NCBI RefSeq assembly: GCF_033063295.1
Contig: NZ_JAWJZH010000001.1
Coordinates: 1,364,001-1,428,000 of the forward strand
Origin: Nitrosomonas sp. Is35
GTDB taxonomy: Bacteria; Pseudomonadota; Gammaproteobacteria; Burkholderiales; Nitrosomonadaceae
Reading direction: 5' to 3'
DNA: 64,000 bases
Below the pieces are notes generated by a model that was not told the DNA's origin, did not search any database, and worked only from the letters and a program-made list of their open reading frames with translations. Positions 1 through 64,000 of the stretch are shown here, piece by piece; within the stretch, counting starts at the first letter, position 1; every line of letters starts with the position of its first letter. Both the position numbers and the translations under genes were made by a program.

Positions 1-262
1 GCACGCCGTGAGGAATGATTTTGCTGCTCACGCTCACCTGGATAGCGCCGATACCCGGCACCGCCTGCAATGCTCCGGTAATTTGCTGTTGTACTTGATT
101 CTTGACGCTATTGGCGGGATAACCGAGCTCAATGCCGATGGTTACGTTGTTTCCTGCAATTTGAATCGCGCTAACGGATTTTGCAGTCACATAATCTTTA
201 TTCGTGGTTGGATCGATGGTTTGTTGCAATACAGCTTGTATTTGTTGTTCGGAAATGGTCAC
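1..262 (-). CDS. mrp: Mrp/ApbC-type Fe-S carrier ATPase, N-terminal part (runs off the window)
   Basis: Only the first 87 codons are present; the gene continues beyond base 1. The start is GTG at 262, with an AAAAGGAG ribosome binding site just upstream on the minus strand. The visible part is an N-terminal DUF59/MIP18-like domain, with residues such as QTIDPTTNKDYV and a GIGAIQV segment before the expected P-loop domain. Mrp proteins bind ATP and carry Fe-S clusters to apoproteins in the cytoplasm. The gene is divergent from metG, the classic mrp/metG arrangement in proteobacteria, which supports the call. The P-loop itself is outside the window. Confidence 0.85.
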   Translation of the reverse strand, partial: MTISEQQIQAVLQQTIDPTTNKDYVTAKSVSAIQIAGNNVTIGIELGYPANSVKNQVQQQITGALQAVPGIGAIQVSVSSKIIPHGV

Positions 263-388
263 TACAAAACTCCTTTTTACTACCGCTGAGCGGCTCACAA
301 TTTAATCGGGAAATGGTAACAAATATCGGGAATGCACACACAGTTTGTTACAATTGACACTTATTTAATCTGATTCGTTTAATAATTA

Positions 389-2494
389 ATGAACAAGCGA
401 AAAATTCTGGTGACTTCCGCGCTGCCGTATGCCAATGGCAGTATCCATTTAGGTCATTTGGTGGAATATATTCAAACGGATATCTGGGTGCGTTTTCAGA
501 AAATGCGCGGACATACGGTTTATTATGTGTGCGCCGACGATACGCACGGTACGCCGATCATGCTGCGTGCGGAGAAGGAAGGTATCACACCGGAAGCTTT
601 GATCGCGCGTGTTCATGCGGAACATTCCGGCGATTTTACCGGCTTTCACATCCAGTTTGATAATTATTACAGTACCCACTCGCCTGAAACGCGGCATTTC
701 TCCGAGGATATTTACGGCAAATTGAAAACCGCCGGATTGATCGCGATTCGCGGTATCGAGCAACTGTACGATCCGGTCAAGAATATGTTTTTGCCGGACC
801 GTTTTGTCAAAGGCGAATGCCCGAAATGCGGCGCCAAGGATCAATACGGTGATTCCTGCGAAGCGTGCGGCGCGGCGTATGCGCCGACCGAGCTGAAAAA
901 TCCGTATTCCGCGGTTTCCGGCGCAAAACCGGTCAACAAATCTTCCGAACATTATTTTTTCAGTTTATCCGATGCGCGCTGCGCCGATTTTCTGCGGCAA
1001 TGGGCCTGCAATGGCGACCATCTGCAACCGGAAGCGGCCAACAAAATGCGCGAATGGGTCGGCGAAGCCGGAGAAAATAAACTCTCCGATTGGGATATTT
1101 CGCGTGATGCACCGTATTTCGGCTTCGAGATTCCCGGCGCGCCCGGCAAGTATTTTTACGTCTGGCTCGATGCGCCGATCGGTTACATGGGCAGTTTCCA
1201 AAACTTATGTGCGCGTGAACAAATCGATTTTGACGAATTCTGGCAACCGCAATCCGATACCGAGTTGTATCACTTCATCGGCAAGGATATTCTGTATTTC
1301 CACGCGCTGTTCTGGCCCGCGATGCTGAAAAACGCCGGTTACCGTACACCGACCAAGATTTTCGCGCATGGTTTTCTGACTGTGAACGGCGAAAAAATGA
1401 GCAAGTCGCGCGGCACGTTTATCACCGCGGAAAGTTACTTGAAACAAGGTTTGAATCCCGAATGGCTGCGCTATTACTACGCCGCCAAGCTGAACAGCAC
1501 CTTGGAAGACATCGACCTGAACCTGGACGATTTCGTCGCGCGCGTCAATTCCGATCTGGTCGGAAAATTCATCAATATTGCCAGCCGCTGCGCCGGTTTT
1601 ATCACCAAACGCTTTGACGGTAAGCTGGTGTCCGGCGAGCAATATCAAGCATTGCAAGCCATCGTGAACGAACATTTTTCCAGCTGGCGCCCCGAAGTCA
1701 TCGAACAAGCCTTTGAAGAACGCGAATTTTCCGCAGCCATCCGCCAAATCATGAAATTCGCCGATGAGGCCAACGAAATGATTCACAATTTAGCGCCGTG
1801 GGAAATTGCCAAGCATACGGATCGCGCTGACGATTTACACCGCGCTTGCAGTCTCGGTATCCAGTTGTTCTATTTGCTATCGCGTTACTTGAAGCCGATC
1901 CTGCCCGGTACCGTGCAGCAAATCGAGGCATTTCTCAATGGCGGACCGCTGACTTGGCCGCAGTTGCGCGCTGATCAACCGGTTTCGGATTTGTTATTAC
2001 CCGCAGGACATACCATCAACACTTATCAGCACTTGATGACACGCATCGACACCAAGCAAATCGACGCACTGATCGCCGCCAATACGCAGAGCCTGAGCGC
2101 TGCGCCACCGCAATCGCCGGTGCGGCATGCCGAAAAGCAGCAGCATGCGATTGCGCCGGTTGCCGAAACGATTTCCATTGACGATTTCAGCAAAATCGAT
2201 TTGCGCATCGCCAAGATTGTCAACGCCGAGCATGTGCCGGGTGCGGAAAAATTATTGAAACTGACGCTCGATATCGGCAGCGAGCAGCGCACGGTATTTG
2301 CCGGGATTAAATCCGCGTACGATCCGGAGCAACTGAAAGGGCGCTTGACCGTGATGGTCGCCAACCTCGCGCCGCGGCAAATGAAATTCGGCTTGTCGGA
2401 AGGCATGGTACTAGCGGCCGGTGGCGGCAATCCGGGTGAATTGTTCATTCTGTCGCCGGATTCCGGTGCGCAGCCGGGCATGCGGGTTAAGTGA
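389..2494 (+). CDS. metG: Methionyl-tRNA synthetase
   Basis: The 701-residue protein is a class I aminoacyl-tRNA synthetase that charges tRNA-Met in the cytoplasm. The HIGH-type motif is HLGH near residue 20 ([10 protein letters not shown]). A zinc knuckle CPKCG...CEACG lies near residues 145-165. The KMSKS signature is exact at about residue 338. The C-terminal 100 residues form a tRNA-binding (EMAP/Trbp111-like) domain that starts around [10 protein letters not shown]. The length fits the long dimeric form found in E. coli. It starts with ATG and is divergent from mrp. The next gene begins 10 bases after its stop. Confidence 0.97.
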
Positions 2495-2504
2495 CTTGCT
2501 GCGA

Positions 2505-2876
2505 ATGGATTCGAATGCACTCGCCGAATTGATTCGGCAACTGGAACTTAGCTTGCTGCAAAGTGATCTGACGGCGCATCCCGGATTGATCGACGAATTG
2601 CTGGCGGAAGATTTCGAGGAAATCGACCAGCAAGGAACAATCCATTCCCGAAGCGATGTAATCAACTGGCTGACGCGTAAAGATCCGAGTATGCACTGGG
2701 CGTTCAAGGATTTTCGTATTAAGGCAGTGTCCGGGGATGTCGTGCTGGCGATTTACTCGCTGCTAAAGCCCGATCAAACCGATGCCAAAAGCGGAGGATC
2801 GACCCGGACCTCGCTTTGGCGGTACCGCAACAATCAATGGAAAATGGTTTTCCATCAAGCATCCAGGAAAAATTAA
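2505..2876 (+). CDS. NTF2-like / DUF4440-type small protein
   Basis: This 123-residue protein has the look of a SnoaL/NTF2-like cone fold. It has an N-terminal helix (LAELIRQLELSLLQ), then ADLIDELLAEDFEEI-like sequence and the pattern 'aspartate/glutamate then G.IHSRSDVINWL', then strands ending in TSLWRYRNNQWKMVFHQ. The WRxxxGxWKxVFHQ tail is typical of DUF4440 proteins. The ATG at 2505 was chosen over an upstream in-frame extension that would overlap metG; a TTG at 2496 is an alternative. It sits 10 bases downstream of metG and 24 bases before yggS, so the three are probably cotranscribed. The substrate is unknown. Confidence 0.7.
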   Translation: MDSNALAELIRQLELSLLQSDLTAHPGLIDELLAEDFEEIDQQGTIHSRSDVINWLTRKDPSMHWAFKDFRIKAVSGDVVLAIYSLLKPDQTDAKSGGSTRTSLWRYRNNQWKMVFHQASRKN

Positions 2877-2900
2877 TCTCTCGCACAACAGGAGCAGGCC

Positions 2901-3656
2901 GTGGAACTCAACGAAGAGCAACAACAGCAATTTAACGATATCAAGAATAACCTCGCTACCGTCAAGCAGCGCATCATCGATGCCTGCATGAAAGCCGGAC
3001 GCGACCCTGCCAGCGTGCGGCTGCTGCCCGTGACCAAAACCGTATCCGCGGAGCGGCTGCGCATCGCCTTTGCTGCCGGTGTCGATGAGATGGGCGAAAA
3101 CAAAATCCAGGAAGCGCGCGAAAAATCCGAAGTTATGGCCGATTTAGGCATCAAATGGGCGATCATTGGCCACCTGCAAACCAACAAAGCCAAATACCTG
3201 GCACGTTTCGCCAACGAATTCCAGGCACTCGATAGCCTGAAAGTCGCCGAAGAACTCGACAAACGCCTGCAAAACGAAGGCCGCGCCATTGATGTCTACG
3301 TGCAAGTCAACAGCTCCGGTGAAGAAAGCAAATTCGGCCTGCCACCCGAAGCCGTGCGCGATTTCGTGCAACACTTGCCGCAATTCTCATCGCTGCGCAT
3401 CAAGGGCTTGATGACACTGGCCATTTTCTCTACCGATCACGACCGCGTGCGCGAATGCTTCGTCAAAATGCGTAACATCCAAGCCATGTTGCGCCAGGAA
3501 GCACCCGCCGGGTTATCGTTCGACGAACTGTCGATGGGCATGTCGGGCGACTACGAACTCGCCATCGAAGAAGGCGCCACCGTGGTGCGCGTCGGCCAAG
3601 CAATCTTTGGCAAACGGCCGCTGCCGGACAGTCATTATTGGCCGGGACTGGGGTGA
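2901..3656 (+). CDS. yggS: YggS/PLPBP-family pyridoxal phosphate homeostasis protein
   Basis: The 251-residue protein belongs to the YggS family, which binds PLP and buffers the free cofactor without a known catalytic role. The PLP lysine lies in LLPVTKTV near residue 46. The family landmarks GENKIQEAREK, WAIIGHLQTNKAK, VNSSGEESKFG and LSMGMSGDYELAIEEGATVVRVG are all present. The start is GTG at 2901 with an ACAGGAGCA ribosome binding site. YggS often neighbours proC or pilT; here it follows metG and the NTF2-like gene. The sequence downstream changes sharply in composition. Confidence 0.93.
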   Translation: MELNEEQQQQFNDIKNNLATVKQRIIDACMKAGRDPASVRLLPVTKTVSAERLRIAFAAGVDEMGENKIQEAREKSEVMADLGIKWAIIGHLQTNKAKYLARFANEFQALDSLKVAEELDKRLQNEGRAIDVYVQVNSSGEESKFGLPPEAVRDFVQHLPQFSSLRIKGLMTLAIFSTDHDRVRECFVKMRNIQAMLRQEAPAGLSFDELSMGMSGDYELAIEEGATVVRVGQAIFGKRPLPDSHYWPGLG

Positions 3657-3737
3657 TGCGAAATTATGCGTAATCCTATTGGTGAAATTAGTTTGAATGG
3701 GAAAAATTGATTCGATTGGGATTAAGCAAGCGTTTAA

Positions 3738-4008
3738 GAGGAAGTCATCGTATTTGCTTTGCGAGTCCGGGGAGACAGAATGAAGCCAGATTTCACCGAA
3801 GGTATGATCCTAATCGTTGAGCCGGTATGTCTTACGTGTCTAATGATTTTGTGATTGTTAAAATGACGATGAGGCAACATTTAAGCAAGTCATTGAAGAT
3901 GTTAGCGATTGGTATCTGAAGCCTTTCAATCCGCGCTATCCAATCAAAACTCTGGGCGATGCAAAAATTATAAGTGTGGTGCGCGAGGCTATACGAAGAT
4001 TTGGATAA
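3738..4008 (+). pseudogene. Decayed LexA/S24-type repressor peptidase
   Basis: Reading across three frames restores the C-terminal domain of an S24-family repressor. The pieces are FALRVRGDRMKPDFTEG with MILIVEP, then VSNDFVIVK, then DDEATFKQVIEDVSDW and YLKPFNPRYPIKTLGD, ending at a TAA at 4006-4008. Two single-base shifts break it, near 3828 and near 3865. The family's GDSM catalytic serine is read as GDRM (AGA) at about 3777, so the remnant would be inactive even without the frameshifts. No HTH domain remains upstream. It is probably a phage or integrated-element repressor relic. Confidence 0.7.
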
Positions 4009-4057
4009 TGTCGACCAGCATCGCCTTTTTAGTAAAAAATATTACTTGAGTTATACA

Positions 4058-4915
4058 ATGAATAAATATCATTTTGCTTTACCTTTCTTCTTATTCATAA
4101 CCTCATGCTCTTCCATTCCGCTGGATCAGCAGCAATTATTATACTCAGGCAGTAGTCCCAATTACTATTCAAATACAACGACAACACACGCAATTGTTGA
4201 TCCACGACTTAAATGCTTGGGTGTTGGGGCAGACAGAATTAGGCAGCCAACAGTTTCTGACCTCTATGATATTGATTTTTCAACAATAACAACCATTGAG
4301 ATATTCTGCGACAATCACAGAAACACTTACTCTCCGCAGCAAGCGCATTGCTTTAGTTCTTGTGAGCAAAACTTAGCAAGCGACTTCGAGAGAATAAAAA
4401 TTGAGCAGGAACAGAGAGCAACAGAACGTGCCGAAGAATACGCAAAGAAACAAGAAATTCAAAAACAGAACGACATTATTGAGAAAGAGAAAATAGAGCT
4501 TGAAGAAAATCTTAAAAACGGAACTGTACAGCCCGAAAACTTGCAGCAAGCAAAGATTGTATTCAACTCAAAAGATGGTGAAAATATTGTCATATCTCCA
4601 AAATTGAAACCGGATGGCGGTTTATATCATTTAATCGGAACTATAGAAAAAACGGAAGAAAGCTCTCCAGAGTTCATTGGAAAAATCTATGTGAATTACG
4701 CTTACGCCGCACTAAGCCCTAAATTGCTATCAAGAAACCCATATTTCTATGTAAAAATACCTGCTAAAGAATTGCAAGAAACTTACTTCAATAATGCCCG
4801 AATTAATGGAAGTGTTTCTCTTATTGGGAGATATGTTTCAAACATTGAATATTCCACCACTATAAAAGAAACTAAAGTAGCACCTCTTTTTGAGGCCGTG
4901 TATCTGGATCATTAA
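4058..4915 (+). CDS. Putative lipoprotein of unknown function with a charged coiled-coil segment
   Basis: I do not recognise a family. The 285-residue product begins with a lipoprotein-like signal, MNKYHFALPFFLFITSC, with the cysteine at residue 17 as the probable lipid anchor. A very charged helical stretch rich in E, K and Q follows at about residues 105-160 and is likely coiled coil. The C-terminal half has beta-rich sequence, including a YHLIGTIEK region. The ATG at 4058 is preferred over an in-frame start 28 codons earlier because it opens directly on the signal peptide. Base composition is clearly AT-richer than the neighbours and a repressor relic lies upstream, so transfer is likely. 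A terminator hairpin follows. Confidence 0.6.
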   Translation: MNKYHFALPFFLFITSCSSIPLDQQQLLYSGSSPNYYSNTTTTHAIVDPRLKCLGVGADRIRQPTVSDLYDIDFSTITTIEIFCDNHRNTYSPQQAHCFSSCEQNLASDFERIKIEQEQRATERAEEYAKKQEIQKQNDIIEKEKIELEENLKNGTVQPENLQQAKIVFNSKDGENIVISPKLKPDGGLYHLIGTIEKTEESSPEFIGKIYVNYAYAALSPKLLSRNPYFYVKIPAKELQETYFNNARINGSVSLIGRYVSNIEYSTTIKETKVAPLFEAVYLDH

Positions 4916-4936
4916 TATCATTTTTGCGATCCACTC

Positions 4937-4960
4937 AAACCGCTAACAAGCGGTTTTCTA
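4937..4960 (+). terminator. Rho-independent terminator after the lipoprotein gene
   Basis: A perfect 8-bp stem (AAACCGCT / AGCGGTTT) with an AACA loop is followed by TTCTA. It starts 22 bases after the stop of the lipoprotein gene. Confidence 0.7.
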
Positions 4961-4980
4961 CTACTTGATTTTGCGAAACG

Positions 4981-5008
4981 TTAATTTGGTGGAATTCCAC
5001 CAAATTAA
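4981..5008. repeat. Perfect 28-bp palindrome
   Basis: The left arm TTAATTTGGTGGAA is followed immediately by its exact reverse complement, with no spacer, centred on GAATTC. It lies in the gap between the lipoprotein gene and the convergent SemiSWEET gene. It could be an operator, a recombination site or a strong cruciform; a terminator is less likely because there is no loop and no T-run. Confidence 0.9.
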
Positions 5009-5090
5009 AATCAGCCCGGTAGATTGAGCTGCCGAACAAAGCCCAACATTAACCGGTGATCAACCGGGATTAGTTGGATGAAAACTCAAT

Positions 5091-5363
5091 TCATCCATTA
5101 TTCTCCGCGCGGGCGAAGTGGAAAAATGCGCCGACTGTCAGGGAATTGATCGCGATGGCGATGATGTTCCAGACAATGACCGGCATGGAATCGATCAAGA
5201 CGCCGTAATAAACCCAGGCAATCTGGAACACGCCCATGATCCCGGCCATGGTTGGATTCATGCCTTGAGCGCTTTTCCGTTTGAGCATTGCATACAAATC
5301 CGGGGCGGCGGCGAAAGTGGTGCCGAAGCCAGCGATGAATCCGATGATTTCATGTCCTTCCAT
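5091..5363 (-). CDS. SemiSWEET-family transporter
   Basis: The 90-residue protein has three predicted transmembrane helices, the single triple-helix bundle typical of bacterial SemiSWEETs, which work as dimers to move small sugars down a gradient. The first helix and loop read GFIAGFGTTFAAAPDL then KRKSAQGMNP, where many relatives have a PQ pair instead of PD. The second and third helices include GVFQIAWVYYG and VWNIIAIAINSLTVGAFF. A strong GGGGGA ribosome binding site precedes the ATG. It is monocistronic by position, and no sugar genes are nearby, so the substrate is unknown. Confidence 0.8.
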   Translation of the reverse strand: MEGHEIIGFIAGFGTTFAAAPDLYAMLKRKSAQGMNPTMAGIMGVFQIAWVYYGVLIDSMPVIVWNIIAIAINSLTVGAFFHFARAENNG

Positions 5364-5516
5364 TCAGATCCCCCATTGTTTTTTGTTTGTATCCCGTGAA
5401 TCGACAGCGCGGCGAGTTGAACCAGTGAATCTCAATTCTTTCTGTCGTTCGCTATAATCCTTCCAATGCACTGAGATGATAGTCACCCTGATGAAGGAAC
5501 CAATCCATACGAATTT

Positions 5517-6341
5517 CTAGCGTTTCTTGTTTTTGCGCTGGTTATTTTGTGCAACTTGGGGTGATTGCCGTCTTGACCACATCAACGCAGCGATGCCCGC
5601 GAGAATCATTGGGATCGATAGCCACTGACCCATAGTAACGCCGAGTGTCAGAATGCCCATGAAGCCATCTTCCGGTTCGCGGAAGAACTCGGCAAAGGAA
5701 CGTAAAACACCATAGCCGATCATGAACATGCCGGTGACTGCGCCGGTTGCGCGCGGTTTCGATGAGTAAATCCAAATGAAGATAAACAACAGCACGCCTT
5801 CGAGCGCGAATTGATACAGTTGGGATGGGTGGCGGGGGAATTCGTCGACATAAGGGAAAACCATGCCCCAGGGCACGTCGGTGTGGCGTCCCCACAGTTC
5901 GCCATTAATGAAATTGCCGATGCGTCCCGCGGCTAATCCCAGCGGAATCAGCGGAATGACGAAGTCCGTGACAGTCAGCCAGGGCAAATTGTGTTTGCGC
6001 GCCAGTAATATCATGGCGACGAAAACACCGAGAAATCCGCCATGAAACGACATGCCGCCTTCCCAAATGGCAAAAATGTGCAACGGGTGGTCCAGGTAGT
6101 AACCGAATTGATAAAACAGCACATGCCCCAGGCGTCCGCCCAGAATTACACCGAGCATGCCGTAAAACAAGGCGTCGTCGAGTATTTCATAGGTGAAAGC
6201 CGACTGTGGATTGTGTTTGATGCGATACCGTCCGAGTAGAATGAAGAGCGCGAAACCGAGCAAATACATCAAACCATACCAATGAATGGAAAGCGGCCCC
6301 ACGGAGATGGCAACGGGATCAATTTGCGGATGAATGAGCAT
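5517..6341 (-). CDS. lgt: Prolipoprotein diacylglyceryl transferase
   Basis: Lgt transfers diacylglycerol from phosphatidylglycerol to the lipobox cysteine of prelipoproteins in the inner membrane. The 274 residues form about seven membrane helices. The family signature [14 protein letters not shown] is present at about residues 140-153, with the essential arginine and asparagine. An HGG stretch (MSFHGGFLG) near residue 95 carries the conserved histidine. The ATG start opens on [14 protein letters not shown], typical for the family. It is divergent from ilvD. Confidence 0.95.
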
Positions 6342-6440
6342 AGTTTCGGCCTTATTTACGGTAAAATAGCGGCCATTATACCAAGTGCGTTTGTGTGCGC
6401 CTTGTCATAAATCGTATTTTTATCTCATTCAGGAGCAAGC

Positions 6441-8114
6441 ATGCCAGACAATAAACGTAGCCAGATTATTACCCAAGGAGCACAACATGCACCCAGCCGC
6501 GCCATGTTGCGCGCGGTCGGTTTCAGTGATGGGGATTTTAACAAGCCGATTGTCGGCGTGGCTAACGGTTATTCGACGATTACGCCGTGCAATAAGGGTT
6601 TGAATGAATTGTCGCTAAAAGCCGAATCGGCGCTGAGGAAAGCCGGGGCGATGCCGCAGATGTTCGGCACCATCACGGTATCGGACGGCATTTCGATGGG
6701 TACCGAAGGCATGAAGTATTCGCTGGTGTCGCGTGAAGTGATCGCCGACTCGATTGAAACCTGTGTGCAAGGCGGCAGCATGGATGGTGTCATTGCCATC
6801 GGCGGCTGCGACAAGAATATGCCGGGCGCGATGATCGCCATTGCGCGCATGAATGTGCCGGCGATTTTTGTCTACGGAGGCACGATCAAACCGGGGCACT
6901 ACAAGAATCAGGATCTGACGGTGGTCAGCGTATTTGAAGCGGTAGGGCAGCACAGCGCGCATAAAATCGACGCTGAAGAGCTATTGCAGATCGAACGGCA
7001 CGCTTGTCCCGGCGCTGGTTCGTGTGGCGGTATGTTTACCGCCAACACCATGTCGTCCGCTTTTGAAGCGATGGGCATGAGCTTACCGTATTCTTCTACG
7101 ATGTCTGCCGAAGACGGTGAAAAAATGACCAGCGCTGGGCAATCGGCGGAGGCACTGGTGAATGCCATCAAACAGCAGATTCTGCCGCGCGATATCATCA
7201 CGCGTAAATCCATAGAAAATGCGGTTGCCGTGATCATGGCGGTAGGCGGTTCGACCAATGCCATCCTGCATTTCCTGGCGATTGCGCATGCCGCCAAGGT
7301 TGAATGGAGCATAGACGATTTCGAACGGATGCGCGGCAAAGTCCCGGTATTGTGCGACTTGAAACCTTCCGGGCGCTACGTTACGGCTGATTTGCACCAA
7401 GCGGGCGGTGTGCCGCAAGTGATGAAAATGCTGCTGAATCATGGCTTGTTGCATGGGGACTGCATCACCATCAGCGGACAAACGATCGCCGAAGTGTTGA
7501 AAGACATTCCCGATACGCCACGCGCAGACCAAAATGTGATCCGGCAATGGGATAATCCGATGTATGCGCAAGGACATCTGGCGATTTTGAAAGGTAATTT
7601 ATCGACCGAAGGCTGCGTGGCAAAAATTTCTGGCATTAAAAATCCGAAAATTACCGGGCCCGCACGCGTATTTGAATCGGAAGAAACCTGCATGGCAGCG
7701 ATTCTGGAACGTAAGATTCAACCGGGTGATGTCGTGGTGATCCGCTACGAAGGCCCGAAAGGCGGCCCTGGCATGCGGGAAATGTTGTCGCCGACTGCCG
7801 CGTTGATCGGTGAAGGGCTGGGTGATTCCGTCGGTTTGATCACCGATGGACGTTTTTCCGGTGGTACCTATGGCATGGTGGTTGGTCACGTTGCGCCGGA
7901 AGCTTTTGTTGGCGGCACGATTGCATTGGTACAGGAAGGCGACTCGATCACCATTGACGCCGAGCAACGGCTGTTGCAATTGAATGTGTCCGATGATGTG
8001 CTGGCAAAGCGCCGTGCAGCCTGGCAACCGCCGCAACCGCGTTACTCGCGCGGGGTATTGGCGAAATATGCGAAACTGGTTTCCAGCGCCAGCGCGGGAG
8101 CGATAACGGATTAA
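6441..8114 (+). CDS. ilvD: Dihydroxy-acid dehydratase
   Basis: IlvD makes the 2-keto acid precursors of valine, isoleucine and leucine by dehydrating 2,3-dihydroxy acids. The 557-residue protein shows the three Fe-S cluster cysteines in TPCNKG (about residue 49), [10 protein letters not shown] (about 121) and [14 protein letters not shown] (about 193). The C-terminal GRFSGGTYG...GHVAPEA signature is intact. An AGGAGCAAGC ribosome binding site precedes the ATG. It is separate from leuCDB, which lie 50 kb away in this window. Confidence 0.97.
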
Positions 8115-8128
8115 ATCGGTAGCGCTGA

Positions 8129-8160
8129 CATGAAGAACGATCTGATCCGGTTTCTTCATG
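8129..8160. other. Hairpin after ilvD
   Basis: A perfect 9-bp inverted repeat (CATGAAGAA / TTCTTCATG) with a 14-base loop lies 15 bases after the ilvD stop. It has no T-run, so it may be a weak terminator or an RNA-stabilising hairpin. Confidence 0.4.
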
Positions 8161-8318
8161 CTCTGCTGGAACTAAATAATTTAACCTTAAGTCTTAGCAA
8201 CGCAGTATCATCAGAGTTTGCAGCAGCGCCGGTAATCACAAACTTACAGGAATTGCTGCAAGTCTGTAAAGTTCGGGTTAGAATATCAACCCTTTTATAA
8301 TTTTAATAAGGAAGAGAT

Positions 8319-8630
8319 ATGAAAAAAGTTTTAATCGGAGCAGTTGCTGCGTCAGCGATTTTATTAGCTGGTGTTGCTCAAGCTAATGCTGATTTGGCAA
8401 AAAACAGTGGATGTTTGAATTGCCACAATGTTGACGCTAAACTGGTCGGCCCAGGCTTAAAAGATGTTGCAGCTAAATATGCAGGTCAAGCGGATGCTTC
8501 TGCATACCTGGCAGATAAAATATTAAAAGGAAGTAGCGGTGTTTGGGGCCCAATCCCAATGCCACCAAATGCTAACGTTAGCCCAGAAAATGCTAAAGTA
8601 TTAGCTGACTTTATTCTGTCACTGAAGTAA
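8319..8630 (+). CDS. Periplasmic monohaem cytochrome c-552-type electron carrier
   Basis: The 103-residue product has a signal peptide (about residues 1-22, ending AQA-NA) and a mature part of about 80 residues. The haem motif is CLNCH near residue 32. The methionine ligand is in GPIPMPPN, and the C-terminal helix reads AKVLADFILSLK. The pattern closely matches Nitrosomonas europaea cytochrome c-552, the carrier that takes electrons from cytochrome c-554 or membrane cytochromes to the terminal oxidase or peroxidase. It has an AAGGAAGAGAT ribosome binding site and its own terminator, so it is a single-gene unit, as expected for an abundant carrier. Confidence 0.93.
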   Translation: MKKVLIGAVAASAILLAGVAQANADLAKNSGCLNCHNVDAKLVGPGLKDVAAKYAGQADASAYLADKILKGSSGVWGPIPMPPNANVSPENAKVLADFILSLK

Positions 8631-8650
8631 GTCGTTCTGAATTCAGGAAA

Positions 8651-8677
8651 GCCGACGCATAACAACGTCGGCTTTTT
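8651..8677 (+). terminator. Strong Rho-independent terminator of the cytochrome c gene
   Basis: A GC-rich 7-bp stem GCCGACG / CGTCGGC is followed by TTTTT, 20 bases after the cytochrome stop. Confidence 0.9.
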
Positions 8678-8725
8678 ATTTGCCCGGATATTTTGCAAGA
8701 AAGCTTGGTATCAATGGAGGGAGCA

Positions 8726-9142
8726 ATGAAAACTCGTATCAAATGGAAAGGGAATGTCAGCTTTGAGGCTGAGTCCGGCAGCGGTCATTCGGTATTGATG
8801 GATGGCGCGCCGGAAGCCGGTGGACAAAACCTCGGACCGCGTCCGATGGAAATGCTGTTAATGGGGCTGGGCGGTTGTACCACGTTCGATGTGGTATTGA
8901 TTCTGAAAAAAAGCCGTCAGGACATCACCGATTGCGTGGTTGAAATCGAAGCCGAACGCGCTCCGGTCGATCCGAAAGTGTTCACCCATATCCACTTGCA
9001 TTTCATTATTACCGGACATAATCTGAATCCGCAGACCATTGAACGTGCGATTGACTTATCTGCGGAAAAGTATTGCTCGGCTTCCATCATGCTGAAACAA
9101 ACGGTAAAAATCACGCATGATTATGAAATTATTGATGCTTGA
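8726..9142 (+). CDS. OsmC/YhfA-like family protein
   Basis: The 138-residue protein belongs to the OsmC-like fold. Many members are thiol peroxidases, but the YhfA branch has no proven reaction. Family features are RPMEMLLMGLGGCTTFDVVLIL, where the cysteine near residue 51 corresponds to the first conserved OsmC cysteine, and AEKYCSASIML near residue 118, which carries the second. The ATG at 8726 was chosen because GGAGGGAGCA precedes it; in-frame ATGs lie 4 and 11 codons upstream. It follows the cytochrome terminator, so it has its own promoter. Confidence 0.85.
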   Translation: MKTRIKWKGNVSFEAESGSGHSVLMDGAPEAGGQNLGPRPMEMLLMGLGGCTTFDVVLILKKSRQDITDCVVEIEAERAPVDPKVFTHIHLHFIITGHNLNPQTIERAIDLSAEKYCSASIMLKQTVKITHDYEIIDA

Positions 9143-9237
9143 TGATAATTTTCTGCGCCAGCATTGCTGGATCGGTGACGGCTGGAGTCTCGCAGGCGTT
9201 TTAAACGGGCAATTCAATGGGTGCCCGTTTATGTTTT

Positions 9238-10095
9238 CTATACACACAGCGCTTCTGTTAACGACCTCACTTCCGCCTCCGAGTCCTTCAGCACCGCACT
9301 CAATGTTTCCTCGTCGGTTAATAAATCGATATTCGCAACGCTGTAACCCATTTGGTTTGAGGGCAGAATAAACGGGGATTTGACGGGTGCCAGTTGATCG
9401 GCGAACAGCAGCGTATCACCGAGGGTGGAAGGGGGAAATGTCAAATAACCGCGCCATAAATAGACGATGCTGTCGATCACAGGCTCCGGAACCCATAAGG
9501 CTTTGAGAATGGCGGTACCGATTTTAATTTCACACTCCAGTTCCGTCTCGTCTTCCAGATCTTCGTCACTGTTCCAGGAACTGGCGATGCTCTCATCGGC
9601 CAACCCAGGATAGTATTTTTCTCGCGCTAACAGATAGAACCAGCTGATTTCGTGAATGATTCCCGCGAACATTGCCGTATCTGGATCTTGTTTTGTAATC
9701 CGGCGGGCGATAACCTGCGCCAGCGCTGCTACATGGGCGGAATGCTGCCATAATTGCGTCACCATTTCGTTTCGCACTTGCGGCCCGGTAAGCTGCTGCA
9801 CCACGACAGCTGTTGCCAGGTTGCGTACGGTACGTAAACCAATCAAGGTAACCGCCGAACGCACATCGGTGATTTTTTTCCCCGAACGGTTAAATACTAC
9901 CGAATTGGCTATCGCCACGACTTTGGCCGACAATAATGGTTCCAATTGAATGAACTTGATCACCATCTCAAGATTGCAATCGGGATCATTTAACGCTTTA
10001 TTGATTTTGATTGCTGCATGAGTCGAGGTGGGAAAGATTAATCTTCCTTGTTCAACTTCAGCAGCTAACGCACTTAAAATTGCGCTTTTTTCCAT
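9238..10095 (-). CDS. HDOD-domain signalling protein
   Basis: The 285-residue protein is a stand-alone HDOD domain, a degenerate relative of HD phosphohydrolases used in bacterial signal transduction. The N-terminal part has FPTSTHAAIKINKALNDPD and the core has LEPLLSAKVVAIANS with VTLIGLRTVRNLA, the usual HDOD block. The HSAHVAALAQVIAR helix and AGIIHEISWFYLL follow. The catalytic HD pair is not conserved, as expected for HDOD. No receiver, GGDEF or EAL domain is attached and no partner is encoded nearby, so the role is unknown. Confidence 0.85.
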   Translation of the reverse strand: MEKSAILSALAAEVEQGRLIFPTSTHAAIKINKALNDPDCNLEMVIKFIQLEPLLSAKVVAIANSVVFNRSGKKITDVRSAVTLIGLRTVRNLATAVVVQQLTGPQVRNEMVTQLWQHSAHVAALAQVIARRITKQDPDTAMFAGIIHEISWFYLLAREKYYPGLADESIASSWNSDEDLEDETELECEIKIGTAILKALWVPEPVIDSIVYLWRGYLTFPPSTLGDTLLFADQLAPVKSPFILPSNQMGYSVANIDLLTDEETLSAVLKDSEAEVRSLTEALCV

Positions 10096-10268
10096 ACAAA
10101 TCCCTTTTCACGAGTGAGTCAAGGCATGGTCTATCGTCCATACTTCTCAGCTTACGCTAGGATTGTGAATAATGATCTGATAAAAAGCGCAATGAATTGA
10201 AGCTATTTCCAACGCTGTTGACCTGTACTGCAAACGTGCAGTTCATGCGCAGCAGTGCGTTCCGCGGT

Positions 10269-11213
10269 TTAAAGCAGGCCGGATTCGTGCGCCTGTTGAT
10301 CGGCGTGATAACTGGAGCGCACCATCGGGCCGCAGGCGGCGTGGCTGAAACCCATTTCCAGCGCGGCTTGCTCAAAAATTTTGAAACCTTCGGGTGTGAC
10401 GTAGCGCATGACCGGCAGGTGGCCGATGCTGGGTTGCAGATATTGACCGATAGTGAGCATTTCCACATTGTGCTCGCGCAGGTCGCGCAATACTTGCATG
10501 ATTTCTTCGTCGGTTTCGCCCAGTCCGAGCATTAAGCCGGACTTGGTGGGGATGTGCGGAAATTGTGCTTTGAAATCCTTGAGCAGTTTCAGCGAGTTTG
10601 CATAATCAGCGCCGGGACGGCATTGTTTGTACAAGCGCGGCACGGTTTCGAGATTGTGGTTTAAGACATCCGGCGGGCAGGCGGCGAGCTTTTCCAGCGC
10701 TACTTCAAGGCGCCCGCGGAAATCCGGTACCAAGGTTTCGATTTTGGTATGTGGCGAATGCGTGCGGATTTCACGGATGCAATCGGCAAAATGCTGTGCA
10801 CCGCCGTCGCGTAAGTCGTCGCGATCCACGCTGGTGATGACCACATAGCGCAATTTCATGGCACCGATCGATTGCGCCAGATGTAGCGGTTCATCCGCAT
10901 CCGGTGGTTTTGGACGGCCATGCGCGACATCGCAGAAGGGGCAGCGGCGCGTGCATAAATCACCCAAAATCATAAAAGTGGCGGTGCCTTTACCGAAGCA
11001 TTCGCCGATATTCGGGCAGGACGCTTCTTCGCATACGGTATGCAGCTTATGTTCGCGCAGCAGGCGTTTGACTTCGTAATAATTTTCGCTGTTGGACGAG
11101 CGTACCCGAATCCACGAGGGTTTTCGCAATAATTCGTCGCGCGATTGCGGTGCTATTTTGACGGGGTTACGTGCTGTTTTATCAGCGCCTTTTTGGCGGG
11201 TATCAGTGGTCAT
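10269..11213 (-). CDS. lipA: Lipoyl synthase
   Basis: LipA inserts two sulfurs into protein-bound octanoyl groups to make lipoate. The 314-residue protein has both cluster motifs: the auxiliary [12 protein letters not shown] at about residues 60-71 and the radical-[11 protein letters not shown] at about 87-94. The C-terminal RSSYHAD motif carries the serine that ligates the auxiliary cluster. It overlaps the end of lipB by 11 bases, so the two are translationally coupled in one operon. Confidence 0.97.
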
Positions 11214-11871
11214 GTTGTTCCGTTAATCGTTTTGTGAGAAGTTTTTCTTGTAATTGGCCAGCCAGTTTAGTGCTTAAAATGTCCACGCCATCGGGAATGC
11301 CCAGGTTTTTGGTTTGCGTCACTTGTAATCCTTGATAACCGCAGGGATTGATGTAGGAAAACGGCGTTAAGTCCATATCCACATTCAATGCAATGCCGTG
11401 GTAGCAGAAGTTTTTCCTGATTTTGAGTCCCAACGAAGCGATTTTGGCATTTCCTACATAAACGCCTGGGGCTTCAACGCGCCCGGCAGCTTTAACGCGA
11501 TAGTCATCGAGTAAGCCGATCACGGCGCTTTCCATCAGTCTGACCAATTCACGTACACCGAGTTTCAAGCGACGTATATCCAGCAGCAAGTAAGCGATGA
11601 CTTGCCCCGGCCCGTGGTATGTGATTTGACCGCCGCGATCCGTTTTGACTACCGCAATTCCATGATCGTGCAGCAGATGCTCGGGTTTGCCTGCAATGCC
11701 TTGGGTAAAAACCGGCGGGTGCTGCAATAACCAGATTTCATCGCGCGTTTGTTCGTTCCGGTTGTCCGTAAAATCCTTCATGGCCTGCCAGGTCGCCTGA
11801 TAATCGGATAATCCCAGGGTTTTGACGATGAAGTGCTGCGGTGTGCAAACAGAAGTGGAAAGATTTTGCAT
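11203..11871 (-). CDS. lipB: Octanoyl-ACP:protein octanoyltransferase
   Basis: LipB moves octanoate from acyl carrier protein to lipoyl domains, the step before LipA. Family motifs are [18 protein letters not shown], the lysine in [11 protein letters not shown] and the catalytic cysteine in [13 protein letters not shown]. The ATG at 11871 gives 222 residues; a TTG two codons upstream is an alternative. It starts 9 bases after the YbeD-like gene ends and overlaps lipA, so ybeD-lipB-lipA form an operon. Confidence 0.95.
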
Positions 11872-11880
11872 CGGCAATGA

Positions 11881-12147
11881 TCACAATACCACGGCAACTG
11901 AGGGATGGCTGGATAGCGCCTGGTACAGAGCATCCAATTGTGCCCGGGAAGTGGCGCGAATGGTGCACGTCAGGCTTAAATACGTGCCATTTTTACTGGC
12001 CTTCACCGCTATCGTCGCAGTATCGAAATCGGGAGCATGAAATTTAACGATTGCCAGCGCAATTTGTGTGAAATCCTGTTGCGCTTTACCCATGATTTTG
12101 ATGGGAAAATCGCAAGGGTATTCGATCAGTGACGGCTGTTCTGACAT
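11881..12147 (-). CDS. ybeD: YbeD/DUF493-family small protein
   Basis: The 88-residue protein matches the DUF493 (YbeD) family, small ferredoxin-like-fold proteins found next to lipB in many proteobacteria. Conserved pieces are IEYPCDFPIKIMG near the N-terminus and SKNGTYLSLTCTIRATSRAQLDALYQAL in the middle. The ATG at 12147 gives the usual family length and overlaps the end of dat by 22 bases; a TTG at 12183 would extend it by 12 residues. A role in lipoate metabolism is suggested only by its position. Confidence 0.85.
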   Translation of the reverse strand: MSEQPSLIEYPCDFPIKIMGKAQQDFTQIALAIVKFHAPDFDTATIAVKASKNGTYLSLTCTIRATSRAQLDALYQALSSHPSVAVVL

Positions 12148-12167
12148 CGGAAAATTCAAGCCACCGG

Positions 12168-13037
12168 TTATGAATTCGAGCAACCGCAGGAATGGCCGCG
12201 CATATTGGTGGCTTTATAGTCCTGGTACAGCGCGTGCAAGCGGGTAAACAGCGGCCCCGGTTTTCCCTGTCCTACCGGTTGATTGTCCAGCGACGCGATC
12301 GGCATGATTTCTTTGGTCGACGATGTCAATAGAATCTCATCCGCCGTGCGGACTTCCGCTTCCGAAATTTCGCGGATTTCGTGCGGTATTTTATTCGCTG
12401 CTGCCAATTCAAGCACCACATCGTAGGTAATGCCGGGCAGCATCAGATTACTTTTTGGAGGAGCCAGCAGTACGCCGTTTTTAACGACAAAAATATTACT
12501 GGCGGCGCCTTCGGTGAGGAAACCGTCGCGAATCAGGATCGTTTCAAGCGCATGGACATCCACCGCCAATTGCCGCAGTAGCACATTCGGTAATAATGAA
12601 ATCGCTTTGACATCGCAGCGTATCCAGCGGTTATCGATCGCGGTAATGGCCGAAGCACCGCTGGCCAGCAGTTCCGCAGGCGGTGGTAGCAACGGGTTGC
12701 TCATGATGAACACAGTAGGCGGTACATTGACCGGAAACGCATGATCCCGTTTGGCGACTCCACGCGTGATGTGCAAGTAGAGATATTGATCTTCTCCCTC
12801 ATTTTTGGCGATGACTTGTTCCAACAAGTTTTTCCATTCGTCGTTGCTGAACGGATTTTTCAAGCGGATGCCATCCAGGCTGTGTTGTAGCCGCTTGAGA
12901 TGTTTAGGGAGGCGGAAGGGTTTGCGCGAATAAGCCGGGATGACTTCATAGATGCCATCGCCAAAGATAAAACCGCGATCCAGCACGGGGATGCATGCTT
13001 CTTCAATGGGCATAAACTTACCGTTCAGATATATCAT
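12168..13037 (-). CDS. dat: D-amino acid aminotransferase (class IV PLP transaminase)
   Basis: The 289-residue enzyme is a fold-type IV aminotransferase. D-alanine transaminases make D-glutamate or D-alanine for peptidoglycan. Visible motifs are DRGFIFGDGIYEVI near residue 20, the PLP lysine in CDVKAISLLPN near residue 145, and EGAASNIFVV near 176. The YLYLHITRGVAKRDHAFP stretch fits the Dat rather than the IlvE branch. The tail GHSCGCSNS is cysteine-rich, an unusual ending. It lies between the PBP5-like carboxypeptidase and ybeD, which fits cell-wall use. An AGAAGGTTCGC ribosome binding site precedes the ATG. Confidence 0.9.
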   Translation of the reverse strand: MIYLNGKFMPIEEACIPVLDRGFIFGDGIYEVIPAYSRKPFRLPKHLKRLQHSLDGIRLKNPFSNDEWKNLLEQVIAKNEGEDQYLYLHITRGVAKRDHAFPVNVPPTVFIMSNPLLPPPAELLASGASAITAIDNRWIRCDVKAISLLPNVLLRQLAVDVHALETILIRDGFLTEGAASNIFVVKNGVLLAPPKSNLMLPGITYDVVLELAAANKIPHEIREISEAEVRTADEILLTSSTKEIMPIASLDNQPVGQGKPGPLFTRLHALYQDYKATNMRGHSCGCSNS

Positions 13038-13067
13038 GCGAACCTTCTATGATGTGTTAAGACTGGA

Positions 13068-14189
13068 TTAATTAAAGAGTAATTTTACACTATCCCAAGC
13101 ACGGCCGATGAAGTTCGCGGTATCGACTTTCTCCAGAGCGACCAATGGATAGGTTTCAACGGTTTTGTCATCCAGTGTGAATTTTACCGTGCCGACTTCC
13201 TGTCCCAATTGCACCGGTGCGATCAATGGTTGCTTGTATTCCATGGTGGCCTTGAGTTTATCGCCCTGACCTTTAGGAAGGGTGAAATAAACATCCCGGT
13301 CGAATCCGGCTTTCAATTCGTTTTGTGTGCCTTTCCATAGATGGATGGTGGTCAGCGAATCGTTCTTTTTGTATAAGTGCAGCGTGTCGTAGAATTGGAA
13401 GCCGTAATTGAGTAGGCGCTGGCTTTCGATGCTGCGCGCATTGGCGGATTTCGCGCCGATCACCACCGATATGAGCCGCCGTTTATCGCGAATCGCCGAA
13501 GTGATTAAACAATAACCGGCGGTTTTGGTCCATCCGGTTTTCATGCCGTCCACATGCGGATCGATCCATAACAACCGGTTTCTGTTCGGTTGCGTAATAT
13601 TATTGTAGGTATATTCTTTTTGTGAATAGTGCGGATAGAACTCGGGAAAATCGCGGATGATGGCCGTTGCCAGCAATGTCAGATCATGTGCCGTGGTGTA
13701 GTGCTCCGGATCGGGCAAACCGGTTGAATTGGTAAAATGCGTGTTTTTCATACCCAATCGGCCCGCTTCTTTATTCATCAGATTGGCGAAGCTGGCTTCC
13801 GATCCTGCAACCACTTCCGCCAATGCGATACAAGCGTCGTTGCCGGATTGCACAATCATGCCGCGGATCAATTCTTCCACGGTAACCTGTTTGTTGGGTT
13901 GAATAAACATGCGCGAGCCGATCATACGCCAAGCGCTTTCAGACACCGGAACCGGCTGATCCAAGGCAATCTGCTTTTGTTTGATCGCGGAAAACACCAC
14001 GTACGCGGTCATGAGTTTTGTTAACGAGGCGGGCTCGATGCGCTCATCCGCATTTTGACCGGCCAACACCTGACCGGTCTGGAAATCCGACAGTAAGTAA
14101 GCTTTAGCAGAGATGGAAATATCTTGTGATTGGGCAGGTACTGACGAGACGGTGAGGCATACTAGCAATAGAACGAATAAATGCTTCAT
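13068..14189 (-). CDS. dacC: D-alanyl-D-alanine carboxypeptidase (PBP5/6 family)
   Basis: The protein trims the terminal D-alanine of peptidoglycan stem peptides in the periplasm. From the ATG at 14189 it has 373 residues with a signal peptide ending near PAQS. The active site triad is complete: SLTK (about residue 55), SGN (SGNDACIALAE) and KTG (DGMKTGWTKTAG). The C-terminal domain and final amphipathic helix (FIGRAWDSVKLLFN) match the membrane anchor of PBP5/6. An in-frame ATG 10 codons upstream would put charged residues before the signal and is less likely. The symbol (dacA or dacC) is by position. Confidence 0.92.
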   Translation of the reverse strand: MKHLFVLLLVCLTVSSVPAQSQDISISAKAYLLSDFQTGQVLAGQNADERIEPASLTKLMTAYVVFSAIKQKQIALDQPVPVSESAWRMIGSRMFIQPNKQVTVEELIRGMIVQSGNDACIALAEVVAGSEASFANLMNKEAGRLGMKNTHFTNSTGLPDPEHYTTAHDLTLLATAIIRDFPEFYPHYSQKEYTYNNITQPNRNRLLWIDPHVDGMKTGWTKTAGYCLITSAIRDKRRLISVVIGAKSANARSIESQRLLNYGFQFYDTLHLYKKNDSLTTIHLWKGTQNELKAGFDRDVYFTLPKGQGDKLKATMEYKQPLIAPVQLGQEVGTVKFTLDDKTVETYPLVALEKVDTANFIGRAWDSVKLLFN

Positions 14190-14282
14190 AAGAGTCTGGA
14201 GTCTGCAAAAAATAAACATTATAGCTTGCCATCCGGGAATCTAAAACCTTCGAATTTATGAGCGAAGAAACAATGACCTTGC

Positions 14283-14828
14283 TCAGGAGCTGCTGGATGG
14301 TTTGTCGATGACACCCATGTGAAACCCCAATTTTCCTTGGCTGCGTTCCTTAAAATATTGCTTTAAGGGGTCATGAATGACGCGAAACGCCATCTCGTCC
14401 CAAGGAACTTCGTGTTCGGAGACCAGTTTGACTTCCAGGCTTTCAATGCCGGGTTTGAAATCGAGATCCAGCAATCGTGCGCGGAATAAGATATAAACTT
14501 GGCTGATATGCGGCAGGCTGTAAACAGCATACAAATCGCCGATTTCTACCCGTGCATTGGCTTCTTCCAGCGTTTCGCGTGCGGCGGCTTGTTCCAGCGT
14601 TTCATTATTTTCCATAAAACCGGCCGGTAGGGTCCACCAGCCCAAGCGCGGTTCAATGGCGCGGCGGCACAACAAAATTTTATCTTCCCATTCCGGAATG
14701 CACCCGACCACCATTTTGGGGTTCTGATAGTGAATGACCTTGCACGTCGTGCATACATAGCGCGGCAGTGAATCGCCTTCGGGTATGATCAACTCAACGG
14801 TGGCACTACAATGACTGCAAAATTTCAT
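14283..14828 (-). CDS. Zinc-ribbon Nudix hydrolase
   Basis: The 181-residue protein starts with a zinc ribbon (CSHCS...CTTCK) at residues 4-29, followed by a Nudix domain. The Nudix box is GFMENNETLEQAAARETLEEANA at about residues 71-93, with REtlEE carrying the metal-binding glutamates. It probably hydrolyses a nucleoside diphosphate linked to another group; the substrate cannot be told. An AAAGGATTTACCC ribosome binding site supports the ATG. It may be cotranscribed with the DUF2914 gene 41 bases upstream on the same strand. Confidence 0.88.
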   Translation of the reverse strand: MKFCSHCSATVELIIPEGDSLPRYVCTTCKVIHYQNPKMVVGCIPEWEDKILLCRRAIEPRLGWWTLPAGFMENNETLEQAAARETLEEANARVEIGDLYAVYSLPHISQVYILFRARLLDLDFKPGIESLEVKLVSEHEVPWDEMAFRVIHDPLKQYFKERSQGKLGFHMGVIDKPSSSS

Positions 14829-14869
14829 GGGTAAATCCTTTAGTGCATGCGGTGGGATGTAAGCGCGTT

Positions 14870-15718
14870 TTACTGTTCGGTGACGGTGAATTTCCGGGTT
14901 GCCAATGGATTTCCGGATTCATCGACTAATTCAACGCGCCATTCGCCCAGCCGCCGTTGATCCAGTTGCTTGCTGGCATGCGTGCGCCAATTGTTGTTGT
15001 GCACCTGCAAGTTTAACTTTGAATCCAGTTTGTCATTGTAATACCAGTCGATACGGATTTTCTTTCCCCGCATATTTTTTAAATGCAGATAAAAATGAAT
15101 CGGTTTGGATTCACCCGGTTGCAGTTGTACAGTGTCAATCGAATCGACCGGCTCACGTGCGTCTATCGCGTGACTTAATTGCGCACGGATAACTTCGGCA
15201 TGATCGGATGGTTGCTGTGGTTTTGCTTGTACAGCCGTTTTCGGCGCCGTTTTTCCGGCGTTACCGGATGCGATCCGCTGCGGTTTTTTTGCGGGTATTG
15301 GAACCGATTTGGCGGCAACGTGTTTTGTACCGGGCTCGGCTGGTTTCACCAGGGGTTTCTGCACGCTGATCGATTCGCCCGGTTGTGTTCCGGCGGTATT
15401 GTTGGTTGTGGCGGATTCCGCCGCGGTTTTTTCCGGGGAAACGGCCTGTCCGGAAACTGCAACGGCGGTGTGGCCGGACGCAATGGTCTCATCGGCGGTT
15501 TTCTCAGTGCCGCCGCTGGAAAAGAGTAAATAACCGGTCAAACCGAGAATGGCTAGCAGCAATGCGGCTGCGATGGCGATTTTGTTCCAGTCCAGCGTTT
15601 CTTCGTAAGTGACTTCCGGTTCGGGATAAATCTCTTCGATGGCTTGTGGCGGTTGCTGAATCTGAATACGGATTTTTAATTTATTGTTGCTCATGTCGCG
15701 TGTCGTTTCTTGAGACAT
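14870..15718 (-). CDS. DUF2914-domain membrane-anchored protein
   Basis: The 282-residue protein has a short charged cytoplasmic head, one transmembrane helix (about residues 47-67, IAIAAALLLAILGLTGYLL), a long low-complexity linker rich in A, T, P and K (about 70-175), and a C-terminal DUF2914 domain with KPIHFYLHLKNMRGKKIRIDW and GEWRVELVDESGNPL. DUF2914 domains have no established function. An ATG at 15694 (MSNNKLKI) is an alternative start. The linker would let the C-terminal domain reach into the periplasm. Confidence 0.8.
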   Translation of the reverse strand: MSQETTRDMSNNKLKIRIQIQQPPQAIEEIYPEPEVTYEETLDWNKIAIAAALLLAILGLTGYLLFSSGGTEKTADETIASGHTAVAVSGQAVSPEKTAAESATTNNTAGTQPGESISVQKPLVKPAEPGTKHVAAKSVPIPAKKPQRIASGNAGKTAPKTAVQAKPQQPSDHAEVIRAQLSHAIDAREPVDSIDTVQLQPGESKPIHFYLHLKNMRGKKIRIDWYYNDKLDSKLNLQVHNNNWRTHASKQLDQRRLGEWRVELVDESGNPLATRKFTVTEQ

Positions 15719-15775
15719 TGGGATTTGGTAAAGGAATTTTTCGATGGAGTGTGCAGTATAAAGGATTTTTCATAA

Positions 15776-17890
<2,115 letters not shown>

Positions 17891-17908
17891 TCCATCACCG
17901 TCGCCATG

Positions 17909-17943
17909 AGAATAAAATGACAACAAAGTTGCCATTTTATTCT
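17909..17943. terminator. Bidirectional terminator between ligA and the convergent gene
   Basis: An 11-bp perfect stem (AGAATAAAATG / CATTTTATTCT) extends inward to ACAAC-AAA-GTTGC with one mismatch. It lies 18 bases after ligA and 6 bases before the stop of the convergent gene, so it can serve both strands. Confidence 0.75.
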
Positions 17944-17948
17944 TTGAT

Positions 17949-19146
<1,198 letters not shown>

Positions 19147-19309
19147 TTACTCCTTTCAATGAAGTACTTTCATTTAAGCATAAAAAAATTTTGCATGTAA
19201 GAATTTTTACCTGCATGGATTGAAGTGGAAGTATTTGAAGCTTTCAGTACGGCGCTATAATATCTCATTAAAAACGCGATATTATTCAAACCAAGGCCCA
19301 AAATCTTTC

Positions 19310-19855
19310 ATGCAAACTTACCAGCAACTGGAACAAATTCTTAACACGGCGGAATTAATTCATTCCGAACAAACCGTCACGCTAACGGTGCAGCGCATGG
19401 CAGCGGACATCACGCGCGTGTTGTCGCATCAGCAGCCGCTGGTTTTGTGCATGCTGGGCGGAGCGGTGATATTTACCGGACAACTGCTGCCGCAACTGCG
19501 GTTTCCACTGGACTTTGATTATGTGCATCTGACGCGTTACGGCAAAGAGATGCAGGGTGGAGAAATTTACTGGCGGGTGGAGCCCAGGGAAAGTGTCAAG
19601 GATCGCGTCATTCTGGTGCTGGACGATATTCTCGATGAAGGCATTACACTGGCCGCTATCCGCGCCAAGGTGTTGGAGAATGGCGCGAAAGCATTTTACA
19701 GCGCAGTGTTTGCCGAGAAAGAAACAGGCAAAACCAAACCGATCAAAGCCGATTTTACCGGATTGACGGTGCCGGACCGGTATGTGTTCGGTTTTGGTAT
19801 GGATATCCGCGGCGCATGGCGGAATCTGCCAGCGATTTATGCAGTGAAAAACTGA
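19310..19855 (+). CDS. hpt: Hypoxanthine-guanine phosphoribosyltransferase
   Basis: The 181-residue enzyme salvages hypoxanthine or guanine with PRPP. The PRPP loop reads VILVLDDILDEGITL at about residues 102-116 and the N-terminal PPi loop is MLGGAVIFTG near 45. The C-terminal RYVFGFGMDIRGAWRNLPAIYA matches the purine-binding loop and tail. The ATG at 19310 was chosen to give the usual length; there is a long in-frame extension upstream. mtiP starts 11 bases downstream, which links hypoxanthine release to its reuse. Confidence 0.92.
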   Translation: MQTYQQLEQILNTAELIHSEQTVTLTVQRMAADITRVLSHQQPLVLCMLGGAVIFTGQLLPQLRFPLDFDYVHLTRYGKEMQGGEIYWRVEPRESVKDRVILVLDDILDEGITLAAIRAKVLENGAKAFYSAVFAEKETGKTKPIKADFTGLTVPDRYVFGFGMDIRGAWRNLPAIYAVKN

Positions 19856-19866
19856 AAGGGGAAGCT

Positions 19867-20613
19867 ATGCTTGCAATAATTGGTGGCAGCGGATTGACGC
19901 AATTATCCTGCCTCGAAATTTCTCACCGGCAAATCATACGTACCCCGTATGGCGAGCCTTCCGGGCCGCTGACATTCGGTAAGCTGCATGGCGAGGATAT
20001 TGTTTTTCTGGCACGGCATGGCCACGGTCACACGATACCGCCGCATGCGATCAATTACCGGGCGAATTTATGGGCGCTGCATTCCCTGAAACCGGCGCAC
20101 GTGATTTCCGTGGCGTCGGTGGGCGGTATCCGTGCCGATCTGACGCCGGGCAAGCTGGTGGTGCCCAATCAGATTATCGATTATACCTATGGACGCAATT
20201 TCACTTTTTTTGAAGGGAAGGATCAACCGGTGACACATATTGATTTTACTCAGCCGTACAATCAGCAAACACGCGCATTGCTGCTGCGAGCGGCTAGCGA
20301 TGCTTATGAAGCCATATTCGACGGCGGCGTCTATGCCGCAACGCAAGGGCCTCGGCTCGAAACCGCCGCGGAAATCAACCGGCTGGAACGCGACGGCGCG
20401 GATATCGTCGGCATGACCGGCATGCCGGAAACGGCGCTGGCCAGGGAGTTAGGTCTAAGTTACGCCACGCTCGCGGTCGTCGCCAACCAAGCCGCCGGAC
20501 GGGGCGCCAATGCGGACAGTATTCCGCTTAAAGAGATTTATGCCGTGCTGGAACAAGCGATGGTGCGTGTCAGAAACATTCTGGAACATGTGGTGAACTG
20601 CCATGGCCATTAG
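19867..20613 (+). CDS. mtiP: S-methyl-5'-thioinosine phosphorylase (MTAP/PNP family)
   Basis: The 248-residue protein belongs to the MTAP/PNP class II family. Motifs are [35 protein letters not shown] and [13 protein letters not shown]...[10 protein letters not shown]. The closest resemblance I recall is the Pseudomonas methylthioinosine phosphorylase, which splits S-methyl-5'-thioinosine into hypoxanthine and methylthioribose-1-phosphate. Being directly after hpt supports that specificity, since Hpt would recover the hypoxanthine. A methylthioadenosine phosphorylase remains possible. It overlaps def by 11 bases. Confidence 0.88.
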
Positions 20614-21136
20614 ATCCGTACTGAAAATGGGCGATCCGGTATTGCTGCAAGTTGCCAAGCCCGTCGAACGATTCGATACTGCCGAATTGCACGAATTAAT
20701 TCAAGATATGCAAGACACCATGGCTTATCTCAACGGCGCTGGCTTAGCCGCACCGCAGATTGGCGTGAGCTTGCAGGTGGTAATTTTCGGTTTTGACCAG
20801 AATCTCCGCTACCCGCGCGCGGAAGAGGTGCCTTTCACCGTTCTGATCAATCCGCAGCTCACACCGCTCTCCGACGACAAGGAGGACGATTGGGAAGGCT
20901 GCCTCAGCGTGCCCGGCATGCGCGGCATGGTGCCGCGCTACTCGCGTTTGCGCTATCACGGCGTGGACCAATACGGTAAAGCGATTGACCGCAGCGTCAG
21001 CGGTTTCCATGCACGCGTGGTGCAGCATGAATGCGATCATCTGCAGGGAATTCTCTACCCGATGCGCATCAACGATTTCCGGCATTTCGGGTTTACCGAT
21101 GTGCTGTTTCCGGGGCAGGGCGTTGTGGATGATTAG
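20603..21136 (+). CDS. def: Peptide deformylase
   Basis: Deformylase removes the formyl group from the initiator methionine of new proteins. The 177-residue protein has all three motifs: [11 protein letters not shown] (about residue 49), EGCLSVPGM (about 97) and the metal site [13 protein letters not shown] (about 139). The start lies inside mtiP (11-base overlap), so it is translated by coupling. It is probably a secondary def, because it is not next to fmt. Confidence 0.95.
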
Positions 21137-21255
21137 AACTTCATTGCTCCCATGTAAATCCTGCCGGATATTGAAAAATGACCGGCACTCCCTGCGTCAC
21201 AGGTGACTTACTGCACCAGTTTGGGGAAGGATGCGGTAGCACTTGCCGTACATCA

Positions 21256-21708
21256 ATGAAAGCCTTCCACATAAAAAGAATCAGCTTGTTTTTGTTCGCT
21301 TCACTCATCGTTTACGCCACTTTTTTTACGGAGAAAGCCAGACTGGATAGAGAAGTAAAGCGGCTTTGTGCGATTGATGGTGGAATTAAGGTGTATGAGA
21401 CGGTGAAATTACCGGCAGAGCGATTTGATCAATATGGGCAGATATCAATTCCGTACAAGAAAAATGTCAAGCCTGAGGATGAGTATTACTACGAATCATC
21501 CACGGTCTATCTTATTAAAGGAAATCCGGAATTGAGGCAATATCGTTCCCAAATATATCGACGATCCGATGGTGGATTGCTTGGTGACTCAATCAGTTAC
21601 TCACGAATTGGCGGGGATATGCCCGGCCCTTGGCAGCCTTCGTCGTTTATGTGCCCTGCGAATGAAGGTTTTAATTATTTGATGAAAAAAATTTTTATCA
21701 AAAACTGA
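21256..21708 (+). CDS. Hypothetical membrane-anchored or exported protein
   Basis: No family recognised. From the ATG at 21256 the product has 150 residues with an N-terminal hydrophobic segment (ISLFLFASLIVYATFF) that is a signal anchor. The rest is soluble and rich in Y, R and K, with a KNVKPEDEYYYESSTVYLIKG segment and two cysteines. An upstream in-frame start at 21178 is possible but would put a non-hydrophobic leader first. It sits at the edge of the RTX remnant and TIR island. Confidence 0.55.
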   Translation: MKAFHIKRISLFLFASLIVYATFFTEKARLDREVKRLCAIDGGIKVYETVKLPAERFDQYGQISIPYKKNVKPEDEYYYESSTVYLIKGNPELRQYRSQIYRRSDGGLLGDSISYSRIGGDMPGPWQPSSFMCPANEGFNYLMKKIFIKN

Positions 21709-21721
21709 GGAGGGATAGGAA

Positions 21722-21948
21722 GTGAATAATTTTTTTGCTTATTTCAAGCAAGCTGAACTGGCTTTGGCTGCTTATGCGAAGAGTTTGGAAATCGGTCGCC
21801 CGGCTATAGAAAATCTATAGAATGCAGAATTTTCCGATAACCAAGCTCGCACATTTGCCGATAGCTACAACATAGTTGACCAATTCAAGGATGCAGCTAC
21901 AGACTTATCCGCAACGGTGTTTGCTGATGCTGGTTTGTCGAAAAAAAA
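21722..21948 (+). pseudogene. N-terminal remnant of an RTX-type (lipase-like calcium-binding) protein gene
   Basis: A strong GAGGAGGGATAGGAA ribosome binding site leads to GTG at 21722. The reading gives NNFFAYFKQAELALAAYAK, then an in-frame TAG at 21818, and beyond it QARTFADSYNIVDQFKD and DLSATVFADAG. This resembles the N-terminus of large proteobacterial proteins with a lipase-like head and RTX repeats (A-Y-A-L...A..F...Y.VVDQF.D...GLSATVF). The sequence ends at the TIR island; the matching C-terminal part appears at 25257-26042. Confidence 0.6.
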
Positions 21949-24603
21949 CTATTGTCGTTTTCTCCTAGGTGTAATCGAACTTAATAAAACATTTAGGTTA
22001 TTGTCCGAGAGGCCATCGCGCAAATCCAGAAGCTGGTATTGGCGCAAGAAATTAGGAAGAAGTACAGGTTCTGTGCCAGGCAGCAGTATAGGTATAACTT
22101 TTTGGTTGTGCATCATTCGATTCCGCAACATCGCCATAGTCTCATCCTCTATTCCAAATCCTCCTTGCCACGCTCGTCCAATACAGATAAGGAATGATGT
22201 GGAGGAAGCGATTGCATCCTCGAGAACTTGATGTATTAGATTGCCGGGACGCAGTTCCCATTGATCAAACCATACCCGGATACCCCTTTCTGTGAGTTTT
22301 TCGACAAGTGACCTAACGATCGTTCCGTCATTGTAGCTGTAAGAAATAAAAACATCGAACCTACCCTTACCAGAAACTTCTGCAGCTTCTTCTCTTCGAC
22401 CGCTCTCTTGAAGTATACGTGCTAAACTTCCTCTGATTCGTGTGGCGATTGGACTATCTTCCCGCAAGCTTGGGTGAAGGTTATCGAGAGCGCGGCGTAG
22501 GAGTACTTCGGCTTTTTCAACGCGCCGCTCATCAACCAAGATGTCAGCTAGGTTATTGATCTGTGTGGCGGTTTGAGCAGCTTCCGATCCAAAGACTTCT
22601 ATTGCTACATCAAGTGCACGCTCATGCCATCGAATTGCTTCGTCACTTCGTCCCATCTCCCTGTAGAGATCAGCCAAATCATTGTAGGTCGGTAGGACAG
22701 CACCTTTATTCACACGTGGGGCGGATTCGGATATTTTCAAGGCTCGCTCATAGTAGTGAATTGCGTCGTCCAGACGCCCCATCTCGCGAAAAACTCCAGC
22801 CAGATTATTGTAGGTCTTTATAATTGCGGAATCACCGGGACGCCGGGTCATCTCAGTCAATTTCAAGGCTCGCTCGTACCAGTGAACGGCATCGTTCCGC
22901 CGTCCCATCTCGCGAAAAACTCCGGCAAGATTATTGTAGGTTGCGAGTCTGGCAGAATCACTAGGAGGGCGGTTCATCTCCGTTATTTTTAAGGCTCGTT
23001 CATACCAACAAACGGCATCTTCCCAACGTCCCATTTCGCGGTAAATTCCGGCTAGATTATTGTAAATTGCCAACACTGAAGGATCACTGGGACGGTCAGG
23101 CATCTCTGCCAATTGCAGGGCTTGCTCATACCAGCGAACAGCCTCCTCGTCTCGTCCCATTTCGCGGCAAACTCCGGCTAGGTTATTGTAGACTGCCAGT
23201 ACGGCGGAATCACTAGGATGTCCAACCAATTCTGCGAACTCAAGTGCCCGCCGATACCAACCCAAAGACTCATCCAGGCGTCCCATTTGGCGACAAACAT
23301 TTGCCAGATTGGTGTAGCTTGCCATTTTAGCAGGGAGGTCTGAGTCAGAGTCCGTTTCAACAATCTGCCGATATAGGATCTCAGCCTCGTCCAGACGTCC
23401 CGTAGTCATCAGCAGTTCACCAAGATGATTCATGCTTGATCGAGCTGCTGGATTATTCGGACCAAGAATGTTGACACTCATCTCTAGTGCCTTTCGAAAG
23501 TATGATTCTGCCGAAATGAACCGCTGCTGCCTCAAAAGAGAAACTCCCGCTTCTGTCAGCAATTCAGAAAGCTGGTTCAAATCTCCAAGTTCGCTTTCTA
23601 TGCCCTCCAAAGTATGCGCAATAGCCAGTTCGTCAATTGGCACTGATGCAAGCAGCGAACGCAACTCTGCAATGCTGCCAATACCTCGATCAACGCTTTC
23701 CGGTAAAACAATTTGCTTGGCATCCCGAAAATCACTTACTAGCAATCTAGCAATGTTTTCCAAATAAAAACCAGGAAATTCTGGATCGGAAACTCCCTGC
23801 GTGATGACTGGAAGCGGTTCTCCAAAGCTAAATTTCGTGATGTAAGGAATTTTCGTTAGTTCAAGAATCTGGCGAGGTTTGAGTTCTATTGGCAGCCAAT
23901 CGTCATAAAATGGTTTTAGTTCTTCAGCGAATCTGTCGAGCCAAAACTGTGCCTCATTGACTTCATCTCGTCCATCGAAACGGCCGGGAAGGGGAAGCAC
24001 TGCTAGCGGAGGTCGTGGAATTGATAAATAACGTCTTGCACTTTGAACGCCGTTTGCAACTTGCACACCACGCTCAAAACTCTGTTCGTTCGCCGAGAAA
24101 ACGAGAACCAAGATATCCGGCAAGTAAATCGTACACACTCCACCTGTATCTGTAATTCCAGTTCGGCTGTCTATGAGCACAAATTCATAGTTTTCTTTCC
24201 ATTCATTCCTCCACCGATTCAGAAGGTCGCCACCTGCGTGTTTATCAAAGAAAGTATTCCAGGAAAAGTTGCGAACTCGCTCGACATAGTCGGTCGATTG
24301 ATCGCCGCTTGTTATGAGGTGGATCGGTTCGTGGTCGGAAATTTCTATTTTTGTGATATACGATTCCCATGAAACTGCCTGATTGCCCTCTGCTTTTTCA
24401 AGAAAATGGATCAATCCTTCAAATCCAGGCACTGGATGTTGCAAGTAAGGCTTGAAATAGCGATGCAAGCCAGGAGCTTCCAAATCTCAATCCATCAGAA
24501 GCACACGCTTTCCTCGCTTAGCGAGCAACACCGCAATATTTGCGAGTGCAAAGGTTCGACCAACGCCTCCCTTATACGAATAGAATGTGATGATTCGGCT
24601 CAT
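21949..24603 (-). pseudogene. KGGVGR-type P-loop ATPase with TPR repeats and a C-terminal TIR domain, carrying an in-frame TGA
   Basis: The full reading frame begins at ATG 24603 (MSRIITFYSYKGGVGRTFAL) and is 884 codons, with a single TGA at codon 39 (24487-24489). Relatives have Trp there (LLMD-W-DLEAPGL). After it the frame is open from 24483, where a TTG can serve as a start. Domains are a ParA/MinD-like ATPase with the variant P-loop KGGVGRT (about residues 11-17) and a DSRTG motif (about 145), about seven TPR-like repeats (about 325-730; repeated YNNLAGV.REMGR..DAV.WYERAL units), and a TIR domain (about 740-884, FDVFISYSYND). Translation from the downstream TTG would lack the P-loop. It overlaps the upstream TIR gene by one base (TAATG). 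Similar KGGVGR-TPR-TIR proteins occur in defence and signalling contexts. The reading may be a true nonsense mutation or a sequencing error. Confidence 0.8.
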
Positions 24604-25223
24604 TAAATTGGAAGAACTAGAGAAGGAACAGTTTTTTGAGATTGAATTTGAATTCTAAAAAGACCTTCGAATTGCTCGTGTGCGATCTGCTCCCAAGCAG
24701 AATCAAAAGGGGGTACTGAGGTCAATGCTTTTTCAATCGAAGCGCACAATTTGTTTCTGAGAACGTCAGCTAGTTCTTCCTGCCTTGGGCTATCCGGCCG
24801 CATGAAAGGGTTTGCGAATGCGTAAAGTGACTCTCCTTGCATTGCCTGCACTTCTGGTGGAAAACAGTTACCATCGTCGATCACGACAGGAATAATTAAT
24901 CCCCAAGGGTTCGAGGCATTTCGAAAATTACCTTCTTTCTCTCGATGATTCATCAGTGCAAGTTCTAGTCGACACCAATCGCTTTGGAAATAGTCTCGAC
25001 TAAGCACCGCAACCATGATACGAGACCGCGAGAGGCTCATGGCAAGATGATTTGGCCATGATGCACCATCTTCAATCGTTTCATCAATGAAGACCTTAAC
25101 GTTACCTAATCGAACGCGCAGCAGCGCGGTCAACGCTCGTACGAAATTCTCGCGCGTCCATCGTACCCAATCTATGTCGGACCGCCTATAACTTACGAAA
25201 ATGTCATTCTCATAGTCAATCAT
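24603..25223 (-). CDS. TIR-domain protein
   Basis: The 206-residue protein is nearly all TIR domain. It opens with YENDIFVSYRRSDIDWVRWT and continues with VKVFIDETIEDGASWP, VAVLSRDYFQSDW and CRLELALM. The WCRLE motif carries the glutamate used by NAD-cleaving TIR enzymes. The end (about residues 130-206) has no recognised domain. ATG at 25223 is preferred to a TTG 7 codons upstream. Its stop shares one base with the ATG of the KGGVGR/TPR/TIR gene, so the two are cotranscribed and coupled. The role could be NAD hydrolysis, a nucleotide signal or protein scaffolding; nothing in the sequence decides. Confidence 0.85.
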   Translation of the reverse strand: MIDYENDIFVSYRRSDIDWVRWTRENFVRALTALLRVRLGNVKVFIDETIEDGASWPNHLAMSLSRSRIMVAVLSRDYFQSDWCRLELALMNHREKEGNFRNASNPWGLIIPVVIDDGNCFPPEVQAMQGESLYAFANPFMRPDSPRQEELADVLRNKLCASIEKALTSVPPFDSAWEQIAHEQFEGLFRIQIQSQKTVPSLVLPI

Positions 25224-25256
25224 AATTTTTCTATTAAACTTCAAATTCTTTAAAAA

Positions 25257-26042
25257 ATGAAATCAAAAACTGGAAAGTACCAAAGTGTCCGAGCATTAGT
25301 TGCGCTTTCAGATCAGAAAGCAACTAAAAGAGATGTCTTCAGTTACAGCATGGACTCAAAAACAGGCATATACGCCTATCCGGATGATAGTCATATGTTT
25401 ACCTATAGTGCCATATTGGTTGATGGCAGTCTATTGCCATCGTGGCTTAGTTTTTACCGGGAAACCCTTACATTCAGGGGCGGTACAGGAATTTTGTCGA
25501 TTTGCTGAACGCGCTGGTGACTGCAAAAGATACTGGTAATCTGATCGCTGCGGATATTTTTACTATCGATATCGGTGACTTGGGTATGACGAGCAACGGT
25601 ACATCAGGTTCCGATATGTTGGCTGAAGGTACCGGTAACGATACACTTAACGGCTTAGGCGGTAACGATGTCTATATCTTTGGACGGAATTATGGCATGG
25701 ATACTTTGATCGACCATGACTCTGCGCCGGGTAATTTCGATATCGTGCGATTTCTCCCCGGCATTAGCGCGGATCAGATATGGTTTCAGCGAGCAGGTAA
25801 TAATTTGGAAGCGAGTGTTATAGGGACAACGGATAAAGTAGTGATCAATGATTGGTACCTCGGATCCGCTAATCACATCGAACGATTTAAAACCTCCGAT
25901 GGTCGTGACGTTACGAGACCGGCAGGTGGGTGATCTGGTCAATGCGATGGCAGATTTTGCTTTACCTGACCTGGGAGAAATCATTCTGTCGCCCGATTAC
26001 GCATCGATTCTAAGTTCTACCATTACATCGCACTGGGGTTAA
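25257..26042 (+). pseudogene. C-terminal remnant of an RTX-type calcium-binding protein gene
   Basis: Three reading-frame pieces together resemble the tail of a large RTX protein. First a cadherin/Ig-like segment (FTYSAILVDGSLLPSWLSF), then an RTX nonapeptide stretch (GTSGSDMLAEGTGNDTLNGLGGNDVYIFG), YGMDTLIDHDSAPGNFDIVRF and NHIERFKTSDG, and last QVGDLVNAMADFALP to a TAA at 26040. Frames change near 25500 and near 25908. No signal or intact start is visible. It is the back end of the gene whose front is at 21722-21948; the middle is gone and the TIR pair stands in its place. Confidence 0.65.
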
Positions 26043-26062
26043 TGTCCCCAGCTCCGTTCTAT

Positions 26063-26995
26063 TCAAGAAATGTTTTTCACATTTTTCAAGCACAAATCCC
26101 AATAAGGCATTCCCTCGAACCGCTTAACCAGAAAATCGACGAATGCCCTGACCCGTTGCGAGAGATGGCGGGTTTGCGGATAAATGGCGTATGCGGCAAG
26201 TTGTGAGTAGTGATATTCAGTCAATAGCGGCACCAATGCGCCGCGCTCGATTTCCCGGTATACGATAAAGGACGGCATTAGCACGATGCCCAGTCCGCCG
26301 ACGGCGGCATCGCGAAGAAATTCGCCATTGCTGGCTTTCAGGTAAGGCGTGATGCGGGTTTTGGTTAATTGCCCTGTGGCATCGAATATGTTCCAGTTGT
26401 CGATGTTGCTGATCAGGTTATACACCAGGCAGCGGTGTTTAATGAGCGCTTCCGGCGATTCCGGTTCGCCCATGCGTTCGAGGTAAGCCGGGCTTGCGCA
26501 CATGACGGCTTGAATGGGAGCCAGGCGGCGCGCGATCAGGCTTGAATCGGGCAAGCTGGCGATGCGGATGGCAAGGTCAAAACCATCGGCCAGTAAGTCC
26601 ACATGGCGGTCGTTGAAATCCAGGTCGAATTCGATTTCCGGATGGGTTTGCAAGAACTCGTTAATGGCGGGTCCCAGGTGCATCAAACCAAAGCTCAGTG
26701 GCACCGCTACTTTCAAGCTGCCTTTTAATGCACCATGAAATTGCGAGGTGGCGTGCTCGGCTTCGAGGATGTCGGCCAGAATGCGTACCGATTGCTGATA
26801 AAAAGCACGTCCGCTATCGGTTAGATTCATTTGCCGGGTGGTGCGGTGAAACAATTCCACGCCGAGGTGTTCTTCCAGTTCCTTCAAGCGGCGGCTAACC
26901 ACCGATTTCGCTACATCCATGCGATCGGCAGCGGCGCTGATGCCGCCCGCTTCGACGACGCGCACGAAAGCATTCATATTCTCATATCGATCCAT
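26063..26995 (-). CDS. LysR-family transcriptional regulator
   Basis: The 310-residue protein has an N-terminal winged HTH (NMNAFVRVVEAGGISAAADRMDVAKSVVSRRLKELEEHLG, residues 6-45) and a type-2 periplasmic-binding effector domain. Divergent from pirin and doxX, it probably controls them and itself through the inverted repeat at 27007-27029. The effector is unknown; regulators in this position often respond to quinone-like or flavonoid compounds. Confidence 0.9.
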   Translation of the reverse strand: MDRYENMNAFVRVVEAGGISAAADRMDVAKSVVSRRLKELEEHLGVELFHRTTRQMNLTDSGRAFYQQSVRILADILEAEHATSQFHGALKGSLKVAVPLSFGLMHLGPAINEFLQTHPEIEFDLDFNDRHVDLLADGFDLAIRIASLPDSSLIARRLAPIQAVMCASPAYLERMGEPESPEALIKHRCLVYNLISNIDNWNIFDATGQLTKTRITPYLKASNGEFLRDAAVGGLGIVLMPSFIVYREIERGALVPLLTEYHYSQLAAYAIYPQTRHLSQRVRAFVDFLVKRFEGMPYWDLCLKNVKNIS

Positions 26996-27006
26996 CAGAG
27001 TGTCTC

Positions 27007-27029
27007 ATTGTTGTTTATAACAGAACAAT
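27007..27029. promoter_or_regulatory. Probable LysR-type operator between lysR and pirin
   Basis: ATTGTT-N11-AACAAT is an inverted repeat with the T-N11-A core typical of LysR boxes. It sits 12 bases upstream of the lysR start and about 100 bases upstream of the pirin start. Neighbouring AT-rich sequence could hold the pirin promoter. Confidence 0.5.
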
Positions 27030-27125
27030 CATTTCTCATTATGGTTGTTTATTCTTATTATGACAACGATGATAATGCTCCCTGTCAGCCGATCACAACG
27101 ATGAATCACAATAAAGGAGAAAGTC

Positions 27126-27992
27126 ATGGATACAGTAGTGAATTCTGTACGAATAATCCCGGCAGTGGCCGTGCCGGAAGGAGCCGGAGTGACCGTATAC
27201 CGCACGATTGGATCCCCGGTGCTGCGCGATTACGATCCGTTTTTGCTGTTGGATCACATCAGTAGCGATAAACCGGAAGATTATAAGGCGGGTTTTCCAT
27301 CCCATCCGCACCGCGGATTTACCACATTTACCTATATGGTCGACGGTCATATGGAGCATCAGGACAACATGGGCAATAGCGGTGATTTGGGTCCCGGTTC
27401 CGCGCAATGGATGAAAGCCGCCAGCGGCATTATCCACTCGGAAATGCCGAAGCAGAAGAATGGCTTAATGCGTGGATTCCAGTTGTGGATCAATCTGCCC
27501 GCAGCGCATAAGATGGATCATCCGGAATATCAGGAATATCCTGCGGAAGCTTTTCCTGTGGTGAAAACGCAAGATTATACGGTGAAAGTTTTAATCGGCC
27601 GCTTTGCCGGTACGAATGCGCCGATTACGGATGAGCTGACCGGAGTGTCTTATTATGACGTGCGAGCGCAACCCGGCAAGCATTTTCAACACCGCCTGCC
27701 AGCGGGGAACAATAGCTTTCTCTATGTCTTTGAAGGCGATGGACAGTTGGGTGAGCAACGCGTGCCGTTGCATTCATGGGCGTCACTGGGTGGGGATGAT
27801 GGTTCATTTGACTTCGCTGCCGGGAAAAAGGGCGCGCGCCTGCTGGTTGTCAGCGGCAGGCCGATTGGTGAACCGGTGGCGCGGTATGGTCCGTTTGTCA
27901 TGAATACCCGGGAACAAATCGATCAGGCGATGCAAGATTTTCAGTCCAACAATTTTGTGCGTGATCGTGCATGGATTAAACGCAATCAATAA
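27126..27992 (+). CDS. Pirin-family cupin protein
   Basis: The 288-residue protein is a bicupin of the pirin family; members are Fe-dependent quercetin dioxygenases or redox sensors. The metal site residues lie in FPSHPHRGFTTFTYMVDGHMEHQD (about residues 56-79), and the pirin signature MKAASGIIHSEMP follows near 100. The second cupin covers LPAGNNSFLYVFEG to PLHSWASLG. An AAAGGAGAAAGTC ribosome binding site precedes the ATG. doxX follows 19 bases later, and lysR is divergent. Confidence 0.92.
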   Translation: MDTVVNSVRIIPAVAVPEGAGVTVYRTIGSPVLRDYDPFLLLDHISSDKPEDYKAGFPSHPHRGFTTFTYMVDGHMEHQDNMGNSGDLGPGSAQWMKAASGIIHSEMPKQKNGLMRGFQLWINLPAAHKMDHPEYQEYPAEAFPVVKTQDYTVKVLIGRFAGTNAPITDELTGVSYYDVRAQPGKHFQHRLPAGNNSFLYVFEGDGQLGEQRVPLHSWASLGGDDGSFDFAAGKKGARLLVVSGRPIGEPVARYGPFVMNTREQIDQAMQDFQSNNFVRDRAWIKRNQ

Positions 27993-28011
27993 CACTTTTA
28001 AGGAGATCAGC

Positions 28012-28392
28012 ATGGAAAAAATCAGTCAATTCGTAGCGCGTGTCTTTCTGGGGCAAATTTTTTTACTATCCGGATTTTTTAAAATCAGCGGCTATGAAGG
28101 CACGCAGGGTTATATGGAAGCGATGGGTGTGCCGGGCATGCTGCTGCCGCTGGTGATAGCGCTTGAAATAGGTGGCGGTCTGGCGATTGTGGCGGGATGG
28201 CAGACCCGATGGGTATCGATTGCGCTGGCTGCATTTACGTTGGCGGCCGCGGCAATTTTTCACAGCAATTTATCGGATCAAATGCAGATGATCATGTTCC
28301 TGAAGAATATTGCGATAACCGGCGGATTCATACTACTGGCTGTGCATGGCGCAGGGGGATACAGCCTGGATAATCGTCGGATCAAGTCATAA
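28012..28392 (+). CDS. DoxX-family membrane protein
   Basis: The 126-residue protein has four predicted membrane helices and the DoxX pattern: ARVFLGQIFLLSGFFKISGY, then LEIGGGLAIVAGW, then LKNIAITGGFILLAVHGAG. DoxX proteins are often cotranscribed with pirins and are linked to redox stress. The ATG at 28012 follows AAGGAGATCAGC. The end of a second copy of this gene survives at 30248-30325. Confidence 0.85.
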   Translation: MEKISQFVARVFLGQIFLLSGFFKISGYEGTQGYMEAMGVPGMLLPLVIALEIGGGLAIVAGWQTRWVSIALAAFTLAAAAIFHSNLSDQMQMIMFLKNIAITGGFILLAVHGAGGYSLDNRRIKS

Positions 28393-28619
28393 GAAATGGG
28401 GCGTTTTTTGTTTCCGATAGCTCGAATTCTAATACGATTCTTGTTTGGTTATTCTGGATAGAATTTATATAAAAATCGAATTTACGCTTTATTTTGATTG
28501 TTACAAATTCTATGGATGTTTGGTTGAGCAATTCAATCTGCTGGTTTGGCAGTAAGGTTTTGCATTACACGCAGGTTCGCCAGAGCACATGCTTGGCATA
28601 TTGTGTCAGCTAAGGAGTT

Positions 28620-28726
28620 TCTGAATAATTGTCATTTCGAGCATAACGAGAAATCTGTCATGTTGATTCGCAAAGATTCCTCACTGTGTTCGGAATGACA
28701 AAAATGAGCTAATCAGCGCTTCCCTA
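28620..28726 (+). repeat. Dispersed hairpin repeat, copy 1
   Basis: A 107-base unit beginning TCTGAATAATTGTCATTTCG and ending near TTCCCTA. Its ends pair: TGTCATTtCGAGC...GCGAGAAATCT can fold with AGATTcCTCaCTGTGTTCGgAATGACA. A second copy, about 85 percent identical by eye, lies at 30129-30235 in the same orientation. Such 'TGTCATTTCGAGC...AATGACA' units are common intergenic dispersed repeats in many proteobacteria. Confidence 0.85.
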
Positions 28727-28739
28727 AGGCGCATACAAC

Positions 28740-28931
28740 CTGAAAAGACTACTCAGCTTGTATGTCGCCAGCCAAGTAGCAACGTTGCCATTGGAAGAAT
28801 CACGGCTCGCCGCCACCATAGTCCTCAGAAATGTAGTCGCCTATCTGGAAAATAAGGATATTACCTATATACAACATGAATTCATGATCTTAGTCTTGAT
28901 AGCTGGCATCGTAAAGTTATGTGAACAGTAA
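28740..28931 (+). other. 64-codon open frame without a normal start (possible gene remnant)
   Basis: Open from CTG at 28740 to TAA at 28931, reading KRLLSLYVASQVATLPLEES then RLAATIVLRNVVAYLENKD and FMILVLIAGIVKLCEQ. The amphipathic helical character and lack of low-complexity sequence suggest protein coding, but there is no ATG or GTG or clear ribosome binding site. It is probably the end of a gene cut by the repeat. The rest of the 28393-28988 gap contains only the repeat and AT-rich sequence. Confidence 0.3.
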
Positions 28932-28988
28932 TATGGGCTTTCCATAGCGTTACGAGATTAATTCTGACATCAAACACTAAGGAAAATC

Positions 28989-30116
28989 ATGAACAATAAC
29001 TGCTCAAAACTTAAACGCATTACAATATTTCTCGTTGGTATTTCTGCAGTCTCATTTCCATTTACGTCAAGTGCAGGTTGGTCAATTATGGGGTTAGACA
29101 GGGCAATCGCTTACCCTAACGATATCAACAATTCCGGGCAGGTGGTGGGATCGACTAGGACTAGTATTATCGATGGCAGCAATCATGCTTTCCTCACGGG
29201 TGCGAACGGTGTAGGCATCAACATCCTGGGCACTCTAAGTGGATTATCTAGCATAGCTTATGGCATCAACGATTCTGGGCAGGTGGTGGGTTGGGCTGAG
29301 ATTAAGGATGACGGCACTCACGCTTTCATTACTGGCGCTAATGGTGTCGGCATGACCGATCTGGGCACTTTAGGCGGATCATCTAGCGCTTATGGCATCA
29401 ACGATTCCGGGCAAGTGGCGGGGTGGACTGATGTTAAGAGCGTCGGAACTCACGCTTTCATCACGGGCGCGAACGGTGTCGGGATGACCGATCTGGGCAC
29501 TTTAAGTGGATCAACTAGCATCGCTTATAGCATCAACGATTCCGGGCAGGTGGTTGGGTGGACTGATGTTGAGCGCGGCCACATGCATGCATTCATCACA
29601 GGCGCTAACGGTGTCGGCATGACTGATCTGGGCACTTTAGGTGGATCATTTAGCCATGCTTATGGTATCAACGATTCCGGGCAGGTGGTGGGGAATGCTG
29701 ACACTAACGACGACGGCTACGCTCATGCTTTCATTACGGGTGCAAACGGTGTAGGGATGACCGACCTGGGTACTCTAGGTGGAAATCAGAGCGGTGCTAC
29801 TGGGATAAACGATTCCGGGCAGGTAGTGGGTTGGGCTTTAACTAACAATGGCAGCAATCATGCTTTCCTCTTTAGCGGCGGTGTAATGACCGATCTTTCA
29901 CTATTGGCTCCGGTCGTGGCAGCCGGATGGACTGAACTTCACGCTCAAGCAATCAACGACAATGAACAGATAGTTGGGTGGGGATGGCATAATGGCACGG
30001 AACAAGCATTTTTACTTTCGTTTGGTACACCTCTTCCTATTCCCGAACCAGAAACCTACATCATGTTGCTGGCAGGTTTAGGATTGCTTGGTTTCATGGT
30101 GCGTCGTAGGAAATAA
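28989..30116 (+). CDS. HAF-repeat PEP-CTERM exported protein
   Basis: The 375-residue protein has a signal peptide (ending near SSA-GW), about seven 40-50-residue repeats and a PEP-CTERM sorting tail (PEPETYIMLLAGLGLLGFMVRRRK). The repeats carry HAF (TGANGVGMTDLGTLGG) and the motif INDSGQVVGW, counted seven times with variants. HAF repeats form beta structures on secreted proteins. The PEP-CTERM tail targets the protein to exosortase-dependent processing at the envelope. The repeats are nearly identical at the DNA level, so this gene can expand or contract by recombination. The function is unknown; a role in the extracellular matrix is plausible. Confidence 0.9.
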   Translation: MNNNCSKLKRITIFLVGISAVSFPFTSSAGWSIMGLDRAIAYPNDINNSGQVVGSTRTSIIDGSNHAFLTGANGVGINILGTLSGLSSIAYGINDSGQVVGWAEIKDDGTHAFITGANGVGMTDLGTLGGSSSAYGINDSGQVAGWTDVKSVGTHAFITGANGVGMTDLGTLSGSTSIAYSINDSGQVVGWTDVERGHMHAFITGANGVGMTDLGTLGGSFSHAYGINDSGQVVGNADTNDDGYAHAFITGANGVGMTDLGTLGGNQSGATGINDSGQVVGWALTNNGSNHAFLFSGGVMTDLSLLAPVVAAGWTELHAQAINDNEQIVGWGWHNGTEQAFLLSFGTPLPIPEPETYIMLLAGLGLLGFMVRRRK

Positions 30117-30128
30117 TGCTAAGAGGGC

Positions 30129-30235
30129 TCTGAATAATTGTCATTTCGAGCGTGGCGAGAAATCTATACTGTTGATTCGCAAAGATTCCTCACTGTGTTC
30201 AGCATGACAAAAATGAATTAATCAATGCTTTCCTA
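30129..30235 (+). repeat. Dispersed hairpin repeat, copy 2
   Basis: Direct-orientation copy of the 28620-28726 unit, starting TCTGAATAATTGTCATTTCG and ending TTTCCTA. It begins 12 bases after the HAF gene stop. The two copies bracket a segment of about 1.4 kb holding the HAF gene. Confidence 0.85.
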
Positions 30236-30247
30236 GTTCTGACAAGT

Positions 30248-30325
30248 GAACAACTACTTGATCGTTTTTGTATTATCCATAGCGTGGACGATAACAGTCT
30301 GGATGATCGTAGCAGCAAATCATAA
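30248..30325 (+). pseudogene. 3' end remnant of a doxX-like gene
   Basis: The frame ending at TAA 30323-30325 reads HSVDDNSLDDRSSKS, against HGAGGYSLDNRRIKS at the end of the intact doxX, and the DNA (ACAGTCTGGATGATCGT) matches ACAGCCTGGATAATCGT. Only about 26 codons can be followed. It directly follows repeat copy 2. Confidence 0.5.
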
Positions 30326-30353
30326 ATCCTAGCAATAGTCTTTATCGGTGTTG

Positions 30354-30377
30354 AAGCCCGGTTGCCTGCGCCCGGGT
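30354..30377 (+). terminator. Candidate terminator upstream of sdhC
   Basis: AGCCCGG and CCCGGGT flank a short loop and are followed by TTTTT. It lies about 110 bases before sdhC, after the doxX remnant. Confidence 0.45.
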
Positions 30378-30489
30378 TTTTCATTGGTTATGGCTTGTAT
30401 CATGTGGTATAACAGACTAAACTTGGCTCCGGCAATGGGTGCTTAAATCGAATTTAGGCGACTGAATTTTCTACTTTAGAATCTCCCGC

Positions 30490-30879
30490 ATGGAAGCGAA
30501 ATTGCAAAATAAACGCCCCAAGCATTTGAATCTCCTAAAAATAAAACAGCCTTTGCCGGCTGTGGTTTCCATTCTGCATCGAATCAGCGGTGCATTGCTG
30601 TTTTTTCCCGGTATTCCTTTACTGCTGTGCGGTTTGCAAATGCTGCTGCAATCGCCGCAAAGTTTTGAGGTTGCGCAGGAATATGTGCGCGATCCGATGA
30701 TTAAACTTGCACTGTTGCTTCCTCTGTGGTTTTTTCTGCATCATCTGTGCGCTGGTATCCGCCATGTCTTGTTGGATCTGCAAATCGGTATTCAATTGGC
30801 ACATGCGCGTACCAGCAGCAAGCTGGTGCTGGCGGCCGGATTTTTGTTGACGGCACTGATCGGGTGGCAGCTATGGTGA
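30490..30879 (+). CDS. sdhC: Succinate dehydrogenase cytochrome b556 subunit
   Basis: SdhC is one of two membrane subunits that hold haem b and the quinone site. The 129-residue protein has three helices, opening with RPKHLNLLKIKQPLPAVVSILHRISG (the SxxHRxxG motif near residue 35) and with the haem ligand in HHLCAGIRHVLLD near residue 84. It overlaps sdhD by 7 bases. Confidence 0.92.
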   Translation: MEAKLQNKRPKHLNLLKIKQPLPAVVSILHRISGALLFFPGIPLLLCGLQMLLQSPQSFEVAQEYVRDPMIKLALLLPLWFFLHHLCAGIRHVLLDLQIGIQLAHARTSSKLVLAAGFLLTALIGWQLW

Positions 30880-31226
30880 GGCCATCGAAACTGGCCGTGA
30901 CGGGCGCGCACTATGGCCTGAAGGACTGGCTGGCGCAACGTGTGACAGCCGTGCTGATGGTAATTTACCTCATCGTGCTGACGGCGGTTTTGCTGGTTGC
31001 CGCGCCGCAGGATTATGCCGCTTGGAAAGCTGTATTCAGCCATGAAGGGTTGCGCATCGCCACCTTGGTTTTTTTCATTTGTCTGTTCTGGCATGCCTGG
31101 GTCGGCATGCGCAATATCCTGATGGACTATGTACATGCCACGGCGATCCGCCTGACCGTGCAAATTGCCGTCATCACCGCTTTGCTGTTTTATCTGATAT
31201 GGGCTACAGAAATATTGTGGAGTTGA
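30873..31226 (+). CDS. sdhD: Succinate dehydrogenase membrane anchor subunit
   Basis: The 117-residue protein has three helices and the SdhD pattern [18 protein letters not shown] and [15 protein letters not shown], whose histidine is the likely haem ligand. The ATG at 30873 overlaps the sdhC stop; sdhA starts one base after its own stop. The close packing shows a single transcript. Confidence 0.92.
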
Positions 31227-31227
31227 T

Positions 31228-32991
31228 GTGGCAATAACCAAAAGAAAATTTGATGTGGTCATCGTAGGTGCTGGCGGTGCCGGGATGCGCGCGGCGTTGC
31301 AGTTATCCGAAGCCGGATTGAAAGTGGCGGTGCTATCCAAAGTTTTTCCCACCCGTTCGCATACCGTTTCGGCGCAAGGCGGGATTGCCGCAGCTTTGGG
31401 AAATGTAACGGAAGACCATTGGCATTGGCACATGTACGATACCGTCAAAGGCTCCGATTACCTGGGCGATCAGGATGCCATCGAATTCATGTGTCGCCAG
31501 GCCAATGAAGTCGTATATGAGCTGGAGCATTTCGGTATGCCGTTCGACCGGCTGGAGAACGGCAAGATTTATCAACGCCCGTTCGGTGGACAATCACAAA
31601 ATTTCGGCGGCGCGCAAGCAACGCGTTCCTGTGCGGCGGCGGATCGTACCGGTCATGCGCTATTGCACACGCTGTATCAACGCAATGTCAGCGCCAATAC
31701 CCAGTTTTTTGTCGAATGGATGGCGTTGGATCTGATTCGCGACGAACAAGGCGACGTGCTTGGCGTCACTGCGCTGGAAATGGAAACCGGTGAAGTTTCG
31801 ATCCTGCAAGCCCGGGCCACTTTATTTGCCACCGGCGGTGGCGGGCGGATTTTTCAAGCCAGCACCAACGCCTTGATCAATACCGGCGATGGTTTAGGGA
31901 TGGCGGCACGAGCTGGTATTCCGCTGGAGGATATGGAATTCTGGCAATTCCACCCGACTGGTGTTTACGGCGTGGGTGTTTTGATCAGCGAGGCCGTGCG
32001 CGGGGAGGGTGGTTATTTACTGAACAAGGAAGGCGAACGTTTCATGGAACGCTATGCTCCCCATGCCAAGGATCTCGCCAGCCGCGATGTGGTGTCGCGC
32101 GCCATGACGACGGAAATGAAGGATGGGCGCGGTTGCGGCGAGGAAAGCGATCATTTGCTGTTGAAATTGGATCATCTGGGCGCGGAAATCATCAAAACCC
32201 GCTTGCCCGGCATCCGTGAACTGGCGATGAAATTTGCGCATGTCGATCCGATCAACGAACCGATTCCGGTGGTGCCGACCGCGCACTACATGATGGGCGG
32301 CATACCGACCAATTATTTCGGGCAAGTGGTGGCGCCGTATAAAACCGGTCCGGAAGAAGCCGTGTCAGGGTTTTACGCCGTCGGCGAGTGTGCTTGCGTA
32401 TCGGTGCACGGCGCCAATCGCCTAGGCACCAATTCGCTGCTTGACCTGGTCGTATTTGGCCGTGCTGCGGCCAATCAGATTATTGAAGACTTGAAAATTC
32501 ATCCGCACCATAAGCCATTGCCGGAGAATGCCGCGGATAGAACCTTGAACCGCCTGACGCGCCTGGAGAATCAGAAAGACGGCGAGAATGTCGCGCAAGT
32601 GCATGCCGCGCTTGCAAAGACAATGCAAACCTACTGCGGCGTTTTCCGTTTTGAAGACATGCTGCAAAAGGGTGTGGAAAAAATTCTGGAAGTCGGTCAG
32701 CGCGTGGGACAAACGGAAATTAAGGACAAAAGCACAGTGTTTAATACCGCGCGGATCGAAGCGCTGGAATTGGATAATCTGAAAGAAGTCGCGATCGCCA
32801 CCATGATTTCCGCCGAAGCCCGGCGCGAAAGCCGCGGCGCGCATGCCCGCGACGATTTTCCCGGACGCGATGACGTCAAATGGTTAAAACATACATTGTT
32901 TTTCAGCGAAGATAACCGGCTGGATTACAAACCGGTGCGGCTGAAGCCGATTACGGTTGAGTCTTTTCCACCGAAAGCCAGAACTTATTGA
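31228..32991 (+). CDS. sdhA: Succinate dehydrogenase flavoprotein subunit
   Basis: SdhA oxidises succinate and passes electrons to Fe-S subunit SdhB. The 587-residue protein starts with GTG and the FAD motif [25 protein letters not shown] carries the histidine that binds FAD covalently. The substrate site [21 protein letters not shown] and the [22 protein letters not shown] segment are intact. The gene is followed by a convergent gene, so sdhB is not in this operon. Confidence 0.97.
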
Positions 32992-33009
32992 GTTTAAACG
33001 CACACAGCA

Positions 33010-33843
33010 TTACCGCGCGATCAGCGCGCTCGGATGCTGAATCAGCATGGTGTAATGATCTTTGTTGCGTGCCACCCAGCCGCGGACTTCCAGCGGTTTC
33101 CCCACGTAAGTTGCAAGCTCGGGAAATAACTTAAGATTACTGTTGGCGACGCGGATATCGATTTTGTCATTAAAGAGCAGGCGGGTAAATTTACGGCTTT
33201 TTCTGATCGCTACCGGGGTTCCGGTAAACCGCTGCCAGCCTTTGGTGTGATTGGCGATTTCAGTGATGGGGCGGGATTGGTATTCCGGCATGGACCATAT
33301 GCCGAGCTTTTGTTTCTCGGCGTATTGCTGCGCTTGGATCAGCTTGTCGCTATAGCGGCCGTTAGGCGGGATGATGCTGATCGTGGCCAGACCGCTTTCC
33401 AGTAGAGCCAGATTGACGTGTTTGCCATTCGGCAAAAATACATGCGCCAGCAGACGCTTGTACTTATCCCGCTTCACTTGATCAAATTCCAGATAAACCT
33501 GATTGTCCCGCAGCTGATTTTGCAGCCATTTTTTTGCGGCTACTCCGCCCGGTTCTTCGCTGCGATGACGGCTTTCGATTTCCGGTGTGTTGACTCCCAA
33601 TAGGCGAACTTGTTTTCTGCCTTCCAGGATGATCGTGTCGCCATCGTACACCCGGGTAACTTGATACAGTTGGCGGCTGGGCTGGCCGGTGATTTTGACC
33701 GGTTGGGCATTGGCCGAGGGGGTGTCGGAATAAGTGACTCGTCCTTGTGCATCGACACTGCGGTAAATCCCACTTGCCGGTGCTGAGGTTGCAGCGAGAC
33801 TGAAAAGCAGAAAAAGCAGGCGGATCGATTTGCTGCGGAGCAT
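33010..33843 (-). CDS. Exported staphylococcal-nuclease-like protein with DUF4124 head
   Basis: The 277-residue protein has a signal peptide (about residues 1-24), a short DUF4124 domain (IYRSVDAQGRVTYSDTPS) and an SNase domain. Catalytic residues lie in RVYDGDTIIL, RLLGVNTPEI (first arginine), EPGG and KRDKYKRLLAHVFL (second arginine pattern). The C-terminal part (about residues 190-277) resembles an OB-like domain. It is likely a periplasmic or secreted phosphodiesterase. It converges on sdhA. Confidence 0.88.
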   Translation of the reverse strand: MLRSKSIRLLFLLFSLAATSAPASGIYRSVDAQGRVTYSDTPSANAQPVKITGQPSRQLYQVTRVYDGDTIILEGRKQVRLLGVNTPEIESRHRSEEPGGVAAKKWLQNQLRDNQVYLEFDQVKRDKYKRLLAHVFLPNGKHVNLALLESGLATISIIPPNGRYSDKLIQAQQYAEKQKLGIWSMPEYQSRPITEIANHTKGWQRFTGTPVAIRKSRKFTRLLFNDKIDIRVANSNLKLFPELATYVGKPLEVRGWVARNKDHYTMLIQHPSALIAR

Positions 33844-34160
33844 GGGTTATTTAGGCTGAATGCGATTTAAGTATCGGGATCATCAGGTAAAAACTGTGTT
33901 GTGTTTTCTCTTTCTCAGCAGCGGGAATTTTGTAATCTATGCAATCCACTATCAGGCAGAATTTCAAAAAGCATAAAAAATCGCCTGGCGAAATCTAATA
34001 TAGCGCAATATTCTTGAGGAAAGTGGATTAAAATTGCCCTTTATAAAATTGAGTGAAAATTTAACCGATGCATTCTGGATTATTTCAGCGCCAACAGTAG
34101 ATTCAATCATCGCAATAACGGCCACTTCCGGATTTCCCCTTGTTTATTTAACTGTGCAGC
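33844..34160 (+). other. Intergenic region upstream of the mla operon
   Basis: 317 bases between the divergent nuclease gene and mlaF. It is AT-rich, with no ORF of coding character, no repeat of length and no obvious operator that I can support. The mlaF promoter should lie here. Confidence 0.6.
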
Positions 34161-34973
34161 ATGACATCTGAAAATTTAATTGAAATCAGCGGGTTGAATT
34201 TTTCCTACGATACGCGCGCGATTCTGAAAGGCATCGACATGACGATGCAACGCGGAAAAGTGATCGCCATCATGGGCGGCAGCGGATCGGGAAAAACCAC
34301 GTTACTCCGCTTGATTGGCGGCACAATTCAACCGACTTCGGGCTATGTGAAGTTTGCCGGAGAAGTCGTGCACGAATTGGATCGCGATGCCTTGTTCAAA
34401 CTGCGCCGCAAGATGGGCATGTTGTTCCAGTTTGGTGCGCTGTTTACCGACTTGTCGGTGTTTGACAATGTCGCGTTTCAGATGCGCGAGCATACCAATT
34501 TACCGGAATCGATGATTCGAGACCTGGTGCTGATGAAACTGCACGCTGTGGGTTTGCGCGGCGCGCAACATTTGATGCCGAATGAATTGTCCGGCGGTAT
34601 GGCGCGCCGCGTCGCGTTGGCGCGTTCGATCGCATTGGATCCGATGCTAATTATGTACGATGAACCGTTCACCGGACTGGATCCGATTTCACTGAGTGTA
34701 ATCGGCAATCTGATCCGCCGTTTGACGGATGCGCTTGGTATGACTTCGATTGTGGTTACCCATGATGTGCAGGAATCGCTAAAAATTGTTGATTATGTTT
34801 ACCTTATCGCGGATGGTGTGATCGCCGCCGAAGGTACACCGAAAGAAGTGCGCGAATCCGTTGCGCCGTTTGTGCATCAGTTTGTGCATGGTGAAGAGGA
34901 TGGTCCGGTGCCGTTCCATTATCCGGCGCAATCCTACCGTAAGGATTTGAATCTGGAGAATGCTCTTGCCTAG
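34161..34973 (+). CDS. mlaF: MlaF, ATPase of the Mla phospholipid transporter
   Basis: The 270-residue ABC ATPase drives phospholipid movement between the membranes to keep outer-membrane asymmetry. Walker A is GGSGSGKTTLL near residue 40, the signature LSGGMARRVALARS near 145 and Walker B LIMYDEPFTGLDP near 167. MlaF-type features are the LFQFGALFTDLSVFDNVAF segment and VTHDVQESL. It overlaps mlaE by 14 bases. Confidence 0.95.
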   Translation: MTSENLIEISGLNFSYDTRAILKGIDMTMQRGKVIAIMGGSGSGKTTLLRLIGGTIQPTSGYVKFAGEVVHELDRDALFKLRRKMGMLFQFGALFTDLSVFDNVAFQMREHTNLPESMIRDLVLMKLHAVGLRGAQHLMPNELSGGMARRVALARSIALDPMLIMYDEPFTGLDPISLSVIGNLIRRLTDALGMTSIVVTHDVQESLKIVDYVYLIADGVIAAEGTPKEVRESVAPFVHQFVHGEEDGPVPFHYPAQSYRKDLNLENALA

Positions 34974-35763
34974 CCGACTCGTATCCGGTATTCGACATAT
35001 CGGCCATCGCGTGATTGAAGGTGTGTGGCGGTTGGGCGTCGCCAGCCGTTTTTTCATCCTGGTGCTGTTAAAATCCGGAACCAGCTTGCGCCGTTTCAAT
35101 CTCGTCATACGGGAACTGTATTTTACCGGCGTTTTGTCACTGATCATCATTGTCGTGTCAGGACTCTTTGTCGGCATGGTGCTCGGGTTGCAAGGCTATG
35201 AAACGTTACAAAAATACGGCTCGGAATCGGCAGTCGGCACGTTGGTGGCATTGTCGCTGGTGCGTGAATTGGGTCCGGTCGTGGCTGCATTATTGTTTGC
35301 CAGCCGCGCAGGTTCCGCGATTACCGCCGAAATCGGTTTAATGAAAGCGACCGAGCAACTGACGGCGATGGGCATGATGGCGGTTGATCCGATTGCGCGT
35401 GTGGTGGCGCCGCGCTTCTGGTCCGGCGTGATTTCGATGCCGTTTCTGGCAGCCATTTTTTCCGTCATGGGTGTTTTTGGCGGCTATCTCGTGACCGTGG
35501 TCTTCATTGGCGTGGATGAAGGTTCTTATTGGTCGCAAATGCAAAGCGCGGTGGATTTCCGCTTTGATATCATGAACGGTTTTATTAAGAGTTGTTATTT
35601 TGGCGTGGCAGTAACGGCCATCGCGGTTTTTGAAGGTTACGATGCACCGCCGACGGCGGAAGGCGTTTCGGGCGCGACAACGCGTACCGTGGTTACGTCG
35701 TCATTGGTGATTTTGGGATTGGATTTTATTTTGACCGCTTTCATGTTTAGAGGAGTGAGTTAA
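34960..35763 (+). CDS. mlaE: MlaE, permease of the Mla transporter
   Basis: The 267-residue inner-membrane protein has five to six helices. The MlaE-family block reads LVRELGPVVAALLFASRAGSAITAEIGLMKATEQLTAMGMM. The ATG lies inside mlaF. The stop overlaps the mlaD start by one base (TAATG). Confidence 0.95.
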   Translation: MLLPSRLVSGIRHIGHRVIEGVWRLGVASRFFILVLLKSGTSLRRFNLVIRELYFTGVLSLIIIVVSGLFVGMVLGLQGYETLQKYGSESAVGTLVALSLVRELGPVVAALLFASRAGSAITAEIGLMKATEQLTAMGMMAVDPIARVVAPRFWSGVISMPFLAAIFSVMGVFGGYLVTVVFIGVDEGSYWSQMQSAVDFRFDIMNGFIKSCYFGVAVTAIAVFEGYDAPPTAEGVSGATTRTVVTSSLVILGLDFILTAFMFRGVS

Positions 35764-36230
35764 TGCAGCGGACAACGATGGATTTGTGGGTGGGATTGTT
35801 TGTGGTCATGGGCGTCATCGCGCTCATGATCCTGAGTCTTAAAGTGGGCAATCTCAATGTGTATAATCCTTCTCAAAGCTATGTCATTAGCGGAAATTTT
35901 GAAAATATCGGCGGCTTGAAAGTGCGTGCGCCGGTGAAGAGCGCGGGCGTAGTGGTCGGGCGCGTCACGGATATTCAATTCAGCACGCAAACGTACGATG
36001 CGGTGGTTACCATGAGCATGGACAGCCGGTTTCTATTTCCTAAGGATACATTTGCCAGTATTTTGACTTCGGGTTTGCTGGGTGAGCAGTACATTGGATT
36101 GGCTGCAGGCGGGGACGAGACCATGTTGAAAGATGGCGATAAAATCATGAAAACCAACTCAGCCATGGTGCTGGAAGAATTGATCGGACGTTTTTTATTC
36201 AATAAAGCGACCGAAGACGATTCTTTGTGA
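35763..36230 (+). CDS. mlaD: MlaD, MCE-domain substrate-binding subunit
   Basis: The 155-residue protein has one N-terminal anchor helix (about residues 8-28, LWVGLFVVMGVIALMIL) and an MCE domain from about residue 39 (YVISGNFENIGGLKVRAPVKSAGVVVGRVTDI). It forms the hexameric ring that receives lipids in the periplasm. The short length fits a proteobacterial MlaD. Confidence 0.95.
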   Translation: MQRTTMDLWVGLFVVMGVIALMILSLKVGNLNVYNPSQSYVISGNFENIGGLKVRAPVKSAGVVVGRVTDIQFSTQTYDAVVTMSMDSRFLFPKDTFASILTSGLLGEQYIGLAAGGDETMLKDGDKIMKTNSAMVLEELIGRFLFNKATEDDSL

Positions 36231-36304
36231 TTCGAATGGATATTTGTTAATTTTGCGGCTGTTGGTTTAGTATTGTAACTATGACTAAAAATTTTGGTGA
36301 GGGC

Positions 36305-36928
36305 ATGATGAAGAGATTTCTTGGAATATTGGTATTAACACTTTCGAGTTTACTGGCGTTCCCGGCATGGTCGGTTGAACTGGCGCCTGACCGGCTGGTC
36401 GACAAAACGGTCAAGGAAGTGATGGAAATTATTCAGAAAGACGAGGAATTAAAAAATGGCAATAAAGAAAAAATGCTCGATCTGATCGAGACCAAAATAC
36501 TGCCGCACTTCAATTTTACCCGTATGACCCAGCTCGCGATGGGACAACACTGGTCAACAGCAGCGCCGGAACAACAACAAAAACTGGTGAATGAATTCCG
36601 CACATTGTTAGTGCGTACCTATTCCAATGCCTTGAACAGTCATAGCAATGAAACGATTAAAGTCAATCCGGTCAAGCAATTAGGCGATCAAACGGAAACA
36701 ACAGTCCGGACTGTAGTCATTCAGGGGAATGGAAAAGAACCATTGCCGATTGACTATAGCATGGAGAAAAAGCCGGATGGATGGAAAGTCTATGATGTGA
36801 CAGTCGCCGGTGTCAGTCTGGTAACCAATTACCGCGGAAGTTTTAACAGCCAGGTGCGTAAAGGCGGTGTCGAGGGATTGCTGAAAGTCTTAACGGATAA
36901 AAACAAATCCCTGGAAGGTAAAAAGTAA
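36305..36928 (+). CDS. mlaC: MlaC, periplasmic phospholipid carrier
   Basis: The 207-residue protein has a signal peptide cleaved near AWS-VELAP. The MlaC fold is shown by LDLIETKILPHFNFTRMTQLAMGQHW and YSMEKKPDGWKVYDVTVAGVSLVTNYR. It shuttles phospholipids across the periplasm. The ATG at 36305 follows GGTGAGGGC; an earlier in-frame ATG at 36281 is possible but would weaken the signal peptide. Confidence 0.95.
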   Translation: MMKRFLGILVLTLSSLLAFPAWSVELAPDRLVDKTVKEVMEIIQKDEELKNGNKEKMLDLIETKILPHFNFTRMTQLAMGQHWSTAAPEQQQKLVNEFRTLLVRTYSNALNSHSNETIKVNPVKQLGDQTETTVRTVVIQGNGKEPLPIDYSMEKKPDGWKVYDVTVAGVSLVTNYRGSFNSQVRKGGVEGLLKVLTDKNKSLEGKK

Positions 36929-36945
36929 TAACGGCGGGAAATCAA

Positions 36946-37275
36946 TTGAACTCTTCGATTCCGATAATTTCTCGTGAGGGCAACACCGTGATCGTGCAGG
37001 GCGCTGTCACGATCGATCATGCGGTGATGCTGAAGAAAAGCGGTATTGCGTTGTTCGATGATCAACCGCTGACGATTGATCTCAATCAAGTGACCGAAGT
37101 GGACTCAACGATCGTCAGTGTATTGCTGGAATGGCAACGCGCGACACGTAAAAACCGCCATGCACTGCAATTTATCAATATGCCCGAGAGTCTTAAAAGC
37201 CTGATTCAATTATATGGGGTTGCGGAGTTAATTCCGCTCGCGGCCAATCCAATTCCCGTGCAAAACGCTTCCTGA
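36946..37275 (+). CDS. mlaB: MlaB, STAS-domain subunit of the Mla transporter
   Basis: The 109-residue STAS protein binds MlaF and controls its ATPase. The domain reads VQGAVTIDHAVMLKKSG then DLNQVTEVDSTIVSVLLEWQ, the serine/threonine-containing STAS loop. The start is TTG at 36946 with GGCGGGAAAT before it. It is 17 bases downstream of mlaC. Confidence 0.9.
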   Translation: MNSSIPIISREGNTVIVQGAVTIDHAVMLKKSGIALFDDQPLTIDLNQVTEVDSTIVSVLLEWQRATRKNRHALQFINMPESLKSLIQLYGVAELIPLAANPIPVQNAS

Positions 37276-37336
37276 CCGGATGCTGTTTTGCCATTCCTGA
37301 AGTTCCGAATTGCTCTCCTTCTGATTTCTTCATCCG

Positions 37337-38254
37337 ATGCAACCTGCTATTGAAGTTAAGCACGTCTCCAAACGCTTCGGCAATGTGTGCGCACTGTCCG
37401 GTATCGATCTTGAGATTCGCGCGGGAGAGTTTTTTGCACTGCTGGGTCCGAATGGCGCCGGTAAAACCACGCTGATCAGCATCATCGCCGGTTTGACATT
37501 GGCCGATAGCGGCTCGGTCAGCGTGATGGGACATAATGTCATCACAGAATACCGGCAAGCGCGGCAAAGTTTAGGCGTGGTGCCGCAAGAATTGGTTTTT
37601 GACCCTTTCTTCACGGTGCGTGAAATTTTGTTAATCCAATCCGGTTATTACGGTATTAAACACAATGGCGACTGGGTGGATGAAATTATTGACCGCCTGG
37701 ATTTGACCGGCAAAGCCAATGCCAACATGCGTGCGTTGTCGGGCGGCATGAAACGCCGTGTTCTGGTTGCGCAAGCGCTGGTGCATAAACCGCCGGTCAT
37801 TATTCTCGATGAACCGACGGCCGGCGTGGACGTGGAATTGCGTCAATCATTGTGGGATTTTATCCGCCAGCTCAATCAGAATGGACACACCATTGTGCTG
37901 ACGACACATTACCTGGATGAAGCGGAAACGCTGTGTAACCGGGTCGCGATGCTGAAAGAGGGAAAAATTGTCGCGCTGGATAGCACGCAGAATATGATCG
38001 GAAAGCTGCCTGCCGGAAAATCGGTACGGCTAAGATTGCTGCCCGATACTTTGCCTGCCGCACTGCACCCATTACAACTCAGTCATAGCGGCGGAATGGT
38101 TGAATTGCGGATCGACACCTACGCGCAAGTGGAATCGATACTGTCGGCTTTGCGATCCGCGCAAATCGAGATACTGGAAATGCACTTGCAGCAACCGGAT
38201 CTGGAAGATGTGTTCGTCAGCATGATGAGAAACAGCGGGAATGAAGTGACATGA
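37337..38254 (+). CDS. yadG: YadG-like ABC transporter ATPase
   Basis: The 305-residue ATPase has Walker A GPNGAGKTTLI (about residue 37), signature LSGGMKRRVLVAQAL, Walker B VIILDEPTAGVD and an extended C-terminal part. It belongs to the ABC-2 exporter class (YadG/NodI type). It overlaps the permease by 4 bases. The substrate is unknown, although its place after mla hints at lipid or envelope export. Confidence 0.9.
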   Translation: MQPAIEVKHVSKRFGNVCALSGIDLEIRAGEFFALLGPNGAGKTTLISIIAGLTLADSGSVSVMGHNVITEYRQARQSLGVVPQELVFDPFFTVREILLIQSGYYGIKHNGDWVDEIIDRLDLTGKANANMRALSGGMKRRVLVAQALVHKPPVIILDEPTAGVDVELRQSLWDFIRQLNQNGHTIVLTTHYLDEAETLCNRVAMLKEGKIVALDSTQNMIGKLPAGKSVRLRLLPDTLPAALHPLQLSHSGGMVELRIDTYAQVESILSALRSAQIEILEMHLQQPDLEDVFVSMMRNSGNEVT

Positions 38255-39006
38255 CCGGATTTTTGACACTGCTCTACAAAGAATTGCTGCGTTTCTGGAA
38301 AGTCGGTTTTCAGACGATTGTCGCGCCGATGGTTTCCACATTGCTGTATTTACTGATTTTCTTTCATGTACTGGAAGCACACGTCGAAGCTTATCCCGGT
38401 GTCGCGTACACCGCTTTTCTGATTCCCGGACTGGTGATGATGGCGGTCATTCAGAATGCCTTCGCCAATGCATCGTCCAGCATGATTCAATCCAAAATCA
38501 GCGGCAATATCGTATTTATCCTGCTCTCGCCATTGTCGTACCACGCCATATTCTTTGCGTACATTATCGCTTCCATCGTGCGCGGGTTGTTGGTCGGACT
38601 TGGGGTTTATTGGGTCACGCTGTTTTTCTTCGATATTCCACTCGCGCAACCGGTCTGGTCGATCCTTTTTGTCGTGCTCGGCAGCGCGATACTGAGTGCG
38701 TTGGGGTTGATAGCAGGTATCTGGGCGGACAAATTCGATCAATTGGCGGCTTTCCAGAATTTCATCATTTTGCCGCTGACTTTCTTATCCGGCGTGTTTT
38801 ATACCATTCATTCGCTACCGGCCGGATGGCAGTATTTTTCTCATCTGAACCCGTTTTTTTACATGATCGATGGATTCCGCTACGGCTTCTTCGGCGTATC
38901 GGATATTTCGCCTTATATTAGTCTCTCGATTGTGGCAATATGCTTGGTGGCCATATCCATGCTGACGATTCGCATGCTCAAAACCGGATATAAATTGCGG
39001 CACTAA
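38251..39006 (+). CDS. yadH: YadH-like ABC-2 permease
   Basis: The 251-residue membrane protein has six helices and the ABC-2 pattern (LIPGLVMMAVIQNAFANASSSMIQSKISG and LPLTFLSGVFYTIHSLPAGWQYFSHLNPFFYMIDGFRYGFFG). It pairs with the upstream ATPase. The ATG overlaps the ATPase stop. Confidence 0.92.
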   Translation: MTGFLTLLYKELLRFWKVGFQTIVAPMVSTLLYLLIFFHVLEAHVEAYPGVAYTAFLIPGLVMMAVIQNAFANASSSMIQSKISGNIVFILLSPLSYHAIFFAYIIASIVRGLLVGLGVYWVTLFFFDIPLAQPVWSILFVVLGSAILSALGLIAGIWADKFDQLAAFQNFIILPLTFLSGVFYTIHSLPAGWQYFSHLNPFFYMIDGFRYGFFGVSDISPYISLSIVAICLVAISMLTIRMLKTGYKLRH

Positions 39007-39058
39007 AAATAACGATTGTTTGATTTTGCATGTTTATCATGCGTGAAGGAGAATATAA

Positions 39059-39301
39059 ATGCTAACTGCAGAAAATGTAAAAACCTTTATTGAATCGGCA
39101 CTGCCTTGTCAGCACGTGCAAGTGGAAGGCGACGACGGACGCCATTTCCATGCGCTGATTGTCAGCGCGGAATTTAGCGGTAAAAATATAGTTCAGCAGC
39201 ATCAGCTGGTCTACAAATCGCTGGGCGAAAAAATGAAACAGGATATTCACGCGTTGTCGATGAAAACGCTAACGCCTGAGCAATGGACGGATAAATCCTG
39301 A
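39059..39301 (+). CDS. ibaG: BolA/IbaG-family protein
   Basis: The 80-residue protein is BolA-like, of the kind found after mla genes (IbaG). Key features are VEGDDGRHFHALIVS and FSGKNIVQQHQLVYKSLGEKM, with the conserved histidine region. BolA proteins pair with monothiol glutaredoxins in Fe-S handling. An AAGGAGAATATAA ribosome binding site supports the ATG. Confidence 0.9.
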   Translation: MLTAENVKTFIESALPCQHVQVEGDDGRHFHALIVSAEFSGKNIVQQHQLVYKSLGEKMKQDIHALSMKTLTPEQWTDKS

Positions 39302-39375
39302 TCGTTGCAAGAAATTAGGCTTTGACTGGGCATTCAAGATTTCAAGTCATTTTATCAACCGGCAATTTACTATGA

Positions 39376-40197
39376 TTGCCTTTTGTTATCGAATTATCTG
39401 GAATTTCATTGTTTAGATTACTAGGCGCTTTAGCGGGTTTTTTCCTTCTTGGTTTCTGGGGCATTTTCCTGGGTTATTTCATTGGGAGCTTTATCGACCG
39501 GTTCAGAGCCTTTGGCCCGGGCGGAATGAATCCATTCAACGCCGCGCGGCGTCAGTCGGTTTTCCTGGAGACTGTTTTCATTCTGATGGGCAAGCTGGCC
39601 AAAGCGGATGGCCGGGTATCCGAAACGGAAGTGTCGCATGTCGAGCAATTCATGCAGAAACTCCGCATGACGCGCGATCACCGGCTGAAAGCCATCACGC
39701 TGTTCAAGCAAGGCGCTTCGGCCGATTACGATATTCAACCGCAGCTCGATGAATTCCTTAAAACATGCGGTTATTCTCCCAACTTGCGGCAAATGCTGCT
39801 GGTTTATCTCATCATCATGGGGTTATCCGACGGGCATCTGAATTCCGCCGAGGAAGAACTGTTGCGAGCCATTGCCGGACGTTTGGGCTACCACCAAGCC
39901 GCTTTCGATCAGCTGCTCGGCATGATCATCAATCAAGCGCACTTTGCCGGAGGGCAAAGCACCTCGGTCAATGCGCTGGAAGATGCGTATAAGGCATTGG
40001 GTGTCAGCAAAGACAGCACAGATCAGGAAATCAAACACGCTTACCGCAAATTGATGAGTCAATACCACCCGGATAAATTGATGGGGCAAGGCGTGCCGGA
40101 AGAAATGATCGCCGTCGCGACCGAGCAAGCCAAGGAAGTACAGACGGCGTACGATTTAATCAAAAAGAGCCGGGATTTGAAGCGTTCAGCAGTTTAA
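39376..40197 (+). CDS. djlA: DjlA-like protein: TerB domain plus J domain
   Basis: The 273-residue protein has one N-terminal membrane helix (about residues 13-34), a TerB-like domain (about 60-180, VFLETVFILMGKLAKADGRVSETE) and a C-terminal J domain (about 205-273) with the HPD tripeptide in SQYHPDKLM. This is the DjlA layout: a membrane-bound co-chaperone for DnaK. The start is TTG at 39376; an internal TTG at 39409 is an alternative, so the start is uncertain. Confidence 0.88.
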   Translation: MPFVIELSGISLFRLLGALAGFFLLGFWGIFLGYFIGSFIDRFRAFGPGGMNPFNAARRQSVFLETVFILMGKLAKADGRVSETEVSHVEQFMQKLRMTRDHRLKAITLFKQGASADYDIQPQLDEFLKTCGYSPNLRQMLLVYLIIMGLSDGHLNSAEEELLRAIAGRLGYHQAAFDQLLGMIINQAHFAGGQSTSVNALEDAYKALGVSKDSTDQEIKHAYRKLMSQYHPDKLMGQGVPEEMIAVATEQAKEVQTAYDLIKKSRDLKRSAV

Positions 40198-40289
40198 TTC
40201 GACGCATAGTCCACTGGAAGGTAGATGCGTGTTGTGCAGTTGCCGGATGCGGAGAATATAGCGCATAATCTCCGCATGAGGTGCGTAGA

Positions 40290-41414
40290 ATGAATCGTTA
40301 TATTCATGAATTACCCGATTGGCCTGGTTTCAGCTGGGATCATGCAAGATTGTCTGGGCTGCTGGCCTCTGTACGCCACCGGCAGGGGCGGTTAATTGGC
40401 CGGATGGAAGCTATGGGATTTCCTTTAACGGCGCAAGCCACGTTGCAAAACTTGACGCTCGATGTGTTGAAATCTTCCGAGATTGAAGGTGCAATTCTGA
40501 ACCGTGATCAGGTTCGCTCCTCGATTGCCTTGCGGCTGGGATTGGATATTGGCGCGTTAGCGCCCGCCGACCGTCATGTTGACGGCATTGTCGATATGAT
40601 GCTCGATGCCACGCAAAATTATGCAAAGCCATTGAGCGTGGATCGCTTGTTTGGGTGGCACGCGGCACTATTTCCCGCTGGTTTTAGCGGTATGCATAAA
40701 ATCAGAACCGGGCAATGGCGTGATGATGCAAATGGGCCGATGCAGGTGGTATCCGGCGCGCTTGGGAAAGAGCGTGTACATTTTGAAGCACCTGCGGCCG
40801 AACGCCTCAAGCAGGAAATCAATCTTTTTCTGACATGGTTTAATGATAAAAATGATACCGATGCTGTCCTCAAGGCTGGTATTGCCCATTTGTGGTTTGT
40901 CACGCTTCATCCATTCAAGGATGGCAACGGACGCATGGCGCGTGCAATTGCCGATATGGCATTAGCGCAATCCGAACAAAGTTCGCAGCGCTTTTACAGC
41001 TTGTCGGCACAAATCCGGCAAGAGCGGAAAGCTTATTACGATATGCTAGAAAAAACCCAAAAAAATGATCTCGATATCACGCTTTGGCTAGAGTGGTTTC
41101 TAAATTGCCTTGATCGTGCGATCAGCAATACGGAAGCAACGCTGGGTGATGTGCTCTATAAAGCACGGTTTTTACAGACGCATAAGAATGTATCGCTTAA
41201 TGACCGTCAGCGCATTATGCTGAATAAAGTGCTGGATGGGTTTGAAGGTAAGCTGACATCGTCAAAATGGGCGAAACTTACCAAATGCTCACAGGACACG
41301 GCGCTACGAGATATTTTGGATCTGGTCGAGCGTGGCATCCTACTGAAAGATGCCGGCGGCGGGCGTAGCACCAGCTATTCGCTCAAAGATGTATCGAATG
41401 TTGGCGATCAATAA
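40290..41414 (+). CDS. Fic-family protein with N-terminal inhibitory motif
   Basis: Fic enzymes transfer AMP or related groups to target proteins. The 374-residue protein has the active motif HPFKDGNGRMAR at about residue 208, with catalytic His, and an inhibitory motif SSEIEG near residue 67, of the [S/T]xxxE[G/N] class, so it is a self-inhibited class II Fic. The N-terminal part (RYIHELPDWPGFSWD) is a DUF4172-like region and the C-terminal 80 residues form a winged-helix-like segment. ATG at 40290 is preferred to GTG at 40281. No toxin partner is present, since the inhibition is internal. The stop is adjacent to the next start. Confidence 0.88.
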   Translation: MNRYIHELPDWPGFSWDHARLSGLLASVRHRQGRLIGRMEAMGFPLTAQATLQNLTLDVLKSSEIEGAILNRDQVRSSIALRLGLDIGALAPADRHVDGIVDMMLDATQNYAKPLSVDRLFGWHAALFPAGFSGMHKIRTGQWRDDANGPMQVVSGALGKERVHFEAPAAERLKQEINLFLTWFNDKNDTDAVLKAGIAHLWFVTLHPFKDGNGRMARAIADMALAQSEQSSQRFYSLSAQIRQERKAYYDMLEKTQKNDLDITLWLEWFLNCLDRAISNTEATLGDVLYKARFLQTHKNVSLNDRQRIMLNKVLDGFEGKLTSSKWAKLTKCSQDTALRDILDLVERGILLKDAGGGRSTSYSLKDVSNVGDQ

Positions 41415-42023
41415 ATGAAACCCCTATTGTTTACATTCCGCCGTTGTCCTTTTGCGATACGTGCCCGGCTGGCGATCACAGTCAGCGGCGTTGAAGTCGA
41501 TCAGCAGGAAGTCAGTCTGCGCGCCAAACCCAAAGAAATGCTGGAATGCTCGCCCAAAGGCACCGTGCCGGTATTAAAGTTTGCCGACGGACACGTGCTT
41601 GAACAGAGCCTGGATATCATGCGATGGGCGCTTTCGATCCATGATCCCGAACACTGGGTGGATGATGACCAAGCCGTCATGAATGAAGTCATGTCGCTGA
41701 TCAAGCAAAATGACGAAACGTTTAAACCGGCGCTGGATCTTTATAAATACGCGGTGCGCTTTCCGGAACATTCCGAAGCTTATTACCGGGAACAAGCCGA
41801 GCCGTTTCTAGCGGAACTGGACACACGACTGAGCAAAGATGGTTATCTGTTAGGCGGTCGCTACACATTAGCCGATATGGCCATCTTCCCTTTCATCCGG
41901 CAATTTTCCAATGTCAATCCGGACTGGTTTTATGCCTCTCGCTATCATTATTTGATCGCATGGCTGGATCGATTGATCGGTTCCGAATTATTTCAAAATG
42001 TCATGCAGAAAGAAGCTGAGTAA
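41415..42023 (+). CDS. Glutathione S-transferase family protein
   Basis: The 202-residue protein has a thioredoxin-like N-terminal half (KPLLFTFRRCPFAIRARLAI, cysteine near residue 11) and an alpha-helical C-terminal half (GGRYTLADMAIFPFIRQFSNV). It is close to GstA/YncG-like or glutaredoxin-2-like forms; the CPF cysteine suggests thiol chemistry. It begins the base after the Fic stop, so both are on one transcript. Confidence 0.85.
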   Translation: MKPLLFTFRRCPFAIRARLAITVSGVEVDQQEVSLRAKPKEMLECSPKGTVPVLKFADGHVLEQSLDIMRWALSIHDPEHWVDDDQAVMNEVMSLIKQNDETFKPALDLYKYAVRFPEHSEAYYREQAEPFLAELDTRLSKDGYLLGGRYTLADMAIFPFIRQFSNVNPDWFYASRYHYLIAWLDRLIGSELFQNVMQKEAE

Positions 42024-42073
42024 CTTAAAGAAGAAGTTCTGGAAAATAAAAACTAACTTTAAAACTTATGAAT

Positions 42074-42107
42074 AAAAAAAGACCAATACTAAGAAATAAT
42101 ATTGGTC
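42074..42107 (-). terminator. Terminator of the small membrane protein gene
   Basis: GACCAATA and TATTGGTC form an 8-bp stem with an 11-base loop; on the minus strand the stem is followed by TTTTTTT (42074-42080). It lies 20 bases after the stop of the gene on the minus strand and may also end the plus-strand Fic/GST transcript. Confidence 0.8.
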
Positions 42108-42126
42108 GAATCTTAGTTGATATAAC

Positions 42127-42324
42127 TCAGCCCCAAGCTCTACGCGAATAGTATTTTTTATCTTTAAAAGCGCTGCTAACCGCAGCTATTACCAGATACC
42201 CCGTAAATAACAGTATCCCGGTATTCATCCCTTCAAATACAATCAAACTGACTGAAGCTACAACACATATCAAAGCCAAACTAAGGGCAATCGTTGTGTT
42301 CTGACTGACATAATTCTTACTCAT
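42127..42324 (-). CDS. Small two-helix membrane protein
   Basis: The 65-residue protein has two hydrophobic segments (TTIALSLALICVVASVSLIVF and GILLFTGYLVIAAVSSAF) and a basic tail, KDKKYYSRRAWG. The ATG at 42324 has GGGAG eight bases before it; an in-frame start six codons upstream is less supported. No family is recognised. A terminator follows. Confidence 0.6.
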   Translation of the reverse strand: MSKNYVSQNTTIALSLALICVVASVSLIVFEGMNTGILLFTGYLVIAAVSSAFKDKKYYSRRAWG

Positions 42325-42339
42325 TTTTAGCACTCCCAA

Positions 42340-42688
42340 AAAATTAATAATAAAGCTTCTGAATTTATTCGGAGCCGAAACTTGGTTAAAAGTTCACAAT
42401 ATATTCACAAATTATTCACATAAAATTTACAAATATTCATCAATTAATTAATTTGATGAATTCTTTTTTGTAAGAAAAATCGTGTCAGGGCTAGAGTCAA
42501 GCATTTTTGTTCTTCCAGAGAATCACTCCGATCGCTGTTGGGTGCATTGGATAGCATTCACCGATTTCTCGCTGTACTGCATGGACCTGTTTTGTAGACT
42601 GCGATAGTTGCCGCTTCGCGGTTCTTGACCTGGTCAGTGATAACGCAGTGAACACCCTAGCGGGTTACGCTTACGGATTAGCGACAGA
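42340..42688. other. 349-base gap with a weak minus-strand reading frame
   Basis: The right half is AT-rich with runs of T and A. On the minus strand a 52-codon frame runs from GTG 42655 to TGA 42497 (TRSRTAKRQLSQSTKQVHAV then QREIGECYPMHPTAIGV); it has plausible codon use but no clear ribosome binding site. It may be a remnant of a phage or plasmid gene. No other feature is visible. Confidence 0.3.
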
Positions 42689-44428
42689 CTAATGTAGTGA
42701 TTCGGGTGATGTAGTTGGCGCAAACCACTGCTTGTGACTTCGCACAAAGGTAGCCGGGCGGGATTCGAACCCGCACCTCCCTGCAACAGGGTATCCTACA
42801 CTAGAACACCGGCCGTAATCCAAAACTCGCTTTCGCCACTTGTTCTTCGAGTCGGACCATCGTTCCAATCTATCAGATAATAGGTAAGCGACAGAGGACT
42901 TTCTCAAGATGGTTACGAAATCTTTTAATCTATCTTCGTAGTAGTAGACCACACAAAGTTTGGCATACAAGTCGAATAGACGAAGGTCGAGATAGTTTGC
43001 CTTAGATGGTGCTACAAGGGGAAGTCGTCCAATGATCCAATTCTTCAGTTGATCCATCGCCATTTTAGGATCGGAGTCTAGCATCTCTAAGACTGTGCGC
43101 TCTATAGCTATTGTTGTAAGGCCCTGCGCGACATTGGAGACTTCATCTATTGAGCGCCGCGAGAAACAAACAAAAGATGATTCGTTGCGCGTGGTTCGCT
43201 TAACCGAAATAATGCGACCTGCTATCACCATATGAGACTTCTGTGACCTAGCATTGAACAGAAAACCGTCTCGGATTTTAGATGTAGTTAGCCACTCCGA
43301 AGAACGTTTCTTATAAGGACGTGGGTGCAATGAGAGTAGTCTATAGACTGATTGCTTTGTTACTTGAAATGTTGACCGGGCGATTCTTGGTTTAGTTGCG
43401 ACTGCAATGGCGATACCTAGTCCGCCCGTGATGAGCAGGATTGCGCGACGCCGTGAACGAGAATGTGTATGATCAAGCTCTTCAAGCGAAGGAACGTCTA
43501 CAAACCATGCAAAAGCGATGCAGCAGGTTGTTATTGCAAGCATGAGGCTGAGTACGAACCAGACGTGACCTTCAAAACTTCGCTCTGACATGAGATCCAT
43601 GATGTGAGAGTTCAAGTACAATAACCAGAGGCTTGTCGTAGAGAAAAAAAGCAATGCTCCGATAAGTTGAAAGTACTGTCCACGCTTTGTATCTTTTTCG
43701 TAAGTTACAAGTGCAATTATTCGAGCGTCATTCAATGGCAAGGCCATGGGACTTAGAGGTCCAGCTAGTGCTTGGTAACGAGAGAGGCCGTGCATGCCAG
43801 GGTTCTCTGCGACGTAACTTAATCGGCTGAGCAGCATTTGTCGCAGTGCTCGAAGGTGCAGAAGTACTGCGAGAATGATCGCTTGCAGCGTGAGTGCAGC
43901 GTGGATGAGTTTCACCTTTACATTACTTGAACCTGGTATCGGAATTTCTACAACCGCGAGACTCAATGTTGCCAATGCTCTGTCTCTAGTCTCTTCAATC
44001 TCCTCTCGACTTTTCTTAAGTGCATCAGATAGACTCTCGGCACGGTCTCGGAGAATAGCGTTGTCAGTTTCTTTTGATTTTGGCAGCTTACTCGGATCGA
44101 ATCCTTCTAGTCGCAATTCGTCAAGAGTGCTACTCTTCTCACTTCCAAAAGCTTTCGTTTGTATTTTTAGAGTACCAACAATGTGTTCTATCCCCTTTAG
44201 ATGTGGTCTAAGTGCAGTACTAATCGCAATTGTGGCAAGCAGCATGGGTACAATTACGACCAATGTGCGTGACGTGAGTTGTTTCATAATCTCGCGTGCA
44301 AGCGTGAGACTATGATCCCGCTGCGCATCAAGTGGCTCGGTTACCTGTTCTGTGGGGTTAACGTTGTGTGATGACATGAGGGTGTCGGCATGAAGTAGTA
44401 GTAATACAGCCAAATACAAACAATACAT
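42689..44428 (-). CDS. Large multi-helix membrane protein of unknown function
   Basis: The frame encodes up to 579 residues with about seven hydrophobic segments, including TLVVIVPMLLATIAISTAL near 55, LIHAALTLQAIILAVLLHL near 175, FQLIGALLFFSTTSLWLLYL near 245 and VWFVLSLMLAITTCCIAFAWFV near 280. A charged region rich in E, R and S (about 95-150) could be coiled coil. The C-terminal half is soluble, with helical sequence around DQLKNWIIGRL. I recognise no family. ATG at 44377 (MSSHNVNP) is an alternative start. The last 35 or so codons run through the tRNA-like sequence, so the true C-terminus may have been altered by an integration. Confidence 0.5.
   Translation of the reverse strand: MYCLYLAVLLLLHADTLMSSHNVNPTEQVTEPLDAQRDHSLTLAREIMKQLTSRTLVVIVPMLLATIAISTALRPHLKGIEHIVGTLKIQTKAFGSEKSSTLDELRLEGFDPSKLPKSKETDNAILRDRAESLSDALKKSREEIEETRDRALATLSLAVVEIPIPGSSNVKVKLIHAALTLQAIILAVLLHLRALRQMLLSRLSYVAENPGMHGLSRYQALAGPLSPMALPLNDARIIALVTYEKDTKRGQYFQLIGALLFFSTTSLWLLYLNSHIMDLMSERSFEGHVWFVLSLMLAITTCCIAFAWFVDVPSLEELDHTHSRSRRRAILLITGGLGIAIAVATKPRIARSTFQVTKQSVYRLLSLHPRPYKKRSSEWLTTSKIRDGFLFNARSQKSHMVIAGRIISVKRTTRNESSFVCFSRRSIDEVSNVAQGLTTIAIERTVLEMLDSDPKMAMDQLKNWIIGRLPLVAPSKANYLDLRLFDLYAKLCVVYYYEDRLKDFVTILRKSSVAYLLSDRLERWSDSKNKWRKRVLDYGRCSSVGYPVAGRCGFESRPATFVRSHKQWFAPTTSPESLH
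42751..42815 (-). other. tRNA-like sequence (degenerate or partial tRNA)
   Basis: On the minus strand the sequence ends with an intact T-arm (GCGGG-TTCGAAT-CCCGC) and an acceptor-like CCGGCTACC, and its front has GGCCGG and a D-arm-like TTCT...AGGA. The anticodon region (CCCTGTTGCAGGG) does not give a normal 7-base loop with U33, and the spacing is 3-5 bases too short, so it is not a normal functional tRNA by inspection. It overlaps the 3' end of the large membrane protein frame. It may be an attachment-site remnant. Confidence 0.4.
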
Positions 44429-44675
44429 ATGTATAAGACATTTCGCTCAATACTCCAGATAATGCCGTAAAATCCGGTGTTTTATCGATTATCATCATGA
44501 CCCTGTTTTATGTGATTGAAGAGCCGAAAGAAATGCGACATCACTACCCATCAAAAATTACTACAATCATTATAGTTTAGCTACAGAAAAATAGGTGCTA
44601 TTGCATTCTCCTCGCTGGATCAATTGATTTGATGATCAAGCTATCAGTTGATACCCGCGTGCAATCGAGATTCCA

Positions 44676-47600
44676 ATGAAAAAACTCCCTCCCGAAGTCA
44701 TCACCAAACGGCTCGCCCATCTTCCTCTTCCAACGTATGCGGAAGACCTACCGGTCAACGCCCGCCGCGAAGAAATCAAACAAGCGATTGAAAGCCATCA
44801 AGTCGTGATCATTTGCGGGGAAACCGGTTCCGGTAAAACTACGCAAATCCCTAAGATCTGTCTGGAACTCAAGCGCGGGGTGCACGGTTTAATCGGCCAT
44901 ACGCAGCCGCGGCGGATTGCGGCGCGGACGGTGGCGGGGCGGATTGCGGCGGAGTTGAACAGTCCTCTGGGGCAGGCGGTCGGTTACAAGGTGCGGTTCG
45001 CCGACAAGATTGGCGCGGATAGTTATATCAAACTGATGACGGATGGCATTTTGCTGGCCGAGACGCAAGGCGATCCGCTGTTGCAGGCTTACGATACGTT
45101 GATCATAGACGAGGCGCACGAGCGCAGTTTAAATATTGATTTTCTGCTCGGCTACCTCAAGCAATTGCTACCCAAGCGGCCGGATTTAAAAGTGATCGTG
45201 ACGTCGGCAACCATTGATGCGCAGCGCTTTTCCCGGCATTTCAGCAATGCGCCGGTGGTTGAGGTTAGCGGGCGGTTGTATCCGGTCGAGATCCATTACC
45301 GTTCGCCGCTGGCCGATGAGGACGACGATAGCGACGGCGATGCGCAGCGAGCCATCATTCATGCGGCCGATGAGTTGATGGCGCTGGGTTCGGGCGATAT
45401 TCTGGTGTTTTTACCGGGCGAGCGTGAGATCCGAGAAACCGCCGAAACTTTGCGCAAGCATTCGTTTCACCGTTTTCATTCGAGTATTGAGATCTTGCCG
45501 CTGTTTGCCCGCTTGTCGGTCGCCGAGCAGGAGCGGGTATTTCAACCGGACGGCGCGCGCCGTATCGTGCTGGCGACCAACGTGGCGGAAACATCGTTGA
45601 CTGTGCCGGGAATTCATTATGTGATCGATACCGGTCTGGCACGGATCAACCGTTACAGTTACCGCAACAAGGTCGAGCAATTGCTGGTGGAAAAAATCTC
45701 GCGCGCGTCGGCGAATCAGCGGGCGGGGCGTTGCGGCCGGGTGGCGGACGGCGTGTGTATCCGCTTGTATTCCGAACAGGATTTTCAGGGCAGGCCGGAA
45801 TTTACCGATCCGGAAATTTTGCGCTCTTCCCTGGCGGCGGTAATTTTGCGCATGAAGTCGCTGAAAATCGGCGATGTCGAGGATTTTCCGTTTCTGGAGT
45901 CGCCGTCGCCGCGCATGATTGCCGACGGTTATCAGTTGCTGGCGGAACTGGGTGCGGTCGACGACAATCGGCAGTTGACCGAAATCGGCTGGCGGCTGGC
46001 CAAATTTCCGATCGATCCGCGCATCGCTCGCATGATTCTGGCGGCGAAACAGGAAAATTGCTTGCACGAAATTCTGATCATCGCATCGGCATTGAGCGTG
46101 CAAGATCCACGCGACCGGCCGTTTGAACACCAGGCTGCTGCCGACCAGGCGCACCGGCGCTTTCAGGACGAACGCTCGGATTTTCTGATGTATTTGAAAC
46201 TGTGGGATTTCTTTGACGATTTGCTGAAGCACAAAAAATCCGGCAAGAAGCTGATGGCGCAATGCCGCGAGTATTTTCTGTCATACCGGCGCTTGCGCGA
46301 ATGGCGCGAGATTCATGGGCAATTGCACGTGCTGATGACGGAACTGGGTTTTAAGCCGAATGAAATTCCGGCGGGGTACGACGAGATTCACCGCGCGTTG
46401 CTGCCCGGTTTGCTCGGTAACGTCGGCTTTAAAACCGAAAATGAAGGGGAATACCTCGGCGCTCGGGGCATCAAGTTTGCGATTTTTCCCGGCTCGGTGC
46501 TGAAAAAAGGCAAAGCCAAGTGGGTGGTGGCGGCGGAATTGGTCGAAACTAGCAAGCTCTACGCCCGCTGCGCGGCCAGAATCGAGCCGCAGTGGCTGGA
46601 GCGGATCGCCGGGAATTTATGCAAACGGCATTATTTCGACCCGCATTGGGAAAAGAAGCAGGCGCAGGTGATGGCTTATGAGCGCGTCACGTTGTACGGT
46701 TTGATCGTCGTTGCGAAACGGCCGGTTCATTACGGCTCGATCAATTCCAAGGAATCGCGCGAGATTTTTATCCGAGCGGCGCTGGTGGCAGGGGAGTATG
46801 TGACGCAAGCGCCATTCTTTGTTCACAACCAAACGTTGATTCATGAGATCGAAGAGCTGGAGCATAAAGCGCGGCGGCAGGATGTGTTGGTGGATGAACA
46901 CGCGATTTTTGCTTTTTACGATGCCATCGTTCCGCAAAACATCACCAATGGCGCAGGATTTGAGAAATGGCGCAAGCTGGCTGAACAGCAAGAACCACAC
47001 TTATTGTATTTGCAGCGCGAGTTGTTGATGCGTCATCAAGCCGATCACATCACCGAAGTGCAATTTCCGGAAAATTTTCTGCTCGCGGATGGCAGTATTG
47101 TGCCGCTCACTTACCGCTTTGATCCCGGCCATGTGCTCGACGGTGTGACCGTTTCCGTGCCACTGCCGCTGTTGAATCGCTTGGATGCCAAGCAGCTGGA
47201 TTATCTGGTTCCCGGTCTGATCCGGGAAAAAATCACTTGGTATTTGAAAGCGCTGCCGAAGCAGATTCGCCGCATTCTAGTGCCATTGCCGGATTCGGTG
47301 ACCGGATTCCTGGATAGTCAAGCCCATACTTGGCAGCACGTTTCCTTGCAGGAAGCGTTAGAAAAATTCATTCAAAAGAAAACCACGCTAACGGTTCCTG
47401 CAGAAACCTGGCAAACCCATGAGATACCGGCGCATTTGCTGATGAATATCCGGGTGCTGGATGATGCCGGGCAGGAATTGGCGATGAGCCGTAGTCTCGC
47501 CGATTTGCAATCGCAGCTGGGTAAAGCCGCGCAAATGACTTTTGTAAAACGCGATGCCGGTCACGCGAACACCGGTATCGAACGCGACCACATCACGCAA

Positions 47601-48437
47601 TGGGATTTTGGCGATTTACCGGCGGAAATAACATTCCAGCGCAATGGTCAAGCGTTGATTGGTTATCCGGCGTTGACCGATCAAACGGAAAGTGCCGCGA
47701 TCCGTTTGTTCGATACGCGTCAGGCGGCGGACGGCGTAATGCGGTCGGGCGTCAGAAGATTGCTGTGTTTGGCGCTCAAAGATCAGCTCAAGCAACTGGA
47801 AAAGAACCTTTCAGGATTAAAACAGGCGAGTATGCAATTGGCCACGCGGATCAATCCGGGCGAATTGAAGCAGGATATGCTCGATGCCATTGTCGACCGC
47901 GCTTTACTCAATGACGATCCACTGCCGCGCACGGAAGCCGAATTTACCGCCCACTGTCAACGAGCAAAAGGCCGTCTGCCGGAGGTCACCGCAGCGCTTA
48001 CCCGGTTGCTGCAACAGATTGGCAGTGACTATCAGATCGTGCTCGGACGATTAGCATCGACGCGAAACGCCCGGATCAAATCCGAATTGGATGAACAGCT
48101 TGAAATGCTGATTTACCCCGGCTTTCTCAGTAAAACCGCGTGGCAGCGGTTGCAGCAATTTCCGCGTTATTTGAAAGGAATGGCGCTGCGCCTGGAGAAA
48201 TTACCGGCTAATCCCGAGCGCGATGAGCGCAACAGCGCCGAAATCGCGCCATTCTGGAAGCAATGCTTGCAACAGCAGGAAAAGCACCGGAAAGCCGGAT
48301 TGCAGGATCACCGGCTCGATGAATTCCGCTGGCAGATTGAGGAATTACGTATTTCGCTGTTTGCGCAGGAATTGAAAACGCCGTTTCCGGTGTCCGTTAA
48401 ACGCTTGCAGAAGTTATGGGAAAGTGTGCAAGCATAA
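44676..48437 (+). CDS. hrpA: HrpA-type DEAH-box RNA helicase
   Basis: The 1253-residue protein is close to the E. coli HrpA length. Motif I is CGETGSGKTTQIPKIC near residue 48, the DEAH box IIDEAHERS near 143, the SAT motif VTSATIDAQRFS near 173 and motif VI QRAGRCGRVADG near 350. OB-fold and HrpA-specific C-terminal DUF3418 regions follow. HrpA acts on stalled or structured RNAs in the cytoplasm. It stands alone on its transcript. Confidence 0.96.
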   Translation: MKKLPPEVITKRLAHLPLPTYAEDLPVNARREEIKQAIESHQVVIICGETGSGKTTQIPKICLELKRGVHGLIGHTQPRRIAARTVAGRIAAELNSPLGQAVGYKVRFADKIGADSYIKLMTDGILLAETQGDPLLQAYDTLIIDEAHERSLNIDFLLGYLKQLLPKRPDLKVIVTSATIDAQRFSRHFSNAPVVEVSGRLYPVEIHYRSPLADEDDDSDGDAQRAIIHAADELMALGSGDILVFLPGEREIRETAETLRKHSFHRFHSSIEILPLFARLSVAEQERVFQPDGARRIVLATNVAETSLTVPGIHYVIDTGLARINRYSYRNKVEQLLVEKISRASANQRAGRCGRVADGVCIRLYSEQDFQGRPEFTDPEILRSSLAAVILRMKSLKIGDVEDFPFLESPSPRMIADGYQLLAELGAVDDNRQLTEIGWRLAKFPIDPRIARMILAAKQENCLHEILIIASALSVQDPRDRPFEHQAAADQAHRRFQDERSDFLMYLKLWDFFDDLLKHKKSGKKLMAQCREYFLSYRRLREWREIHGQLHVLMTELGFKPNEIPAGYDEIHRALLPGLLGNVGFKTENEGEYLGARGIKFAIFPGSVLKKGKAKWVVAAELVETSKLYARCAARIEPQWLERIAGNLCKRHYFDPHWEKKQAQVMAYERVTLYGLIVVAKRPVHYGSINSKESREIFIRAALVAGEYVTQAPFFVHNQTLIHEIEELEHKARRQDVLVDEHAIFAFYDAIVPQNITNGAGFEKWRKLAEQQEPHLLYLQRELLMRHQADHITEVQFPENFLLADGSIVPLTYRFDPGHVLDGVTVSVPLPLLNRLDAKQLDYLVPGLIREKITWYLKALPKQIRRILVPLPDSVTGFLDSQAHTWQHVSLQEALEKFIQKKTTLTVPAETWQTHEIPAHLLMNIRVLDDAGQELAMSRSLADLQSQLGKAAQMTFVKRDAGHANTGIERDHITQWDFGDLPAEITFQRNGQALIGYPALTDQTESAAIRLFDTRQAADGVMRSGVRRLLCLALKDQLKQLEKNLSGLKQASMQLATRINPGELKQDMLDAIVDRALLNDDPLPRTEAEFTAHCQRAKGRLPEVTAALTRLLQQIGSDYQIVLGRLASTRNARIKSELDEQLEMLIYPGFLSKTAWQRLQQFPRYLKGMALRLEKLPANPERDERNSAEIAPFWKQCLQQQEKHRKAGLQDHRLDEFRWQIEELRISLFAQELKTPFPVSVKRLQKLWESVQA

Positions 48438-48539
48438 TCTGCGAAAACAGGTGACGGGCAGCTCCGAAGCTACCGGAGGGAAAAAGTAGCACGGAACTGT
48501 TTTGATCATTGCCAGTAATTTTGATTACTTAGTTTATTT

Positions 48540-48935
48540 TTAGCGCACACGGCAGGAGCTTGTGCCTTCGATGACGATGAATCCGTCAGCATCTTTGATT
48601 TGACCGGTTACTTTTCCACCTTGGATGAAAATAGGGCTGATCGCGACAGCACCCGCTGCGATATCACCCTTATCGCTATCGAAATCAAACTCAACTTCGT
48701 CGCCCGTACTCGATTTAAGATCAGCGACGGCTTTATTGTCACCCGATTTGACCACTGCCGAGTAACTGCCCGGTGTCAAGTTTCGTCCATCCACCGAAAT
48801 CGAAGAGCGGTTTGATTTTTTCTCGCATTTGATGCGAATGCCCGCAGCGTTTGCATCAGCCGCAGCGAGTGACGTTGCAAAAAATATTGCGGTTGCACCT
48901 AATAGTGTTGAAATTTTTAACATTTTTGTTTTCAT
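48540..48935 (-). CDS. Small exported protein of unknown function
   Basis: The 131-residue protein has a signal peptide (MKTKMLKISTLLGATAIFFATS, cleaved near ANA-AG). The mature part is beta-rich, with a pair of cysteines (KCEKKS and SSCRVR) that could form a disulfide, and a DFDSDKGD stretch. I recognise no family. Three palindromic sites lie 65-142 bases upstream of its start, indicating tight regulation. Confidence 0.7.
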   Translation of the reverse strand: MKTKMLKISTLLGATAIFFATSLAAADANAAGIRIKCEKKSNRSSISVDGRNLTPGSYSAVVKSGDNKAVADLKSSTGDEVEFDFDSDKGDIAAGAVAISPIFIQGGKVTGQIKDADGFIVIEGTSSCRVR

Positions 48936-48999
48936 TGTTAATCTTCCTTAAGTAAGTTTCATGAAGTTTTGTTTCTCACTCATTGAGTCGAGTTTTTGT

Positions 49000-49077
49000 G
49001 TGTAATAATTTCCCACACGAGAAACATTATACGTGGGAAAATTTTCCGCGTAAATAGATTGTGGGAATTATTTCCAC
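49000..49077 (-). promoter_or_regulatory. Three 17-bp palindromic operator-like sites upstream of the exported protein
   Basis: Sites GTGTAATAATTTCCCAC (49000-49016), GTGGGAAAATTTTCCGC (49033-49049) and GTGGGAATTATTTCCAC (49061-49077) share GTGGGAA-N-TTTCCCAC symmetry. Centre spacing is 33 and 28 bases, about three helical turns, so dimers would line up on one face. They sit upstream of the gene that begins at 48935. The regulator is not identified. Confidence 0.6.
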
Positions 49078-49254
49078 AAAATAGAACTAATTTTTTAAAG
49101 AATCGCTGGTCATTGCCCTGTCGAACAATTGGTAAATAGGATGCCGTTGCGGGTGAGTTTTAACGTTTTTTGCGTGACAATGTCAGAGAAAATAACTTGG
49201 AAACTGACTGCTCATGCTGTTATTGAGGACTTTGAATGTTACGGAGCCTGAAAT

Positions 49255-49281
49255 AAAAAACGGGAGCCGAGGCTCCCGTTT
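49255..49281 (-). terminator. Terminator of the PEP-CTERM gene
   Basis: An 11-bp perfect stem AAACGGGAGCC / GGCTCCCGTTT with a GA loop is followed on the minus strand by T-rich sequence (TTTTTTATTT). It lies 35 bases after the PEP-CTERM stop. Confidence 0.85.
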
Positions 49282-49315
49282 GAACTAATTGCTGCGAGTA
49301 TTTTAGTTGCAATCA

Positions 49316-49918
49316 TTAAACTGAATCATTTTTGCGGCGGCGTGACATAAAACCGATCATACCCAGTCCAGCCAGCAACATGGCATAGGTTTCGGGTTCG
49401 GGTACGGCTGAAACGCCTTCAACAGTAATGTTGTTTAATCCCCAGCCTTCATCGCCAAGACCTTGTGCGCCTCCGGCATAATCGAATGTCAGCACGTGGT
49501 TTCCGGCAGTGAAAGTGACTGGAATGGATACATTCAATAAGCCGCCATTGAAGAAGCCAAAATTGACCGCCGAGTAGGTTGCTCCATTCGGATTGGCGAA
49601 TACGATATCCGTGCCACCGCCGCCGAGATTGAACGTACCTTGAAACAGCAGGTCGCTATCGTTATATAAGCTGAACGTATCGGTACAGCAATTTGAGCCA
49701 TCCAAACTCAAGTAGCCTTGAATCTCGAAAGAAATATTGCCCGCACCACTGCCCGACACAAAGCTACGCGTAATACTGCTTGGACTGGAAAGAATGCCGG
49801 TCGGAGTCAAATCTTGATAGAGCACGGATGCCGCATGGGTTGATTGCAACGGTGCCAATCCGGTCAAAGTGATAGCTGCAACAGCAATGAAATGAGCAGG
49901 TGAAAGATTTTTCGTCAT
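49316..49918 (-). CDS. PEP-CTERM exported protein
   Basis: The 200-residue protein has a signal peptide ending near THA-AS and a PEP-CTERM tail (PEPETYAMLLAGLGMIGFMSRRRK), so it is a substrate for exosortase. The mature part is beta-rich with two cysteines in a CC pair (SNCCTD) and a lectin-like look (FTAGNHVLTFDYAGG). The ATG at 49918 follows GGAGACTATT. No exosortase is in this window. Confidence 0.85.
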   Translation of the reverse strand: MTKNLSPAHFIAVAAITLTGLAPLQSTHAASVLYQDLTPTGILSSPSSITRSFVSGSGAGNISFEIQGYLSLDGSNCCTDTFSLYNDSDLLFQGTFNLGGGGTDIVFANPNGATYSAVNFGFFNGGLLNVSIPVTFTAGNHVLTFDYAGGAQGLGDEGWGLNNITVEGVSAVPEPETYAMLLAGLGMIGFMSRRRKNDSV

Positions 49919-50183
49919 AATAGTCTCCATTTTTGTGTGTATAAGCAGCCAAATCTCTTTCCAATCAGTAGTAAGCTAGCCAGTTTCGAGACAAGTCATT
50001 AAAATTTTCGAATAACATTCGTAGCGTCGTTTCTTACTGTCAGATTGAACTTTGACTATTCAATCGAAATTGCACAGTGAAATCATATAATTCACTGATT
50101 TGCCAACTATAACCTACTGGTTCGGGGTGATTCCATAGTCTATCGCTCCTGTTTTACTACTGGATAATCTGCGTTTTGTACTA

Positions 50184-50987
50184 GGGCCTGTTAACACAAT
50201 CTGATTGCTTCGACGATGAGAGCGAAGTGGATAAAGGAGATGAAGACGACATCGAGCTTATCGAACCTGGAGAAGATGCGGCGAAATCCCTTGAGCCTTC
50301 TGAACAATCGTTCGATCTCGTTGCGTTTTTTGTACATGGCACGGTTGTATTCCCAGGGTGACAAGCGATTTGCTTTGGGCGGAACAACCGGGATGTAACC
50401 CAAATCTAGTGCCAGTTGCCGGGTTTGGTCGCCCTCATAAGCACGATCCATCAGCAGGTAGGTGGGCGTATTGACGGGACCGAGGGAAAGCAAAAGCTGC
50501 CTGCCCTCTGGCGCATCGTGGGCGTGACCGGGCGAGAGGGCAAAGCTTATGGTTGTTCTGGAATCTGCGGCAACCAGATGAATTTTGGTGGTCCATCCAC
50601 CTCGAGATTTTCCGATGGATTGGGGGCCGTTTTTTTTAACGCACCCGTACCGTCGGGATGGACTTTGATGCTGGTGCTGTCCAGCGAAACAGTTTCAATA
50701 CGGATACGGATGATTTGCTGATGCTGAAGTTGCCCAAATACATGGCTCAGTACACCACTCTTTGCCCAGCGATTCATGCGGGTATAGATGGTATGCCAGT
50801 TGCCGAATCGCTTGGGCAGTCCTCGCCACTTGCAGCCATGCTCGGCAACGTAAAGAATGGCATTGAGAACTTGCAGATTGGAATGGCTGACGTTGCCACG
50901 CTGACGCGGCAGGCAGTGCTCGATCTGTTGATATTGAGTTTCGGTGATTTCCATCACCAAATTATATCAAATAGCGTTAACAGGCTC
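50184..50987 (-). mobile_element. IS5-family insertion sequence (IS427-like group)
   Basis: About 804 bp with terminal inverted repeats GGGCCTGTTAAC and GAGCCTGTTAAC (imperfect, continuing for a few more bases inward). The flanks are CTAG on both sides (50181-50184 and 50987-50990), consistent with insertion at a CTAG target with a short duplication. It holds one transposase in two frames joined by an A8 run. Confidence 0.9.
50191..50960 (-). CDS. IS5-family transposase, two frames joined by a -1 frameshift
   Basis: The first frame begins at 50960 (MVMEITETQYQQIEHCLP, a DUF4096-type N-terminus) and carries the first catalytic Asp (VSLDSTSIKVHPDGTG). The second frame carries the second Asp (LMDRAYEGDQT) and the Glu (KKRNEIERLFRRLKGFRR) and ends at 50191. 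A run of eight A on the minus strand (50630-50637) lies at the join. A shift there continues smoothly as NGPQSIGKSRGGWTTKIHLV into the second frame, which is the programmed frameshift arrangement of this group. Confidence 0.92.
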
Positions 50988-51031
50988 TAGTGCAATCAGT
51001 CAAATCTGCTCGCATTCAGCTGTTTTTTGTT

Positions 51032-51742
51032 TTATGGATGCTGTAGATCCGGATAAAAGCTGTGCGAAATCCGCTCGATATAGGCCACAAGATTTTCTTT
51101 GGTTAATGCATGCTCTTTAAGCGGAGATTCGATGGGACAGCCGCTAATATTGATCAGTAGCCCAAAAGCCGATGCATCCAATGTTGTTGGCCGGCCGCCA
51201 AAGAAATACGGTTTGTGGCCGAGATATGCCGCCAATGCGTCAATATCCTGTTTGCCCAATGCGAAAATTTCTTCCGTTTGATGTCTCCCCGTGCCATGCC
51301 CATGAATCTGCTGCTGAATTTTTTTGCGAGTGTGACTTGCGGCAATATCCCGGACGATGGGCGGTAATGCGCCGAAGATGGCTTGCTTGTTCACTTGCCA
51401 ATTTTCGTCGGTAAATTGCCAGCGGGAATACAGCGCAACCCAAAATAAATGCTCTTCCAGCAAGCGCTGCAAAGCGGTCGATATGGCTAATTCCTCTGGG
51501 GCTAATCCGCTATCCAGATCGTAATAAGTTGATTTCAGATATTCGATGATGAAACGCGAGTCGCCGAGCGTTTTGCCATTGTCGCTGATATAAGGCAATT
51601 TCCCTTTCGGCGCACGTAGCGGTAATGCGGGTTTGATTTCATACGCGATACCGGCCATGCGCAAGTAAGTTTCAATCTTGCAGCAAAAAGGGCTCAAATT
51701 CGGAATGCCCCAGGTTCGTTCAAATTGATGCAGTTTTAACAT
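51032..51742 (-). CDS. Glutathione S-transferase-like (metaxin/Faxc type) protein
   Basis: The 236-residue protein has a GST N-terminal fold (MLKLHQFERTWGIPNLSPFCCKIETYLRM, two adjacent cysteines near residue 20) and a helical C-terminal half (FFGGRPTTLDASAFGLLINI). It resembles the Tom37/metaxin-related bacterial GSTs. ATG at 51742 follows GAGGATGATCA. It is divergent from an HxlR regulator with two shared operators, so it is likely part of an electrophile or reactive-species response. Confidence 0.85.
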   Translation of the reverse strand: MLKLHQFERTWGIPNLSPFCCKIETYLRMAGIAYEIKPALPLRAPKGKLPYISDNGKTLGDSRFIIEYLKSTYYDLDSGLAPEELAISTALQRLLEEHLFWVALYSRWQFTDENWQVNKQAIFGALPPIVRDIAASHTRKKIQQQIHGHGTGRHQTEEIFALGKQDIDALAAYLGHKPYFFGGRPTTLDASAFGLLINISGCPIESPLKEHALTKENLVAYIERISHSFYPDLQHP

Positions 51743-51771
51743 ATTGATCATCCTCATAGTATTTGTTTATT

Positions 51772-51820
51772 ACTTGCATGTTGCAAGTTACTCTACTCTA
51801 TAAACTTGTTAATTGCAAGT
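51772..51820. promoter_or_regulatory. Two HxlR-type operators between gst and hxlR
   Basis: Two 17-bp palindromes: ACTTGCATGTTGCAAGT (51772-51788, perfect arms) and ACTTGTTAATTGCAAGT (51804-51820, near-perfect). Their centres are 32 bases apart, three helical turns. They fall between the divergent gst and hxlR starts. The ACTTGCAA half-sites fit sites bound by MarR/HxlR-type regulators. Confidence 0.75.
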
Positions 51821-51873
51821 GAGTGCAGTACATTATCGCTATTGATAGTTTTCGCGATGGAGTGCGGTGATTG

Positions 51874-52221
51874 ATGCCGGATGATTTAAATAAAACAAGC
51901 TTTGAGCGATCATGCTGCCCGGTTGCTTGCGCGCTTGATATTCTGGGAGATAAATGGACGCTGCTGATTGTCCGGGATCTGCTGTCAGGGAAAAAGCGCT
52001 ATCAAGAATTTCTTGCGTCGCCGGAACAAATCGCCACCAATATACTCGCTGACCGGTTAAAGAAATTGGATACTGCCGGAATTATTGCGCAGCATGCGTA
52101 TCAGCAGAAGCCGGTGCGGTATGAGTACGCGTTAACACAAAAAGGGGAAGATCTGCGGCCGGTGCTAGAAGCTTTAGTCAAATGGGGGAAGGCGTATTAT
52201 CCCGGGACTATGGTTTTTTAA
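51874..52221 (+). CDS. HxlR-family transcriptional regulator
   Basis: The 115-residue protein has an HxlR/MarR-like winged helix (CALDILGDKWTLLIVRDLLSGKKRYQEFLASPEQIATNILADRLKKLDTAGII). Cysteines CCPVACAL near residue 14 may sense electrophiles or oxidants, as in known HxlR proteins. The ATG at 51874 has GGAGTG upstream. It is divergent from the GST gene it probably controls. Confidence 0.92.
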   Translation: MPDDLNKTSFERSCCPVACALDILGDKWTLLIVRDLLSGKKRYQEFLASPEQIATNILADRLKKLDTAGIIAQHAYQQKPVRYEYALTQKGEDLRPVLEALVKWGKAYYPGTMVF

Positions 52222-52294
52222 TCCCATTAACCGAATGCAGCCACGGTTGAGAATCGCGATACCGGAATTTAGGACATTACTGTTACTAAACTAG

Positions 52295-52320
52295 ACTCCC
52301 CGCCGTTTACAGCGGGGAGT
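52295..52320. terminator. Terminator between hxlR and rh50
   Basis: A 9-bp perfect stem ACTCCCCGC / GCGGGGAGT with an 8-base loop lies between the convergent hxlR and rh50 stops. It can act for both strands; T-runs are short. Confidence 0.7.
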
Positions 52321-52346
52321 TTGATACTAAGAAATTAAGTACTGTG

Positions 52347-53711
52347 CTATGTCTTTTCTTCAGGATTTAAAGTGTGTGTTGCGGCGATTTTGCTTTCTAG
52401 AATCTGCAGCCGGGACTCCAATCTCGCAACCAGTATTTTGGTTTCGGATGATTCGGCTGGAATTTGCGGCTTAGCGGCCAAAGCATGGCTCTCCAAAGCT
52501 TCTACCCGGGTTTCCAGCAGCTCGGGTAAATTCTCCGTTTCGGGTCCGGCCAGATGGGTGAATTCGACACTATCTTCGTACGGTTCGCGCGTGGTTCCGG
52601 TTGCTTTAATGATTGCACCGGCAAGTAATCCGCCAGTAATTGCGATGACCAGTGTGATGACGATACCATTGAATTGTGCAATGGCGACATCCGGCACGAC
52701 CAGGAAAGCACTCAATCCGCCCAGTAACCCTGGCATGCCGTGCAGGTTGTGTACACCGCAGGTATCGACCAGTTTAAAGCGGGATTCGAGCTTGGGTTGC
52801 AGAAAAACATAGCCCAGAACGGAGACGATACCGGCCAGCAAACCGATGCCGAAGGCTCCAGTAGGCGAGACGATATTACACACCGAGCCGATGGCAACAC
52901 CACCCGCCAGCGCGGCATTCGCCATGTCCACCATGGATGTTTTACCGCCGTGCAGTTTGCTACTGAGGAAATAGGTGGCAATGGTTGCACCACACAGTGC
53001 CAGCAATGTATTGGCTACGGTTTGCGGCATGTTTTCCAGCGGCACTAACGCGGTGGCAAAACTCGGCCAAAATAACCAAAGTACCATGGAGCCGAGCATC
53101 GCAAAACGATCCGATGTGTGATCCGATTCAATCGGCTGGCTGCGCTGATAGGCCGTAGTCAGTACTAGAGACATACTCAATCCGAAATAAGCGCCGAATG
53201 CATGAATCACGATGGATCCGGCGGAATCCTGAAAGCCGGTGGTGTAGCCGATGGCATCGTCAAGCACCAGCCATTCGTTGATTAAATAGAGTGGGACCAC
53301 CAATAAAGCCAGCAAAGCGTATTGAAAAACGCGTAAACGTCCCAGCACCGCGCCCATTGCAATCAATGCGGTGGCAACCGATAACTCCGCATACAGGAGC
53401 GCATCGAGCGAATGTGGTGAAAGTTGATGGCCGAAAATACCATTGGCGCGGAATAATATATATAAAGGCAAGCCAACGGCGACAACCAAATATGTGCCTG
53501 TTACTGCACCAAATCCATAGCGGCGTACAAAAACCATTAAAAAGCCGAAACCGATCAGCAGCATGGCAAGAATATGGATGATGTAATTATATTGCGCGAC
53601 TGTGCGCGCTTCACTCAAGGCTGGCGCGGCTTCTGCGCTGACCCAACTACTGAAACTGAGGAGAAACAGACTTATTGCGCCCGGCAATATCAAGCTAAAG
53701 CTTTTTTTCAT
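52347..53711 (-). CDS. rh50: Rh50-type ammonia channel
   Basis: Rh50 is an ammonium/CO2-conducting channel of the Amt/Rh family found in Nitrosomonas. The 454-residue protein has a signal peptide and about eleven helices. The twin histidines lie in SIVIHAFGAYFGL near residue 169 and GVHNLHGMPGLLGG near 318. The DTCGVHNLHG motif is typical of Rh rather than Amt proteins. A long C-terminal tail (about residues 385-454) is charged and helical, ending LESRLQILESKIAATHTLNPEEK, and is probably a coiled coil. No glnK is adjacent, as expected for Rh. Confidence 0.93.
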   Translation of the reverse strand: MKKSFSLILPGAISLFLLSFSSWVSAEAAPALSEARTVAQYNYIIHILAMLLIGFGFLMVFVRRYGFGAVTGTYLVVAVGLPLYILFRANGIFGHQLSPHSLDALLYAELSVATALIAMGAVLGRLRVFQYALLALLVVPLYLINEWLVLDDAIGYTTGFQDSAGSIVIHAFGAYFGLSMSLVLTTAYQRSQPIESDHTSDRFAMLGSMVLWLFWPSFATALVPLENMPQTVANTLLALCGATIATYFLSSKLHGGKTSMVDMANAALAGGVAIGSVCNIVSPTGAFGIGLLAGIVSVLGYVFLQPKLESRFKLVDTCGVHNLHGMPGLLGGLSAFLVVPDVAIAQFNGIVITLVIAITGGLLAGAIIKATGTTREPYEDSVEFTHLAGPETENLPELLETRVEALESHALAAKPQIPAESSETKILVARLESRLQILESKIAATHTLNPEEKT

Positions 53712-53936
53712 GTGATTCTTCCTTATTCTAGTGATTTCTCGGGTTAATCCTCGACGAGATCCAGAGGAGGGGTGATATATGACATATCCCCACGCAGAGT
53801 GTGAGCTTTAATTCCCCTAAAAACAATAGGGGGAAATAAATTTCTGATTTCTAATGGATATGAATTGATGAACGAAGGAAGGACAACAGTGCCCGGGAGG
53901 AAATACTAAATTCTGGCAGCTAAAATTTATTTTCTA

Positions 53937-54449
53937 TCAGCGGAAAATGCTTCGATGCATGCCTGCTTTCAGTGCTTGAATGGCATCTTCGGTTGTGCTG
54001 ACAATTTGTTGATGCGGACAGAAGATATTTTTGGAGAGTTCGCGTTGTGCATAAAATTGACGGACATAATCCAGTTTTTGCCACTCCGACACACGGGGTT
54101 TGGTCCAGGTTTTATCATCGCGCCCGAGCGCATAGAGTTTTCTTTCCGAGGTGGCGCAGCGGATGCCTTCGTAGCTGACATTCATGGCGCCCGCCGACGA
54201 TTTAACTACCAACGTGAAGCGGATAACCTCGTCTTGACCGATTTTGATGGAAGTGGTGTCAACCAAATATTGATTGCTGGTTACTGCACCGGCATCAAAA
54301 GCCAGCAGATCCTTTGTCTCCGGATAAGCAGGAAGCTGTGTTATTTGCTCAACCCAAGGCTTGTCACTTTCAAATTCATCCTTGAACGGCGGCTTGGCGC
54401 AGGCAAGCAAAAACAAAACACCAATCAGTGGAATAAGCGTTCGTTTCAT
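53937..54449 (-). CDS. CNP1-like family lipoprotein
   Basis: The 170-residue protein starts with a lipoprotein signal (LIGVLFLLAC, cysteine near residue 17). The body resembles the CNP1-like family, known as an uncharacterised neisserial envelope protein (IRFTLVVKSSAGAMNVSYEGIRC near the middle). It overlaps the end of the FeS/DUF3501 gene by 4 bases, so it is on the same transcript and probably translationally coupled. Confidence 0.75.
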   Translation of the reverse strand: MKRTLIPLIGVLFLLACAKPPFKDEFESDKPWVEQITQLPAYPETKDLLAFDAGAVTSNQYLVDTTSIKIGQDEVIRFTLVVKSSAGAMNVSYEGIRCATSERKLYALGRDDKTWTKPRVSEWQKLDYVRQFYAQRELSKNIFCPHQQIVSTTEDAIQALKAGMHRSIFR

Positions 54450-56437
54450 GCGATGGTTAAATCAGTGAGCAACGAAGCGCGAACATCGGCAGCAACGGCA
54501 TCGACTGTGGCTTGATAAGCTGGATGATCGACACCCATGCTTATTGCTGCACCTTGCTGAAGTGCTTGAATCATTTCCGGGGTCAGTTCAAAACGCAAAA
54601 AATGCACGGATGATGTCTTTTCGCTGTTTTCCCGTTCCAGATCTTCATCCGCGATGGCGAAAACCGGTGCATGTCCGGCAATCTTTACCCAGACCTTGTC
54701 TTCGACGCCGACCAAGGTTGCCAGTTTTTCAGCACGTACAGCAGGATCGGGATATTCTATCATCATCGTCGCTTTCCAATTTTGACCGTCCGGAATCAAC
54801 GGGGTATACGTTTCAAGTTCATGCACGATTTCCGTTTCCTGGAAAATACGCTCGACATGCAGCATCTCTTGGATTTGATAGCGAATGGTCAAAGCATCTT
54901 CAAAAATCAGCATGATATTTTCCCCCAGAGGGACTTTACGTGTTTTCTTGTGCGCCATCACTTGTACGCGGAAGTCTTTGCGGATTTTGGCATAAGCTTC
55001 CAGCGTCAAGAGGTTCTCGCGAGTGATTGCGGTCGTCATTTGTTTTTCACCTGCTGCAGGGGTTGGGGTAATAGATTGGTCGTCGCTGATCGCTGGTTTA
55101 TGAGTGCTGTCAGGATCATAAGCCAGACGAAGTAACGTGAGCGGATGCAATTTCTGTGCTTTGCTTTCACCGATGCCTTGTTCAATATGGCGCGCGGCAA
55201 TCGCGCAATCCGAGCTGATGTAATCCGGATTCGAAGCGGCCATTTGTTTGAAAACCGGACGGCCGATTTTCATCGAATCGGCAAAGTGCTCGCTTTTCAC
55301 ACCCCAGGTACCGTCATGCCCCGAACAGCGTTCAACGGTGTTGACGGTGGTATCCGGAATGAGTTGCAGGATATCTCGAGTCTTTTTCCCGAAATTTTGC
55401 ACGCGCTGGTGGCAAGGAATATGGTAAGCCACGTTGCCCAGCGGTTTCTTGAAATCTGTCTTAAGTAAATGGTCCTGATTTCTCAAAGCCAAGTATTCAA
55501 ATGGATCAAACATGGCAGCAGCGACAGCTTGCACGGCTGCATCATGCGGAAACATCAGCGGTAGTTCCTGTTTGTACATCAACGTGCAGGAAGGCACGGC
55601 CGAGAGAATGGCATAGCCATCTTGCGCCAGTTTCAGCAAGTGTGGAATATTTTTATTTTTGAGCTTTTCTACGGCATCCAAGTCACCCAGTTCCAGCTTC
55701 GGCATGCCGCAACAGGCTTCTTTTTCCACTAAACGCGCTGGAATTTCATTATGTTCCAGTATTTTTAATAAATCGTGGCCGATGCCGGGTTCGTTGTAGT
55801 TAACATAGCAGGTGGCATAAATAGCGACTTTGCCGGGCGTGCGCGCACCGTCTTTAACGAGGAAGGTATCGTTTGGTTTCGCGTTCGCGCGAAACTTATC
55901 CGCGGTATATTCAGGCAATTTACGGTCGGCATGAATGCCCAGCGTGCTATCCATGATTTTGCGCACAGCCGGTGTATTATTCATGGCATTGACGGCTTGC
56001 ACCACCACGGGAATCGTCGCCAGTTTGCCCATTAAATCCGTGCTGGACAGCAATTTGTCGCGAAAACCGGCACCCTGGTTTTTATATTTAACTGCTTTGG
56101 CGCGCAGCATCAGATGCGGAAAGTCAATGTTCCATTCATGCGGCGGCACATAAGGGCATTTGGTCATGAAACACATGTCGCACAGATAGCAGCGATCGAC
56201 AACTTCCCAAAACTGTTGTTTATTAACACTATCCAATTCCCCGCTCGCGCTTTCGTCAATCAGGTCGAACAAGCGTGGGAATGCCGTGCAGAGATTGACA
56301 CAGCGGCGGCAGCCGTGGCAAATGTCGAAAACACGCTCCATTTCCTGATTTAAACTGGTTTCGTTATAGAAATCGAGATTCTTCCAGTCGATAGGATGAC
56401 GTTTCGGTGCTTCGAGACTGCCTTCACGAGTAGCCAT
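54446..56437 (-). CDS. Fused Fe-S oxidoreductase (GlpC/HdrD-like) and DUF3501 protein
   Basis: The 663-residue protein joins two units. Residues 1-460 resemble GlpC/HdrD Fe-S proteins, with two 4Fe-4S motifs CHGCRRCVNLC (about residue 40) and CYLCDMCFMTKCP (about 83) and two CCG-type domains (ACCGMP near 245). Residues about 470-663 are a DUF3501 domain (LLTLEAYAKIRKDFRVQVMAHKK...VPLGENIMLIFEDALTIRYQIQEML). In many betaproteobacteria these are two adjacent genes behind rubrerythrin; here they are one reading frame with a short linker. Rubrerythrin lies upstream on the same strand and the CNP1-like gene overlaps the end. A role in peroxide or electron handling is likely. Confidence 0.9.
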   Translation of the reverse strand: MATREGSLEAPKRHPIDWKNLDFYNETSLNQEMERVFDICHGCRRCVNLCTAFPRLFDLIDESASGELDSVNKQQFWEVVDRCYLCDMCFMTKCPYVPPHEWNIDFPHLMLRAKAVKYKNQGAGFRDKLLSSTDLMGKLATIPVVVQAVNAMNNTPAVRKIMDSTLGIHADRKLPEYTADKFRANAKPNDTFLVKDGARTPGKVAIYATCYVNYNEPGIGHDLLKILEHNEIPARLVEKEACCGMPKLELGDLDAVEKLKNKNIPHLLKLAQDGYAILSAVPSCTLMYKQELPLMFPHDAAVQAVAAAMFDPFEYLALRNQDHLLKTDFKKPLGNVAYHIPCHQRVQNFGKKTRDILQLIPDTTVNTVERCSGHDGTWGVKSEHFADSMKIGRPVFKQMAASNPDYISSDCAIAARHIEQGIGESKAQKLHPLTLLRLAYDPDSTHKPAISDDQSITPTPAAGEKQMTTAITRENLLTLEAYAKIRKDFRVQVMAHKKTRKVPLGENIMLIFEDALTIRYQIQEMLHVERIFQETEIVHELETYTPLIPDGQNWKATMMIEYPDPAVRAEKLATLVGVEDKVWVKIAGHAPVFAIADEDLERENSEKTSSVHFLRFELTPEMIQALQQGAAISMGVDHPAYQATVDAVAADVRASLLTDLTIA

Positions 56438-56555
56438 AGCGGGATATCAGCGTATACAAAGTTTTAGTTCAGACTTGCGGCTGCGGGGTTGGCCGGATAA
56501 CCGGAAAACCCCGCAGAAATTTTGGAATCAGCGCAATAATCGCGGCGCGATAAAA

Positions 56556-56978
56556 TTAATCGGCCAGACTATCCAGTGCGCGCTGGAAACGGTTGGCGTG
56601 CGAGCGTTCCGCTTTAGCCAGCGTTTCAAACCAATCGGCGATTTCGTCGAAGCCTTCGTCGCGCGCGGTTTTTGCCATGCCGGGATACATATCGGTGTAT
56701 TCGTGTGTTTCACCGGCGATGGCGGTTTTCAGGTTGTCGCGGGAAGAGCCGAAAGGCAATCCGGTAGCCGGGTCGCCACAACTTTCCAGATGTTCCAGGT
56801 GGCCATGTGCATGACCGGTTTCGCCTTCGGCGGTAGAACGGAAAACCGCAGCCACATCGTTTTGTCCTTCCACGTCAGCTTTTGCTGCGAAGTATAAATA
56901 CCGGCGATTGGCTTGAGATTCACCGGCGAAAGCGGCTTTCAGATTTCCTTCGGTTTTTGATCCTTTCAATTCCATCAT
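56556..56978 (-). CDS. Rubrerythrin without rubredoxin domain
   Basis: The 140-residue protein has the diiron four-helix bundle of rubrerythrin: [19 protein letters not shown] and [16 protein letters not shown] for the first half and [17 protein letters not shown] and [13 protein letters not shown] for the second. The usual C-terminal rubredoxin domain is absent. It reduces peroxide or stores electrons for the Fe-S partner downstream on the same strand. An AAAGGAGAGC ribosome binding site precedes the two ATGs. Confidence 0.92.
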
Positions 56979-57398
56979 GCTCTCCTTTTTAGATTGATGA
57001 ATTTTTATAGTTCATAGAGATGAAAAAAATGTATTTTCGTGTCGCGTAAAACTGAGACTGGCTGAGAAACGGGGACGTAAAGTGATGGTTGTGCATCTTG
57101 CCAACGTTTCCTTCAGCTTAATCAGCGCATGGCGAGTGCGTAAAAATACAAAATCCAATCCGTGCGTGGAGACTATCGAAGGGCTTATGGATTGTCAACT
57201 ATCTACGATGGCGAGAGTGAGAAACAGTGCAATTCCGCCGTGGATGGAGAAAAGATTTGCAGTGTGAATTCTTGTAGAATAAGCATTCCGGTAACTCAGA
57301 ATGTATTGCCGCCGCTTGCGCCCGGTTCTGTGCGTTTTATGTTTTCTTTCTTTGAGTTGGCTTCCTGAGTTTAATTACTGCATCGATTTACGCACGCT
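56979..57398. other. 420-base gap between rubrerythrin and the MFS gene
   Basis: Open frames here (for example ATG 57082 to 57267) have no coding character or ribosome binding site. The divergent promoters should lie at its two ends. No repeat or hairpin of note. Confidence 0.5.
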
Positions 57399-58544
57399 AT
57401 GCCATCACTTCCTTACTGGCGCCTGTCCGGTTTTTATTTTTTTTACTTTGCTTTCATTGGTGCATTCTCGCCGTATTGGAGTTTGTATTTGCAGTCGCTG
57501 TCGTTTAATGCATTGCAGATTGGTGTGTTGATGTCATTGCTGCTGGTTGCGCGGATTTTTTCACCGGCAGTTTGGGGATGGCTGGCGGATCATACCGGTA
57601 AGCGCGTGCGCGTTGTACAGGTGGCAGCGGTCAGTGGTTGTTTGAGTTTCTGCGGTTTCTTTGCAGGCGAATCCTTTGCTTGGATATTTTTTGTCATGCT
57701 GCTAATGAGTTTCTTTTGGAGCGCTTCGCTGCCATTGATGGAAGCTATTACGCTCTCACATTTGGAAAATTATACCGACAAGTATGGGCGAATCCGTTCC
57801 TGGGGGTCGGTGGGCTTCGTTTTGGCGGTGGTCGGTATTGGTTATTTGCTCGAAAATGTGGAGATTGTCTGGTTACTCTGGGCTGTGCTGGGACTCAAGC
57901 TGGGTATCGTGATTTTTTCTTATCACATCCCTGAAAAAGAAATCATGCGTCATGCCGCCGGACTGCATTCGGTCCGGCAGATTTGCCTGCGTCCGGAAGT
58001 CATGGCGTTTTTGCTTTCCAGCTTGCTGATGTTGTTCGCGCATGGCGCTTACTATACGTTTTTCTCCATTTATCTGGTGGAGCATGGGTATGAGAAAGGA
58101 TTTGTCGGGTGGCTATGGGCGATCGGGGTGATTTGTGAGATTGGTATTTTCTTCATCATGCCTTGGTTGATGCGGTATTTTCGTTTAAAAGCCATTCTGA
58201 TTTTTAGCTTCGCCTGCGCCATGCTCCGTTTTGTGCTACTGGGAGAATATGTCGAATGGCCAATTGTTATCGTTTTTGCGCAAATTCTGCATGCGGCCAC
58301 TTATGGCACACATCATATTGCCGCCATGATGGTTGTTCATCAATTCTTTCAGGGGCGGCATCAAGCGAAAGGGCAAGCGATCTATACCAGTACGGCGTAT
58401 GGCGTGGGCGGTGCATTGGGCGCGGTATTTAGCGGTTATACCTGGGATTGGCTAGGTGCGGAGATTACTTTTTTCATCAGTGCGGCGGCGGCATCCGGCG
58501 GCTTAATCCTAATCGCCTGGAAAATGAAATCATTCAATCAGTAA
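57399..58544 (+). CDS. MFS transporter (LacY/HcaT-like)
   Basis: The 381-residue protein has about twelve helices. It opens PYWRLSGFYFFYFAFIGAFSPYWSLYL, a pattern seen in LacY/HcaT-like MFS permeases, and carries SYHIPEKEIM in the central loop and FQGRHQAKGQAIYTSTAYGVGGALG late. The substrate is unknown; it lies before leuC but is a separate gene 84 bases away. Confidence 0.85.
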   Translation: MPSLPYWRLSGFYFFYFAFIGAFSPYWSLYLQSLSFNALQIGVLMSLLLVARIFSPAVWGWLADHTGKRVRVVQVAAVSGCLSFCGFFAGESFAWIFFVMLLMSFFWSASLPLMEAITLSHLENYTDKYGRIRSWGSVGFVLAVVGIGYLLENVEIVWLLWAVLGLKLGIVIFSYHIPEKEIMRHAAGLHSVRQICLRPEVMAFLLSSLLMLFAHGAYYTFFSIYLVEHGYEKGFVGWLWAIGVICEIGIFFIMPWLMRYFRLKAILIFSFACAMLRFVLLGEYVEWPIVIVFAQILHAATYGTHHIAAMMVVHQFFQGRHQAKGQAIYTSTAYGVGGALGAVFSGYTWDWLGAEITFFISAAAASGGLILIAWKMKSFNQ

Positions 58545-58627
58545 TGCAAGCGCGTGTTAGGTTTGTTGAATCTGTAAACTTTATGGGATAATCGCGCGTT
58601 AACGATTTTTAAATTTTACCCGGCCCG

Positions 58628-60040
58628 ATGCAAACGCTATACGACAAACTTTGGAATCAACATGTGGTGCATACTGAATCGGATGATCCGAACAGTATGG
58701 CATTGATCTATATTGACCGTCACCTGGTGCATGAAGTAACCAGTCCGCAAGCATTCGAGAGCTTGAAATTGGCAGGAAGAAAACCTTGGCGTCTTAATTC
58801 CATTCTTGCCGTGGCGGATCATAATGTGCCGACCACGGATCGCAGCCACGGCATTCATGACCCCATTTCGCGTTTACAAGTGGATACGCTGGATCAAAAT
58901 TGCGATGAGCTGGGCATTACCGAATTCAAGATGAATGACTTGCGTCAGGGCATCGTCCATGTCATCGGTCCGGAACAGGGTGCGACATTGCCTGGCATGA
59001 CGGTTGTGTGCGGGGACTCGCATACCAGCACGCATGGTGCATTCGGTTGCTTGGCGTTCGGTATCGGTACATCGGAAGTCGAGCATGTATTGGCGACGCA
59101 GTGTTTGTTGATGAAAAAATCCAAAGCCATGCGCATTGCCGTGGAAGGTAAATTGGGATTTGGCGTTACTGCCAAAGATATTGCTTTGGCCATCATTGGT
59201 GAGATCGGTACCGCAGGCGGTACTGGTTATGCGATTGAATTTTCCGGCAGTGCGATTCGCGCGTTATCGATGGAAGGCCGTATGACGCTGTGTAATATGG
59301 CCATTGAAGCCGGTGCGCGCGCCGGGATGGTCGCGGTTGACGATACCACGATTAATTACATTAAAGGACGGCCTTTTGCACCGCAGGGCGAGCTGTGGGA
59401 TAGCGCAGCTGCTTATTGGCGCACACTCTTTAGCGACGAGGATGCGGTTTTTGACCGTACCGTGACTTTGGATGCCGAGCGGATTAAACCGCAAGTAACG
59501 TGGGGGACTTCGCCTGAAATGGTGACAACGATTGATGGCGCTGTGCCTGATCCTGCGTTGATTGATGATGAAGTCAAACGCCACGATATGCAGCAAGCGC
59601 TGAACTACATGGGATTGCCAGCCAATTTGCCCATTACGCAGATTACACTGGATAAAATTTTCATCGGCTCGTGCACGAATTCGCGCATTGAAGATTTGCG
59701 TGCGGCGGCGCATATCGTCAAAGGAAAACACATTGCCGCCAATATTAAACAGGCGCTGGTCGTTCCAGGTTCCGGATTGGTCAAGAAACAAGCCGAACAA
59801 GAAGGATTGGATAAAGTTTTTGTCGCGGCTGGTTTTGAGTGGCGTGAACCCGGCTGTTCCATGTGTTTGGCGATGAACGATGACCGGCTGACCGCAGGTG
59901 AACGGTGCGCCTCGACTTCCAATCGGAATTTTGAAGGACGGCAAGGCCCAGGCGGAAGAACGCATCTGGTTAGCCCTATGATGGCCGCAGCGGCTGCAAT
60001 TGCCGGGCATTTTGTCGACGTGCGTGAATTCAATCAATAG
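58628..60040 (+). CDS. leuC: 3-isopropylmalate dehydratase large subunit
   Basis: LeuC and LeuD isomerise 2- to 3-isopropylmalate in leucine synthesis. The 470-residue protein has its cluster cysteines in [13 protein letters not shown] (about residue 348) and GCSMCLAMN (about 408-411). [13 protein letters not shown] and [19 protein letters not shown] are the aconitase-type active-site motifs. leuD follows 33 bases later. Confidence 0.97.
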
Positions 60041-60073
60041 ATTACGGGTTGCAGTAACTGCTAATACAAATCA

Positions 60074-60712
60074 ATGGAAAAATTTCATACTTTTACCGGC
60101 TTGGTGGCACCATTGGATCGTGCCAATGTCGATACCGATGCCATCATACCGAAGCAATTTCTTAAATCGATCAAACGCTCCGGTTTTGGTCAGAACTTGT
60201 TTGATGAATGGCGTTATCTCGATCACGGAGAACCGGGAATGGACGTGACGCAGCGCCAGCCGAATCCCGAGTTTGTGCTGAATCAAGCACGCTATCAAAG
60301 GGCGCAGATACTGCTGACGCGAGCCAATTTTGGTTGCGGATCGAGCCGCGAACACGCGCCTTGGTCGCTTCAGGATTATGGTTTTCGCGTCATCATCGCA
60401 CCCAGTTTTGCCGATATCTTTTTTAACAACTGCTTTAAGATAGGTTTGCTGCCGGTTGTGCTTGACGCAGCACAAATGGATCGTTTGTTTGAAGAAGTCA
60501 AAGCAACAGATGGGTATCGCTTGACGGTAGATCTTCAGAAACAAACGGTGATCACACCGCAGAACACAGAATTTAAATTTGAAGTTGATGCTTTTCGTAA
60601 ACACTGCTTGCTCAATGGGTTGGATGAAATTGGCCTCACCTTGCAACAGGCTGAGAAAATTAAACAATTTGAACAAAAACGGCGTAATGAACAGCCTTGG
60701 TTGTTTGTATAA
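60074..60712 (+). CDS. leuD: 3-isopropylmalate dehydratase small subunit
   Basis: The 212-residue swivel domain partners LeuC. Motifs are [23 protein letters not shown] and [20 protein letters not shown]. The usual length and its place between leuC and leuB fit. The gap to leuC is too short to hold an entericidin gene sometimes found there in betaproteobacteria. Confidence 0.97.
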
Positions 60713-60734
60713 AGATCACCACTAAAAATAAAAT

Positions 60735-61799
60735 ATGATGAAAATTGCTGTTCTAGCAGGCGATGGAATTGGACCTGAAATCATCGCACAAGCCGTGCGT
60801 GTACTGGATGCTTTAAAAACGGATGGCTTGGCTATCGAGCTGGAGTACGGCTTGATCGGCGGCTGCGCGGTTGATGCGATGGGAGAGCCCTATCCGGCCG
60901 CGACGCATCGATTGGCCAGTCAAGCGGATGCTGTGTTACTCGGTGCTGTCGGCGGGCCGAAATACGATGCACTACCGCGGCATCAACGCCCGGAAAGAGG
61001 GCTGCTCGCCATTCGGAAAGAATTGAATTTATTTGCCAATCTGCGCCCGGCGATACTCTATCCCGAACTGGCCAATGCTTCCAGTTTGAAGTATGACGTG
61101 GTTGCGGGCCTCGATATCATGATCGTGCGCGAATTGACGGGAGATATCTATTTTGGCGAGCCGCGCGGAATTGAGACGCGAGACGGACAACGTGTCGGAT
61201 TTAACACAATGATTTACAGTGAATCCGAAATACGGCGCATTGCGCACGTTGCTTTTCAGGCTGCGGCTAAACGGCAGGGAAAATTGTGCTCCGTGGATAA
61301 AATGAACGTGCTGGAGTGTACGCAGCTGTGGCGCGATGTGGTTATCGAAGTGGCAAAAGAATATCCGCAAGTCACGCTGTCTCATATGCTGGTGGATAAT
61401 GCCGCGATGCAGCTGGTGCGCAATCCGAAACAATTCGATGTCATCGTTACCGGAAACATGTTCGGCGATATATTGTCCGATGAAGCCTCGATGCTAACGG
61501 GATCCATCGGCATGTTGCCTTCCGCTTCGCTGGATGAAAATAACAAAGGTTTGTACGAACCGATTCATGGTTCGGCACCGGATATTGCCGGAAAGGATCT
61601 GGCGAATCCGTTGGCGACGATACTGTCGGCGGCCATGATGTTGCGCTACACATTTAACCAGGAGGAAGCCGCGCAGCGCATCGAGAATGCCGTCAAAAAA
61701 GTTTTGGCAGCGGGCTACCGTACAAAAGATATCGATGAGTCTGGAATGAAAACGGTCGGCACTCAGGCGATGGGTGACGCGGTGTTGTCCGCGATGTGA
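60735..61799 (+). CDS. leuB: 3-isopropylmalate dehydrogenase
   Basis: LeuB oxidises and decarboxylates 3-isopropylmalate. The 354-residue protein has [12 protein letters not shown] at the start, [16 protein letters not shown], and the metal/substrate block [23 protein letters not shown]. Two ATGs are in tandem at the start; the second would shorten it by one residue. It follows leuD by 22 bases. Confidence 0.97.
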
Positions 61800-61951
61800 A
61801 AGCGCTTTGGTAGCGGATCAATGTACGAATGATTGAATTGGCGGTGTATTGGCGCATTACTCATTGGTTATCGATTTGTAATGTAAGCTAATATTTAAAA
61901 AGTATTTTTATTTGATTAACCGGTTGTCAATTTTAAGGTAAGAGAAAAGCA

Positions 61952-63064
61952 ATGAAACAAGTGGGTTTTGTTGGTTGGCGTGGCATGGTGGGTTCCGTCT
62001 TGATGCAAAGAATGCGGGAAGAAAAAGATTTTTCTCTGATTGATCCTGTTTTTTTCACGACTTCACAAAGAGGCGGCACAGGTCCTGAAATTGGCAAGGA
62101 AACGCCGCCATTGAAAGATGCTTTCGATCTTGATCAACTGAGTGCAATGGATATCATCATTTCCTGCCAAGGTGGAGATTACACCAATCAGGTTTTCAAA
62201 CAATTACGCCAATCCGGCTGGCAAGGCTATTGGATCGATGCCGCTTCCGCATTACGCATGGAAAAAGATGCCGTGATCATCCTGGATCCGGTCAATAAAC
62301 CGGTCATTGAACAAGCGCTGCATGACGGCGTGAAAAACTATATCGGTGGTAATTGCACGGTCAGCTTGATGCTCATGGCGGTTGGCGGCCTGTTTGAAAA
62401 AGGCATGGTGGAATGGATGAGCGCCATGACGTATCAGGCGGCATCGGGCGCCGGCGCTAAAAATATGCGCGAATTGCTGCAACAAATGGGTGAAGCACAT
62501 CGCGTAGCCAAGGATTTATTGAACGATCCCGCTTCCAGCATTCTGGAAATTGATCGCGAAGTCGCCGGCACATTGCGCGATAAAAAATTCCCCACGGAAA
62601 ATTTTGGTGTGCCGCTGGCGGGCAGTCTGATTCCTTGGATCGATAAAGAAGTGGCCAATGGGCAAAGCCGGGAAGAATGGAAAGGACAGGCGGAAACTAA
62701 CAAGATTCTCGGAAGCAGCGACCAGCAAATACCTGTCGATGGCATCTGCGTGCGCGTCGGTGCCATGCGCTGCCATAGTCAGGCGCTCACCATCAAACTA
62801 AAACAAGATGTGCCCTTGGATGAAATCGAGGAAATTATCGCTCAATCCAATGATTGGGTGCAGGTTGTTCCTAACGAAAGAGAAGCAACCACGTCCAGAT
62901 TAACGCCGACTGCCGTAACAGGCTCCTTATCGATACCAGTGGGGCGGTTACGTAAGTTAGCGATGGGTAAAGAATATTTATCCGTTTTCACCGTCGGCGA
63001 TCAATTATTATGGGGCGCGGCGGAACCGCTGCGAAGAATGCTGCGCATACTGATTCAGCATTGA
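61952..63064 (+). CDS. asd: Aspartate-semialdehyde dehydrogenase
   Basis: Asd makes aspartate-4-semialdehyde for lysine, diaminopimelate, threonine and methionine. The 370-residue protein has [16 protein letters not shown] at the N-terminus, the active cysteine in [15 protein letters not shown] near residue 134, and the [11 protein letters not shown] and [16 protein letters not shown] motifs. The typical proteobacterial leuB-asd-fimV order supports the call. Confidence 0.97.
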
Positions 63065-63222
63065 AATTCTCATTTCTTCACACTTTAGGTACATTTTAAC
63101 AATTATAGGTCTGTTTTATATGAATTAGCCTGTAATTTGAGGCATAATCTTAGCTTACATGATTGCGTCACAATGTTAGCCTTTCGATATCTTTTTTCAA
63201 AAAAACTAGAGAGGGTACTTCG

Positions 63223-64000
63223 GTGTATAAAACATCTTTCAGAGTAAGCTTGCTTGTAATCGTTTTGATGTTGCCATGGGCTGTTGTTCAAGCCGCAGGA
63301 CTTGGTAAGCTGACACTCAATTCCGCTTTGGGACAACCGCTTGCCGCTGAAATCGAGATTGTCACTACCAGCAGCGATGATGTGGCATCTCTAAAAGCCA
63401 GTGTCGCCACTCGGGAGGCGTTTGCACAAGCCGGTATCAACTATGAGTCAGTGCTATCGGCTGTTAAAGCTTCGGTAGAATTACGGTCGAACGGCAATCC
63501 CTATATCAAGCTGACCTCTCCGCAAGCTGTCAACGATCCCTTTTTGATGATATTGATGGAGCTAAGCTGGTCTTCAGGACGGATATTACGTGAGTATACG
63601 GTTCTGCTTGATCCGGTTGAGACCAATACGCAGAATCTTGCGGCAGCCAGCACCAGTTCTACTCCGGCGATAGTGACAACACGCCTGGATGAGGAAAGAA
63701 CATCCAATGCTGAAAAAGATAACCAAGCTGCAAATTCATCACCCAAGCGGAAAAATAATGCTACAGCGCAAACGAAAAAATCCTACGGACCGGTAAAACG
63801 CGGGGATACCTTATCATCCATAGCGCGTCAGGTGTTACCAGCCGGTGTCGATCTGAATCAAATGCTGGTGGCGCTCTATCATGCAAACCGGGATGCCTTT
63901 ATTGCAGACAACATGAATCTGCTCAAGGCTGGTGCAGTGCTGAAAATACCCGAGAAGAATGAAGTTGCATCGATTGATACAACAACCGCAAAAGCAGAAA
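63223..64000 (+). CDS. fimV: FimV-like peptidoglycan-binding protein, N-terminal part (runs off the window)
   Basis: The visible 259 codons start at GTG 63223, after GAGAGGG. A signal peptide ends near VQA-AG, followed by LGKLTLNSALGQPLAAEIEI, the conserved FimV N-terminal domain, and a LysM domain near the right edge (YGPVKRGDTLSSIARQ). Full-length FimV is a long polar membrane protein needed for type IV pilus assembly or cell polarity. The rest lies outside the window. Confidence 0.9.
   Translation, partial: MYKTSFRVSLLVIVLMLPWAVVQAAGLGKLTLNSALGQPLAAEIEIVTTSSDDVASLKASVATREAFAQAGINYESVLSAVKASVELRSNGNPYIKLTSPQAVNDPFLMILMELSWSSGRILREYTVLLDPVETNTQNLAAASTSSTPAIVTTRLDEERTSNAEKDNQAANSSPKRKNNATAQTKKSYGPVKRGDTLSSIARQVLPAGVDLNQMLVALYHANRDAFIADNMNLLKAGAVLKIPEKNEVASIDTTTAKAE

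Follow-up and report, generated by a model that had tools for sequence, protein, structure and literature searches.

Introduction

MinD/ParA-type ATPases position cell division and plasmids, and their canonical P-loop has a lysine where the KGGVGR motif has an arginine. In plant TIR domains, the glutamate of the WCxxE motif is catalytic, and the TIRs of SPARTA and of plant TNL receptors are activated by assembly. The AP-ATPase/TPR proteins of the FxSxx systems carry a MinD/ParA-like domain that is predicted to be inactive, as stated in the accessible passages of Kaur et al. (2020, PMC7159879). In the searched literature, which consisted of titles, the starts of abstracts, and passages including those of PMC7159879, PMC8195603, and PMC13174449, there was no account of the gene pair considered here, the term KGGVGR was absent, and the passages described no role for TIRs of the FxsC type.

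The pair is found in a 64,000-nucleotide stretch of DNA from Nitrosomonas sp. Is35, which is referred to as the window. It consists of a free TIR gene and a gene joining a KGGVGR ATPase to TPR repeats and a second TIR. From its sequence, we lean towards reading it as a mobile two-gene immune switch, in which the ATPase would activate a TIR NADase.

Gene Organization and Domain Structure

Gene 1 (24603..25223, minus strand) encodes a free TIR protein of 206 aa, which has a TIR fold at residues 3-170, a helical tail at residues 175-195, part of a conserved tail spanning residues 175-206, and an SDWCRLEL motif containing Glu87. It matches TIR_2 of Pfam at 60.6 bits (cut-off 28), in agreement with the initial annotation, in which it was a stand-alone TIR with a WCRLE motif. 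Gene 2 (21949..24603, minus strand) has 884 codons with an ATG start at 24603 and a TGA in frame at codon 39, and encodes the KGGVGR ATPase-TPR-TIR protein. The stop of gene 1 and the start of gene 2 share one base within TAATG at 24605-24601, so that the one-base overlap of two minus-strand genes reported at the outset is present.

The domains of gene 2 were analysed with either the read-through protein (P0001) or the 844-aa ORF. The MinD/ParA-like ATPase domain (residues 1-300; 23704..24603, minus strand) carries KGGVGRT at residues 11-17 and is the constant part among relatives. A structure model gives these 300 residues a MinD/ParA fold, and the read-through protein matches AAA_KGGVGR (NCBIfam NF047398) over residues 3-177 at 148 bits against a curated cut-off of 90, in support of the ParA-like KGGVGRT head that had been described. 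A TPR superhelix follows at residues ~301-745 (22369..23703, minus strand), and then a C-terminal TIR domain at residues 749-865 with Glu821 (22009..22359, minus strand). In Pfam, the read-through protein shows TPR_12 in seven stretches and TIR_2 at residues 751-864, which confirms the earlier order of about seven TPR repeats and a terminal TIR. The profile and structure searches proposed with the initial annotation thus bear out both identities, TIR and KGGVGR P-loop ATPase. The domain scores and the adjacency of TIR and ATPase genes in relatives are far above chance; promoter and terminator scans gave results near chance level.

Conservation of the Gene Pair

A TIR alignment scan with three peptide patterns, using one genome per species from 84,980 species, a design by which more distant pairs may be missed, yielded seven loci. 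A KGGVGR ATPase lies directly after the TIR at five of them (L028, L030, L031, L032, and L033); the sixth (L029) is cut off by the contig end, and the seventh (L034) is a weak TIR match only, at 17.6 bits. The TIR is also found in two of 72,556 plasmid records (L078 and L079), each time with a KGGVGR or KGGTGR ATPase immediately after it, and the TIR of L079 is the most distant at 46 bits to the profile. The ATPase is therefore directly downstream in 7/7 other loci that have a TIR match of at least 46 bits and readable downstream sequence. No KGGVGR ATPase follows the two weak TIR matches, namely that of L034 and the second TIR of L078 (31.5 bits). The gene junction at the seven loci is an ATGA four-base overlap in five, a gap of 1 nt in L078, and a gap of 13 nt in L033. 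The initial annotation had staked its pairing on homologues being adjacent elsewhere, and this adjacency recurs in L028, in L030-L033, and on the plasmids L078 and L079.

TIR and ATPase distances are strongly correlated, with a Mantel r of 0.94 for 32 pairs and of 0.77 for the 29 pairs that exclude three distant ones, and none of 5000 permutations was as high; because only pairs with both partners present were selected, the correlation cannot show that a TIR accompanies each ATPase of the clade. Extraction of the 32 heads relied on the KGG[VT]GR motif, and its conservation in this set is thus by construction. Pairs seen directly are those of the window and six loci. The remaining 25 of the 32 were not seen adjacent and were joined by the equal longest-contig size of TIR and ATPase clusters, drawn from the best 120 of 5700 ATPase matches and the best 120 of 199 TIR matches; one of the joined pairs lies on the 13,937-base contig of L030, and a few short-contig joins may be due to chance. 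In the tree built from 66 ATPase heads, 16 rows carry a HEPN-like label, assigned by pattern or manually, and 13 the label other; 30 of the 32 TIR-paired heads form one set (support 99/92), and a wider set of 33 heads (99/96) holds all 32 together with one HTH-paired head. Collectively, the pair is almost certainly real and co-inherited.

The KGGVGR motif is nearly uniform among the best 120 of 5700 ATPase matches, where 112 proteins have KGGVGR, five have KGGTGR, three are without the motif, and none has lysine in place of the arginine. KGGVGR ATPases form a broader kind than the TIR-paired ones; of 398 phylum genomes, 37 have one above the cut-off, own genome included, and they occur on 10 viral contigs and 10 plasmid records, and no ATPase head was found in phage records. 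At the 29 phylum loci obtained besides our own, the TIR profile detected no TIR (upstream genes were read except that of L062), and the idea that a KGGVGR ATPase implies a TIR was rejected. On viral contigs, the upstream gene appeared HTH-, MqsA-, or HEPN-like by eye in the 8 of 10 cases in which it was readable, and the TIR profile gave nothing there either. Other first genes include annotated MqsA-family antitoxin genes, HTH genes, and M28A proteins (170 bits at L036 and 39 bits at L083); M28A has no Pfam match and no PADLOC description, and is HEPN-like by eye. The window module is the TIR version of KGGVGR ATPase modules, with an added tail.

Exchangeable Tails and the Free TIR Protein

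The region behind the ATPase head varies considerably. The tail is of the TPR-TIR type in the window and L028, whereas L030 and L033, both of them complete, carry TPR repeats alone, with no TIR at E 1e-5 (other TPR-only proteins may be cut by contig ends). L032 has a TIR-CHAT-NTPase-TPR tail, L078 has a TIR with no TPR match, P0048 and L079 have an FGE-domain tail, and P0045 has an NB-ARC-TPR tail. Roc-COR (P0055) and NACHT-FGE (P0036) tails belong to close ATPases, for neither of which a TIR neighbour was seen. Tree neighbours can differ in their tails: P0044, in which no tail domain was recognised, groups with P0045 at support 100/98, and P0020 (TPR-TIR) joins P0048 (FGE) at 90/90. In 20 chosen C-terminal TIRs, two of them with an identical tail, the glutamate is in the column in 15, one place later in one, and missing in four. 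The initial annotation had drawn its functional suggestion from a pair of TIR domains, but this pair is not the defining feature: the C-terminal TIR is absent in L030 and L033 and its glutamate is lacking in some proteins, whereas the free TIR and the head are constant. The notion that having two TIRs is the point was accordingly rejected, and by sequence comparison the C-terminal TIR is an optional part of the ATPase protein, the free TIR and ATPase head being the constant parts.

The free TIR shows the opposite behaviour to the C-terminal one. WCxxE is present in 120/120 of the free TIR proteins listed (best 120 of 199 matches), and Glu87 in 59/59 aligned free TIRs. The motif aligns with the WCxxE of the plant TIRs L6 and RPP1, and the fold matches the TIRs of RPS4, RUN1, SPARTA, and SARM1, so that both features looked for in a TIR NADase, the fold and a glutamate at the WCxxE position, are found. 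Because WCxxE is universal in the listed free TIRs, the glutamate of the C-terminal TIR is variable, and the tails are swapped, the free TIR is likely to be the enzyme and the tail an exchangeable part. In NCBIfam, FxsC is the best match for all six free TIRs scanned, at 48.7 bits for the window TIR and 119.3 bits for the best relative (L079), against a curated cut-off of 130. Gene 1 also weakly matches PDC-S66 and ThsB (17.8 bits for ThsB). The TIR was not found in viral contigs or phage records.

A different division of labour could be considered, in which a nucleotide signal is produced by the free TIR, in the manner of ThsB, and received by the ATPase/TPR/TIR protein, with the C-terminal TIR as the effector. 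The two-gene layout with the TIR first, the retention of the C-terminal glutamate in 15/20 proteins, and the ThsB-type gene near the L028 module are consistent with such a relay. It is nevertheless unlikely, since L030 and L033 are complete with TPR only, four of the 20 C-terminal TIRs lack the glutamate, and neither SLOG, macro, nor another receptor domain is present among the Pfam matches listed.

Genomic Setting and Mobility

The module lies in an inserted cassette of approximate extent 21931..25265, which comprises the two genes plus about 20-40 bp at either end and is delimited by the homology breaks of relatives. It is flanked by two scraps of the same gene, RTX-type by eye: a broken 5' scrap (21724..21930, plus strand) and a broken, frameshifted 3' scrap (25266..26035, plus strand). 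Homology to the same-genus genome G028 ends near 21930, and homology to G028, G029, and G455 restarts near 25266. In these three genomes, a single long RTX-type ORF (2442, 2429, and 2028 aa, respectively) adjoins the right-hand flank, and the left flank is found across this ORF, in the same order, in G028. The window thus holds an insert of ~3.3 kb between RTX-type ORF ends, which contains two genes only. The full-length ATPase protein was not found in 60 relatives of the genus and order, where the best other match (127.7 bits) covers the TPR region only, and the TIR occurs at E 1e-20 in one of 398 genomes of the phylum, which is the source genome itself. The module is a sporadic, mobile unit. 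No tRNA was found within the window, which gives no support to tRNA-directed integration. No defence genes were recognised beside the module in the window, and the flanks appear housekeeping-like by eye. The neighbourhood of L028 contains PDC-M50A/B, where M50B has a ThsB-type TIR. A C-5 cytosine methylase and a pair of TIR and nSTAND1 genes are also present there.

This setting bears on a non-immune interpretation, by which the pair would serve regulation or signalling, for example in stress or development, as a relative of FxSxx/FxsC systems with the TIR as a scaffold. FxsC being the best NCBIfam match in 6/6 free TIRs scanned is in its favour, as is the predicted inactivity of the MinD/ParA domains of related systems in the accessible passages of PMC7159879. 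The sporadic distribution on a mobile insert, with the TIR in 1/398 phylum genomes and the full protein in 0/60 relatives, argues against it, as do the defence neighbourhood at L028 and the conserved catalytic-type glutamate, and we regard it as quite improbable. From its sequence features, the module probably has an immune role.

An In-Frame Stop in the ATPase Gene

The TGA at codon 39 of gene 2 (24487..24489, minus strand) stands at a position that is tryptophan in 106 of the 120 ATPase proteins listed (best 120 of 5700, including P0002, the shortened product of the window itself). The initial annotation had taken gene 2 to be uninterrupted, and in this respect it needs correction: the window copy lacks an uninterrupted P-loop domain. 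The remaining ORF begins with a TTG at 24483, two codons past the TGA, and encodes 844 aa without the P-loop; the protein database entry for the product of the source genome (P0002) is this 844-aa form. Since TGA terminates 10 of 42 non-overlapping window ORFs of at least 200 aa, it is an ordinary stop in the window, and a code in which TGA specifies tryptophan was rejected as the cause. As judged from the sequence, the full-length ATPase protein cannot be produced from the window copy unless the TGA is subject to read-through or results from a sequencing error.

Outside codon 39, gene 2 is little eroded. It deviates at two of 135 conserved ATPase columns, compared with 0-3 deviations in 17 of the 19 relatives printed and none in the two nearest, and the TIR of gene 1 deviates at one of 69. 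The stop is therefore either young or an assembly error. A decaying remnant, that is, a broken RTX-type gene holding a pseudogene and an orphan TIR, is a possible but somewhat doubtful description of the window copy, and one compatible with the other readings; the in-frame TGA and the two broken RTX scraps speak for it, whereas gene 2 is otherwise open over 884 codons and matches 133/135 conserved ATPase columns, so that any decay is young, or the stop an assembly error. Decay of the window copy says nothing against the module family elsewhere. On balance, the window copy is rather more probably non-functional than functional at present: barring read-through or a sequencing error, the ATPase copy is probably inactive in the source strain, and the TIR intact but unactivated.

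The interrupted gene also bears on whether the ATPase activates or restrains its partner. In a toxin-antitoxin-like pair, the ATPase/TPR protein would restrain a toxic TIR NADase, and phage or loss of the ATPase would release it and kill the cell. Such a pair would fit the overlap of the two genes and their place on a small mobile insert, and other KGGVGR ATPases follow annotated MqsA-family antitoxin genes or small proteins that are HEPN-like by eye. However, the source strain has an interrupted ATPase and an intact TIR, both with barely eroded conserved sites, and a toxin would not be expected to last once its antitoxin is gone, except if the stop is an error or the 844-aa product is enough. 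We therefore consider this reading unlikely. The intact TIR beside a broken ATPase suggests an activating rather than a restraining role for the ATPase; this argument would not hold if the stop were a sequencing error or if the 844-aa product still bound the TIR.

Proposed Mechanism and Implications

In the immune switch favoured here, the TPR tail would sense a signal related to infection or damage. The ATPase head could act as an ATP-bound dimer or oligomer switch with altered hydrolysis, a property proposed because the canonical P-loop lysine is arginine in the head. Once switched on, the ATPase protein, as an activator and not an antitoxin, would gather free TIRs, in the window version partly through TIR-TIR contacts with its C-terminal TIR, and the gathered TIRs may cleave NAD+ and thereby arrest cell growth on infection.

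More broadly, and with slightly less than an even chance in our estimation, the relatives may constitute an undescribed modular immune class. It would combine a constant FxsC-like TIR effector and a MinD/ParA-fold KGGVGR switch with many of the tails found in cell-death receptors of eukaryotes and bacteria (TPR, TIR, CHAT, NB-ARC, and FGE/lectin-like, as well as NACHT and Roc-COR in close ATPases with no TIR neighbour seen). Its logic would be NLR-like, with a cell-division-type ATPase in place of the STAND NTPase, and the TIR would be one of several exchangeable first genes, along with M28A/HEPN-like, MqsA-like, and HTH genes. If this is true, MinD/ParA-type ATPases also switch TIR immune modules, and a single ATPase head serves with many different sensor tails and with several types of first gene. 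It would also give a functional context to FxsC-type TIRs, and a defined, testable set would be available in the intact Aliiroseovarius (L028) and rhizobial-plasmid pairs.

Comparison with Known Systems

The initial annotation had stated that the module resembles defence modules while matching no named system with exactly this pair, and the comparison with named systems leads to the same view. SPARTA, Thoeris, and plant TNL receptors share the TIR fold and the glutamate motif with the free TIR of the window, but its switch is a MinD/ParA-fold ATPase rather than an Argonaute, ThsA, or an NB-ARC/STAND NTPase. For Thoeris, the partner would be ThsA (SIR2/SLOG, macro, or TM), whereas that of the window TIR is a KGGVGR-TPR-TIR protein. 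With respect to STAND/NLR proteins, no STAND NTPase is present among the 25 Pfam families listed out of 28, and residues 1-300 fold as MinD/ParA. The MoxR-vWA ternary conflict systems, as described in the accessible passages of PMC7159879, likewise have TIR among their effectors, and their effector and repeat domains are exchangeable around an NTP-dependent core; they differ in that the window insert has two genes only, with no MoxR or vWA gene recognised by eye. FxsC-annotated genes lie right after AAA/MoxR ATPases on Streptomyces and Kitasatospora plasmids (L087 and L088).

The FxSxx-COOH systems of actinobacteria are similar in that FxsC tops the NCBIfam matches of the free TIR and FxSxx_TPR matches the TPR part at 137 bits, but the window scores are under the curated cut-offs (48.7 vs 130 for FxsC and 137 vs 300 for FxSxx_TPR). 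Unlike these systems, gene 2 of the window has no Pfam match to AP-ATPase (NB-ARC). A motif scan of translations, in which no radical-SAM or peptide genes were recognised beside the module, gave candidate matches: one C-rich match in L033 and four FxSxx-stop matches (in L032, L078, L079, and window positions 14001-35000). The PADLOC candidate PDC-M28 has the same layout of two overlapping genes with the small protein first and the KGGVGR ATPase second. The locus L036 scores 170 bits for M28A and 597 bits for M28B, whereas the window ATPase reaches 91 bits over part of the M28B profile, the first gene of the window is a TIR with M28A unmatched, and a TPR-TIR tail is added. The best reading of these comparisons makes the window module a counterpart of PDC-M28 with a TIR as its first gene, distantly related to the FxsC TIRs.

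The RTX-type gene, so designated by eye, that is interrupted by the TIR/ATPase insert has its broken ends at window positions 21724-21930 and 25266-26035, and its counterpart in same-genus relatives (loci L075, L076, and L077) is an ORF of 2028-2442 aa. The gene is preceded by a small ORF (21178-21708), of which additional similar copies are present at the same three loci. Such repeated copies are often seen for partner or immunity genes. Elsewhere in the window, an ORF at 40281-41414 resembles the Fic family, with an HPFKDGNGR motif identified by eye.

In Aliiroseovarius (L028:1453-14617), the TIR/ATPase pair stands in a row with PDC-M50A/M50B, a C-5 cytosine methylase, and a TIR plus nSTAND1 pair; M50B here is ThsB-type. 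On plasmids from Streptomyces and Kitasatospora (L087, L088), AAA/MoxR ATPases are followed downstream by long genes annotated as FxsC, a TIR-like family.

KGGVGR ATPases were also observed immediately behind small genes (L036-L061, L083, and the viral contigs L097 and L098), many of which were judged HEPN-like by eye. M28A, the small first protein of the PADLOC candidate PDC-M28, was matched by L036 and L083, and not by L060. At L081, L084, L085, L091, and L093, an MqsA-family gene, assigned by annotation on three plasmids and by eye on two viral contigs, is directly followed by a KGGVGR ATPase, which is an additional two-gene type.
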